64,000 nucleotides of DNA. Origin: Phoenix dactylifera (Eukaryota > Streptophyta > Magnoliopsida > Arecales > Arecaceae). The translations under genes and the position numbers were made by a program. The stretch lies in the NCBI RefSeq assembly GCF_009389715.1, contig NC_052400.1:2108001-2172000 (forward strand). Direction: 5' to 3'. This document shows positions 1 through 64,000 of this stretch, in pieces. The first letter of the stretch is position 1. Each line of letters begins with the position of its first letter. The notes beneath the pieces were generated by a model. It did not search any database, was not told the DNA's origin, and saw only the letters and a list, made by a program, of their open reading frames with translations.

Positions 1-303
1 AGGCTGGCTCGATTGTTTTGGAGGGCGACTCAGCCACAGTTATCAGTTGGATTCAGAAGGGGCTGAGGGGTGAGGGCACAGACCACCCTTGGTTCGGGAC
101 ATAGGGATGATGTGTGGGGTTGGGGTGGCCATTCAGGCCAAGCATGTATTTCGAGAAGCCAATGGGGCAGCCGATTGGGTGGCTGCCTTCGCGGCTCATC
201 ATTCAGGATACACCCTTTGGGTGGGGGAGGGGGAGCTGCCTCTGGCTCTCCGTGAGTTAGTATTTTTTGACTTTATTGGGTGTATTCGTACACGTATTGT
301 ATG
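1..303 (+). pseudogene. 3' end of an L1-type LINE ORF2 (RNase H domain), interrupted
   Basis: The left edge carries the end of a LINE RNase H domain (RVT_3-like). One frame reads a segment containing EGDSATVISWI; after a one-base loss near position 85 the frame from 89 continues with REANGAADWVAAF, the usual C-terminal signature, and runs to IRTRIV. The reading frame is cut at 303 by the LTR retrotransposon. The LINE stop codon and poly-A tail are found on the far side of that insertion, at 12838-12865. The 5' part of the LINE lies outside the window. It is a dead copy because of the frameshift and the insertion. Confidence 0.85.
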
Positions 304-367
304 TGTTACGGGGGAACTCAGCCACCATGCCCCACGTGACCGACACGCGCGCCCAAGAAGACTACAG

Positions 368-817
368 CTGCCCCTTGATCCAGTAACCCGACCCCGAGTC
401 GGATATCTTCGGCTTCGCAGCCCGACCCCGAGTCGGCTGCCCCTTGATCCAGCAATCCGACCCCAAGTCGGATATCTTCGGCTTCGCAGCCCGACCCCGA
501 GTCGGCTGCCCCTTGATCCAGTAACCCGACCCCGAGTCGGATATCTTCGGCTTCGCAGCCCGACCCCGAGTCGGCTGCCCCTTGATCCAGCAATCCGACC
601 CCGAGTCGGATATCTTCGGCTTCGCAGCCCGACCCCGAGTCGGCTGCCCCTTGATCCAGTAACCCGACCCCGAGTCGGATATCTTCGGCTTCGCAGCCCG
701 ACCCCGAGTCGGCTGCCCCTTGATCCAGCAATCCGACCCCGAGTCAGATATCTTCGGCTTCGCAGCCCGACCCCGAGTCGGCTGCCCCTTGATCCAGCAA
801 TCCGATCCCGAGTCGGC
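368..817 (+). repeat. 69-bp tandem repeat array inside the LTR
   Basis: Units begin CTGCCCCTTGATCC at 368, 437, 506, 575, 644, 713 and 782: six full copies and one partial copy. Each unit contains two copies of CCGACCCCGAGTCGG, whose ends (CCGAC and GTCGG) can pair as a short hairpin. Because 69 is a multiple of three and the unit lacks stops in several frames, the array produces long meaningless ORFs with a 23-residue repeat on both strands. Confidence 0.95.
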
Positions 818-1054
818 AATCTCTCGACAACGACAGGCTGTTCCCCTGAAGCACGCCACGACCCTCTGTCCCTGCAACGGTCGTATCCGGCGCTGCTCCA
901 CGATCTCCTGTAACAGCCGTACAAGGCGGAGCTCCACTACGCCCTGTCACGGCCGTACCCAGCGCTGCCCCACGACGCCCTGTAACGGCCATGTCAGTGG
1001 CAACTCCATCGTGCCACACGATGACCAACCCCCCCGAAGGACCCCCCAGCCTGG

Positions 1055-1061
1055 TATATAT
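1055..1061 (+). promoter_or_regulatory. TATA box of the 5' LTR
   Basis: The sequence TATATAT lies within ctggtatatatgctg, about 260 bp before the end of the LTR. The same motif is at 12571-12577 in the 3' LTR. It is the likely pol II promoter of the retrotransposon, with transcription expected some 30 bp downstream. Confidence 0.7.
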
Positions 1062-1319
1062 GCTGCGGGGGGAGAAGGGGGGAGGTAAGCAAGAACTTCC
1101 AGAGCATTCTCCTACTACCTGCAATTATCTCTCCTTCTCCTCCAATCTCCTCTGACTTGATCGTCGGAGGGCCCCCACTACCCCAGTGGTGGTGCGAGGC
1201 TTGCTTGCAGGTTTCTCGGTGGAAGGTGGAGCACAATCAACACCAACCAAGGCAACTCAGACGGAATCCCGTTCACACCGCTATGCCAATCGTTCTCGGT
1301 TTGGACCACCAGCAACAGT

Positions 1320-1336
1320 TGGCGCTAGAAGGAGGG
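1320..1336 (+). other. Primer binding site
   Basis: Two bases after the 5' LTR the sequence reads tggcgctagaaggaggg. TGG, complementary to the CCA end of a tRNA, is the usual start of a plant LTR primer binding site. I could not assign the tRNA from memory. Confidence 0.75.
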
Positions 1337-1357
1337 CCGAATCTTAGAGCGATCGTA

Positions 1358-2803
1358 ATGGCACGGCGAGGTGGTCGTGGAGCTTCCAATGCCTCCGGTC
1401 ACGGGGCCTCTCGCGCCTCCGGCCGGGAGGCCGCTGCGTCTCCAACACATTCTCAGCAACACTCCACCGTTCCACCCCCCATTCAGATGGTCGAAGCCGC
1501 TCAGTTCGACCAGTTAGCCCAGCAGGTTCGCACCCTCGCGGAGGCGGTGCAGAACCTGCAGGGTGTGATGTCTCGGGCGCCGCAGCGGGCCCAGGAGCCG
1601 CTGCTCCCTGAGCGCTCACCTGTCCTCCTTAACCCGCGCTCCTTCCTCTCCCATGGGGAGGAGCGCCGGCGCGAGGAAGATTCTCGAGCACGGTCCATTC
1701 TGCCGGGACCGTCCCATCGGAGCTGCGCGGGGTACGAGAGGCGGGCCCGGGCGCGTTCCCAGACCCCCCAGTCCTCAAGGAACCCGCGCTCCAGTCGGTC
1801 CCCCTCTCGGTGCTCCTTGTCTCCCACCCATCGGTCGCGCTCCCTGGACCGGCGGGTGGACGATCTCCACCGACAACTCCAGGTCCTGAAGGGCCACTCT
1901 AAAGATCCCTTCGCCGACTTGGAGATCTCCTCCCAACCGGCGCTTGCCTCGAGGATCCTGCGGACCCCGAATCCGCCGGGGTTTAAAATGCCGGCGATCG
2001 AGCCCTATGACGGGGCGGCGGACCCGCGGGATCACGTCGAGAGTTTCAGGACCCTTATGCTCTTCCACGGAGCATCAGGTCCTCTCCTCTGCAAGGCTTT
2101 CCCGGCGACCCTCCGTGGCCCGGCAAGGGCGTGGTTCGCCAGCTTGGAGGCTAACTCGATCCAGACCTTCGATCAGTTTACCCGCCTCTTCATCACCCAT
2201 TTCGCCGTCAGTAGCCGGCGGCGACTGGTCTCCGACTCCCTCTTTGATGTCCGGCAAAACGAGGGAGAAAGCTTGCGGGATTATCTTACCCGCTTCAACA
2301 AGGCTACGTTGGAAGTCCGGAACCTGAGCCAGGAGGTGGCTCTTTCAGCCCTGAAGCGTGGCTTCCGAAAGGGCAGACTCACCTTCTCCCTGGACAAACG
2401 CCTGCCGCGGAGCTTTCCGGAGCTGTTGTCCCGGGCGAACCAGTATGCGGACGCCGAGGAGGCGGCCGCCCACCGGAGCAAGGAGGCCGCCGAGATCCCT
2501 CTAAAGCTCGGGAAGAAAAGGCGAAAAGAGGCACGCCAGGGGAGGAGCCCGACGCCTCAGCGTCGGCGCAGAAGCCTGTCGCCGGCGAGGAACCACGGCG
2601 CCCTACGCCCTCGTTCTCCGCCCCGACGTTTCAACCGGTACACTCCTCTCCTGACTCCCCGGGCCCAGATCCTCATGGAAATCAAGGGGCGGGAGGACCT
2701 CCCGGTCCCGAGACAGATGAAGAAGATCCCTGGGAGGAGGCCCTCTCGGGCGTACTGTGAGTACCACCGGGACCACGGCCACGACACCGAAGACTGCTTC
2801 TAG
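1358..2803 (+). CDS. gag: Retrotransposon Gag polyprotein (481 aa)
   Basis: Gag forms the virus-like particle that packages the element's RNA. I chose the ATG at 1358 because the longer open frame upstream (from 1157) lies inside the LTR and is not expected to be translated. The N-terminal 200 residues are basic, Ser/Arg- and Pro-rich and low in complexity. Residues about 207-347 match the plant retrotransposon Gag domain (Retrotrans_gag: PRDHVESFRT, ARAWFASL, ESLRDYLTRFN). The C-terminus has a His/Cys cluster (YCEYHRDHGHDTEDC) typical of this lineage. The frame ends at TAG 2801-2803, but the sense frame continues directly into the pol linker and protease. The stop therefore sits where most relatives have a CAG-type codon. 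Confidence 0.9.
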   Translation: MARRGGRGASNASGHGASRASGREAAASPTHSQQHSTVPPPIQMVEAAQFDQLAQQVRTLAEAVQNLQGVMSRAPQRAQEPLLPERSPVLLNPRSFLSHGEERRREEDSRARSILPGPSHRSCAGYERRARARSQTPQSSRNPRSSRSPSRCSLSPTHRSRSLDRRVDDLHRQLQVLKGHSKDPFADLEISSQPALASRILRTPNPPGFKMPAIEPYDGAADPRDHVESFRTLMLFHGASGPLLCKAFPATLRGPARAWFASLEANSIQTFDQFTRLFITHFAVSSRRRLVSDSLFDVRQNEGESLRDYLTRFNKATLEVRNLSQEVALSALKRGFRKGRLTFSLDKRLPRSFPELLSRANQYADAEEAAAHRSKEAAEIPLKLGKKRRKEARQGRSPTPQRRRRSLSPARNHGALRPRSPPRRFNRYTPLLTPRAQILMEIKGREDLPVPRQMKKIPGRRPSRAYCEYHRDHGHDTEDCF

Positions 2804-5800
2804 CTTCGGGACGAGATCGAGGCTCTCATCCGCCGAGGGCGTCTTGGTCGATATGTGAACGACCGACGTCCCCCCGCAGACTCGCGTCCGGCCGACCCGG
2901 CCCCTCCGGAGCCTCGGGAGCAGAATCGACCCGTCGCGGGCGTGATCCATACTATCACTGGGGGCTGCCCCCGGCCCGAGAGGAACGCGGGGGGCTCGAC
3001 TGAAGCATCAAGGGCAGCCGTCGCAAAGAGGCAGAGGGTCGGTAATGTAATCACTTTTTGTGATGAAGATGTAAAGGGGGTTCAGACCCCCCACGACGAC
3101 GCCATGGTGATCTCCCTCACTATGGCAAACTATGATGTAAGGCGTGTTCTTGTGGATAGTGGAAGCTCAGCTGATATTTTGTTTTACGAGGCCTTCCAAA
3201 AGATGAGCTTGTCCAGACAATTGTTGCACAAAACATCCACCCCCCTCATAGGATTCACTGGAGACGCTGTCTCGGCCGAAGGTGTCGTTGAGCTGCCTGT
3301 GACTGCGGGCGTTGCACCCGCAGAAGCCACGGTGCGGCTCGGGTTCTTGGTCGTCCGTGTTCCCTCGGCCTACAACGCTATCCTCGGACGATCCGGACTG
3401 AACGCCCTTCGCGCGGTGGTCTCAACGTACCACTTGCTCATGCGGTTCCCCACGGCGGCCGGGATTGGAGAGGTCCGAGGTGACCAACCGACCGCAAGGC
3501 AATGTTTCCTAGCAACTCTCAAAGGGAAGAAGCCCGTAGAAGCCTTAAGCGTCGAGTCCCTCGACGCCAGAGACGAGGTGGCCTTGCGGCACGGGGAGCC
3601 GGCCGAAGGTGTGATCGAAGTTCCCCTCGAGGAAGGTCGCCCGGACCGGACGGTCCGGGTCGGCACCAATCTCGACCCGGGAGCTCGGGCTCGGTTGGTG
3701 GAATTCCTCCGAGCCAACGCCGATGTATTTGCCTGGTCGGCGGCCGATGTACCTGGATCGACCCGGAGGTCATTTCTCACGCCCTCAACGTCGACCCAAC
3801 CCACCGACCAGTAAAGCAGAAGAAGAGACACTGTGCCCCGGATCGGATCCGAGTGGTCGACCAGGAGGTAGACAAGCTCTTAGAGGCAGGATTCATAAGG
3901 GAGGTCAGCTACCCCGAATGGCCGGCAAATGTCGTACTTGTCCGGAAGGCGAGCGGAAAGTGGAGGATGTGCGTCGACTACACCGACCTGAACAAGGCAT
4001 GCCCCAAGGATAGCTTTCCGCTTCCGCGGATAGACCAACTGGTCGACGCGACTTCCGGATATCAGCTGCTGTCTTTCATGGACGCCTTCTCCGGCTACAA
4101 CCAGATAATGATGGCTCCACAGGACGAGGAGAAAACTGCCTTTATAACAGACCGGGGGCTGTACTGTTACAAGGTAATGCCCTTCGGTCTGAAGAATGCT
4201 GGCGCCACTTACCAGCGCCTCGTCAACAAAATCTTCAAAGAGCAAATCGGCCGGAACATGGAGGTGTACGTGGACGATATGCTGGTGAAGAGCCGCCATG
4301 CAGACCAGCACATCGCGGATCTGGAGGAGACTTTTGCCACCCTGCGGAAGTTTCGCATGAAGCTGAACCCAGCGAAGTGCGCCTTTGGCGCTTCGGCCGG
4401 GAGGTTCCTCGGTTTCATTGTCAACCAGCGGGGGATCGAAGCCAACCCTGACAAAATCAAGGCCATCCAAGATATGTCCCCTCCGACCAAAGTGAAGAAG
4501 GTTCAGGAGCTCGCTGGGAGGGTCGCCGCGCTCGGACGATTTGTGGCAAAGTCGGCCGAGCGCTGCCAACCTTTCTTTAAGGTGTTGAAACGCCCGAAAG
4601 ACTTCCTCTGGATGGCCGAATGTCAAGCAGCATTCGACCAGCTCAAGGAATACTTGGCGTCTCCTCCCCTGCTGTCCAAGCCGCAAGAAGGGGAGATGCT
4701 CTACCTTTATCTGGCGGTCTCCCCAACCGCAGTCAGTGCGGTACTGGTTCGGGAAGAGGCAAAGTTCCAGAAGCCTGTGTACTACATCAGCCGGGGTCTT
4801 ACGGGATGCCGAGACGCGGTATACGAAGGCTGAAAAGATCGCCTTCGCGCTGCTGACCGCGACCAGGAGGCTTCGCCCCTATTTCCAGGCCATTCTGTCA
4901 CCCTCTTGACCGATCAAACCGCTGCGGCAGATCCTCAGCAATCCTGAGAATGCAGGACGGCTGGTGAAGTGGGCAGTAGAACTTGGTGAGTTCGACATCC
5001 GCTACCAGCCCCGACCCGCTATCAAGGCCCAGGCGCTCGCGGATTTCCTCGCTGAGTGCACGGTGCAGGAGGCGGAACCTAGGTCGCCGGAAACACCTAG
5101 CCTCGACCTCCCGATTTGGACGCTTCACATCGATGGGTCGTCGAACCCCGAAGGTGGAGGGGCCGGGCTGGTCCTCACCAGCCCTGATGGAGTGATAGCC
5201 GAGTATGCCTTGAGGTTCGGATTTCCAGTGACCAACAACGAGGCGGAGTATGAGGCCCTAGTCACGGGACTCAAACTCACCAAGGAGCTCGGCATCCGGC
5301 GCCTGAAGGTCTTCACCGACTCCCAGTTGGTGGTCGGGCAGGTCCGTGGGGAGTTCGAAGCCCGGAACCCGACCATGCAGAATTACGTCCGGAAGGTGCA
5401 AGCACTCATTCCCGACCTCTGCAGTGTCGACATCCAGCAGGTCCCAAGAAGTGAAAATGCCAGGGCCGACAGGCTGTCCCGCTTAGTGAGCGCAGACGCG
5501 CACAACTTGTCGAGGGCGATCTACCTGGAGACCCTGGATGCCCCGAGCATCGGCGAGGCTGGAGCGGTGATGGCGATTGACCTGGAGCCGTCTTGGATGG
5601 ACCCGCTTGTCGCCTACCTCGCCGAAGGGATCCTCCCTGAAGACGAAGATCAAGCTCGGCGACTTGTTATGAAGTCCGCCCACTACGTACTCAACGAAGG
5701 GAGGCTGTATCGGACCTCGTTCACCGCCCCCCTCTTAAAGTGCCTCCGCCCCTCGAAAGCGGCCTACGTCCTCGGCGAAGTCCACGAAGGCGTTTGCGGA

Positions 5801-6826
5801 TCCCACTTGGGGGCTAGGTCCTTGGCGCACAAGATCATGAGGCAAGGCTATTATTGGCCTACCTTGTTGGAGGACTCAAAGGATCATGTACGGAAATGCG
5901 ACGCCTGCCAGCGCCACGCCAACGTCCAGAGAGTCCCTTCTGTCCCCTTGGCACCAATCACTGCACCCTGGCCCTTCGCCCAGTGGGGAATGGATATCCT
6001 CGGACCATTCCCCGTCGCTTCAGCTCAGCGAAAATTTTTGATTGTTGCAATCGACTACTTCACCAAGTGGGTGGAGGCAGAGCCGCTGGCCACTATCACG
6101 GAGGTGCAAGTCCGGAAGTTCGTGAAGAAGAACATCATTGTCCGATTCGGGGTACCTCGGGTCCTCATCTCGGATAATGGCCGACAGTTCGACAACAAGC
6201 ATTTCCGTGACTTCTGCGAGGAGTTCGGGATCGAGCATCGGTTCACATCTGTGTCGCATCCCCAAACCAACGGCGAGGCCGAGGTCACAAATCGGACAAT
6301 CCTCCAAGGAATCAAAGCGCGAATCGGTCGGACGGGGCAAGCTTGGGTCGAAGAACTCGAGAATGTCCTTTGGGCGTATCGGACCACGCATCGGACCCCT
6401 ACCGGGGAGACGCCTTTCAGCCTAACCTATGGCACGGAAGCCGTTGTCCCCGTGGAGCTCGGACTCCCCTCACCTCGGGTGGCCGCGCACCGACCCGAGG
6501 CCAATTCGGAACAACTCCGAGGGAACCTGGATCTCTTGGAAGAAGCGAGGGAAATGGCGCAGGTTCGGATGGCGATGTATCAGCGGAGGGTGGCCCGATA
6601 TTACAACTCCAAGGTTCGACCGAAGCTTTTCAGAATCGGAGATCTGGTGCTAAGGCGAGCTAAAGCATCTCAACCTGCGGAAGGTGGGAAGCTAGCGCCA
6701 AATTGGGAAGGCACGTATAAGGTTCGCTGGGTAAACCGACCTGGCTCCTACCAGTTGGAGGCCCTAGATGGTCGAGAAATTCTAAGGAGCTGGAATTCCG
6801 CTAACCTGCGAATGTATTACCAGTAG
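2804..6826 (+). pseudogene. pol: Retrotransposon Pol: protease, RT, RNase H, integrase; four frameshifts
   Basis: Pol carries protease (LVDSGSS near 3150), reverse transcriptase (VDDMLVKS near 4267), the RT-linked RNase H remnant (PVYYISR near 4770), an archaeal-type RNase H (HIDGSSNPEGGG near 5130, then NNEAEYEAL and TDSQLVV) and integrase. Integrase has an HHCC zinc part near 5790-5910 and all three catalytic acidic residues (GMDILGPFP, SDNGRQFD, NGEAEVTNRT). The frame is broken four times: a base missing at 3755-3756, an extra G at about 4793-4797, a base missing at about 4889-4891 and an extra A at about 4916-4918. Each break lies in a run of two to four identical bases. From 4964 to 6826 the frame is intact and ends at a natural C-terminus (ANLRMYYQ). 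I give no restored protein. Confidence 0.92.
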
Positions 6827-7988
6827 AACGACGATGCCAGAAAGACAGTTCAAAAATGTATAACACTTTGTATTTCAATAATTTCTGGTTACAACGGCGT
6901 GCTCGTGTGATAACAAGGAATTCCCAGAGGGGAATTAGGGTGTAAAGAAAGTAAAGAAGAGGTGGAGACTCCGAGGAGCTGAAGATCTGGGATCCCGAGA
7001 CCTCCATCCGAAGCGGTTGCAATCCCGTCGGAAGTGGGTGCTTCCAACCGGAGGCGCCATCGGCGTCTCACGAAAGAGACGAAGAGCCGGCGCGGATGAA
7101 GAAGAAGTGGACGAAGGAGAAGTCCACACTGCCTCCAACCGGAGGCGCCATCCACGCCCCACGAAGAGGACGAGGAGCCGCCGCAGACGAAGCTCCCGCT
7201 GCCTCCAGGGGAACGCCACCTCCAAGGGATATTCCGGTCCTCCCCAGTGTTAGGGGAGAGAAGGAATACAAGGGGGAAGAGCATATGGAGGCGCGGTCCC
7301 GGATCAAGCACCTGGTGCGGAGCTCAATCGGGAGGCCGAACTTCAAGGAGGGGAGACGTGATCCCGGATGAAACGCCTAGAGCGGAGTTCCGCCGGAGAG
7401 AACCTCCTTGTTGATCCCAGATGAAACGGCTAGTTGGCGGAAGTCGCGAAGGGCGCGCCTCCCGTTCCTTCGGCAGGGGTCTCTCAACCATGCGCCGGAG
7501 AGGAGGCCCACGATCCATGGCAACCTGAACAGCTCCGGCTTGGCAGGCTCCATCGCACCTGCACCTATATTTATAGCCAAACTGCGGCCCCCCGGTCGTT
7601 CCGATACGGGTGGCTCCAATAAATGCGGGCGCATTGAATCCGGAGCCGATCCGGCTCTCAAGGCGTATCTTCCCGCGATTTCCTAAGCGTCATTCTCCTT
7701 AATCGCATTTTTTGTGCAGGACACTCCGGGTGGCCTGTACCCCTAGGTCCACGTATCTCCGCTCGCGCCCCAAGCCGCATCCGCCTCGAAGAACGCGCGT
7801 ATCGCGGCCGCTTAACTGACACTCCTCGCAAGCAGCAACTGGCGATCCGATTTCCCAGGTAACCCCTTAATTAGCACTTAATGCCCATCTGGTGTTCCCC
7901 AGGCGACGCTTGGAGAGGAGGAGAAATACAATCGCAGCTGGCCATGGAGAAATCCCGTCGGGCGGCGAGCGACAGGCGCACGACCAGC
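6827..7988. other. Non-coding spacer between pol and the repeats of the retrotransposon
   Basis: No coding region is supported here. Two diverged copies of a block with the shared core ccaaccggaggcgccatc lie near 7046 and 7137. Three degenerate copies of a block starting tcccggat lie near 7299, 7362 and 7414. A TATA-like site on the minus strand is listed separately. Open frames on the minus strand (7068-7346, 7377-7661) show no domain I recognise. Confidence 0.6.
7568..7575 (-). promoter_or_regulatory. Minus-strand TATA-like box inside the retrotransposon
   Basis: Read on the minus strand the site is ctataaatatag, a good TATA match in otherwise GC-rich DNA. It points back toward pol. It is nearly palindromic, so the orientation is uncertain, and no recognised coding sequence follows. 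Confidence 0.3.
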
Positions 7989-8352
7989 GAGCGGAATTTT
8001 CCGAGGCTCGGCCCTTGGATGCCAGGCTAACCCGATGATCATCCCGGGAGCAGACTAGCCTGAAGCCCCGACCGGTCGCCTCGGCTTGCGCCAGCCTTGG
8101 CCGACCAACGAGCGGAATTTTCCGAGGCTCGGCCCTTGGATGCCAGGCTAACCCGATGATCATCCCGGGAGCAGGACTAGCCTGAAGCCCCGACCGGTCG
8201 CCTCGGCTTGCGCCAGCCTTGGCCGACCAACGAGCGGAATTTCCCGAGGCTCGGCCCTTGGATGCCAGGCTAACCCGATGATCATCCCGGGAGCAGACTA
8301 GCCTGAAGCCCCGACCGGTCGCCTCGGCTTGCGCCAGCCTTGGCCGACCAAC
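7989..8352 (+). repeat. Three tandem copies of a 121-bp unit
   Basis: Units begin GAGCGGAATTT at 7989, 8110 and 8232 (the middle copy has one extra G) and are almost identical. Each includes gaccggtcgcctcggcttg and ggccgaccaacgagcgg. They lie downstream of the antisense gene's stop codon and upstream of pol in antisense sense. Confidence 0.95.
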
Positions 8353-8358
8353 GAGCGG

Positions 8359-8738
8359 AATTTCCTGAGGCCTAACCCTCGGATGCCTGGCTTAGCGCCG
8401 GAAGAATTTCCTGAGGCCTAACCCTCGGATGCCTGGCTTAGCGCCGGAAGAATTTCCTGAGGCCTAACCCTCGGATGCCTGGCTTAGCGCCGGAAGAATT
8501 TCCTGAGGCCTAACCCTCGGATGCCTGGCTTAGCGCCGGAAGAATTTCCTGAGGCCTAACCCTCGGATGCCTGGCTTAGCGCCGGAAGAATTTTCTGAGG
8601 CCTAACCCTCGGATGCCTGGCTTAGCGCCGGAAGAATTTCCTGAGGCCTAACCCTCGGACGCCTGGCTTAGCGCCGGAGGAATTTCCTGAGGCCTAACCC
8701 TCGGATGCCTGGCTTAGCGCCGGAGGAATTTCCTGAGT
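8359..8738 (+). repeat. Eight tandem copies of a 46-bp unit plus a partial copy
   Basis: Unit starts (AATTTCCTGAGGCC) fall every 46 bp at 8359, 8405, 8451, 8497, 8543, 8589, 8635 and 8681, with a partial copy at 8727. The unit resembles the first third of the adjacent 121-bp repeat (GAGGCTCGGCCCTTGGATGC against GAGGCCTAACCCTCGGATGC), so it probably arose from it. Confidence 0.95.
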
Positions 8739-8894
8739 CGGGAGTCAGCGAGACGCTACCAAGAGTTAAAAAGTAGAAGGACGAAAGTGAAATGAAGAAA
8801 CTCTATTTGCATTAACTTTCATTGTTTTCAGGGCTGAGACCCATACAACTTGGCAAAACGCCAACACACAAAGAAAAGAACAAAATACAGAAGG

Positions 8895-11262
8895 TCAGCT
8901 TGGAGGAACCCCCGGGTCGAGAACGTCGGGCACGTCCGTAGGGGGTAGGGAGACGGTTGGAGAAGCAGCAGGCAATGGCGCCGGAGGGGAGTCGAGAAGG
9001 GAGATCCCACTCAGGTCAATTTCGGGGTACTTAGCCGACACCCTTGCCAGGCCTTCCTCGAAGCCTAAGACAAAGGAGTCGGACCCCGCGTCCGACATAT
9101 CACGGACGAACTCGTCGGACTGACGATAGGCCTGTACCGCCTCCGACATATCACGGGTGAACTCGGCGGACTGACGATAAGCCTGTACCGCCTGACGCCC
9201 GATCTCCGCACTCTTCTCGGCCAGCGTCGCCTCTGCTCGCTCCATAACCTGAGCTTTTGCCTCCAAGACCTTCGCCACAATCCGGTCATCCGCCTCGGAG
9301 GAGATCCTCAGCAGATCAGCCTGGGCCTCCTTGTGCTTCGCCTCGGCAGCGATGCGAGCAGCCTCAGCCTCCTCCAGGCGCGAATGAAGCTCCTGGTCGC
9401 TCGCGCGGGACTTCTCCAAAGCCGACTCCAATTCGCCCAGCTTGGCTTCAAGAGACCGGGTCCGGTTGCGGGCGTTGTCGGCTGACCGCTGGGCCTTCTC
9501 CCACCTCTCCCGGTAGTCGGCAGCCTTCCGGGACTGCTTCTCGGCCCGCTCCTCCGCCTTCTTGATCTCGCCCTCGAGACCTGAGGCAACCTTGAGTTGC
9601 TCCCGAGCCTCCAACAGTTGCTTCTCGAGGGTGGCGAAGCCGAGTGCCCGCTCTTCGGCTACCTGGAGCCTCATCTCGAGGTCCCTGGTCGTCCTCCCCG
9701 CCGCAGCCTGACCTCCCTCTTCTGTTGCCTTCAGTTGGCTCTCGGCCCTCGCCAGAAGCCTCGCCTGTTCCTCGTAGCACTCCTCCAGGCGGATCATGTA
9801 CTGGGCGAGCTAAGAGATAGGAAAAACGAGGGCGTCAGGCGGGGATCAACAGAGCCTATAAATGATGAAAGCGACCGAAAGAACACTCACCGACATGAGA
9901 CAGACGCAGCTGGCAGCCCCAACGTCAGGGACCCTCATCTCCCGGACCTGCCTGCGGTCCTTCTCCAGCAGTACCGTCTCGATGAGGTTTCGGGCGCCGG
10001 CGAAAGTGAAGGCCGACCCCGACTTCTCCCCGGAGTCGGACGGTGGTTCCGCAGCCTTACCCTTACCCATCGCTTGGGGAAGAGTCATGCTGACCACGCT
10101 CGGGGCGGGGGCCGCCCCTGGAATTGACAGGGTCCAGCTCGGCCGGGGCCTCGGCGCGTCCCTCCTCGTATCATCCGGAGCCGACCGAGTCGAAGGCTGG
10201 GCTGGGGACCGATCACGTCCGACCCGTCCATCTTGGGCGCGCCCGGGTGATGCCTCCGGAGAAACGGTAGTCTCGGCATCGGAGGGCTGATACAACGTCA
10301 ACTCCCGGTCCGCGCCCGCGGCGTCCCCCTGATCGGTGGGTCCGGACCCGTCTGTCGGCGTCGGAGTCGCCTGCCGGCGGGACTTCTTCGCCGGTGGAGC
10401 CCCGCTCGGAGGAGCTCGTTTCTTCCTCCGGACTGCTTCCAGTAGGGACGTCCTACCAACAGCCGTTGCCTTGTCCGACCGCATGACGTCGTCGATCTCT
10501 GCAAAAAGGACGAGGTGGTCGGAGGTTGAGAAACTGAAGGAAAGAACGAAACGAAAGAGGAGAAAAGAGCTAAAAAAGAAATGGTGGCGGGCTCACGGTC
10601 AGTGGGGACCGAGCTCAGACCGACGTTCACCAAGGTATCCTCGGAAATAAGGCGACACACCGGGGGAGCCGACCCTCGGCAACCAACTCCTTCAAGACAG
10701 CGACGCCGTCGGATTCCTCCCTCGACAACCTCGATAGGCCAATCGGGGACTTCATCGGCGTCTCCCAGGTTGCCCTGATTCCCCAAGAGGGATCTGCGTC
10801 AACGAAAAAGAAGCGCTCCTTCCAGCCGTGAATGGAGGTGGGAGCCTCCTTGACGAGGCCGCACTCTCGCCGCGCCGCAAAGCACCACCACCCTTTATCC
10901 TGGGGGTGGCCACTCAGGCCGTAGCATTCCCAAAAGACATTCAGGGTAGCGGGAACCTCGTGCATGCGGCAGAGAACCTGAAAGGCTGTCAGGGCGCGCC
11001 ATGAGTTCGGCACCAGCTGCGTCGGCGCCACTCTTAAACCCCGAAGCACCGGAACGACTAAGTCCGAGGGGGGAAAGCGGAACCCGGCCTGAAGAATGCC
11101 CTCATTGATGGCAACCTTCCATGGAGGAGGATGGGACATCCTCTCCTCAGGCCCCGGGAGTGTAACATTGCAGGCCTCGGGAAGGTGGTATCGAGCCACG
11201 AACCTATCTAGGTCTTCGGCGGCCAACTCCGACTTAATGCGGTCTGCTCTCACTTCGCCCAT
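8895..11262 (-). CDS. Spliced antisense gene of the retrotransposon (three exons)
   Basis: Exons on the minus strand are 11262-10597, 10498-9891 and 9809-8895. The introns, 10499-10596 and 9810-9890, both have GT-AG ends (GTGAGCCC...TTTGCAG and GTGAGTGT...CTCTTAG). The phases fit: exon 1 ends in phase 1 and exon 2 in phase 0. Exon 1 resembles the plant 'putative gypsy type transposon' domain (PF04195-like: PPSDLVVPVLRGL, LVPNSWRALTAFQVLC, GWKERFFFVDAD). Exon 2 is Pro/Ser-rich with a basic nuclear-localisation-like segment (RRKKRAPP...AKKSRRQ). Exon 3 is a long coiled coil, then an acidic Pro-rich tail. One base is missing near 10650, which shifts the frame before the exon 1 donor; without that the product would be about 729 aa. 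Its function is unknown. Extra antisense ORFs are known in Tat elements. Confidence 0.75.
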
Positions 11263-11522
11263 CCCTAATGGCCAGTGAATCTACGGTCAGGACAGGGTCG
11301 AAAAGGGGGAAAAGACCGGAACGACTGGAGTACACTAATACAAAAGGAGAGTATGGAGAGTCCTAAATTAAAGAATGGAGCAACTCACCGGAAGAGAAGG
11401 AAGAACAGCTCCGAGAGCGTCAAAGGAGGAGCAAGCGAACAGTCCGACGGCGATGACGGCAGCGCAAAGGAGAAACTCGAAGATGTCTGTAAAGAGAAAG
11501 GCGGACGGAGGAGGACCCCCGG

Positions 11523-11529
11523 TTAAATA
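11523..11529 (-). promoter_or_regulatory. Candidate TATA box of the antisense gene
   Basis: On the minus strand the site reads cctatttaacc, about 260 bases upstream of the ATG at 11262, followed by a pyrimidine-rich leader. It is the best TATA-like match before the antisense coding region, but no transcript data support it. Confidence 0.45.
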
Positions 11530-11779
11530 GGCGGAAAGGTGGGTGACGCCCCGGTGACGCCAGAGGACGCCTGGCTGCCGAAGGGTCGCTCGCGCCCCAA
11601 AGGCGAATCGACGCCATTAAGGAAGGATGTCCGCCGAAATCCTCAGACTGCCAGGTCAGCAACAACCGCCATATGCCATAAAGAAGACGGGGAGCTCGAA
11701 GCGCGCGCGCCTCTCCGAGGGATGGCGGCAATCTCGAAGCATCACTTCCTTCACCCGTTCCCCTTCTGGTTCCAGGCTC

Positions 11780-11795
11780 GGAAGTGGGGGGCTAC
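11780..11795 (+). other. Polypurine tract
   Basis: The purine-rich run ggaagtggggggctac lies immediately before the 3' LTR. It is the expected primer for plus-strand DNA synthesis. Confidence 0.8.
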
Positions 11796-12834
11796 TGTTA
11801 CGGGGGAACTCAGCCACCATGCCCCACGTGACCGACACGCGCGCCCAAGAAGACTACAGCTGCCCCTTGATCCAGTAACCCGACCCCGAGTCGGATATCT
11901 TCGGCTTCGCAGCCCGATCCCGAGTCGGCTGCCCCTTGATCCAGCAATCCGACCCCGAGTCGGATATCTTCGGCTTCGCAGCCCGACCCCGAGTCGGCTG
12001 CCCCTTGATCCAGTAACCCGACCCCGAGTCGGATATCTTCGGCTTCGCAGCCCGACCCCGAGTCGGCTGCCCCTTGATCCAGCAATCCGACCCCGAGTCG
12101 GATATCTTCGGCTTCGCAGCCCGACCCCGAGTCGGCTGCCCCTTGATCCAGTAATCCGACCCCGAGTCGGATATCTTCGGCTTCGCAGCCCGACCCCGAG
12201 TCGGCTGCGCAGCCCGACCCCGAGTCGGCTGCCCCTTGATCCAGCAATCCGACCCCGAGTCGGATATCTTCGGCTTCGCAGCCCGACCCCGAGTCGGCTG
12301 CCCCTTGATCCAGCAATCCGATCCCGAGTCGGCAATCTCTCGACAACGACAGGCTGTTCCCCTGAAGCACGCCACGACCCTCTGTCCCTGCAACGGTCGT
12401 ATCCGGCGCTGCTCCACGATCTCCTGTAACAGCCGTACAAGGCGGAGCTCCACTACGCCCTGTCACGGCCGTACCCAGCGCTGCCCCACGACGCCCTGTA
12501 ACGGCCATGTCAGTGGCAACTCCATCGTGCCACACGATGACCAACCCCCCCGAAGGACCCCCCAGCCTGGTATATATGCTGCGGGGGGGAGAAGGGGGGA
12601 GGTAAGCAAGAACTTCCAGAGCATTCTCCTACTACCTGCAATTATCTCTCCTTCTCCTCCAATCTCCTCTGACTTGATCGTCGGAGGGCCCCCACTACCC
12701 CAGTGGTGGTGCGAGGCTTGCTTGCAGGTTTTCCGGTGGAAGGTGGAGCACAATCAACACCAACCAAGGCAACTTAGACGGAATCCCGTTCACACCGCTG
12801 TGCCAATCGTTCTCGGTTTGGACCACCAGCAACA
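11796..12834 (+). repeat. 3' LTR (1039 bp)
   Basis: Matches the 5' LTR with 8 substitutions, a 24-bp block gained in the tandem array (near 12200) and one extra G near 12583-12589. The array runs from 11860 to about 12333. It is followed by the target duplication gtatg at 12835-12839. Confidence 0.95.
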
Positions 12835-12865
12835 GTATGAAAACCCGTTTTTAGCAAAAAAAAAA
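12835..12865 (+). pseudogene. Continuation of the interrupted LINE: stop codon, short 3' UTR, poly-A
   Basis: The second copy of the target duplication (gtatg) followed by A re-creates gta tga. The LINE frame from the left edge therefore ends here in TGA. A 15-base 3' UTR containing cccgtttttagc and a run of ten A (12856-12865) follow, which marks the LINE 3' end. A LINE copy at 59262-59930 has the same tail motif. Confidence 0.85.
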
Positions 12866-13740
12866 GGAGTAATATTATATTTTATATTACATAGTGCATA
12901 TTATGATTTAATAGTATTCCGGTGTATTGTAGAATATAATAAACACAATACAGATAAAATATATCATATTGATAATTTATATTATAATGCTAATATTTTA
13001 TATGTTATATTAATATTGAATGATAATATTTTTAACAATATATTATTTTCTATAATAATAGATTTACATGACATATTAAAATTTACTATTAAAATTATAT
13101 TATAAAATTTATGTCAATAATTTAATAAAAAATAATAAACATAATAGATTATTATAGTATAAAAATTACAATATGATATCATCTTAATAATATTATTATA
13201 TTTATTTCATTGTAGTGTATATTAAATAATGACTACTTAATGTAAGAGAAATAATATTTTTATACTAATCTTGTTATATTATAAAAATATTATTGATAAT
13301 CATTATAGGATTCCAATTCAATTTATGTTTAGATATTATGCAATAATATAATAGTGTGCTATAATATATAATATGATAGTATTATAATATTATCATATTT
13401 TATATTAGTACTAAAGAAATAATGTTATTTCATACTAATAATTTCATATATAATATATTATTTGTCATATTATAATGTTTCTATAATATAACATATAAAA
13501 TTAATTACTTAAGTCTACTCTATGAGGAACATGGAATAGTCTATGCCCATTTTTGGACATAAGAAACAAGGTTATGCCCCATTTACATGATGTTTGGCCG
13601 GTCCAAACTCCAAAGTCCTGCTCCAGTTTTATACTCTAATCAAATAAAATAAAATAAAATAAAATAAATTTAATTTAATATATTAAATGCTCTCATAAAA
13701 TTAAATTAGTAACATTTGCTTCACAATTTACCCTCGTCCA
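12866..13740. other. AT-rich intergenic DNA
   Basis: This stretch is very AT-rich with no supported gene. A short (AAATA)n microsatellite lies at about 13639-13670. The open frame that runs from the 3' LTR into this region ends at 13105 and is an accident of the junction. Confidence 0.8.
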
Positions 13741-13993
13741 GCTGTGTTTATATTCCGTCCAATCCCAACGGTTACGGAGAGGAGAGGAATCGAGAGGCGG
13801 CCGCTCAGAAGCCTCCCTTCTACTTCTTACCCTTTCTTGAGAGGAGAGGAACAGAGAGGTGGCCCTTCCGAAGCCTCACTTCTCTTTCCTTTTCTCTCCA
13901 TCTCTGTTTCTCGTCTCCTCCTTTTTCCGCTCCCGTCCGAATTATAGACCATAACAGTAGAACCGAGGAAAAGAGACGACAATCCTATATTTT

Positions 13994-14156
13994 CTGCTCC
14001 AAAGCTGGGATTTTTCCGCTGAAATCGAGGATTCTGCCCCAAAGTTGTGATCATTTCGCTAAAATCAACAGATTCTGATCTAAGGTTGCGACATTTCTGC
14101 TAGAATCGGCTGATTCTGCTCCGAAATCGTGATCTTTGTCCCCTCCAAAAGCGCTG
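13994..14156 (+). repeat. Four degenerate 41-bp repeats in the FLZ gene leader
   Basis: Copies start at 13994, 14034, 14075 and 14116, each marked by a version of attctgctcc followed by a variant of aaagttgtgatc and tttccgctgaaatc. They lie between the likely promoter and the ATG at 14189, so they probably form part of the 5' UTR. Confidence 0.7.
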
Positions 14157-14188
14157 CCCCAGAGTCGTCCCGCTAATAAAATTGACTG

Positions 14189-17100
14189 ATGCTGAGCAAA
14201 AACAAACGAATTAGAAAGACCCACTCGGGAAATCCCCCGAAAAGCGCGGCCATGGCCGATTCTTCGGAGCGGAAGTGCTCTCTGAAGCTCTCCCTCTTCG
14301 TGGGCCGGGCCGAGTCCTTCGCGTCGGAGCCCACCACCGCCCGGTCGCCGAGGTGCTTCGATGACGGGGCCGTCGGCCTGGGTATCGTGGCGGCGATGAG
14401 CAAGGCCGTCGGCGACGCGAGGGCCCCGGCCCTGTCCAGGACCGAACCGATCCCGATCCTCCCGGCGAGGCCCCCGACCCCGGCCAAGCAGAGGGAACCC
14501 ACCGCGAGGGACGAGGAGCTCTCAGAGAGCTACACGTGCGTGACCTCGCACGTGCGTGGCAACCCCGTGACGGAGAGGGTCTACTTCGGCGATGGCTTCC
14601 GTGGCGTGGACGGTAACTACAGGCGGAGTTCGGAGGTGTTTTTCGAGTCGCCTCTCCGGCCGCCCCCCCCCACCGGCGACCGAGTACTTGAGCCGCTGCT
14701 TTCTGTGCCAGAAGGAGCTTCATGGGCTCGATGTTTTCATGTACAGGTACTACTTTTTCCTTTTTTTTTAATGCTGAAACAAATTTATAGTTATCTTGAT
14801 AGTTTCTTCATTACTTGCTTTCGTTCATCCATCACAATCAAAAAAAGAAAACCCTTAAATCTGTTGGTAAGTTTACTTTTCCATAAAATTTTGTGTTTAA
14901 ATAGGCGTCGGAAATTAATTCTTTCGGTATCTTGTTTGCTTGTAAAATTTTTTGATTTGGTTGATGCCGCAGTAAGATGATTAGGAGAGGGCAGCAGGGA
15001 TTTTCTTTCCCACTATTTTTAACCATCTACTCAATTGGGAGTTGGCGCTCATGCAGGAACATGTACATGCATAGATCCATACATATATCCATAGACAAGT
15101 AGGTGTTCAGTATAGCATCTGCTCATCCATGACAGACAATGTGAATGCATGCATATATACTCATCAATCACTATATTTTATCTTTTCTATATATATATAT
15201 ATATATATATATTTTGTTTTTATCAAGGTGGGGGATGGGAAGGATTAGAGTTAGTGGGAAATTTCATCTAGTGGGCAGTCATTTGGTGTTCTTACAGGCT
15301 TTTGGTAAATTAATTTGATATCTTTTGGTGATCAAGGATTTTATAAGTTGGTTTTGCAGTCTCTACCATGTTTACCCTGAAATTGGAATGGTGGTAGATA
15401 GTTACAGCTTCATATTCTAAAACATGTAATTCCTATTATGTTGAATTCCTTCTCTATGCCGGGTTCTCTGAGGGACTCAACCATTGGTGCTTTTGGCATG
15501 CATATTTTTGTCGTCTCCAGGGGATGGTTTCCAAATGCAAACATCTTTTTTTTTTTTTTTTGGATTGAAACTTGAAAGGAAAAAAGAGCCACCCAATTCT
15601 ATTGAGACTTCAAGTATTTCCATAAGAGAGCGCGGAAAGATTACAAAAAAAATGTGCATGGTACATTTTTCTTCCAAATGCAAACATGCCAGTCATGAAG
15701 AGTGTATTTAGATTTTCATGACCTGAGAATGTTAAGGCTTAAACAGCATGCTCAACACTGGCCATCTCTCAGCTGTTGTTTCCTTTAAATATGCCTTGTT
15801 ATTCTAAAGAAGCTCTCCTTCTGCAAATATTTGATTTGATCTTCTGGATGCTCCAGTGAGTGCTCAAATTTACTCCTACGTTGCAACTTTCTTACCGATT
15901 TAAATTCTTATTAAATAATTTGGAAGGTTTTCTCTGCAAATATTAAAACCTTCACAACTCTGGTAAAACGACACCAGACTAATAAGGTTGGCCAAGCCTT
16001 GATCTTAAGCTAGGCTCTTACACCATGATGGTTTTCACAAACAGAAAACTCCACCAGATTGGTTTCTAATATGTAATTCTTAAAACCCTAATTCCAAAAT
16101 CAAGCTTGATTGATCTCACTCTAGCGCAAAACCTTTCATCTGATGGTGCTTCTTCAAACTTATTTTGCCAGCATATATTGGTGAGAAGAAATATTTTCTG
16201 TTCATTTCTAGTTAAGATATGGAAAATCTCCACAAAACCTCTAGGCACAGGATCTATAAGACAGATGCCATCACATTTCGCAAAATCTATTGGCATACAT
16301 ACTGCCCAATAAGCCTAATAGTTTCCTTGTTAAGGTAAAATACAAATGAGTCTTGTTATTTATGCCAAATTGGTAGCAAGTTAGTAGTTTCTTTATATTT
16401 TTATGGCAGTTTAATTAAACTAGCAACAAATAGGTTAGGAGGTTAGCAGTTACCGAGGAATAGTTTTGTCTAGATATATGTAAAATTTATATTTATAATA
16501 ATTATTATATTCCAGCCGCACAAGAGGCATTCTGAACAGAAAGTGAAAGTCTTGTAGGGAAATATTTTGAACCTTCTTCATTTATCTTAGTATCTCATAT
16601 CATTTTCAAGAAGCAACATGTCCTACGCTGTTGAAGCTTTTCTTCTTTTTTCCCACCATGGATACAGGTTTAGCTTTGTAAAAATAGTAAAATTTGCCCA
16701 AAGGCTATAAAACTTGTCCCCGGTTTTATTTAATCCTGTTAGAGACGATTTAGTAGGTTGCGATTTTGGGTATTTTTAACATCTTAATCTGTTTCTTGCC
16801 AAAAATCTGATTTGAAAGGATTTTGGCCATGTTGTTGATTTATACTCTATTAGCCATTTTTTCAGGTTGTTAAGAATGAAAGAAGAAATTGATATCTTCT
16901 TGTTGCCTAGGGTTATCATCTATTCCCGATGATTTATCTTTGTTAACTTTCACCCGGAGCCTTCTTAACCTTTTTAATAGTCTATCTTAATGTTGGGGAT
17001 TGTAGGATGTTGTCATGCTATAAGAATGCAACATTAATGGATTTTGTTCTTCGGTGTCTTTTCTTTTTTGGCTTTGCAGAGGAGAGAAAGCCTTCTGCAG

Positions 17101-17215
17101 TGTGGAATGTCGATGCCAGCAAATTCTAAGCGATGAGCACAGGGAAAAATGTGGGTCTGAAGAGTCACCTTGTTCAACTCCTCTTCTTTTTGCACCTGGT
17201 GCTGCAGCGGCTTAA
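14189..17215 (+). CDS. FLZ (FCS-like zinc finger, DUF581) protein, with a frameshift in exon 1
   Basis: FLZ proteins are plant-specific adaptors that bind SnRK1 kinase subunits. Exon 1 is 14189-14746, the intron 14747-17079 (GTACTA...TTGCAG) and exon 2 17080-17215. The zinc finger is split by the intron: exon 1 ends with SRCFLCQKELHGLDVFMYR and exon 2 continues GEKAFCSVECRCQQILSDEH, giving the CX2C...CX3C cysteines. The N-terminal part (SLKLSLFVGRAESF, later VYFGDGF) also fits. The upstream frame from ATG 14189 reaches a run of nine C at 14663-14671 and is then one base out of step with the zinc finger; eight C would keep it open and give about 230 aa. This is either a sequencing slip or a recent mutation. 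The ATG at 14252 is an alternative start. The FLZ gene number is not assigned. Confidence 0.85.
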
Positions 17216-18860
17216 CTATATCACGATAGATTAAAGAGGAAGCAGAGAGAGAGAAGTGATAAGAAAAGTTTCCAACATTATATTCGGTATCGCCAGCTAG
17301 GTCATATTAGATATCTGCTGGTGCCTTGCACATGAGAGTTGGGTTTGAGTCGAATGCACGGCGGTGTGGAGTCAAGAGGTGGAGATGCACTCCCATGTTG
17401 GCATTATAATAGTAGAGATACAGAAACAGAGATGATAAGAGGGTCCTTTCTTTTGGTGATAAGAGGGCCTTGCTAGCCTTTCAAATAGCAGAGCAAACAT
17501 TGGAAGTTTTGGAGATCATAGATGTTACAGTTTTTCAGTGCTATTATTTTTGTTACCAGTATGCCTGCTACGAGGAGAATGATTGAGCCAAACATTTGCA
17601 TATACATTGGAGACCTCATGCAGCTCGCTTTATCAATGCATGACTGTTGATAAGAACTTTACCTGTTATTCTTTAAGTATGTATTCATCAGGCTCTTGGT
17701 TGTTAGTGTAATTGTCCTTGTTGAAGTATTCAGACCTTTTTGGGTTGAAATGAACATTGTTCTGCTAGGTCCATCCATCGCAGCCAGACAATTTCGAATG
17801 ATTATGTGGAGTTGGAAAGCAGGAAGTTATGCTGCATACTCCCAAAAGAGAGAAAATAATGTGTCAGGGTTCTTAAGAAAAACTCCCATGGTTTGTCATA
17901 TCAGTCCAAACCGAACGATATGCAGCACATTGTACTGTACCGGTACCTAAAATAGAAATGGAGTATACTGTACCGTACCCATTCGGTATCGGTACTCAGT
18001 GCGGATGGCGTACCGACACTCGATATGCTGAAAGGACTCCATATCGTACCTATCAACATAGTGATAGTGTGGCACCGGTATGAAATCCGGTACCGAAACG
18101 GTGGACTTTGAAGGCTTCAGGATACTATAACCTTACCTCTTGTGAATTGCATTGGACCTGTGTAAGTCACATAATCCCCTGTATCTCACATGGCATACTG
18201 GCTGAATAGCTGTAGCATTACAAAAAATAAAAAAAATAAAAAAATAAAAAAAATTACAATAACATTGATGAGTCAGCTAGCTCATGCTGGAAATTTGAAA
18301 TAGCTGCAGGTTTCATGAATTCTGATTTCCCCACTTATCAGGCCTCTTCAGCATCCATTATTTTCTTTTACAGGCTATCATCTGCCAGTTTATTTTCATT
18401 CCCTTGCTGTGTTTGTTTAAGGATGCAATAAGGCTTATCATAAACATTGTTATATGCCATTCCAAAGTGAGCTCAAGATTGAACACAGGAAAACAATAGC
18501 ATTGTTTGTTTCAATCAAGACAACATTCTTTTAGCCTGGCACATAAATATTAATTTAAAAATATTACTTTATGCCAGTGAAAACATCGAATAGTGGCTGT
18601 TATTCCTGTTATTTAAGGACTATTATATCAGAAAAATCACAAGGTTGCTATAATACGACGATCACCATTTATTTTAAAACTTCTGCTTGAAATCTCTAGT
18701 TCACCTACTTTTGTGTTGGACCATCACGAGTCTTCAAGCCATGTTGGGACGAAGGCATTGGTGCAATCTTTGAAGATTTGGTTTCATCATAGAAGTTTCA
18801 CACCAACATCGCACAGGCACATGATATTGTCTTAGTGCCATCAATTGGAGCTCCATGGTA
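17216..18860. other. FLZ 3' flank and intergenic DNA
   Basis: No gene is supported. The first part is probably the FLZ 3' UTR. A diverged copy of the GGTACCG-rich inverted-repeat family lies at about 17905-18105. The rest is AT-rich and unremarkable. Confidence 0.6.
17905..18105. mobile_element. Diverged copy of the GGTACCG-rich MITE family
   Basis: The region is dense in GGTACC, GGTACG and GTACCG words (ctgtaccggtacc, ggtatcggtac, aatccggtaccg), as in the better copy at 26503-26687. Its terminal repeats are worn and I see no target duplication. Confidence 0.5.
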
Positions 18861-19050
18861 TTTTTCATAAAGTCTTTGTTTGTAGTTATGATACGAAATA
18901 CTCGAGTCATGAAGATTGTCAGGCTTTTAACCTATTAGAACCTTTGCACAACCCCACCCCACTCTCTATTTTTTTTTTTTTTTCATGAAGTCTTTGTTTG
19001 TAGTTATACTACGAAATACTCAAGTCATGAAGATTGTCAGGCTTTTAACC
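18861..19050 (+). repeat. 72-bp direct duplication
   Basis: Two copies, 18861-18932 and 18979-19050, share aagtctttgtttgtagtta and atgaagattgtcaggctttt with a few substitutions. They are separated by a T-rich spacer, and a T run follows the second copy. Confidence 0.8.
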
Positions 19051-19053
19051 TTT

Positions 19054-19735
19054 TTTTTTTTTTTGAAAAAAATATAAGTGAAGCTCGTCTAGTTTGGCTT
19101 TGCCTAAGGAGAAGAAGCAAGAGTGGCTTACCAAATACAGGAGTGATTTATATATGGGTAGTTCCTATACGCCAATGTGTATACTATGAACAGAGGATCT
19201 AAGGAGGTTGTTCCCTCGAAGAAGCAAGAGGGGTTTCTTGAAGGGGAACAATAGAAAACGCGGATCGCACCAGATTCAAGAACAAAGTAGAAAAACGAAC
19301 AACTCGGGAGAAGAAAAATAGAAGAAAGAAGAGGAGAAATTCTAGAGATAGCGGATCGGAGGGGATTCCGAGAAGGCAGTGAAAAGATAAGCGGAGAATT
19401 GAGGGAACGGAGAGACTTGGAAACGGAGAAGGAAGGAAGAAACGCAAAAAGCGGAGAATCGGAGGGCAGTCCACGACGGAAAGACGAGGAAGCGAGAAGA
19501 TAAGCGACGAATATGAAAGGGAAATAAGAATCGGCAGGGCGGTGATCGGATGTCCGACTGCTGATAGATAGTAGGAATCGTTCCTCGGAAGACGATCGAG
19601 AGAAGAGGAAGCTGAAATCCCTTTCAGCGAGTGAGGCGCACACAAAAAAAAAAAGGGTCAGGTGGGTCATGGGTGGGGAAAGTTAGCCATCCGTAGGCTA
19701 TTTTATCTATTATATCCGCGAGAGCCTCCATCCTT
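19054..19735 (-). other. Possible retrocopy or LTR fragment: CT-rich on the minus strand with an A tail
   Basis: Read on the minus strand this block is strongly CT-rich, like a plant 5' leader, and ends in a run of A (T run at about 19054-19069). The 180-codon open frame (19128-19670, minus) is Ser/Phe/Leu-rich low complexity with no recognisable domain, so I do not call a protein. It could be a retroposed transcript or a fragment of an LTR. Confidence 0.3.
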
Positions 19736-21262
19736 AATAGCACCGATTATACTAATATGATATTAATGACAGCATTAACATGCTAGATCATTAAAATGCA
19801 TCATTTAATATACAATAAATACTAGGCTGACTTAACTCTGACCTCGTCGCCCTCCTCAACTCCCAGTGCACCGAGCTTGCTGAACGAAGGCCCTCGTCCA
19901 AAACCCAAAGGATGGCGTGGGCCAAGTGTAATAACACCGGGATTAATGATGGAAGTTTTTATATCAAGGCTCAGTTTGTCCAGAATTCTATATAAGCTAT
20001 ATGCACACTAATATTAATGATAAAAATTTCTACTTAATGATTATTAAATTTCATTGCATAATGTGCAATAAAACTTTAGTTATCGAAAACATTTATTTAT
20101 TATAATTTATTATATTGTTTATTGTATTTTTAAAATAGTTAAAAAAAATCATACCTCTTGCACATTATAACAATTTAAGTGTTAATATATACCTAAACTA
20201 GAGGCTCAGCCCTGATGCCCTCGAGGCCTGGGCCCACCGCATCAAGAAGCCTGCTCCATCTAGCTCGCCACTAGCCCTCTCCATCTACGATGCCATGGCG
20301 CTCGGTCCTACCCTCGCCATTGCGCCGACTCCAGCAAGCACTAGTTAGATGACAAACCACCCTTGTTACAAGGATAAGTCGGGCCTCGGGCCAAGTTTGG
20401 GCTTGGTTGCAGCCCGGCTTCGGGCCAAATTTCTGGCTTAATCTTCGGGACTACAAAAGTAACTTGCACGCTCTTTGGTTGTCAAGTTTTACTAAAACTA
20501 GCTTATAAAAAACTCAAAATGAATGAGTTTTTTTGAAGTACCAAGTTCTTGTTTTCCATAGAACTCGTTTTATCAAAATTAACAGGTTGCAACTTGAAAA
20601 ATGAGTTCTATTTTTTTTATTATAAAGAATCATGTTTTATAATTACCTATTCTAGAAGACTTGCAACCAACTAAACAGCCTCTATGTATACGAACATCTA
20701 TGTCAATCCGTACAGACAAACTAGAGTTTAAAAATACGATGTGTACCGTGCCGGGTGGATGACATCCCAAGTGGAGACATTTTAACCAAGGTGGGAGCCA
20801 TGCCCATTAAGCCCCTAATACAATCTATCATAAGATTATTGAAATAAGCCAGAGCAACACCAACAAAAATAGATAGTTTCCCTTTAGCAACAAAAATAGA
20901 TATGCACATTAAAATTATGAAGATGGTATATATGTATGCATGCATGTATAAAAAGAATATACACCTAAGTGTGGCACATTAAGATATTATCCTCTCCAGC
21001 CCCTCCAACTTCCTCTATCTCCTCTACCAGATCAAACCTCCACAATATACAGGGTGATGCATGGATAACCTAAACCAGCATCAAAGTATTTGAAGAGGAT
21101 ATAAATTATGAGAGGTGCACTTCAGAATACAGATATAACCCTATAGGTGGAAGCATAGCAACCAACTACAGAAGATATGAGTATCTAAACAGCACCTTGA
21201 CTGCGTTTGTCAAACAATTGATGCCAAATGTATCTGGAAGACTAAAAACAATTTTCAATCTA

Positions 21263-21302
<40 letters not shown>

Positions 21303-21934
21303 AACATCTGGCAGTGCTTCTAATAATCATAGCACTTATTTTGCAGGCTTGGAGTCAATTACCCACCTGCATCATGAAGTGCAGCTACAACGAACTATTA
21401 CCTCGCCTATCTCTGACAATTTGGCTTCAATCACCCTTCACTCAAAAGCATTCCACTTGCTACTGTGACAAAGGCTGACGCAGCAATGCGAATGAGACTC
21501 AAATAAATAATTGAGTAAAAGTTAAACATCATCTCCAATGCTTCCAATGGAAGCTTTAGCCATTAAGTAATATTAGAATTGAAACTACTATATATTGGAC
21601 TTCAAGATTGAGCAGCCACACATCTCTAAACTACGTAACCTTCAGTTAGGTCGTGACTTACAATAATCATACTACAAGTTTAATTCCATGGCAGAAGCTA
21701 TGCTTCTCACTCAAACAATTTCCAGTCAGTCTTCACTGCCTGGACAAACTGAAACAAATATTTAAGATAATTAAAAGAGAGAGAGAGAGAGCGAGAGAGA
21801 GAGAGAGAGAGAGAGAGAAATTGGCCTAGGCTATCGTTATTCTCGAGTCAAAATCTTCTGCTGGTAAGCAATGAACGGTGTATAGATTGAAATGCTGTAG
21901 GGACTGCAAGGAACTGAAGCACACAATATAATGT
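19736..21934. other. Intergenic DNA downstream of accC
   Basis: No gene is supported. The stretch holds a putative MITE (20470-20679) and two GA microsatellites (about 21265-21298 and 21774-21819). The last part may include the accC 3' UTR. Confidence 0.6.
20470..20679. mobile_element. Putative small inverted-repeat element (MITE)
   Basis: The left end gctctttggttgtcaag and the reverse complement of the right end (gctgtttagttggttgcaag) are similar, giving imperfect terminal inverted repeats about 210 bp apart. No clear target duplication is visible. Confidence 0.4.
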
Positions 21935-24900
21935 TTAGGCACCCACCCCAGATAGCTCTTTCTCTGATGTCGACAGCACTAGTTTCTGGGGCTGCATTGC
22001 AAAGAAAATGTTTAGACACTCTTCTAAATATAGAAAAAAAAGAATTAAATTTTAGCATGAACAAATAAAAAGCTGCAGAAGGTTCAAAGATGTGTTCAAT
22101 GTTGTAATTCTATATTTCATGCATCATGCCTATATAGGATCTAACAGACATTCCTCAAACCATCATTGGAATGTTTGCAGCTCGGTTTAATGTCTGATTA
22201 AACTTCTGTATATATGAATTCTTCTTTTGAAAGTAAATACAATAAAAGGCCAAATAAGATGGTGAGGTCATGTGCATCTAAGACTACAAATGACCCACTT
22301 AGGAGAGAAGCTTAAATTTCATAAAACAGTGGAAAGTTGAATGAAGTACTTTAATTGGATTTTATAGTTTCCAATGTCAGCTGATATAACCCATGATAGG
22401 TAACAGCACAACAGAGGAAAAAAAGCCATCCTCCAATACTGAAAACACCTCAAGACATTGTATACTATAGAAATAATAAAGATTCTCAACTTCTAGTGTT
22501 TATCCTACTGTTTAATCTAAACATCAAACGAGCACTGTTTTATTTTCTAAACAAAAGTATGCCTTAGGTGCATGTCAATGGAGATACGATATTGCAGAGG
22601 GGAGTAATTAAATACTCACTGCAGCCAAATCCTTCTCATGCTTAGGTATGAAGGCAGTATCTACCTTTCCATTTCTAAAGTCCTGCAATTCCATATGCAC
22701 GCATTTAAAGCAAGTTAGAAATTAGAAGTTCCGCCTTGTGATTTTCTCTGCATTTATGTGGACCAATTAGGTACAAATTCCTGCAGAATTGAATCCAGAA
22801 TCTTCATACCTCAATATCAAGAATTAACTTATGGTATTCAATGGTTGTAGGAATTCCTGTGGAAGGATGAAACTGATGATCAGTTATGGAGCACAAAATA
22901 AATACAATTATCAGAAAAATGAGAGTGCACTCCCTTACAAATTCTCCACAATTATCACACACTAAAATAGTGAAAGTGGAGGATGGCTCAAAGTAGCGAA
23001 AAAGGAAGCCTTACAGCTACAACTATAGACTGTATGCTAACTTCCCACATTCTGGTAGCAAGGAGGATCACAAAATTCTCCTTGCACATGAAAAGATATA
23101 CATTCTTTTTGTAAAATAAAGTACCAAATCCAAGGTTCGCTGTCTCGGTACTGTACCCCGTACCGGTGCCACACTAGCACAATGTCGGTACGGTACGGCA
23201 CGGAATTTTTTTGACATACCGAGTGTTGGTACGTCACCCATATCAGGTACCGATACCGAATCAGTATGGTACGCCGTGTACTGCCCAGTTCAAGCCGGTA
23301 CGACGTACCATAATCAAATCTACAGATCAACATATTTTATATAAGGCAAATATTATTCTCCTTTCATCAAGAACAAAGCACAACAATGCAGAAAAGTGGC
23401 ATGAATTTGGGGGAAAATCGGAGGCAAAGCTGGTTAACTCATGCAAAAGCACACCTACTAGAAGATGCAAAATTAAAGTAAAAGATAGGCAGGGAGAGGC
23501 AAGAATATGACTGCATAACAAGAGATAATGCCAAAGAAAGTACTTGCATTTCCAACAGATTACAAGTGGCTCAAAAGCATTTAATGGAGTTCACATGGTC
23601 ACAAAGATTCTGGTGCATCCACTTGGTGTGGTACTTTATAAATGATAATATATCATGCAAAAATATTCATCGAGAGATACTAAAAGTAATGTTAAATATC
23701 CTTCAGTTCACCAAATTCATTACAAGCCTGCTAACCTGTTATTATCGTGTCATCAAGAGCTCTTTTCATTCGTTCTATTGCTTTTTCCCTGGTTGGTGCC
23801 CACACAATAAGCTAAATGAAGAGCACAATTATCAGAATGTTACAAGTGGTTTTCAGGAAAAAATTGAGCAAAATCTATAGCTGTAAAAAGTAGGAGCAGA
23901 TTAACCTTATATACAGCATTATGCTGAAGTTTTTTATTAAGATGTTTAGCTATGCGAATTATAAATGGCAAGCAAGAAATACAGGTACCTTTCCTAGCAA
24001 GGAGTCATAGCTTGGGGGAACCACATAGCCTGGATAAACATGACTATCTATTCTCACAAATGGACCTCCAGAGGGCAAGTATGATGTAATCTTTCCTGAA
24101 ATTTCAAAAGTAAAGTGTAATCATATAAATAGCTCCTGAAGGTAAATTTATCAGAAGTTTTAATCTGGTTGTTTATGTAATAATAAATTTTGTCGACCAA
24201 AATAAAAAATGGTAAGACAAAGAATCAGCATAACAAAAGCATTAAAATGAAACTTAGTTTCTTTACAAATCAAATAACATCATTGCAATCCATAAAACAG
24301 TAGAAGCTTGAAGGCAAAATGCAGGTGAAAATCACATACCATAAAAATTGGTTTTTTTTTTTTTTTTTTTTTTTTGGGGGGGGGGGGGGGGAGATGATAA
24401 TTAAACCAAATTTCATACTAAAATTCATGCAAAATCCAACCTGTGTCTAATATTTATTCCCATATGATTACTACTCAACAAACAAGAAGAGAGAAATACC
24501 AGGCCCTGGACGAAATCCTTTGAAGGCGTCTTCTGCATTAATCCGGCATTCAATTGAATGTCCTCTAAGAACAATGTCTTCCTGTAGGTGGCAAATATTA
24601 TGATGTATAATGAAATAAAGCTGTAATTGATTATCATAATGAACTTCCAAAAACAAGGTTTACCTGCTTGTATGTCAGCCTCTCTCCAAGAGCAACTCGA
24701 ACCTGTTCTTCAATCAAGTCGGTTGAGGAAATCATTTCAGTGACAGGGTGCTCTACCTGGTTTTATCGGGAAAAAGGAAAAGTTTTATATGCAAAACATT
24801 GGGCAACTTCAGAAGAAACAAGCATGAACCATAGATAGCATCCATACCTGGATCCTGGTGTTCATTTCCATGAAGTAGAAGGAACCTCTTTCATCCAAGA

Positions 24901-27900
24901 GAAATTCCACAGTTCCAACACCAATGTAACCTATAGATGCAGCAGCTGCTACAGCTGCATCACCCATAGCTTTCCGTAGCTCAGGGGTCAATGCAGGGGA
25001 TGGTGCTTCTTCTAGGAGCTTCTGATTCCTTCTCTGTCAGACACATCACAAGTCAACTTTATGTCAAGAGCTTGGTATGGTGTTCATGAACAATAAACGG
25101 CTTTATAAATTACAACCATTGCAGAATACTATAAAAACATATCAGTGATAGAATAAAAGGAGATTTCTTGCACTAATATTCCTCATATCCATGTGGAAGA
25201 AGAATGTTAAACAAGTGAATTACTTTTACAAGGTGCGGGCATTGATTTCAAAGTTGATCCAAATAACTATACATACTTACTCAAGATTAAGGCATGCAAG
25301 TTCCTGTTGTTAGGCAAATTATTGCACTATATTTGTCATGTTATAGTATTTTCCTTTTTCTGCCTCTGCAAAGTAATGTCAGGAAATTGGTGCTTGGTTG
25401 GTCACGGCATTGTCACATAGCTTGAGCTACAGATTAAAATAACTGTCTCAGAATATGTGCTTGTAGTGCAACAATATGCACACATAGAAGCTTCTAAAGT
25501 ACGAGTCAACTGGAACTGGGACTGATTTCTGATAATGGCTCATAACAGGCATGGAAAGAGAGATTGAAAAAATAATGTTTCATTCATTGCCTCCAGCCCA
25601 TTGGACCTCTCTTTGTTCTTGGAAATTACATTCTTCATCAAGCCAATTTGGACCGAGTCAATATTATCAGCATGTATCCAAATATCTCGAAAATGCAGCA
25701 TACATGTAGAACATGGATGACAAAACATCTATTTTATGCAAGAATACGAACATTTGATGTCTGGCTCTTTGCAGGATGAGGAAAAAAATGGAGGAAATGA
25801 CCATCTCTATTAGTGTTAATGAGTTTGCTGTCAATCAGAATAGGATCTTCACTTTTATACTTCAATGCAATGACAACATCTATATTTTATTGCAAGAAAA
25901 TGAAAATGAAGAAGAGAAATGTATTTTACGGTTCAAAAAAAAAAACTAATTTAAAATTCATCTTATCAATTCAGCTTGGAAAGTATAAAGTCAGAGATCA
26001 GATGTTTCGTCTCAATTACTATTCCGGTTCATTGTACCTGATAAATCAGTTGATTCAATCATGGGTCAATCTGCAGGAGGTTTTTCAACACTGGATAGAA
26101 GGCAAATAATGATGACAGATTATGTACCTGTATACTGCAATCACGCTCACCAAAATGAACAACATTCCCATACTTGTCTGCAAGAACCTGTGAAGCAAAA
26201 CATGGGAGCTTTACAATCACATAATTCTTTGAGTTATTCATTTCGCAATTCTCATATTTCTCATCAGATAATCATGCAAACACTGTATTAGTAATTGATT
26301 ATATAAATCTCATATTCTTGATCAAAAATTTTCATTGCTATTACAAATAAAAGGATTGAATGCATATTTTTGGGTTTTTGACCATACACTATGGTAGAAA
26401 AAGAAAGACATGCATGTACACATAAGCACACACAAGAATAGATGATTAATTCTTGTTTTCTTCCAAATAGTTATTTTATAATGGCCTTTATTAGTTGTAA
26501 CCAAGGTTCGCCGTCTCAGTACCAGACCCTGTATTGGTACCATTCTATTATAGTATCGGTACGCAGTATGGTATGAGATAGCAAGATGTACCACGTGTTG
26601 GTACGGTACGAAAATGCATACCAGTTCGGTACCGATATGGTAGGATACATCCAGTACAGTATGGTGGTGACTGGTACGGCAAACCTTAGTTGTAACCATT
26701 ATTCATTGATTTAATATTCCCTCATTATATCTATAATTTTCTATGTTACAACAAATTGCAAAATTTTGCTTTAGTCAGATTAAATCCTGAATCTTGACCA
26801 TGTAAGAATGTTCCGAAATGGTCCAAATCATATCGTAAACATCCAACAGTAATGAGTAAATCAGTGACACCAGAGTTGTAAGAGTAAATCAGCAATTTAA
26901 CAAGCAATTCTTCTATTAAAAAGCCACAACCAATCTTGACTGAACAAACAATTTATTGCCACATGGAAAGCTTCTGAATATTCTTATACTTTACATTGCT
27001 GTTTAGCTGATATAGAAAATTAAACCAGCAATCAGAAGCTCTGCAAGTACCATTCTAGACAAGATATGAATTAATTTCTAAAATTGTGAACCATGAAGTT
27101 GATGCTAAGTTGAACTACTTCAAAAACTAAGAAGCAATTCATTCTTCACATGTCCAAAAGCAATTTCTCCAAATTTAGGATATAACAGATAAGCAATATG
27201 TGCATTTTAACCTGGAACTCAATGTGCCTTGGATTCTGGATGTATTTTTCCAGGTAAACCCCATCATTTCCAAATGCTGCTGCTGCCTCGCTCTTAGCTT
27301 GCTGCACATATTAAGTGATTTTAGTTTAAGTAAAACTAAAATAAAATCTATGTACCCAAAGGACAAGAGAGAGAAAAAAGAAACAAGCCATCAGATGTTT
27401 GCGGCCAATGTCCATGAATTTGGCATATGATCTACCTGGAGCAACTTTACAAACTCTTCAGGTTTGTGAGCTAGACGCATTCCACGCCCTCCACCACCAG
27501 CAGTTGCCTACAAAGAATAAAATAGAAACTCATGACATGGATGAAACAATTCCAAGATCAACTTATGTAAGTTAGCGAAAGGGTTTTGGTTCCTATATCC
27601 ACCCAGTGAGTAAACTCCTGTTGGCTCTGGGCACATAGCAGTGCTCAACAAACTTGAAATGCAGATAATAGAAAGTATAGCTCAACAAGAATCCTAGAAG
27701 CTAGCACACAGGGAGTTGACGGGAACCTAATTTAGTGTGAAAATACAGTTGCAATACAGTTGCAATATCATTGACACAGGTGGACATAAGAGTGTTTGAC
27801 CAAGGTTTTCAGTCTCAGTAATGGACCCTATAGCAGTAGCTTACCAGCATGGATCAGGTCAGTGCAGTACATCCCCCTACCAACACATGGTATGCCATGG

Positions 27901-30852
27901 GAGGGAAGAATAAAATGAAAAATACTGATGGTGTTTTCTTAGCAGAACTAAAGCTCTTCCCATGCTATTATGTGAAAGCTTTGTTGACCTCATGGTATTA
28001 CTTTCTATACCCTGTGGTTCAGTATGTCATTTGATTAAGCATGAACGATTATATGAACCAAAAACTGTTGTTGGAGTGAAACTGAAAAAACAGGATACCT
28101 TAATCATCACAGGGAAACCAATTTCATGTGCAAGCTTGACAGCCTCCTCAGTGGACTGCAACATTCAGCAGTGCTAGTGATTAGAATGCAAATAAGGAAT
28201 AGCTATAATAACAGATCAAGGTTATGATGATGAAGCAGTCCATGATATTTAACAGCCAATCAAGATCCACAGAAAATTGCTGGTGTACCTGTAACAATCC
28301 ATCACTTCCGGGTACAGTCGGGACGCCTGCTTTCTTCATTGTTTCTCTGGCTGTAGATTTATCACCCATGACTCGAATGCTATCAGGCTGGAGAAGGATA
28401 CTCAAACAATCAAATCTCATAGTCCTATCTTAGGCAAGCAAGGAAAGATTTTTAAATTATTAACAACCGAAAAGTAAGATTACAAGGCTAATAGGAAAAA
28501 TAATCATGAGGAATAGCTTTACTCACGTTGAAGCCAAGGAAACCATTATTTTCCCATCAACACAGTAAAAAAAAAAAAGAAGTACAAGGAAATTCTAGCA
28601 TTCTATCATCAACTGCACTTCCAAGAGCAATAAGTCATTTAATTTAGGATCTGGTGTAAAATTAAGATATATGATTACAGGGCTCATCTGAATGTTTCAT
28701 CAGACAGATATTTAAAAATTATAATCCCATGTATGAGTACCACCATTAGATCTGTACCACAGAGGACACTCCAACATATATTGGCATTCTTGAGACATGA
28801 TGAACAATCATATTGCTACATTTTGCATGCTTGAAAAGGTCGTTCCTTCCTTTGCAATTAAATGAAACAGTTATGCAGACACTGATTTGTTAAAGAAACC
28901 AAAATTTCTAGGGGGGGATTTGTCTCTCTCTCTCTGTCTCGAACCGCCAATGAAATTCTAGAGTGACATGGGTGCAAGGTCTTACACAAGCACTGAAGCA
29001 TTGTCATTCATTGCATAAACTGGAACTGCAGATTCAAGAAAGAAGCAATGCCAAATGTAACCTCCTTACCACATAAATTTACTTCCAAGATATACCAAGT
29101 CTGCCTAAACTATGAGATATTTCAAAAATTAATGCACTCGAATTTGAGACAAAATTAGCACAAATTTGTCCAGTATCAGAATAATAATAATTGACAATCT
29201 AGAAATTCTAGAGCTTAGGCTTGTCCTAGTGGTCGCATTCCTTTGCTTAGCAACCGGAGGTTTAGGAAATCAAGAAATTCTATAGAATTTGCCTTCTACT
29301 TTTCTTTGTCCATATAAAGATCATAGTTTCATACACCAGCTGTTTGGGGAAAGGCAACTTACATTTGGCCCGATAAAGTTGATTCCATGCTCTTTGCATA
29401 TATCAACAAAGCCAGCATTCTCAGCTAGGAAACCATACCCAGGATGCAACATAGTGCACCCCCGGCTAACAGCAGCAGATAAAACATTCGGAATGAATAA
29501 GTACCTGTCAAACAGGATGGAATATGAAAAATTAGCAAAGAAAAATTACATTTGAACACATAACATGTGACAGAAAAACAGTTAATAAAGAAAACATTTA
29601 ACCAGTTGACAGTACAATTTTGTGCCATAGCACAGAAAAGAAATGTCTGGACATTAGAATAGAAAGACTTGGTATTTGGTTTTCAGTTAAGAATAGTGCT
29701 TACTTGACTAATACTAAAAATGAAAGGCATCACTTACGATTGGCTGCTAGCTGCTTCACCAATGCACACTGCCTCATCTGCGAGTCGCACATGAAGAGCA
29801 TCCTGATCTATTGTGGAGTGCACAGCAACACAGGGAATCCCCATCTCATGTGCAGTTCGAATCACCCTGACTCCAATTTCTCCTCTATTTGCCACGAGAA
29901 TCTTCTCATCACGGCAAGTTGCATTCAGAGCTCCTCCGCTTCCCTTTGATTTCCGGTTTGCACAAGCAGCTCTTTGCCTTGGAAAAAAGCTTATCTTGTG
30001 AAAGTTCGGAGCATCTCGCACTACAAAGGTACATTGTGAGCTCCTAATTCCTCTGGCTGGTCTGATGACTAACCCCTTTTGGCAAAAATAACGAGTTTAG
30101 ACTAGTGATAAATAAGCCGAATGCATGGTAGACGATAGCAAATTCGTGAGTCTTTAGGCAGGGTTCCAAAACATAACATAAAAGGCAAAACAGAATATAG
30201 GGTTTGCCATCCAAAACACAGCAGCAAGTGTCAGCAATGAGCAGTACACCACGCAACTATGTATTGAAGAAACCTATCATACTAAAACTGTAGCATTTGA
30301 CAATCAAAGAACGTTTCAAATAACCGATAATTCCAAGCAACATTGTAAGTCGCCTATTGGTCTTCAATAAAAAGCCAAACGCTTAAAACGAGACGAACTC
30401 AAAACGACCATGTAAGCATCACGCATGAAGCGATAAAAGGTTGCGAGGATCGTAAATCAGCGAGCGAGATTTAAATTGAACCAAAGGAGATGAATGTTTT
30501 GGATCAAAGCAGCAAAACAAGCAAAAAAGAACCATAACCCCACGAAAGTAGCAGACATACTGGTCCAGGAATAATTATGAAAAAGCCAAAAGAATCATAA
30601 TAATAATAATAATAATAATAATTAGATTTAAAGAAAAAAAAAATCACGAGCTTGCTGAGGCTTCCTGGACTAACGCAAACCGTGCCCCGAAATTCTTCTT
30701 TAAAGGAAGGATGTTTCAATCTCGAACAATGACATCACCGCCAAATAGGTCCGAAATCCAGAACTAAAGACCACAAACGAAACGAATCTAAGCAACGCAT
30801 AGCGACTTACAGGAGGCGAGCAGGCCGACTTGCAAGCGATAATGGAGTCCAT
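21935..30852 (-). CDS. accC (CAC2): Biotin carboxylase subunit of plastid acetyl-CoA carboxylase (536 aa)
   Basis: It carboxylates biotin on BCCP using ATP and bicarbonate, the first half of the reaction that makes malonyl-CoA for fatty acid synthesis in plastids. Sixteen coding exons on the minus strand, all with GT-AG introns in phase: 30852-30811, 30075-29738, 29504-29363, 28387-28289, 28155-28099, 27507-27436, 27301-27212, 26187-26128, 25033-24848, 24756-24664, 24581-24500, 24095-23989, 23811-23736, 22856-22810, 22682-22620 and 21991-21935. The first 70 or so residues look like a plastid transit peptide. Seen in order: [28 protein letters not shown], the ATP-grasp glycine loop (residues 230-235), [14 protein letters not shown] and [16 protein letters not shown] (354-369). 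No break was found and the length matches plant orthologues. The exon 2 acceptor (AAAAG) is the least certain junction. GGTACCG-type MITEs sit in three introns. Confidence 0.96.
23132..23310. mobile_element. GGTACCG-rich MITE copy in an accC intron
   Basis: Starts aaggttcgctgtctcggtac, matching the left terminal repeat of the copy at 26503. It is rich in GGTACGG and GTACCG words. The right end lacks the matching aacctt and I see no exact target duplication. It lies in the intron between the exons ending at 23736 and starting at 22856. Confidence 0.6.
24352..24391 (+). repeat. T24-G16 homopolymer tract in an accC intron
   Basis: About 24 T followed directly by about 16 G. Such junctions are prone to sequencing and assembly error, so the exact length should not be trusted. 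Confidence 0.9.
26503..26687. mobile_element. Best copy of the GGTACCG-rich MITE family (185 bp)
   Basis: Ends are AAGGTTCGCCG and, on the other strand, AAGGTTTGCCG, an inverted repeat of about 10 bp that extends imperfectly into GTACC. The element is flanked on both sides by agttgtaacc (26493-26502 and 26688-26697). A 10-bp duplication fits the 9-11 bp size made by Mutator-like transposases. It encodes nothing. It sits in an accC intron. Confidence 0.8.
27802..27897. mobile_element. Partial copy of the GGTACCG-rich MITE
   Basis: Begins aaggttttcagtctcagta, like the left end of the copy at 26503, then decays. No right terminal repeat is visible. Confidence 0.45.
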
Positions 30853-31250
30853 CTTCGGATCAAATCCTGAAACAGGACGAAAAGAAATTAGTACTGATCT
30901 CAGTTCGGGTAGAGAAAGAAGATTCTCCGGCGATCGAATCCGCGCAATGGTGGGAGAGATGGGCGGATCTGAAGAGAAGAGTACCATACCTGTCGGGGGA
31001 TGACGAAGAGAGGTATCGAAGGATTAGAGGGGAGCACGAGATGGGTTTCCCAGGGGAGGGATTGAGAGTTAAATTGGGAGAAGCGAAGAGGAAAGGGATA
31101 AGGAGCGAGGAAGGGATCGATGATACCGAGAGAGGGTGGGGGTTGGAACGTTGGAAACTCCGAGGGTTTATCGGACTCGGGCTGTGCGACTGATGGTCGA
31201 AGGGTTTGATCCGAGGAGCGCCGGCGAGCGCTGAGCAGTCCGCTTCGAAG
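30853..31250 (-). promoter_or_regulatory. accC 5' UTR with a leader intron
   Basis: Upstream of the ATG at 30852 the minus strand has a candidate leader intron, 30989-30867 (ACAG/GTATGG donor, TTTCAG/GA acceptor). The leader exon before it lies at about 31240-30990. Introns in 5' leaders are common in such genes. I see no convincing TATA box. Confidence 0.5.
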
Positions 31251-34190
31251 GAAAGTTTGTTTGAATTTTTCCTCACCAAGATTTTTTTTTTTTTTTTTTT
31301 TGGTGCAAAACTGGACATGAACAAATGATTTCCAAAAAAATAATTTTTTATACATTTAGTTAATTATAAAAACAATATATTTTAAAATAGTTTATAATTA
31401 GTTGAGCATTTATTTTTGTTGAAAAAATTGTGTACAATATATATGACCCTTTTAATGAAGAAAAAATCTTACTTTATTTTATCTAAAAAATTAAAATCTT
31501 TAAAAAAATATTCTAATTTTTAATTAGTAGAAATTGTACTTTTCTATATTTCATAAAGATTATTATATTTTTTAAAATGTGAGAATTTTATTTTTATGAA
31601 AAAGCTATTTTTTCATCTATTTTTTAAAGAATTAATTTTTTTTTGTTGACCTCACCTTCCCTCTTTCTTTTCATAGGAATCAGAAGAGCTCCGAGAGTTT
31701 TAGCAATGGATCAAGAGATGAACACTTAGAAGTGAATATGAATAACCTGTCCTGCCAAGTACCAATTACCTACTTGCTATATGCAAAGAACTCACTCTCA
31801 AATGATCAAAATAGTAAATTAGTTGACTTACACCATTTACGGTGCTTAATTATGTCAGACACTAAGCCAATTTGAGGGAAGCAATGAGAATACAACTCTT
31901 TAGTTGCACTTTTGAGTTATTAAAGTAATGATATTTTTTGATATCTTTTCTTGAGCAATGCCCATAATTTGAACCCTAAAACTTCTCTAAGAGCTTGGCT
32001 TAAATGGTAAATGTCAGTCAACCGAGCTAACAATTCTTTCTGCTGACCATTGTTGGGTTGTGTACTCCAAAATCGGTTGCTTGGGCATTGCACAAGAACT
32101 CAGTGATTTGCACCTTCATAAAATGCAACCCTTCTTATTGAAGAGCAGCTATGCTCTCATGTATGCAGAGGGCTACGCAGTGAACACTGATGGAGACACG
32201 TTATTTGGGTCACTCGCTACCATATTAATGCATAAGTGCAGAGCCTACCTTGTTTTGGTTGTATTCTCTAAAAAGAGGTGGGAAAATAAATAAAAGAATG
32301 ATACTACTCATTTGGAGCCTATCTGGATTCAAGTATGGAGTATTATTAGACAAACTCATTTTTTTACTTGAAAGCAAGGGAAAAACCAACAACAAAACAC
32401 AAGCATCTTGGGAAAGAAAGCTCACCCATTGGCCTCCACATATCCTAAAATTCGCAAAAAATAAATACTGAATTGCCTGGAAAGTAATTTTTCTAATCCC
32501 AATTTGTTTTCAAATTTTCTGATTTCCAGATTCTCCGAGAGTTCTTCCCTTCCAAAGTTTACTGGTGAGGGATGCTAGCTTACTCCATAATTGGTAAAGT
32601 CATTGCATATTGATAGCAATGACTTGGATGTATATATTGTCCTTGACCACAGCCTTCCTCCAATTCTGATTATTTTTTTTTCAAAAAAAAATTAAAATTA
32701 CTGGTGTTTTGAATTGCAGCCATCCAATATGCACTCCTCAGACTAAATTTATTACAAGTCTTGCATTTGTAAAGTGGTGGTGACCATAGGTGGTATGGAT
32801 CATTACATGATGCATTGCTTGTAAGAGATACAAATGAAGGTCCTGGTTCGTTATACAACAATGTATTGTATTTTTTGAAAAACTTATAACATTTGATTGA
32901 CTCTTAAATGCATTTTCTTTATCTCTATACTTTTATTGGTGTGCTGCATATTCATTTTACTGGGGTGTCATGTCCATTGAGGTACTATGGAACCATAACT
33001 CTAGTATGTGCAACTAAAAATATTGGCTATTTAGTTTATAGGGAATGCAGCAAAGAGACAACTACTGTTCAATCGGGTTCTTCCTCAAGTGATAGGTAAT
33101 TTAAAAAAAATGGATGCTAAAGAAAATTAATCAGGACTGGTAAAGCATTTAACTAATGACTACACCTCAATTGCTTGAGTCTAGTCTTCAATTTACAATC
33201 CTTCACTTTTCCAACATGCACATAGCATAAAAATAACATGCAAAGCATTGTGATCTTGGAACACAAAAAACATGCACGTACATATCAAATATAGTGATGT
33301 TGGATGCCCATTGATGTCCAAAGTTTACTTATGAGTCCAGTCAAGACTTCACTAACAACACTGTCAAAATTTAATCAATATTTCGTTACGTGTCATTTTA
33401 AATTTAATGCGGTGTTCCATTCTTGTACCCCAAAAATGAAAAAGTGGAGTTCTCCGTTGGTGTCGAGTCCATTTTTTGTTGGTGTCCGCAGGAGGTCAAG
33501 AACCGGTATGCTCGCTTGAGCCAAATTGCCTTCGATACCTCAGCCTTTTGAGAACCGTTTGCAAGATACACAATATTTCCCCTAATTTTAAGGACCAACA
33601 TCAACATGTTCATGTTTATTTTATTTTTTTTTTTTGCAGAGAATGACACATACACATCTGGTTTGAATATATCTAAAAAAATTAAAATACAACAAATTTT
33701 GAAGTGCTCTAGACAACTTCTTCTTTCTAACTATAGGATCCTCCAGAATAGTCAGCTACAAATAAGGCCATTCAGTCTGCAGCTCCATTGACTTCTCTAT
33801 ATACATGTTTTGTCTAGAAGGCAACATCTCCACTTAAAATATACTGAAGCAAGAGGTGGCACCAACCCACGCCATCAGTATTCTCTGAATCTAGCCAATC
33901 AACATGGCCGGGTCATCTTAGAGCATGACTATTGCAGAATAAATCTGCTAGGCCATTCGGTCGGGTTTTCTTGATCTATCTACCGTTAAGCCACAATAAT
34001 GAGTTGGATACCCTCAAGTTCGGTTATAAACCGGAGAAGTCCGGTGCTGGCGTCCACCATGGCCACGCTTGGGACGTGGAGCGAGCCACTATTGGGGTGG
34101 CAGATCACGACACGTATCTATCTATGGCTGCATGCACTCTGCCACGTCTCACATATGAGTGTTTTTTTTGTTTTCTTTTTTGTAGGGAGA
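31251..34190. other. Intergenic DNA between accC and the next gene
   Basis: No gene is supported. It is AT-rich at the left, with only short open frames lacking recognisable domains. A probable LINE 3' tail is at 33624-33790. Confidence 0.6.
33624..33790 (-). mobile_element. Degenerate LINE 3' end
   Basis: A T run (33624-33635) followed by gcagagaatgac...tttgaatatatct resembles, in order and spacing, the 3' tail of the LINE at 59262 (T run, then gctaagacggg...atgaatacatcc). It is therefore a probable old, short, minus-strand copy. Confidence 0.4.
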
Positions 34191-34263
34191 GCACCTTTAT
34201 TTAAGAAGGTGGGATTCGGCTGTTTTTCCTGTCGTCCGGTCCGGCAGAATTTGGAAAGAAGCC

Positions 34264-36052
34264 ATGGGACAAGGGGAGGAGATGAAGACGAGACCCGAAC
34301 CAAAAGTGGAGATCCAGGTCCCTCTCTACAACTCCTCCCTTCCTTTTCTCTAGTTATTATTAATTATTACTTGGTGGTGATTTCTCTTTATTTTTTTTTT
34401 TTGGTAAAAGATGGTGATTTCTCTTTCCATCAGGTAGCCTCATGAGGAATTCATATCGATCCTTCACACACACAAACCACAAACTGAAATCCTTTACTTT
34501 CATTTCTTTTTAACTTAACATTTAACATTTATCTGTTTCTCAAAACAAGGAAATCCTTCTTTTTATTTTCTTATGAATTTTATTTGACTTTGTTGTTTTA
34601 GTTACATATCTCTATTTTTTCTTACATACAAGGAAGGAAGGAAAATTATTTTTCAAAAAAAAGAAGAAGAAGAAAAGAAGGAAGAAGAAAGAACTTTCTT
34701 CATTAAAAGAGAAATAATGTATTGTTTGCGAATGAAATCAGGAAAGGGGAGAGATCTTCTTCTTTTATAGGCCCAAGGTTGAGAGAGAAGAAGCTCACAG
34801 TGCCGATGATGTGCAAAGGCTGTACATCGTCCTCCGTCCCGAGTCTGGCGAGCGAGCAGTGGAAGAGAAGCAGGCATCGGATTCTGGCAAGGAAGGCGAG
34901 AAGAGATCTAAGTCAGATGAGGAAGGCGACCGTGACCAGAAGAAGGTCGAGCATGTCGGAGATGGAACTGAAGGTGGCCATGGCAGTGAGGTATTTATGA
35001 AACTACTCTCATCTTCTTTGATCATGCAGACTGATCCATGTGACAGCATATAGAGAACTTAATATGTATATAGCCGTGGTCTCTTTTTTTAAAAAAAAAG
35101 AAAAAGAAAAATTGGAATATAGCAGTAGTTGTCATGCAACTTGAACTCGTAATACGGATTCTCATCCATGCATATTAATTTAATGCAACAACCGAAGGAG
35201 GTGAACATCGAAAAGCAGCCACTGCTCCGATTTATTGTCATGGGAAGGAAGAGCTTACCAGATCCGAGCAAGAGAAGCCGTCCTTACTGGGGATTTGTGG
35301 AGATCGTGACTACGAAGGTGGAAGACATAAAAACGGCTCTAAAAGGAGGTACGTACGTTACCTAGATAAAATGATTTCTTGAATCATACTAGCAGATCAT
35401 CCTTCTTGAATTGCCGCATATATACTTGAATCATCCTTCACTAGTACTAGCATTCGAGGCAGTTTGTGAGCAACTCAAATCATTAATTATACCGTTTCTC
35501 TTCATCTTGTCATTCTTGTTTGAAAACATGAATCCAGAGGAGTACGACACTGCCACCCGTGGGCACCGCCGCAATTCTCCCGCAAGAGCCCTTGCAGAGG
35601 GCATCTACCGCATCCTGAGGCACGAGGCAGGCAGGAAGACGCATACCCACCTCGTGTACAAGCTCGAATTCCCCCCAGAGGATGCCGACGGTGAGCCCCA
35701 GGAGTGTCTCAACGTTGAACGTGAGGGCTCCTTCGTCATCCAAATAAAGAATCCCGGGCAGAAGAGCAGCACGGCCTACTTCAGAGGCCTCCAGAGCAAG
35801 CGCAGGGCCGTGTTCCCTGCCCACCTCCAGGGCCAGCTTGGGCAGCTACGCTTCGGTCCGGCGGACCCCCCGGATTTCCTGAATTATGAAGGGTGCGAGT
35901 TCTTGCTCATATCGGCGTCGGATGATATAGATGAGGAGCTTGGCCTGGAGCTCGAGACGGAGGGAGAGCGGGAGGAGAAGTGTTCGGATTTGATGGAGAT
36001 GTTTGGAGATGCGGCATCCTCCAGGCCGCTGCTCAGTGGCACTTGGATTTGA
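34264..36052 (+). CDS. Unrecognised plant protein, 310 aa, four exons
   Basis: Exons 34264-34317, 34778-34990, 35198-35348 and 35538-36052 join in phase with GT-AG introns into an uninterrupted 310-codon frame. I do not recognise the family. Residues about 19-90 start DDVQRLYIVLRPESGE and turn into a highly charged Glu/Lys/Ser-rich linker. Residues 90-140 contain PLLRFIVMGRKSLPDPSKRS and RPYWGFVEIVTT. The last exon has TRGHRRNSPARALAEGIYRI, THTHLVYKLEFP, a central QIKNPGQ...FRGLQSKRRAVFPAHLQG and the ending DPPDFLNYEGCEFLLISASD before an acidic tail. There is no signal peptide or membrane segment, so it is probably soluble and nuclear or cytosolic. A TATTTAAG stretch near 34198 may be its TATA box. 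The exon 2 and 3 acceptors (AAG) are weaker than usual. Confidence 0.75.
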
Positions 36053-36589
36053 GTCGAATCCCTCGTCAAGTACTCATGTTAGTTTAGTACGTAGGATATA
36101 TGGGAGCGACCTCAAAGTTGGCTTAAGGGGATATCGTACGCTGTGATTTTTTTTTTTTTCTTGCTAGTTTCAGGTTTTGGCCAGATCAGCCTTTTGTTTG
36201 TACTGTATTTAGCTTGTTCTGGCAATCATCCGAACTTTTGAGTTCATAAGGCTTTCAATGTACAAGTTATCAGGGTTGTTGAGGCTTAAGAAGCAATGTA
36301 CCTAGCATAGTCTTCTAGGTAACCATGGTAGTGCTATTTTTTTGGTACACCGGCAGCTCACACATAATGAGTGTGGGTGCAGCCTATAAAGTCGAAAAGA
36401 AGAAAAAAATACATAGGAGATGGGACCGAGACGTGATTATCCTAAATAAAATTTTTAGAGTGATGAGCCGTAAAGGATGCCATATGGCCTGCCATATAGT
36501 TTGCCTTTCTAAAGACATAGGTAGCCCGATAGAAAACACAGCTCCAAAAGACTACTGATGTCATATATCAGACGTATCACATCGGTAGT
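36053..36589. other. 3' flank of the 310-aa gene
   Basis: Probably 3' UTR and spacer. No coding signal is seen. Confidence 0.6.
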
Positions 36590-37800
36590 ACGATCCGAAT
36601 TCTAGTTCCACTAGATCACTGTGGCTGGGTTCCCCTCCAAGACAATACGGTTCGTGCCCATCACTCGCCTCGCATGGAAGACACCCTCCCACGCGGCTCT
36701 AGCCTCAGCACCGACCACAATCTGATCTAATATCCATCAGCCTCCAGCCGCCATAAATCTAGCCTTCTGATCTCTGATAACAAATCCGGCACCACTACCC
36801 CTTTCCTCACTAACGCTGTCGTCGAAGTTCACCTTAAGAAAACCGGAGGGTACGTGGAGGATCCTAGGAGACGACAATAGTTCTGGATGATACAAGAGCG
36901 AAATGAGAACTCCAGATTTCTCTAGCCAACTCAAGGAACAACGATGCAATAACGCCAAGGACCTCCGCCGCATAAGAAGTGCCATGTCCACCACCAGCCT
37001 CGAATGTGCTCCTCTGTCCTCAAAAATTCGAGCATTCCTATCTAGCCAATAGTGATAAACCAAATAGGCCGCTCCAATCTCCTGCTCCACAAAGGCAGGC
37101 CTCCGAAAGAAATCTTTCAAAAAGATCGAGAAATCCTCTATCAAAGTCTACCGCTATATCAGGCCAAAGGAAGCCGAGGCACACTCCCAAATCTGGACAA
37201 CCCGCTAACAGCCGAAAAGTATATAAAAGATAGACTCCTCCGCCTCACGATAAGCCTAGCAACCTGGAGGAATGCTAACCTCTTGCCGAGCTAGCACTAT
37301 TCTAATGGGCAAGCACCCCCAAGCAACTTTCCAAACAAATAGAGCCACTCGGGGGTGAATGCGCAACCACCAGATCCATCCCCCCTCAATCTGTCATGCC
37401 GACGTCCTTCTCACTAGCCCCAATAGGCCCTTCGTGCTCACCTTTGGTCTGCCAGTGTAGCCCCACACCCTTCCGTCCTCAGCCACATCCATCGGAAGCG
37501 ACACCGCCAACATCCGCTCAGCCAGCTGCTCACCAAAGGCTCGTCTAACAAAGTCCTCATCCCATTTCCGCTCTTCTGGGACAATCAAATTGTCTACTCT
37601 ACGCCCCTCTAGCCATTCGGGGTCAATAGGGTGGGCCATCAGCATAACGGCAGGTCGGCCAACCAGCAGTCCCCCAAGGCATCCACATCTAACCGTGGTA
37701 GTGCTATGAGCAGTGTTCTGGGCCGAGCAATTGATATGTTTCAGGTATCTTAAATGGTCACTACGACGAAACTCAGGGTGAAACTTGGAGAGCTTCAACC
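36590..37800 (-). pseudogene. LINE relic: zinc-knuckle region and RNase H start
   Basis: On the minus strand, 37798-37394 encodes a LINE C-terminal segment (VDNLIVPEERKWDEDFVRRAFGE, then plain zf-RVT-like sequence). 37144-36737 continues with WLDRNARIF and LKVNFDDSVSE...GAGFVIRD, the start of an RVT_3 RNase H. Further on another frame reads a version of VLEGNPATVI, the motif also seen at the left edge of the window. Frameshifts and stops separate the pieces, so it is a dead copy. Confidence 0.75.
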
Positions 37801-38737
37801 AAAGAAAACAGAACTCAAAGAGAATAGGGCTGAGCTTAGTTTTTGCAATTTGGATATATGTTTGTTCTGATCGAAGGATTATTTCATCCCCAGGGTTAAA
37901 CTCAGTTTGCAGCCATTTGAGCTAAAGATGGTTCGTCTTCTATCGCAATTTGCAGCTATTTGAGCTTACGATGGTTCGCTTTCAATTTGAAGAGGCCTAG
38001 CTGCGTGTTTACCTTGCATACATCGGAGTCCCATTTTGTACTTATCGTGCAATCGGGAATCATAAATCTACCCCCTTTTTTTGGCAGAGAATTCTTCTAC
38101 ATTTTATGCTAACCTCCTTATAGGCTGCAAAGGTTGTCTCGCAACTTTTGCACCCATGAATTCTGTGAGGGCAGAAGGATTTAGGGGAAATCTATAAAAT
38201 CCTATCATGCAAGGAAACACCACGAAAAGCTGACCATGTAAAATGATCGTTTTGGTTATTTTTATTTGATTTTTTTTTTTTAATTTTTAGGAATCTTTGG
38301 AGAAATTTTGTCCTTTTTGCCACAAATCATACGATGAAGTTATGAGAAACATGGATTTAAAATGTCACATGTTTCTGGATCGCATCTCGTACATTGTACT
38401 TCAAAAGAAAAGTACATTTTGTAACAGCTCCTCAATGGGCTTATTCTCAAAAGGCGTTGCTATTGTTTAAGGTGGATGCGAAGGTTTGACCAGATGTCCT
38501 TAGATTTATGTGATCCTAGAATAAAATTATAAGATAAATTTATTTTATCTTAGATTCACCATAGATCCGATTCATCTAATAACTTTCAACTCCATTGCAG
38601 CGGAGAATTGGTGCGATACAAATCATCCCCCCAATTAATTATCATGTGGCGAGAAAAGGTAAAACATTTTCTTTCTTACGCTAATCCCTACCAACCCCCA
38701 TTGCCTGCGAGAGCAGCTCTCTGAAGGCACGCGGTCG

Positions 38738-38782
<45 letters not shown>

Positions 38783-39440
38783 ATGTAGTGTCTGATATCA
38801 AACAAACGTTGACCCGGCTCTAGCCTCGGCCAAAACCATGGGCCGCCAAAGAAACCGGGACCATTAGTACAACCTTGAGGTCAAGTGCAGAGAAAAGTAA
38901 ATAAAAAAAAAAGGAGAGACACAGGGAGAGGGGGGAAAGAAATCCTGAACATCTTTGGGTAAGCTGCTTCAATCCTCCTGGGTTCTCGGTTATATTTTTG
39001 ACCTTAGCTCTACTGGAAGACTTCTTCTTTTTCTTTTTTTTAATAATAAAAATGGAAGTACCATACAAAATGTATACGAATACGTTTGAAGACTTTTTCT
39101 CGGAGAAAAAAAAAAGAAAAAGAAAGAAACTCGAAGAGGAGTGAATAGTTCATTTTCATCTTAAATCTTAAAAATTATCTTCTGCAGTCATTTTATCAAT
39201 ATATCTCAACATGACTGAATCATTAAAAAAGTGCTCTTAAGGTGAAAAATTAGAGCGTAAAGGGATCGACGCCTTGGCTTAACATAAGGATGTTGAGGGT
39301 AATGAAAGATTTAGGTAGCTGTCACACTTCGGAAGCTAAATGTTGGAGCAAGAAATAATTGCGATTCATGGATTAAAAGAAAGGAAAAAAATATAGGCAA
39401 TTTGAGGGTCGGTACACGACGGAAGAGTAAGCAATTAGAG
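37801..39440. other. Intergenic DNA upstream of C4H
   Basis: No gene is supported. A short duplication (gcagccatttgagc...gatggttcg) lies near 37907-37979, and an interrupted (TA)n microsatellite at 38739-38782. Confidence 0.6.
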
Positions 39441-39448
39441 GGAGTTCC

Positions 39449-39615
39449 ACCAACCCCTACCAGCACCAGCGTACCAACCACAGCATCCTTCTGACTAATT
39501 CCAGGACATGCCGCCCTCCTAGCTCCTACCTTGTTTCTTGAATAGCCCACGGATTCCCCCCTGAAACCAGCAATTTCCGTTCCCAAACAACTCCACCTAA
39601 ACGCTTGTATAAATA
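39449..39615 (+). promoter_or_regulatory. C4H promoter: AC elements and TATA box
   Basis: ACCAACC occurs at 39449-39455 and 39473-39479, the AC-II type site bound by R2R3-MYB regulators of phenylpropanoid and lignin genes. ACCTAAA at 39595-39601 is an AC-like variant. A clean TATAAATA is at 39608-39615, about 60 bases before the ATG. Confidence 0.7.
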
Positions 39616-39673
39616 GTACTGTCCCCCTCCTCCCTCCAATCTCAAACCAAACTCCATCAAGAAGCAAGCAACA

Positions 39674-41477
39674 ATGGCCTTCTCCATTAAAACAGCGGCC
39701 ATCTCCACCCTCGTCTCCTTAGGCTTCGTCTTTGTCGCCAAGCCCCTACTCCCCATCCAATCCCTTGTACCCCTCTCGGTCTTCCTCTTCCTCGCGTCTC
39801 TTACGTTGATCTCAAACTCATCCAGGCCTCCGAACACTCCTCCGGGGCCCGTGTCGATCCCCATTTTCGGGAACTGGCTCCAAGTCGGCAATGATCTCAA
39901 CCATCGCTTCCTGGCGAGCATGGCGGAGAAGTTCGGCAGCGTATTCCTGCTCAAGCTCGGTGCTCGGAACTTGGTGGTGGTGTCGGACCCGAAGCTGGCG
40001 TCGGAGGTCCTCCACACCCAGGGGGTCGAGTTCGGATCCCGGCCCCGGAACGTGGTGTTCGATATCTTCACCGGCAACGGGCAGGACATGGTGTTCACGG
40101 TGTACGGCGAGCATTGGCGCAAGATGAGGCGCATCATGACGCTCCCCTTCTTCACGAACAAGGTGGTGCAGCAGTACAAGGAGGCGTGGGAGGAGGAGAT
40201 GGACGCCGTCGTCGAAGACCTACGTGGAAACAAGAGGGCGCAGGAGGAGGGCATGGTCATCCGAAGGCGGCTGCAGCTCATGCTCTACAACATCATGTAC
40301 CGGATGATGTTTGACACCCGGTTCGAGTCGGACTCGGACCCGCTTTTCCAGCAGGCCACCCGGTTCAACTCGGAGCGGAGCAGGCTGGCTCAGAGCTTCG
40401 AGTACAACTACGGGGACTTCATTCCCATTCTGAGGCCCTTCTTGAGAGGTTATCTCAACAAGTGCAAGGATCTGCAGAGCAGGAGGCTGGCCTTCTTTAA
40501 CAACAATTATGTCGAGAAAAGAAGGTAATACATATATATATATATATATATATATAATAGCTTATTTACGAAATTTCTCAATTCAAAGTCAAGACTTAAT
40601 TTGATCTCTAATTTGCTCTCTTTCGTAAATGATAAATACTCCTGCTGTCTAACAGAGAAGTGATGGCCACGAGTGGCGATAGAAATAAGCCTAGATGCGC
40701 TATAGATCACATACTGGAGGCAGAAAAGAATGGAGAAATCAGTTCGGAGAATGTGATATATATTGTGGAGAACATCAATGTTGCTGGTAATTATTAATTA
40801 TATATAGTGATCAAAGTTCATAACTTTATATCCGAATGCATGCATGGGCTAACGGGAATTAAAATGCTGCAGCCATCGAGACCACCTTGTGGTCGATGGA
40901 GTGGGCTATAGCGGAGCTGGTGAACCATCCCACGGTCCAAGACAAGGTCCGGCGAGAGATTGCGGATGCTCTCGGCGACGAACCGGTGACGGAAACGAAC
41001 CTGCACAAGCTGCCGTACTTGCAAGCAGTGGTGAAGGAAACGCTGAGGCTGCACTCGCCTATACCGCTGCTGGTCCCCCACATGAACTTGGAGGAGGCCA
41101 AGCTCGGCGGCTACACAATTCCAAGTGGCTCCAAGGTGGTGGTCAACGCGTGGTGGCTCGCCAACAATCCCGAGTGGTGGTACAGGCCGGAAGAATTCCG
41201 GCCAGAGCGATTCCTCAAGGAGGAAATGGAGGTCGACGCCGTGGTGGGTGGCAAGGTCGACTTCAGGTTCTTGCCGTTCGGGGTTGGCCGGCGGAGTTGC
41301 CCGGGGATCATCTTGGCGTTGCCCATCCTAGGACTCGTTGTGGGAAAATTGGTCAGGAATTTTGAGCTCGTCCCGCCACCTGGGGTGGACAAGGTTGATG
41401 TTAGTGAGAAAGGAGGCCAGTTCAGTCTGCACATCGCGACGCACTCGGTCATAGCTTTCCGTCCGATTGCGGCGTGA
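39674..41477 (+). CDS. C4H (CYP73A): Cinnamate 4-hydroxylase, class II (CYP73A, 528 aa)
   Basis: This is a cytochrome P450 of the endoplasmic reticulum that hydroxylates trans-cinnamate to p-coumarate, the second step of the phenylpropanoid pathway. Exons 39674-40524, 40656-40786 and 40873-41477 join in phase (AG/A and G/CC splits). The N-terminus has an extended hydrophobic stretch (residues about 8-48) before the Pro-rich hinge RPPNTPPGP (51-59). That longer anchor is the mark of class II C4H. The I-helix reads [11 protein letters not shown] (328-338). The EXXR motif is E383-R386, PERF is 438-441 and the heme-binding loop [10 protein letters not shown] has its cysteine at 470. No defect is seen. 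Intron 1 contains a (TA)n repeat. Confidence 0.97.
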
Positions 41478-43566
41478 ATGGATCGGACAAAGGGCCATGA
41501 AGTTTGTAATCCTGAATAAGAATGTTGGATGTTATCGTGAGCAGCATATAGGTACGGGACAAACGGTTAATGCTGTGGTGTTCTGGTTATTTACTATGTA
41601 CCGTGATGAAAATTTGCATTGTGTATTCATTCTGCTTCTGGTTAATCTATGAGACTACGAGCAAGTTATTGAACATGTCTTTGATATGAATGTTAAATTG
41701 CACAACTAAAATGACCTGTAAGAAAGTTGGTTCTAAAGGGAAATGAAAACAAGGCAATTCACATATGACGAGCTGCCCGAGATGCGTCATTCCTATGGAA
41801 GACTCGGCCAAACCTTGAGATTCTGCGGCTGTGTGGAGGAACAAAGGTTAGATACCAAACCGGTGTATGACCCTAGGATTCGAGTAGCCAGGATGCCGAT
41901 TGGACCAACGTCGACTTAGGAGGCACGAAAATCCCCAGCTCACACTCCGGCTGGTAGACTTTTAGTAACGACCGGGACATAGCTATAAAAAACATCCAAA
42001 AGATCTCCTTCAAGGTCTCAGACCATGACTGAAACAGCTCTGACAGTTGGCACAAGCTCAAAGTTTACTCCTTTGATGAGTTGGAGTCTCAACAACCAAC
42101 TCAAACTAGGCTATTAACAATTACATCAAGTAAAGAGGCTCAATCGGAGGACCTTTTGTTTCAGCAAATGCAACAAAAATTAATTGCAGCCTGACCAAAA
42201 TCAGTCCATACGGGGTGAGGTCAATGTAGTAGCTAAAAAAGTGGGTGCTAATCTTGGGCCATCATTAGAGGCTACTAGGGTTGATCGGGTGGGAGGGGCT
42301 AGTCTTACCATAGTTCAATGAAAATTCTAGCCTAAAACATGCTAAACCTCTTTTTCCTGATCATATGAAAACCTTATTGCATCAATATAGATCGGAAGTT
42401 TGCTGTTTCTTTGAGACCACGTAGCTCAAGCTGCAGCCGCCCTGCATAGTTTAGCCCGTTTCACTTGTGATCATGCTCACCCAGTTGAGTTTTACGAACC
42501 ACATATTGCAACAGGGCGGTAAACCTATGCCAAAATTAATCCAATATCTATTTAAATTAGGGAAACTTAATACCTGATCCTTTCTTTAGCTGGACTAATA
42601 TGCAGTCCCTTGACCACTATCATTTGACTTCTAATCCTGCACACATACAGAATTTGCACAAACTTATATCATACACAAATCAACTAATTCTTGCACACGG
42701 TAATATTCTTCCTGCAAAGAATTATATAATCCCTGCAACCACTTATATATGGTTATATACAGGTTTTTGTAACGAAATAAGAATTGGAGAATAAATATGT
42801 ACAGCCGCTATAGAGACTGAGAATTTAAGAAACTTTGAAACTTGGATGGGTGCTAAAATCCCAAACAAACTAAAAGTTATAGTCTATCAACTTACCGTTT
42901 AAATTATGGCTCTACAGTATCTGAGAGCAGCTGCGACAGATTACCCGGGAAATCTCACCGGGCATTAGTTAGTTTAGAAACGGTATGATAAAATATTACA
43001 ACTGAGTCTAAAATACAGGACCGATTAGAAAATGGATGATCCCCAAAGATGCCGCAAACAGGGTACAGACTGCCGGACCAACCTCATCGAATATACTCTC
43101 ACACGCCCCTCAGCAACAGCGCATTCACTCGGCAGCCTTGAACCAGCACGGTGAAGTAAGAAACAACTAGGAACGACTGATGACCCAGGCTCGGGACCGA
43201 GCAATTACGGAAGCTGTAAGGGTCAAACTGTCGTCGAGTGGAAAACTAAATCCAGGAACAGCGTAACAAGACGATGCTCTCTTGTCCTTTTAAATGCCAA
43301 ATTCATGACCATCTGGAGGATTAGCCTTAGATTGCGTGTTCCTTAAACATATATTCAAAACCAAGGACCCAAAAATCTAACTCCATTGATCTGCAAAAAA
43401 TGTTTTGCTTTTTGCAGCAGCAAAACCTCTTTCCAGGAACCTCATATACAACATGGATATTAGTAACAATGAGTGATCGGGCCTACTGGAGCGAGCCTAA
43501 CATCAGAAACTAGGGCTATTTCGATGACACATACATGGTTAGATGTTTTTGGTTCAGGATCCGCTC
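41478..43566. other. Intergenic DNA between C4H and HEN2
   Basis: Convergent 3' ends of C4H (+) and HEN2 (-). No gene is supported; the open frames are short and lack known domains. The right end probably includes the HEN2 3' UTR. Confidence 0.6.
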
Positions 43567-46500
43567 TCACAAGTACAGGGAGTTGGCAAACATTATACCT
43601 CGTCGAAGGCTCTCACTGCCTGCTTCAAACTTCTTCTCCAGATCAACCTCTCCAACGGCATGAGCAGCAGCACGCAACTGGGCAACGGCATCACGAAATC
43701 AATCAGTAGAAAAAGAATTAGGTCCATAGAAAAAATATGGAACATTGATTGCTCCATGAAACCACATGGAACATCAATGAAACTAATAGATCTCTAATCC
43801 TCAGACACATCCTGCATCTCATTAAAGAAGACTCAAGCATAAATTTTAAAAAAAATGGGCTAAAAAGATAAAAGAAAAAACAAAAGATACTAGAAGAAAG
43901 ATACAAAATTTATGACCGGCACTCAGATGATCATTACCTGATTCAAGAATTCATCCAGCCTCCTTGCAAGGCGTATGATGCTGCCTTCAAAAATATCAGT
44001 CATTTCGATTACCTCACCAAATGATGCCCCCTGATTGCAAAATTACATAGCTAGTTAATCGAAATGCCATAAGATAGAGCTTATCCAAAATGCAGGCACA
44101 GTAATGAAGTTCCATTAAAGAAAAGGCATGCACAACATATGCCTTTATTCCAAATGTTTTCTTGTAATCAATCGTAGACAAGTAAAAATTTCATATAGAT
44201 TCTCAGAGTCAGTAAGAATGAAGATAAAACAAGCGTAACATAGCCATTTAATATTAAATGACATTCTGTAAGAGCGTAAAAAAAGGTTTTTTTTCGCAAG
44301 AAGAAACAAGACAGCAAATAAATAATATTCAAGGAAAGAAGCAAAGAAGCACGCCATCCCAATATCATCTACTCTGTGTCCCTAATTGCAAACATAGCTA
44401 GTCAATTGAAATACCATGGAATATAACTATCCATAATACATATACCTCTATTGCAAAAGCGTTCTACTCATCAATTATAAGTAGATAAGTTTTCTAAAAA
44501 ACAAAAAAAAAGGATAAAATAAGTGCAAGATAACCGTTTAACATTAAATGACAATTTGCAAAAGGCATGAAAAAGGTTTTTCGCAAGAAGAAACAAGATA
44601 GCAAAGAAGATTTTGAAAAAAAGGGAGGGGGGGGGGGCAACCAAGAAACATGTAATGACTTTGTTATTGACTTATTTATTTATGCAGGCATGCATGTACA
44701 TTTATTGATTTATTAATTTATGCAGGCAGGCAGGCATGTATGTACATGCACAAAAAATAAACCTACCTTTGACCAACAATAAATCACATCCATGAGGTAT
44801 GGTCTAGCAGTTGATTCCACATATTCATCCACATTTATGTCCAATTTGCATTCACGTTGTATCTGCATTTACATCCCAGATTTCATCAGTGTAAAGCATG
44901 TAGACAACTTTCATGAATGAAAATGGACAGACAGAAAACTATCAAACCTCAGCAATCCTTCTTGCACTGTCCTGAAGTTGCTGTAAAGGTTTCGCAAGCT
45001 CATTTCTCAGATGTATTTGTTCATTTGATTTGTCACAAGGGATAAAGCAGCTCACAAGAGCAGCAACTTGATGATGATCAAGATCATTAAATGTACCTGA
45101 TCAACCACTCAATAAGATCTCATATAGACAATATAGCATTAACATTAACTATGCATAACAAGATATTTGGGGGGGGGGGGGGGGGGACTATCAGCTTGAA
45201 AAGGCACCATTAAACATCAGCTCAGTGACAAGAAGTTCGTCCCCCGTATCTATTAAACAGGCTGCACGTCCTTTTAATTGCAATACCCCATCAGCATCAA
45301 TATGACCAAGCATCTTTAGAACACGCGAACGATTTTTCAGTTCATCGCGAAATTTTTGTAACTGCACATAAAAAAAAAGGTAAGCAATCTTCTAATAAGA
45401 ATTGATCAGAGATCTCAATAAACTCCAACACCTGCATTTATCAACAGATACATACAATACTTTTGTAATGCATTATTAAGAAAATTCTTACAAATTATGC
45501 ATGATTTGGTTTCATAAAGTACAGAGTATTCTACCCAGTTACTGGTTGCTTATTATAGAAAACTAGGGAATAAATAATATCATAGCATATAAGAACATGA
45601 ACACAAAAGAATATCAAGAAGATGCATCAAGTAGATGCAAAATTCAAGATAGGCAGGAAAAACAAACAAAACACTAACCGCACCACGCATGCACAAAATG
45701 AAACAGAAGAGCTGACACTTACGAAAAAAGGAGGGGAAAATTGTATCGAAAATGATAAACATCAAGAAGAAGTTTATTACCTGTGACTCCCGCATCTTCG
45801 ACTTGAGCTGTTGGATTTCATGATTCACTTCTGCTTTTCTCTGATACCATTGGAACTGCTGCTCACTTTGACCAGACTGTAGGGCACAGTGTGCACAATG
45901 CATTATTATATTGGTCAATAACATCCAAGAGGTCCATCAGTTTCCAGATGTTTAAGAAAAACTCAGTTAATGCAAACCTTATGCAACGGATGAGAATATA
46001 ATTTTTGCTCCAGTTCTTCAACTTGATGAACCAAATCAACAAGCTCTGGGTCTTTAATACCTATATCCTAAAGAAACACCAAATGATCAAAACAGATACA
46101 AAATTCAAAAATATTGGATATAATGATAAATAAACTAAAGCAATAATTGATAATTGAGGGGGAAAAAAGAAACATTTGAGCATCACTTGGACAAAAATAG
46201 GAAATTGAACACCTAAGAACCATACCCCAAAATCCACCCATAAACTGGATGGTATCTACATGTTATCCAGCTGCCCTAACACCTCATTTTTGCTGAGATC
46301 TAGGCTTCATAACATTGTTTGCAGATCAAAGCGATACAATCATAAATGTATCTTTGCTTCCAATTTATGATATTTCCATACTTCCACATCAACACAGGAT
46401 GGTAATAGGAACCAAGTTCCAAAGTATTTCCATTCCTCAAATCACTCTAAAGGGGCAACTATTACCTTTCTAAATTTGAGAACTTCTTAAACTACCTCTC

Positions 46501-49500
46501 ACTCAGTAGAGGGAAAAAGGTGGAGAGTGACCAAACCACTGAACTCTCCAAAACCTCTCCCTCTGTTTCGTTAAACTGGATACCAATCATTAAAGGTCGT
46601 GTTCTCCAACTACATTCTGCAGGCACCATGCATTTTTTACAGTTGAGCACTTCAACTCTCCCCCCAGCAACATCTGCATTATTTTGACCCTCATTACCTC
46701 AATTTCAAAGACTGGCACCGCCAAATCAACATACCATAACCTCAGTGAAAGAAAAGTTGGTTTACACTACCTTTCATTTAGAATAAAATTAAATAAGCAA
46801 GGGTGTGAAAAGATAAAATATGAAGGAAAAAAGACATGACAAAATGCAACTTAAGATTCAACCTACCCATATGCTCTCAAAACTCAGTCTTCAGGGGGGA
46901 CATATTTTAGGCACTCCCATGTTGACGTAGAGGGATCCAAATTACAAGCAAAGAACAGTGGAACCCATTTGTATTTGGCTTTGATGCAGTCTTACTACAG
47001 ATTATCTGCAGTATGTCATATAATTTTACTATGTATTTTGGATTTAACATGAATGATATAACAAGATCAAAATCCGTACATGAAGTAAACTCTAATAAAT
47101 CTACCATTGGGAACCTCATAATTGTACCACTATATAAATTTGGAGCATACTTAACAATATTGTTTCCCATGAGCAGCCCTGAAGATTCTAACTTCCGGCA
47201 TTCTATTTTTTTCTTCACAGCAAGACCACTAACATAGTTTCATAACTGATTGCAACAGAAATTCTAAATTTTCATTATCCGGTCTCTAACTCTACGCCGA
47301 ACAGGGCGTACCGAGAGAATCGGGCGTACCGACACTGTAATAGGATGATTACGATAGGGGGCCGGTACCGATACGGTGAACCTTGATTCTAGAGCTAATA
47401 AAAATGCATATTGTGATCTTTATCTATTATAGGATCATAAGGAAAAAAAGAACAAAATAAATAAATAAATAGTGTTATCACTGTTCCTTTAGCAAGAAAA
47501 GGCAGTCCACCTGCCTTTCTTCCCTAACCAAATAAGAGAACAAGCTAAATAAGCTTATCATTCCTACTACGAAAGTGAGCCTGGCTCCTACAGCAAAGAT
47601 AAAAGTCTTCAAGACTCCACCAAGAAGCACTCTTAGGTCACGACGTGATTCCCTCCATGAATTTGCTAGAAGACCCATTTTTGGGTTTGAAGTCTGAACC
47701 ATGTCATCCTATCACAAAATGCTTCCACCATATGCCTCTGCAGCTAGGGGCGTAAGACACATGGAACTAAGGGGAAGAGAACTTATATTAACTAAACCAT
47801 CTGTATCTTTGACTTTTGAACAGGGATTGACACCATATGATGGAAGGCAGGAGGATTCTTCAGTACCATTCTTGTGCCATTTATACATTTATAAAATAGA
47901 GATCAATATATCAAACAAATAAGCTTTCATATGAGTTTGAGAAAAAAACGGAGCTTTGAAAGCATAAATCTACACTACTAAACTGCAATATATTCAAATC
48001 ATATCATGTGATATTCTCAATATATATTCTATCATCATTTATACTCTGTGTCAATATTCGCTTGACATTTCTCATCATTTTAGAATATATTTAGGTTTAA
48101 CATCTACTGCTAAATGATAGATTTAGCAACAGATAGCTTACCAGGTGGTAGATAGATTTAACCATTTATAACCACTCCCCAACCAGCTAACCAGTAAACA
48201 AAAGTTATTCGCTGTTTGGTTGACATTCCCATAGTTAGGGGGACAAGTTGGGAGAAGTTGAAAAAGTAAAGAAAGAGAAAAAAAAGAGCTCTAGTGGTTA
48301 ACTTTATTTAATCCTCTCCCTTGACATAAAATTATCCAACTTAAATACCTTCTCAAGCCTTTGATCGGATAATTTTTTCCACCACTTTTTGGGTGGTGTT
48401 TGGCTGGTTAAAATACTGACTCCCCCCTTCTCTTTCTCACAACTCAACCAGCATCCATGAATGGCCTTAGTTAACTTAAGAATTTCATCCATACCATACA
48501 CAGCCTAGAAAACATGCATAGAAGTGAAGGAGAAATTAAATCAATAAAGTATGTGGTATTAATTTTCATGCATCAATTGCATGAATAACAACAGCAATTG
48601 GCACTTAAAATATAAAAGGAAACAGTTTGAAGAATACTTTAACCGGATGAAGTTTTGGAAGTCCTTGGGGATAACGCTTTCCCAACTCTTGCACTGCAAG
48701 AAGTACAGTTTGTCTTGCTTCGGGTGGTCGGAGGTCAGAAGGTATTGCAATTCTTATACTGCTGAGACTGGAAATTAGGGGCAATGGTACAGGAACCTGC
48801 AAATAATTCATAATATAATCAGCTTGTCCATACAAGTGAAACATCTTCAACTTATCTTTTAACTTCAGCTGCCAAACTAGAAAGTAATATGAACGGACCC
48901 TGCTAAAATTGTTCTTCCATGAGCTTCAACTCACCACATGCATTTCGCCCTTTTCCCCAGGATGAGGTGGGCATGGCTTTGGACGTGAACCATTTTCACT
49001 TAAACCAGGAGAGCAGTGTAGCAGAGTATCCACAATGTAACCAAGACCACGAGAAGAGGCCAATGAAGAAGGCAATGTACTTGATGCTGCAGGAGGCTTT
49101 TTTACCACATTTACCACCACTCCCCAACCCCAATCTGTTCCACCATCTCGCACTTTAACCTGCAGCACTGAACTCTATCAGTTGAAAGAAATTGTTTAAA
49201 GCCAACAGCATATGGTTCGATTAAAAAAGCACTTCTGCAACATATGTGAAATTTGTCAGCAACAAAACGAAGGAAGCAAATACGGACATTTCAACCATCA
49301 TTTCTGAAAAAAAAAACTGAAGTTTTCACTAAGATCACAATCATTTGCCTGTACAAAGATGACAAGCACAATATTGTGCAAATAATCTAATACAAATAGT
49401 GCCCAGCTTGAGGACAGTGTTTGATGTATATAGATAACTTAGAATCAACAGGGAGAACAAGTAAATAATACTAAATAAAATTGTAATATTAACAATACAA

Positions 49501-52500
49501 AAAGCGATACAATAGTATGCTGAAAACATACCAGCCTACCAGGGACCAAATATAGCAGAACCCGTTCAGGTCTGGTGATCTCAGACATAATCCTCTTTTC
49601 TAGTTGAGCTATATCAAGTCCCAGCTTGTGATATTCAGCAAGTTCGGTCTGCAACATGAAACAAATTGAAGTTCAATCTACATATTATGCAAGTACAAAT
49701 CATTTACTGATACAAGATATACCTCTCCGGAAGAATCAAGCATAGCAGCCTCTTTCTCCAACTTTGAGATCCTTAGCCCCATATCTGGCAGTGCCTGAAT
49801 TGAAATGTCAAATTATTTTTTGAATGGTGAAACGCAATGCTTGATAAATTAACAAAGTCACAAAATATGAAGGTTCTAAAGGCAACCTTCTCATACTGAA
49901 ATTGGTGGAATGAATTTTTGATGACATGTTCAGCAGTAAACTGGCCCTCGGCACGGCTCATCAAATTCAAAATTGAATAATAGCTCAGTCTGAAAGTACT
50001 GACCAATGGAGCAGGTTTACCTAAAACCATGTCCTTAAGAGCATTCATTTCCATCTGAAGAGGAAAAAATAACAAGAATTGTGAACCTTTATTTTTGAAA
50101 TATGCAATAGAAACTCAAAAGAATATCTAGATATTTAAAAAAAAAATCATGAAGACTTTTACAAGTTTCTGCCTAGATCACTGGAATTACATATTTACCA
50201 ATGACACAGGCATTATAATCTCAATGTTAACAAACACTAACAGATAGTGATCATAAAAACAATAATAATAATGATGATAATAAAAGTAAAAATAATAAGA
50301 AAAGCAGTGTAAAAAGACTTGACATCTGCTATAGTGCTCTCCTATGCTCTCCTATTCCTCATAAACAACTGTATCCTTTTATTGTATATGTAAGAATGCT
50401 TTTCCATAATAAATTTACTTATAGCAACATTTACAAGAAGTTTCGTCTGCACCAGCAGACACTTCTAGGTAATGAGAACCACCGAACCAGTGTTGTTGTA
50501 AATTGACTCAACTACAATAGAAGATGTATACTCTGGCTAACATTTGGGAAGCTAATAGTCTAATCATGTGGTGTTCAGCCGCTCCTGCAAACACAACAGC
50601 ACAAGCAGATAGTGCAATACCTATAAGACTGGTCATTTAGATATTGACTGCAACCACTCTTTTGTTTGTCCCATGATTTTATGATAACTAAGAAGTCCTT
50701 GTCAAAAACAAAATTTTTTATACTAACAATCAGGTCTTCTATATTTGTTATCCTTCAACAAATCTAGCAAGGACATCTTCAAATATTGAGAACAATCATA
50801 GTTACTTTCATGATAAAAATATCAGAAGGGAACATAACAACAAACAAAACTGTGGAACACAGACCGTAAGGTAGGTAATTATGACACACCATACCTTCTC
50901 ATCAATCATTATAATACATATGCCACGTTCATCTTTGCCACGACGTCCAGCTCTTCCACTCATCTATCCATGAAACAGGTAGCAGAAGATAATGAATGAC
51001 AGTGAGCATTCACAGTGAAAACACTGTCAAAAATATCCACAAAAAGTGGTGCAACATATGACCATTCTTTTAAATCCTAGTTTATTTGTTATTGTATTGC
51101 ACACCCTCCCCTCCCTCCCTAAAATTCCCTTATCTTCTTGCTCCCTCTGACTTTCTCTACACTTTCTTTTTCTTATCACTTTGATGTCATGTGATGTAGT
51201 CACATGGTGCTATTTACCTGGATATATTCTCCAGAGCCAATGTACCGATTGCTATCACCATCCCATTTCTTGACAGATGTGAAAACAACAGTTTTTGCTG
51301 GCATATTCAAACCCATAGCAAACTGCATATGCAAAAGAACACAGTTAAAGATTTCGAAGTCCTTCCTGAAACTGAGAAGCGGGCAGATATCATGTTTGTC
51401 CAAACTGAAAGAGTAGATGCCCTACAAGCCAATCGCAATATGTATTGCGAAAGGTTTTTTCTTTTGATTTGTCCAAATCATGTACATGACATTTAAATAT
51501 GAATAAAGGCGTTATGTTTTATCATATGCTGTTGATTATATTTATGATAAACTCCTTAGTTTAGGGCAATGGTTTTAAGACTATGATGAGATCATACTAG
51601 TGAGACTTAAAATCCTAAAATCCTAATCTTAAATATTCCCAGTCATTGGTACATTGAGTCGGGGATCAATGATTACCGGAAAGACTGGCATGTCTTATGT
51701 ATGCTCGATGCAGAGGATGATTGATCTCACAATCATTTGTGTGGAGACACTAATACAAAGATGTGGGTGCTCATTAGAGGAATGAGTTCACTGAATTGAC
51801 CTACAAAGAGAAATCTTATGAAGTCTTACTTACATGTCAAAAGATGATTCTCTTAGTGGGAGTTGTGCAACTGATCCTATGACCTGAGATCACCATGGTA
51901 TCTTGTGCACATGAACCCATATTTTGGTTTACACTCATTCATGACAATAAGTTATGTACGAGGTCTTCTGGATATGGTGAATTGTGTACGAAGATTATGA
52001 GTAGGTCAACAAGGAATTAATCACTTCTAGTAAGAGAAGATAGCATCCTATTTATTCTAATCATATGATAATTCAGGAAACCTTTGATCAAAGTAGAATG
52101 AAAATTAGAAAGAGTTTCTAATGTTTCATTATTTGAATTATCATTAAAAGATTGAGAAAAATATGAATATGAAATTGAGTTTGACATATATTCATACTCA
52201 TATGCATATTTGGGATGCAGTTTGATTAAAGGATTGAATTGCATGGTAACTTGCCACTGAAGGGTATTTTTGGTATTTCCACCAAATTCCATATTTTCCG
52301 GATAGACATGACACGTTGCTAGACGTCAATCTTGTTTTATAGGTTTGATCAAATTAAAGAGTTAATTCGATCACCAATTAGAAAGGATTCTAATTGTTAA
52401 GTTCGGGTTCGCGCAGTTTGGACTTAAATCGATTAGAAGAGTTCTAATCAAGTTGGGTCAACTCGCACTCACACCTATTGCTGGCTAAGTATGGAACCCA

Positions 52501-55500
52501 ATGGGTCACACACAAGAAAACTTATCAAGGGTCTAATTGGATTAGATCATGTTTGCAAGATAAACATCCTAGCAGGTGTTGCAAACCTTAGCTCCTAATT
52601 CGAATTGGATTCGAATCTGATTCGAATTGGATTCGAATCGGATTCTTAATTGATCTAATTTGATTAGATCATATTCTAATACGGGTTAGCCAAGAGTTGG
52701 CACCTAATTGGCTTGGTTTGAGTCTAATTGGATTAGATTTAATAAATCATTCAATCTAGACCGTTAGATCTTGATCTACCGTTGGATGAAGACATAATGG
52801 AGAGTTGGTTTAACCCAATTGGATTGGGTTAGAGGATGGCTACCATAATTGACCATTGGATCTTAATCCCACCATTGGATGAAGACATAATGGGTCAAGT
52901 GAATGGCGCCTTGCATTGGAGCCCTTGGATCATCATCATGAAAGATCAAGAGGTGAGGCGTGATGGACATGTGATTAGCATGTGATGTTGACTTGGTCAA
53001 AATATGGCACCACATGAAAGGACATATCATTTGATACACCTCTTCACTTGATCTGCACCTCCTCTTATTTGATATGGCCCTTAGATGATGTCCTTTCATG
53101 AAAGGATGTGTGGATGGGATGCATCCCTTGGAGATGCATCCCTACACCTATTATAAATAGGCTAGCACTCCATGGGTTTCATCATTCCAACTCCACCCCA
53201 CTCCTCTCTTCTTTCTTTCTTACATTAGTTTCTTTCTTTCTAGCATTGCTTCTAGTGTGTCCTAAGCCAAGACAAGGTAGTCTTCTTTAGGACAAAAGGA
53301 TTAGAAGTGATTTTAGAAGGTTAAAGAAAAATAGAAAGAAAGGAAAGCAAGCCATTAGAGTTCTTTAAGAATTCTGCATTAAGGATCAAAGTCTTTGGAG
53401 CTTAAGACTTAAATCAAGTTTTCGTGTGGATCAACGTTGGAGGGTGAACACTTGGGCACCTAGTGGAAATTCTGCATATTGGATTAGCGTTAGAGGTATT
53501 CTTCTATTTCTGCATTTATATTATATTATTTGATTGCTTTCATTAAGGTGATCTTGGCTTATAAGGGTTTTATGTTAAGGAACTTTATCAAGAAATTTTT
53601 AAAATTCCTAACTTCCGCTGCGCATTATAACATGCTAAAATCCTTCACAAACTACAGCTATTAATCAGATAAAGAAAAAGAAAGCTTCTTGTGCAAATAA
53701 ACAATCCAGAAAATGCCAACTAACAACTTATATTTTGGATAGGTTTTCCAGATTAGCAGTCACCAATGCTAAGCACTCTCAAGACATACATTTAATAGAA
53801 CAGATTGTTATGGAAAATAACCGACATGCCAGAAGAGCGAAAAAAAAGAAACGTACTGTTTCAGTAGCAAAAAGTGCTTTTACTAGGCCTTCCTGGAACA
53901 GAAGCTCCACCAATTCCTTAATTATTGGAAGTAGTCCAGAATGGTGCACTGCAATACCTCTTTGAAGAAGAGGCAGCATCAACTCTATCGCAGGCAAAGT
54001 TCTATCTTCTTCATTCAAGCACAGCACAGCATTTCGGAAAACCTGTTCAACAACATCTTTTTCTTCTTGGGAATTAAAGTCAAGCTTTGACATGGACATG
54101 GCATGTTGCTCACACTCTCTTCTACTAAAGCTGAAAACAATCACCGGTTGAAATTTTCGTTCCATAATCATCTGTGAAAAATGTTTCCAGATTAAGCACC
54201 AAAAGGATAAAGAAGTTATAGTGAAACCATGAAGACAAACTACCCAGCTTCCAGAATTGTTCATTCGGTGGTTTATGAAAAAAAAAAGAGGATTGATAAG
54301 AAAGGGAGTAAATATCACACATATACAAAAATGTATGTGTTTTACAAAACTTTGTCGATTTGAATTGGTAAGGCAAAGTTCTCATAGAACCTTTTACATA
54401 TTATCTTACTGGTACAAGCAGGATTATCACATTTTCTAAAAAAACAATAAAATGTAAAGCCAATAAGAAAAGTAGCATTTGCTTATATCTAAGATGATGA
54501 CTAAAATGTTTGTATATTTCATGGAGATACTCAAATTCTATACTGTGCTGAATACCATTACTTAATAACTAATTTCGAAATAACTCATAAGGATAACAGA
54601 ACTCATTAGTGCAATCACTTTCCAGATTCTACTATGGCTGTTATAATAGCTGTACAAATTAAAGACCAATTTAAGGTCATTTGGCTGGTTGCCCAGTCCA
54701 TGAAAATATACAATAACCAATTTATGTGATGCCATTCCAAATTAAGAAGAAGAAGAATATTGACTCCATTGCCCAAAGAAAATAAAGAGAGAGAAGAAAA
54801 GGAAGCAGAGGAAAATGAACATGGGACTTGCCGCATGGTAGAGAAGCCTGGCCCAAACCCTGGATGTGTCCACCTCTTTCTCTCCTTTGCTCCACCTCTC
54901 TACTCTTCTCTCTCTGCTTTTTGCAAAATCTCAATCAAAAGAATATGACGGACAGTTGCGACTAAATATAGTATAACAGTTTTTGCACCTGTCTTCTTTG
55001 TGAGGCGCAGAAGAGACACTTTTTAACTGCCTAAGTCACCTCACCTTGAGATAGGCAAGGTGTGAAGGTGGCACTTTGCGCCTTAGTCACACCTTTGACA
55101 ACACTGCATAGACAAGCCACTTAAAGCCCACATGAGCTGAGTCTTCCTGCTGGTTATGTTGTATGAAAATCCAGAAATTGTATATGCAATCCCTGATTAC
55201 CCCTCCTAGCTCATATGCTAATGTATGGCCAGCAAATTTCAGTTAACAGATCAGCTGCTCATTCATTTATATGCAAAGGTGTGCCTCTTGCTGCAACCAA
55301 CATCAATCGAAAAGGTCTGTAGTTGGAACTTGGATTTTGGAGAATCAAGCATGCAATTGGCCCAAATGCAACACCAAACGCTTTGCAAAAGCACCTAATC
55401 TAAACTATATTTTTTTAAAAAAAGAATTCTAAATTTTAGGGATACTCAGGATATCAAGTTTGTCAACCTTTCTTTCCAGAATAACCTCCCTACTCTTTCT

Positions 55501-57415
55501 TTTCCCCTTAATTGAGGAGAATATTTTAGAAAATAATAGAAATGCCATGTCCTTTTTCTTTAAGAAACTCTACTTGGTTTCTCACCCTGTGTAGACACAT
55601 TTCTATCCCTAATCCTCCTTTTCTGGTATAACCCCAGTATTTCCATTAATTTTCTTGGTGAGACCACAGTGGCAAACATGTTTAAATATAAGAAATAGCA
55701 TGACTTAGACCTCCTTATAGCTTAAATAATTGCCTCCTTCCTAATTTAATTATCTAAAATATCATATAATCTTGCCCCCTTCTCTCTCCTAAATTATCCA
55801 ATTTCACCAGCCTTTGCTATCCTAAATTTTTAAATCTCGTGACTCTCTCTCTCTGACACACTCTCTCACATACATAATCACATTAAGGTTAAAAAATCAC
55901 ATCCATTCAAAGTCTCATATTTAAGGAAGTAAAAACTTAACAATATGCGCCCTATCTCAACTTGTTCTTTTGTAACCCACCCACAATGATGCTTAACCTC
56001 ATCTTTCCCTTTCTACACACCCTCCAAACATCTGTCTCCCCAAAAACCCAACCCACATCCTGCCCTCAGCCATCCCTATGTCATATCAGAAAAACTACCC
56101 ATGACTATAAACAGCATCACAGTAACAAAGAACAGCGATATGATATCAATTTCTTAGAGATGGATAATGTCATATATGCATGCGAGCATATTGCAATTAT
56201 GTCATCTGATGCTTGGAAATACAATAAAAAGTTGTTTAAGTTAAAAATTATAGATTTCAAACGCATCAGGAACCTGAGAATTGCATAACACATGAAAAAA
56301 TTACCTTAAATTTGTTGGCATCAGAATACAACCGTAAATATGGTTGCATCATGCGTATGAGTTGCCATAAGCAAATATTCAAGAAATCCAAGACCGAAAA
56401 AAATAACATGCTAAAAAAAGTGCACCTTTACAATTTTGTAGATGTCAGAACCCGTGGAAGCAGTCCCACCCTTTGCAATCCTACCACCGGCTTTGGCACC
56501 ACCACTCCTATTCCCATCCGAATGACTCTTTTGCTTTGTGAATGTGTCCTGCATCTTCATGAAATTCTCCTCTTTAAACTGCTCGTTCTCATCCACAACG
56601 AGGTACAAACCCGACCCACCCATCGGAAACAAATAATGTTGCAATGGCGTGGGTCTGTAGTCTGTATACACCACGTGACAGGGCTGCTTGTGCAGATTAC
56701 ATATCCACTCAGCAAACTCTGTGGCATTCGACATGGTGGCAGAGAGAAAAACCATCTTAATTGCAGGGGGCAAGAATATTATACTCTCTTCCCAAACAAC
56801 CCCTCTCTCCCGATCCTTCATATAGTGAATTTCATCAAAGATAACCCAAGCTACTTCCTTTATCACCTCAGAACCTCTGTAGAGCATCCCTCTGAGAATT
56901 TCTGTCGTCATGACTAAGCAGCTGGCGTTTGGTGCAAGGGTGACATCACCAGTCATCAGGCCAACATCAGAGAACTCCTGACTGAGCTCTCTGTACTTCT
57001 GATTGCTCAGAGCCTTCAAAGGTGAGGTGTAAATGACTCTCTGCTTGTCTCTAAATGACATTGCAATAGCATACTCAGCAACTGCAGTCTTCCCCGCTGA
57101 AGTGTGTGCTGATACTAAGACAGATTCATTCCTTTCCAGGCATGCCACCGATACACGCTGGAAGGGGTCTAATTCAAACGGGTAGGTTTTGGCCATCTTG
57201 CCATTATAGACTGGATTGGACAGGGTTCCATGGATGGATTCATCTTTGGAAGAAGCATATCCATTAGGAACAGCAACTTCATGAATGCACGAGCGGGAAA
57301 GATTTCTTCGTTTTGGAACCGATTTAGGCTTTGCAGCCTCATTGATGAATGCAGATTTGCCCTCTGAATCTTGCTCAGGCACTTTCCGCTTGCCAGGAAT
57401 CAAAGCTTCCTCCAT
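43567..57415 (-). CDS. HEN2: DExH-box RNA helicase HEN2 (DExH10), nuclear exosome cofactor (1002 aa)
   Basis: HEN2 is the nucleoplasmic MTR4-like helicase that feeds misprocessed and non-coding RNA to the exosome. Sixteen coding exons (minus): 57415-56426, 54171-53857, 51322-51218, 50963-50895, 50054-49887, 49794-49723, 49648-49532, 49159-48935, 48796-48638, 46067-45978, 45876-45781, 45361-45208, 45096-44948, 44862-44767, 44030-43938 and 43677-43567, all GT-AG and in phase. Walker A is SAHTSAGKT (102-110), DEIH 194-197, SAT 225-227; the second helicase domain has [19 protein letters not shown] and SGRAGRRG. The arch region and the C-terminal DSHCT part ([20 protein letters not shown], ending FANSLYL) follow. 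The N-terminus (GKRKVPE) and [11 protein letters not shown] favour HEN2 over MTR4. I started at ATG 57415; the frame upstream lacks an ATG. No lesion was found. Confidence 0.96.
45169..45186 (+). repeat. G homopolymer in a HEN2 intron
   Basis: A run of about 18 G, close to the exon ending at 45208. Its length is unreliable in any assembly. Confidence 0.85.
47281..47384. mobile_element. Partial GGTACCG-rich MITE copy in a HEN2 intron
   Basis: Ends ccggtaccgatacggtgaacctt, matching the right end of the family. The left end is worn. It lies in the 2.6-kb intron between the exons ending at 48638 and starting at 46067. Confidence 0.5.
51406..53647 (+). mobile_element. Solo LTR (2242 bp) in HEN2 coding intron 2
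   Basis: It starts TGAAAGAG and ends CCTTCA and is flanked by the 5-bp duplication caaac (51401-51405 and 53648-53652). It contains gccctacaagccaatc near the left end, many blocks of attggattagatc-type repeats and a TATA box (TATAAATA, 53152-53159) after about 1.7 kb of U3. A CT-rich leader follows. No internal domain and no second LTR are present, so it is the product of LTR-LTR recombination. The size and look suggest a Ty1/copia element of the SIRE/Maximus kind, which I infer only from general appearance. It is in the opposite orientation to HEN2. Confidence 0.75.
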
Positions 57416-57827
57416 CTTACAAGCAGGGCTTACCAGATAATGTGGAGGTGGCAGACCCAAATCTCTTCAACACTAAACTTGATCTAGTTGTCCTCTTAAC
57501 GATATTTATTCTTTTTGACATTAAATATAGTAAGTACAGCCCTTTCGCTGGTCTCTCTGAATTTAAAAAAAAAAAAAATCAAGCTCGACATTGCAGATAA
57601 TGGAGAATTTCTAAAGTTATAACTAGGTATTATAAACATTCAAATACCGCAATAATTTTGAATTTTTTTAATCCTCAGTTATAATAGATAGATAGATAGA
57701 TATATGACATGTGAACTTCTTTAACCATGATAGCCTTCAAATAAATAAGCAGACACGCTTTCAAATTCACCAAAGAAAATATGTCTTGAAAAAGGTAATC
57801 CGAATAAAAACAATATCTCGCACAAAC

Positions 57828-58367
57828 TAGGGTTCTTGAATTCAACGGGCAGCAAAATGCCGGGAACAGCACGCTGATTCCACTAAACTTGCTGCTCTGT
57901 AACAAGAGACCCACAAGAAAAGAAAAGAACACTAGGGTTCTTGCGACAGCTTAGACACTCCGAGGATGACAAAAAATAAATGAAAAGATCAAACAATAAA
58001 AATGATTTTCTCACAGAAATCCAATATGAGGAGGAACTTCGATTGGTTGCTGATCTCAATTCGAGTTTCAGAAGCAAGATTCCTTCCTCCGAGCTAGGGT
58101 TTTCACCAAAATCCCGACCAACGTAGTCTCGAAGACGCCGAAATCTGCCGCGAATGAGCCGGAATCCGGCGCTGGACACAGCTCCGGGCTAGTGTTTTTT
58201 TTTCCCATTAGATGAAGTCATAGAGGAAACAACGACTTAGGGTTCGGAACAAAGACTGCTGACCGGGAGACGCGAAGGAAGCAGGGTTAGGGTTCGGGAG
58301 GGAGACTGCTTACCGGGAGACACGAAGAAGGAGCGGCGGACGACGCCGTGGCGATTCGAAAACCCTA
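57828..58367 (-). promoter_or_regulatory. HEN2 5' region with six teloboxes
   Basis: Six TAGGGTT/AACCCTA motifs lie at 57828, 57933, 58095, 58238, 58288 and 58361 (the last in opposite orientation). Teloboxes are typical of plant promoters and leaders of genes for translation and RNA metabolism. Two of them sit in an imperfect tandem repeat (gggagacgcgaagga and gggagacacgaagaa). A leader intron before the ATG is likely but I could not fix its ends. Confidence 0.55.
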
Positions 58368-58399
58368 GAACACTGAATCGCCGGGTTTCGTTCAGAGAA

Positions 58400-59261
58400 G
58401 GGATCCGAAAAGGAGCCCGCCAAACGGGTCTAAGGTCGGATGCTTCCAAATATAATGACCAGCGTGTCCCTTCTGGGATTCGCTTTGTACACCGGAGAAG
58501 CCACGGGCGCCGACTTGAGTTGGGAAAAATAAATACTCCTGACGAGGGTGTTTTGGTCATTTTAATTATCTGTTTTGATAATTTCATTTTGACACGTCCA
58601 GATCTAGATTCCTTTTCCAATACTCGCCTAGTTTTAAAATAATTATCTAGTTTGTATCAAAAAAATATAATTACATACTTTTTAAAATTTTTTAAATGCT
58701 GCCTTCCTTCACAAAGTCCGCTTAAGTAATACCAACAACCAGGCACATGCGATGCAAAAGAAAAATGAAAATAAGATTCCAAGTTATATTATGTTATATG
58801 ATAAAGATATTATTTAAATAGAAGTTTCAATATTATTACTGATAATGAAATTTGATTTAGGATAAATATTTTTTTATTTTTATCCTTTTTTATTTCAAGA
58901 CAGAGCCAATATTTTTCTATATTTCTGTCGATGTTTTAGATTGATTTCACAAATTAGTTTTACTCTAATATTATCTAGTTTGACCAAAAAAAAATTGTTA
59001 GGTTTGAGCCAAAAATACATCAAAATATTTCTATAGGCCAGCATTAGCAGGAGAAAACAAATTATGCATTATAGAGAAAAGAATGACATTTTTAATATAC
59101 AAGTGATAACTAAAATTAAGAGATAATATTGTTAGTTTCGAATTTGCATAACTTTTTGGTGTATATTTAATCTCAATTTTGGCATAGCCCTCACAATGCT
59201 CCAATCATGGTTTTTATATCCAAATTGTTTGACCACTTCTATCTCAAACAATTTTCATCTC
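58400..59261. other. Intergenic DNA upstream of HEN2
   Basis: AT-rich and without a supported gene. The minus-strand open frame at 58237-58620 overlaps the HEN2 leader and promoter and has no recognisable domain. Confidence 0.6.
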
Positions 59262-59930
59262 GATTGATTTTTTTTTTTTTTGCTAAGACGGGTGTTTTTC
59301 AGCATTCTGATATGAATACATCCAAGAGAGTCAGAAAGCAACAAGTTCTCAAAAGCCCTCAGAGGAAGCATCACATCGGTTCAAACACACCCAACCAGAG
59401 TAGTCAGCCACGAAAGAGGGCACCCAATTCGCAACCTTGTTCGCCTCTCGATAGATATGTCTCACTACAAAGGAGATGCAACCTCTTGCCAAACTCGATG
59501 TATCCAAAAGCAAGAGGTGTGTACCCACCTTTCTAGCCCACCTCGAGATCCAACCAATCAGTGTAGCATAACCACCCTCAACCAAAACGGTGTCAACTCT
59601 TAGGATACGTCGAGCATAGCTAAAGCAAGCCCAAACGGTCCTTAGCTCTGCTTCTGAAATTGAAATACTGAAGATCGAACTACCGCTAGCAGTGACAAGT
59701 CTGGAGTCTGGGGCTCTAATCATAAAACCTGCTCCACCTCTCTTACCATCATCCATTACATATCTGTCGAAATTGACATTAAAAAAACTCGGAGGTAGGA
59801 GCTCATAGGTGATAAACACTATCCAAATGCTACAAAAACTAAGATAGAGTCCCAAATTGGTCTTTTGAAAGAAACAAAAGTATAAGAAGGGAGAGAGTGA
59901 AGAGAAATCCATGTCTGAAGATTAAATTTA
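59262..59930 (-). pseudogene. LINE 3' end with RNase H domain
   Basis: On the minus strand 59912-59349 is an open frame with a full RVT_3-type RNase H: VNFDRYVMDDGKRGGAGFMI, ISEAELRTVWACFSYA, VLVEGGYATLIGWISRW and the ending YREANKVANWVPSFVAD. It is followed by a short 3' UTR (cacccgtcttagc) and a poly-A run (T run at 59268-59281 on the plus strand). The 5' part is missing, so it is a 5'-truncated insertion, which is typical of LINEs. Confidence 0.8.
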
Positions 59931-62900
59931 TAAGGATGAACGAATAATAAAAAAATATAGTCAAAATGCATTTTCTAATATTGATAGTGTCGCACATTAA
60001 AAAAACATCAAAACTTGTTGTAAATCAAGGGACTTCATACTAATTCATTCTCACGAAAGGATATGTACATAAATTTTCGTTTTTTAATAATTTCAAGGAT
60101 GTAAAACTAATGGAAAATTCCTAACAAATCTTTGAATCATATTGTAGTTTGCTCTTCTTATCTTTTGTGATCATTATATGGAAATTAGGGCTAAAAGCAG
60201 TTGAAATTAAATCTGACTGGATCAAATTTCATATCTGGATAAGATTAGATCTGAAAAAGAAAACTCATATCTGACAGGTCTCAATATGGATTTCTACAAT
60301 GGAGTTCATTTTTTCGGATTTGGAAATGAATTCAAATACATGGTAGAAAAAAAATTCTCATATCCATGTTTGTTACTATAACAGCATAATCTCACTACTG
60401 TGCTATCACAATCTCATCATAATACCATTTCGCTATTGTGTTGATTTGATCCCACCATTCCCCTATGCCATTATCACCAGCCCCAATCTCACCGTGCTAC
60501 CACCAAAGCCAATCTCCTGTTCATCCTTTTTAATTCTTACATAATCTCATTCAAACACTCCTAGACCCTATTTGGGTGTTGAATAATCTTAATCAATGAT
60601 AAGATCTCCTATAACCAAAAAGCACCCAGTAAAAAGCAAGGAATAAATGAAGAAATTTAACGATCATGGAAGGCATTATCCTTAAATTTTAGGGATAACA
60701 AAAATCGTTTGTTTCAATGAAACAATTATGTTTATCATGTTCAAGAGCATCCCATCCATCCATTATCATATGAGCTCTCTTGTGAGACCACCTTCGTTGG
60801 GAAATTCTGGAGAGTAGGAGGTTTTATAGATAGATGACATAATTCAACATCCAAGCATGCCCATAACTTTGAGACTTCTCAATGGCCATTATTATTCTCT
60901 CAAATGTCCTTCTTTTCATATTTAAGCATATGAATTTTGAGAAAATTAAGGAGAACAAGGAGAAATAAGTAAATCAATAAATTAGTCTATGGTTAGTGTT
61001 CTCTTTAATGAAAGGTGAAAAAATTTTGATAGCTAGATTGGGTTAATACATAGATATGCCATCGGTATCCAAATTAGAAAGGATAGATAGCATTAGGTCG
61101 TGTTGCCTTGTCTTTCAAGGACTTTTCCTGCCTGAGTGACGTCTTTTTGGGAAGCAATAAGTATAGTGCAACACTATTGAGACTAGAGACTACAAACTGA
61201 GAGATTAACAAATACAACAAAAGATATCCGGAAGATAAAATAGAAATATTGGTCGTTGATCGCTGGAGAGGTTGTTTTTGGAATTAATATTTATTTTCTT
61301 TTAACTGTTGGATAGTGCCTCCTAAAGTATCATCTGTAATCTGTTAGATGAAATATTTTATTTTTTTCATTAATAACATATTAATTCATTTAAGAGAAAA
61401 AGACTAGTGCTCATGGGATTGAAATTATTCCGTATTTTATAAATATATTCATACATCTACTTGTATGATTAGGCGTATGAGTTGGCCTCTTGAACAGCTT
61501 TTTTTGTCCTTCTTCTTTCTGATTAAATTTGACTAAATAGAAATAGTGACCAATGCATAAACTTTACGAATTTATATAATCTTACATATTTCATTCCAAA
61601 ATCAAAGCACCCGAGATGCTTCATTCGGATGCTCCTTTGTAAACCTATCCCATCAATTTCCATGAGTTTTTATCCATTTATTAAAGTACCGCGGGCTATA
61701 AAGAGATCTAGATGAACGGTCCAATTCACTTTTTTTGGTTACTGCAGCTCAACATGATATTTAGGACAATAATATTGGATGGACCTCATGCTCACTATTG
61801 GAACGTGTTTCAATTGATTATTATATATAATTAATCCATTAATATTTGTTTCTATTTAGAATAAATAGAGATATTAATAATATTCCATCCATACTAGTAT
61901 TTGTTGAGAATAAATATAGATATTAATTTTGAAAATAATTTTTATTTATTAAATAAAATTGGATATGGGTATAATTAAACCAATATTCCATCCATTTTTG
62001 GCCCAAAATTGGAAATGTGCGACTAATGAATATTCGATCCACTTATCCTTACTATCAGGTACCCACGTGTGTAGGCTCCATTTGGCATAGCTTTTGGTGG
62101 GCCGGAAAATATTTTCTGACTTTCCAAAAGTACTTTTAGATGGATTATGAGTATTTGGTAAAAAAACCCAGAAAACTACCTTAGCTTTACTAGAAAGCTA
62201 AAACAACTTCTTATAAGAAGCTCCATTTTGGAGCTTCTTCGGAAAAATACTTTTAGTATGTATGTGAAAGCTGTTTTGATTTGTAATTTTTTTCTTTTTA
62301 GACCAAAATACTCATAATAAAATATTATAATTACAAAAAATATCCTTTTATATATATATTAATATATAACAATAATGATTATAATATTTTATATCTTTAT
62401 TATTGTATTACACTATAAATATAATATTATATTACATTATATCATAATACATTGATATGTTATATTATATAATATCAAACTATATTATACTATATAATAT
62501 TATATTATTATATTATAATAATACTATATTACAATACAATAATATAATATTATATTATATATCTATGTATTAATATATATTATATTTTAATGTATTATTT
62601 TGTATAATGTAAAGCAATGCTTTTTATGGTCATTTTATCATATCAAAATTATTTTTTTATTTTATTTATTATATATATATATATTAAAATTTTATAGTGT
62701 TTTAGAAATATAGTTATCAAATAGTAAATAACCTTTTATAAAAATTTTACCCATGGAAGCCCTAATAACAATACCGTTTTACTTTACTAGTAGTACTCGG
62801 GGCTACATGGTATATACTGGACGGGATTGTTACTTTCCCCTCTGTTTCGCCTTTTAAGTTTCGAGCCAAATCGAACCGTGTAGGCACGTGACCGACCTGC

Positions 62901-62980
62901 TGCATTTTTACTTGGAGGAGGGGCTTGCTCCGTGTATTAACCGGAGCTGGGTGGCCATTTTCTTTGCGTTGCCCTCACCG
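59931..62980. other. Intergenic DNA between the LINE and PBA1
   Basis: No gene is supported. 62330-62700 is an almost pure A/T stretch. A block at about 62085-62290 (catttggcatagctttt...gagcttcttcgg) has the look of a small inverted-repeat element, but I cannot fix its ends. Confidence 0.6.
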
Positions 62981-62988
62981 GAGTAGTC

Positions 62989-63002
62989 TAGGGTTAGGGT
63001 TT
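62989..63002 (+). promoter_or_regulatory. Telobox in the PBA1 leader
   Basis: The sequence tagggttagggttt is two overlapping teloboxes 33 bases before the ATG. This is common in plant proteasome and ribosomal genes. No TATA box is obvious. Confidence 0.6.
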
Positions 63003-63034
63003 GCTCTTCTCGCTCTCCTCCGATCGAAGCGGCC

Positions 63035-63534
63035 ATGGATACCGATCTCAACGCGCCCCACTCCATGGGAACGACCATCATCGGGGTAACCTACGACGGC
63101 GGCGTCGTCCTTGGAGCCGATTCCAGGACGAGCACAGGTCCGATCTTCGCCTCCTTCGTATCCCACTTCTTCCCCTATCTTATTTAGCTTTTCCTGGAAA
63201 GAAAATGTGCGTATTTTACTCGATCCAACTCAAAATCGAATAAGGAAGAAAATCTCTCTCTCTCTCCCCAACTTTATTATACAGTCAGCAATTCGCAGCA
63301 AAGAAACCTGAACCTTGTCACCTGTCAAACGTTTCATTCGATTCACGATCGAAGTTGTGTAAACAAGGGTTTTTTTAATAAAAGATTAGTTTGAAGTACG
63401 ATTATGCGTCATTCATCTGTTTTTTTTGTTTTTATTGATCGGTTTAAATTTTTGTAGGAATGTATGTTGCCAATCGGGCGTCGGACAAAATCACACAGCT
63501 GACAGATAACGTTTATGTCTGTCGTTCTGGATCG
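63035..63534 (+). CDS. PBA1: 20S proteasome subunit beta type-6 (beta-1), 5' part only
   Basis: Beta-1 gives the caspase-like activity of the 20S core. Exon 1 is 63035-63137 and exon 2 63458-63534, with one intron (GTCCGA...TTGTAG) in phase 1; the next donor (GTAATC) follows 63534. The 60 residues seen start [18 protein letters not shown] short propeptide ends at Gly12, so Thr13 becomes the catalytic Thr1. Asp29 (Asp17) and Lys45 (Lys33) complete the active-site set, and [20 protein letters not shown] is the expected continuation. No further exon is found before the window ends. Confidence 0.95.
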
Positions 63535-64000
63535 GTAATCATGTCCTTCTGCATTCTTGGCAATTTCTGTTGTTTCCCCTATTTCAACAATTTAACACCG
63601 CATTTGTATGTTTTATTACCATTTTTTTTGCATTATATGATCTATTTTTGGGGGTAATCTGGCACTTGCCGGCACGATGATTGCTTACAGTTGTAAACCG
63701 CTAAAGACAGGAGGTGAATCTTAGGCTTTCTTCATTAGTTTCAAACACCATCATATGTTTTTAAGCCCAATCACGTAATGAAAAGTTTGAGAGCTACTCT
63801 CCACATACTACTCCACCAGCCCTTTTCATTTTTCTTGTGACCATTTTTCCCCCTCCTTGCCATTTCTCCTCACAATAGGGTTACAAATTCTAGAGCACAT
63901 GTCCTCATCCTTGGCTGGGTACATAAGCTGTGCACTTGCTGTAAATATGGACTAAAAACAATTGGTGGGTGTTAGGTTGGTCTCTATGAGTACCGAAGAC
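63535..64000 (+). other. PBA1 intron 2, running off the window
   Basis: No coding continuation of PBA1 is visible. The open frame 63460-63657 merely reads through the donor. Confidence 0.8.

Follow-up and report, generated by a model that had tools for sequence, protein, structure and literature searches.

A putative two-intron gene antisense to gag-pol in a Tat/Retand-type LTR retrotransposon of Phoenix dactylifera

We propose that a Tat/Retand-type LTR retrotransposon of Phoenix dactylifera carries an accessory gene antisense to gag-pol, whose two introns are retained in new insertions via copying of the sense RNA only. As a whole, we hold this to be the best explanation of the locus, with a probability of about 0.8. 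The structure of the gene and the persistence of its introns, both read from sequence comparisons, appear highly probable. A regulatory function of the encoded protein, for which HBZ of HTLV-1 serves as the nearest working model, is a tentative analogy that we would sooner doubt than adopt. What is new in this proposal is that the TRP28 domain and the SMC-like coiled coil would be exons of one gene, and that the antisense orientation would shield the introns.

The element was found in a window of 64,000 nucleotides (the whole stretch of DNA analysed), where it is delimited by the alignment of its LTRs and by the target duplication GTATG on both sides (Table 1). The two LTRs differ by 8 mismatches over 1014 aligned bases, with 25 gap columns. 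Both contain 69-bp tandem repeats (367-822 and 11859-12332), and the difference in LTR length falls in such repetitive sequence. Read on the sense strand, gag-pol is followed by the tandem arrays, the antisense gene and the 3' LTR; the gag-pol of this copy is split over several frames. The region between pol and the 3' LTR (6827-11795; 4,969 bp), the internal region (1318-11795; 10,478 bp) and the lengths of both LTRs lie inside the ranges given for Retand elements in the consulted sections of PMC11963269 (2,933-6,566, 7,380-12,869 and 315-1,194 bp, respectively). The element also has the antisense TRP28 (PF04195) ORF and the arrays in the pol-3' LTR region, the latter being present in about half of the Retand elements described in those sections. 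Judged by its domains, sizes, antisense TRP28 ORF and arrays, it appears to be a Tat/Retand-type Ty3 LTR retrotransposon. In the left flank (74-303), an open frame resembles a LINE RNase H remnant, as judged by eye from the translation.

Table 1. Features of the retrotransposon and of its putative antisense gene (positions in the window).
Feature	Position	Strand	Remarks
LTR retrotransposon	304-12834	+	12.5 kb
5' LTR	304-1317		1014 bp
gag-pol region	1025-6826	+	Retrotrans_gag, RVT_1, RNase H and integrase domain matches
Two tandem arrays	7981-8737		periods 121 and 46; between pol and antisense gene
Exon 3	8895-9809	-	SMC-like coiled coil, conserved C-terminal motif; terminates at stop
Intron 2	9810-9890	-	81 bp, GT-AG, phase 0; in-frame stops if retained
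Exon 2	9891-10498	-	contains basic segment
Intron 1	10499-10596	-	98 bp, GT-AG, phase 1
Exon 1	10597-11262	-	TRP28 (PF04195) domain; frame broken in window copy
TATA-like box TATTTAA	11523-11529	-	267 bases ahead of ATG; intact in 28/30 near copies
3' LTR	11796-12834		1039 bp

A first-pass annotation of this DNA had described three open exons, joined in exactly matching phases by two minus-strand introns. Both introns stand at the places, borders and lengths given there, but in the window copy exon 1 is not open up to its donor. From the ATG at 11262, its frame meets a TGA at 10629-10627 and a second stop ahead of 10597, while the donor of intron 1 lies downstream at 10596. Since the TGA precedes the donor, the window copy is frame-broken in exon 1, and the match of phases holds for other copies of the family only. 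The exon 1 tail, VCRLISEDTLVNVGLSSVPTD, is coding in another frame, within the ORF at 10298-10798, and that frame fits the phase of exon 2; distant relatives have sequences such as LTEEALVNVGLSSARPE at this place. The product had been predicted to combine a PF04195-like domain, a basic segment and a long coiled coil, and all three could be traced: exon 1 matches PF04195 with an E-value of 3e-11 (43.8 bits, cut-off 26.2), exon 2 contains the basic segment RRKKRAPPSGAPPAKKSRR, and exon 3 is coiled-coil-like, though its SMC match is weak (E 1.5e-4; 19.7 bits, far below the cut-off of 567). The T fraction is 0.43 and 0.41 in the introns, and 0.23, 0.14 and 0.16 in the exons. A codon-usage model built from gag-pol prefers the assigned frame in 8/10 segments of exon 1, 5/9 of exon 2 and 14/15 of exon 3, so that exon 3 is clearly supported and exon 2 gives a mixed picture. 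With T-rich introns and with borders that recur in relatives, the antisense gene is by its sequence more than a chance arrangement.

Close relatives of the gene were sought in the 773-Mb assembly (2391 contigs) with the gene itself as query. Among the 40 matches listed (40 of 1675 candidates scored), which include the window and are 96-100% identical, the window and 29 other loci were aligned, leaving out the remaining 10. In all 30 copies, introns 1 and 2 have GT-AG borders and lengths of 98 and 81 bp, in a ranking that is biased toward intron-bearing copies because the query itself contained the introns. Exon 2 measures 608 bp throughout; exon 1 measures 667 bp in 27 copies, 666 in two and 626 in one, and exon 3 measures 915 bp in 27 and 914 in three. 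In 19 copies, the joined exons form a single open frame of 729 residues; the other 11 lack one. Conservation of borders and frames in related copies had been named as a check on the annotation; the gene passes it in this family, and the distant relatives described below agree.

Genome-wide counts of exon junctions and exon/intron borders are free of this bias. A 33-base probe across the border between exon 2 and intron 2, allowing at most 3 mismatches, matched the genome 1205 times (622 on one strand, 583 on the other), and its reversed control matched nowhere. An equally long probe for the intronless junction of exons 2 and 3, searched with equal tolerance, had no match in the genome, nor had one for the intronless junction of exons 1 and 2 (34 bases). 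The suggestion that the introns survive transposition through their antisense placement has thereby withstood a test at the sequence level. In the sense orientation, the introns read CT...AC and would offer no splice sites, so that every new copy would keep them. Such persistence is what the known replication cycle of LTR elements would lead one to expect, and the counts are in line with it.

More diverged elements were retrieved by a PF04195 profile search of the genome, in which 150 of 3465 candidates were scored and 20 of the 24 top-ranked were fetched. In the best tblastn segments, their exon 1 proteins share 32-39% identity with that of the window; a same-strand blastn comparison with the window gene detected no similarity in the DNA. 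Motifs served to place the borders. Intron 1 was scorable in 15 of the 20 (GT in 14/15, AG in 14/15, lengths 101-118; in L103 it was taken from a second copy within its stretch), and intron 2 in 13 (GT in 12/13, AG in 13/13, lengths 73-76). Both phases, 1 and 0, agree with those of the window family. Unscored rows are varied: L108 has TG in place of AG ahead of exon 3, L091 lacks both the GT at the expected position and any motif of exon 2 or 3, and in L109 the donor of intron 1 and the acceptor of intron 2 are visible. When the 10 loci that have both introns are compared in pairs, identity averages 0.88 for the exon 1 part, 0.81 for intron 1, 0.81 for exon 2, 0.79 for intron 2 and 0.84 for the exon 3 part, and conservation of exon 2 within this group does not exceed that of the introns. 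Gap runs that are not multiples of three make up 20/28 in exon 2 and 19/19 in exon 3 of these loci. A stricter search recovered all four motifs in 9/20 relatives, and just one of these nine passed every frame and border test, so the distant relatives are, by their sequences, mostly decayed copies that still display the layout. In the one relative whose flanking DNA was examined (L090 with L140), RT and RNase H-integrase are opposite in strand to the TRP28 gene. Here, identity to the window is 77% for RT, 61% for RNase H-integrase and 38% for the accessory protein, RT being far better conserved than the latter.

Whether the splice borders of the two groups are homologous was assessed by ungapped comparison of the window residues beside each border with those of the relatives, using offsets and 500 shuffles. 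At donor 1, zero offset is best (score 28.9 against -10.4 for shuffles, sd 7.2; 18 relatives) and none of the 500 shuffles is as good, which places intron 1 at the same donor codon in the window family and the distant relatives on this comparison. At the end of exon 2, zero offset exceeds 480/500 shuffles, and another offset scores higher still. For the first residues of exons 2 and 3, the highest scores come at offsets of 7 and 4 residues, and zero offset cannot be told apart from the shuffles. Exact homology of all four borders was therefore dropped: it held for donor 1 only, the other three being weak or shifted by 4-7 residues. For intron 2, the sequences of the two groups agree in layout and phase only. 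In the exon 3 alignment, the first residues of the relatives fall 48 residues into the window exon, a shift that we read as an effect of low similarity and that still weighs against exact homology of intron 2.

The candidate TATA box of the first-pass annotation was recovered as a TATA-like motif (Table 1). An ATG was recognised in 16 of the 20 distant relatives; TATATA stands at -248 to -282 in 14 of these, at -182 in one, and is absent in one. Most diverged elements thus seem to have a TATA box at about the spacing of the window copy, some 250-280 bp upstream of the start codon. The leader stretch 11265-11388 on the minus strand is intron-like, with GTGAGT from 11388, AG at 11266-11265 and a T fraction of 0.39, and these borders are kept in 29/30 near copies. 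A third intron in the 5' leader was nevertheless rejected: among the 16 distant relatives with an ATG, a donor-like site falls within the leader only in L106 (-189), and those of L096, L103, L104 and L108 lie at -415 to -420, upstream of the TATA box. A scan for bacterial-type promoters and terminators is irrelevant to the antisense gene.

At the protein level, an alignment of the TRP28 domain from the window and 14 relatives with a stop-free piece contains 33 invariant residues, and the C-terminal motif of exon 3 recurs in the distant relatives. Part of this motif is duplicated in tandem at 9086-9193 (51 bp, 2.1 copies, in frame). A comparison of the exon 1 profile with solved structures gave no convincing relative (one match, E 0.15), and searches of viral contigs and of bacterial and archaeal genomes with the exon 1 protein retrieved nothing related. 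Queries from pol matched viral contigs at 24-36% identity, chiefly over RNase H (best 80 of 270). One contig filed under an Erythrobacter MAG (L081) encodes a Ty3-type RT 36% identical to that of the window and is perhaps eukaryotic contamination. Neither this contig nor the viral matches entered the comparisons above.

The variants among the 30 near copies bear a sign of selection. Those found once only comprise 149 nonsynonymous or stop changes against 87 synonymous ones, and those common to at least two copies comprise 26 against 41 (Fisher odds ratio 2.7, p 4.5e-4), in counts made without a tree, so that shared variants are not all independent events. Recounting per codon, with 5 multiple differences excluded, gave 144:87 and 25:39. 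Private variants would mostly reflect decay after insertion, and shared ones would more often have been passed on via active elements, where amino-acid changes are rarer. This depletion among shared variants suggests that the protein is under selection. Private coding substitutions are mainly G>A and C>T (171/236), as expected for methylated, silenced copies.

The antisense ORFs are known in outline, whereas an earlier account of their division by introns does not seem to exist. In the consulted sections of PMC11963269, 97% of Retand clusters carry TRP28 in an antisense position, within ORFs. As in our element, the PF04195 ORF lies there between pol and the 3' LTR, with tandem arrays in the same region, and additional antisense ORFs with SMC-like similarity are reported. 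In contrast to the gene proposed here, in which two introns join the parts, ORFs of at least 600 bp are tabulated singly there; the same sections do not mention "intron", and their sole two matches to "splic" sit in a single reference entry. The maize Grande gene23, as reviewed in PMC7264820, likewise lies antisense between pol and the 3' LTR, with a promoter of its own and a nuclear product. The consulted text of this review lacks the word "intron" and calls for the study of antisense and spliced transcripts. The literature searched held no report of introns in Retand antisense genes, and an earlier description in the Grande gene23 paper is possible. Introns as such are known from the plant LTR retrotransposons Ogre and EVADE, where, according to the consulted part of PMC12786077, they serve to make subgenomic RNAs of the element; here, they are on the opposite strand. 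The rice locus MIKKI, a spliced domesticated retrotransposon in the excerpt of PMC5599236 at hand, was set aside as no precedent for the antisense layout.

Could the antisense frames be separate ORFs, with the GT-AG pairs between them unused? GC-rich antisense strands are often open by chance, and the separate listing in PMC11963269 follows this reading. We nevertheless find it improbable: no conserved start of their own was found for exons 2 and 3, the phases fit in the 19 open near copies, the intron-like composition is bounded exactly by GT and AG, and diverged elements have the same intron phases. A different objection accepts the introns and denies that orientation protects them. Introns often increase expression in plants, and intronless copies might arise and fail to spread if the introns are needed for expression of a protein that bears a sign of selection in its private and shared variants. 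Selection after insertion would leave some intronless copies, and the genome has not even dead ones beside its 1205 borders; this account, too, has little in its favour.

If one element family had taken up a host gene together with its introns, this would explain the presence of spliceosomal introns, which are typical of host genes. The layout is common to elements whose exon 1 proteins have diverged to 32-39% identity, so that a capture, if any, was not recent, and the consulted sections of PMC11963269 report no TRP28 similarity outside transposable elements. We therefore regard a recent capture as very improbable; an ancient one may have occurred.

We thus favour an antisense accessory gene whose introns are hidden by orientation. 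Transcription would probably start from a TATA promoter of its own, between the gene and the 3' LTR. Removal of two spliceosomal introns from the antisense mRNA would then join the TRP28 domain, the basic segment and the long coiled coil into one protein of ~729 residues. The genomic sense RNA, which is the one reverse-transcribed, would carry the introns unspliced, and the antisense mRNA would not be copied into new insertions. The protein itself may be a nuclear regulator of the element that binds DNA and oligomerises, in the manner of HBZ in HTLV-1. HBZ has a basic region and a coiled coil (leucine zipper), for which the basic segment of exon 2 and the weak SMC-type match of exon 3 would be the counterparts. 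According to the consulted part of PMC10186651, HBZ is likewise encoded by an antisense gene of a retroelement, through a spliced RNA and with a nuclear product, where splicing and nuclear location are predictions in our case. It differs in belonging to a human retrovirus and in using an antisense promoter in the 3' LTR, whereas the promoter-like box is internal here and two introns interrupt the coding sequence. The comparison is one of layout and description and implies no sequence relation.

Taken together, if this reading is correct, the extra antisense ORFs of an abundant group of plant elements would be one gene and not several ORFs, and the full protein, TRP28 with its coiled coil, would thereby become the testable unit. 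The elements would also provide a natural case, in hundreds of copies, of introns that are not lost by retrotransposition, so that the rule of intron loss in retroelements could be tested by strand. We see an even prospect that this extends across flowering plants, and that the Retand antisense ORFs of both kinds, TRP28 and SMC-like, are exons of a single ancient spliced gene. In that case, its introns would have been carried through very many rounds of reverse transcription, and the antisense strand would be the place where a retroelement can keep an intron-bearing gene.
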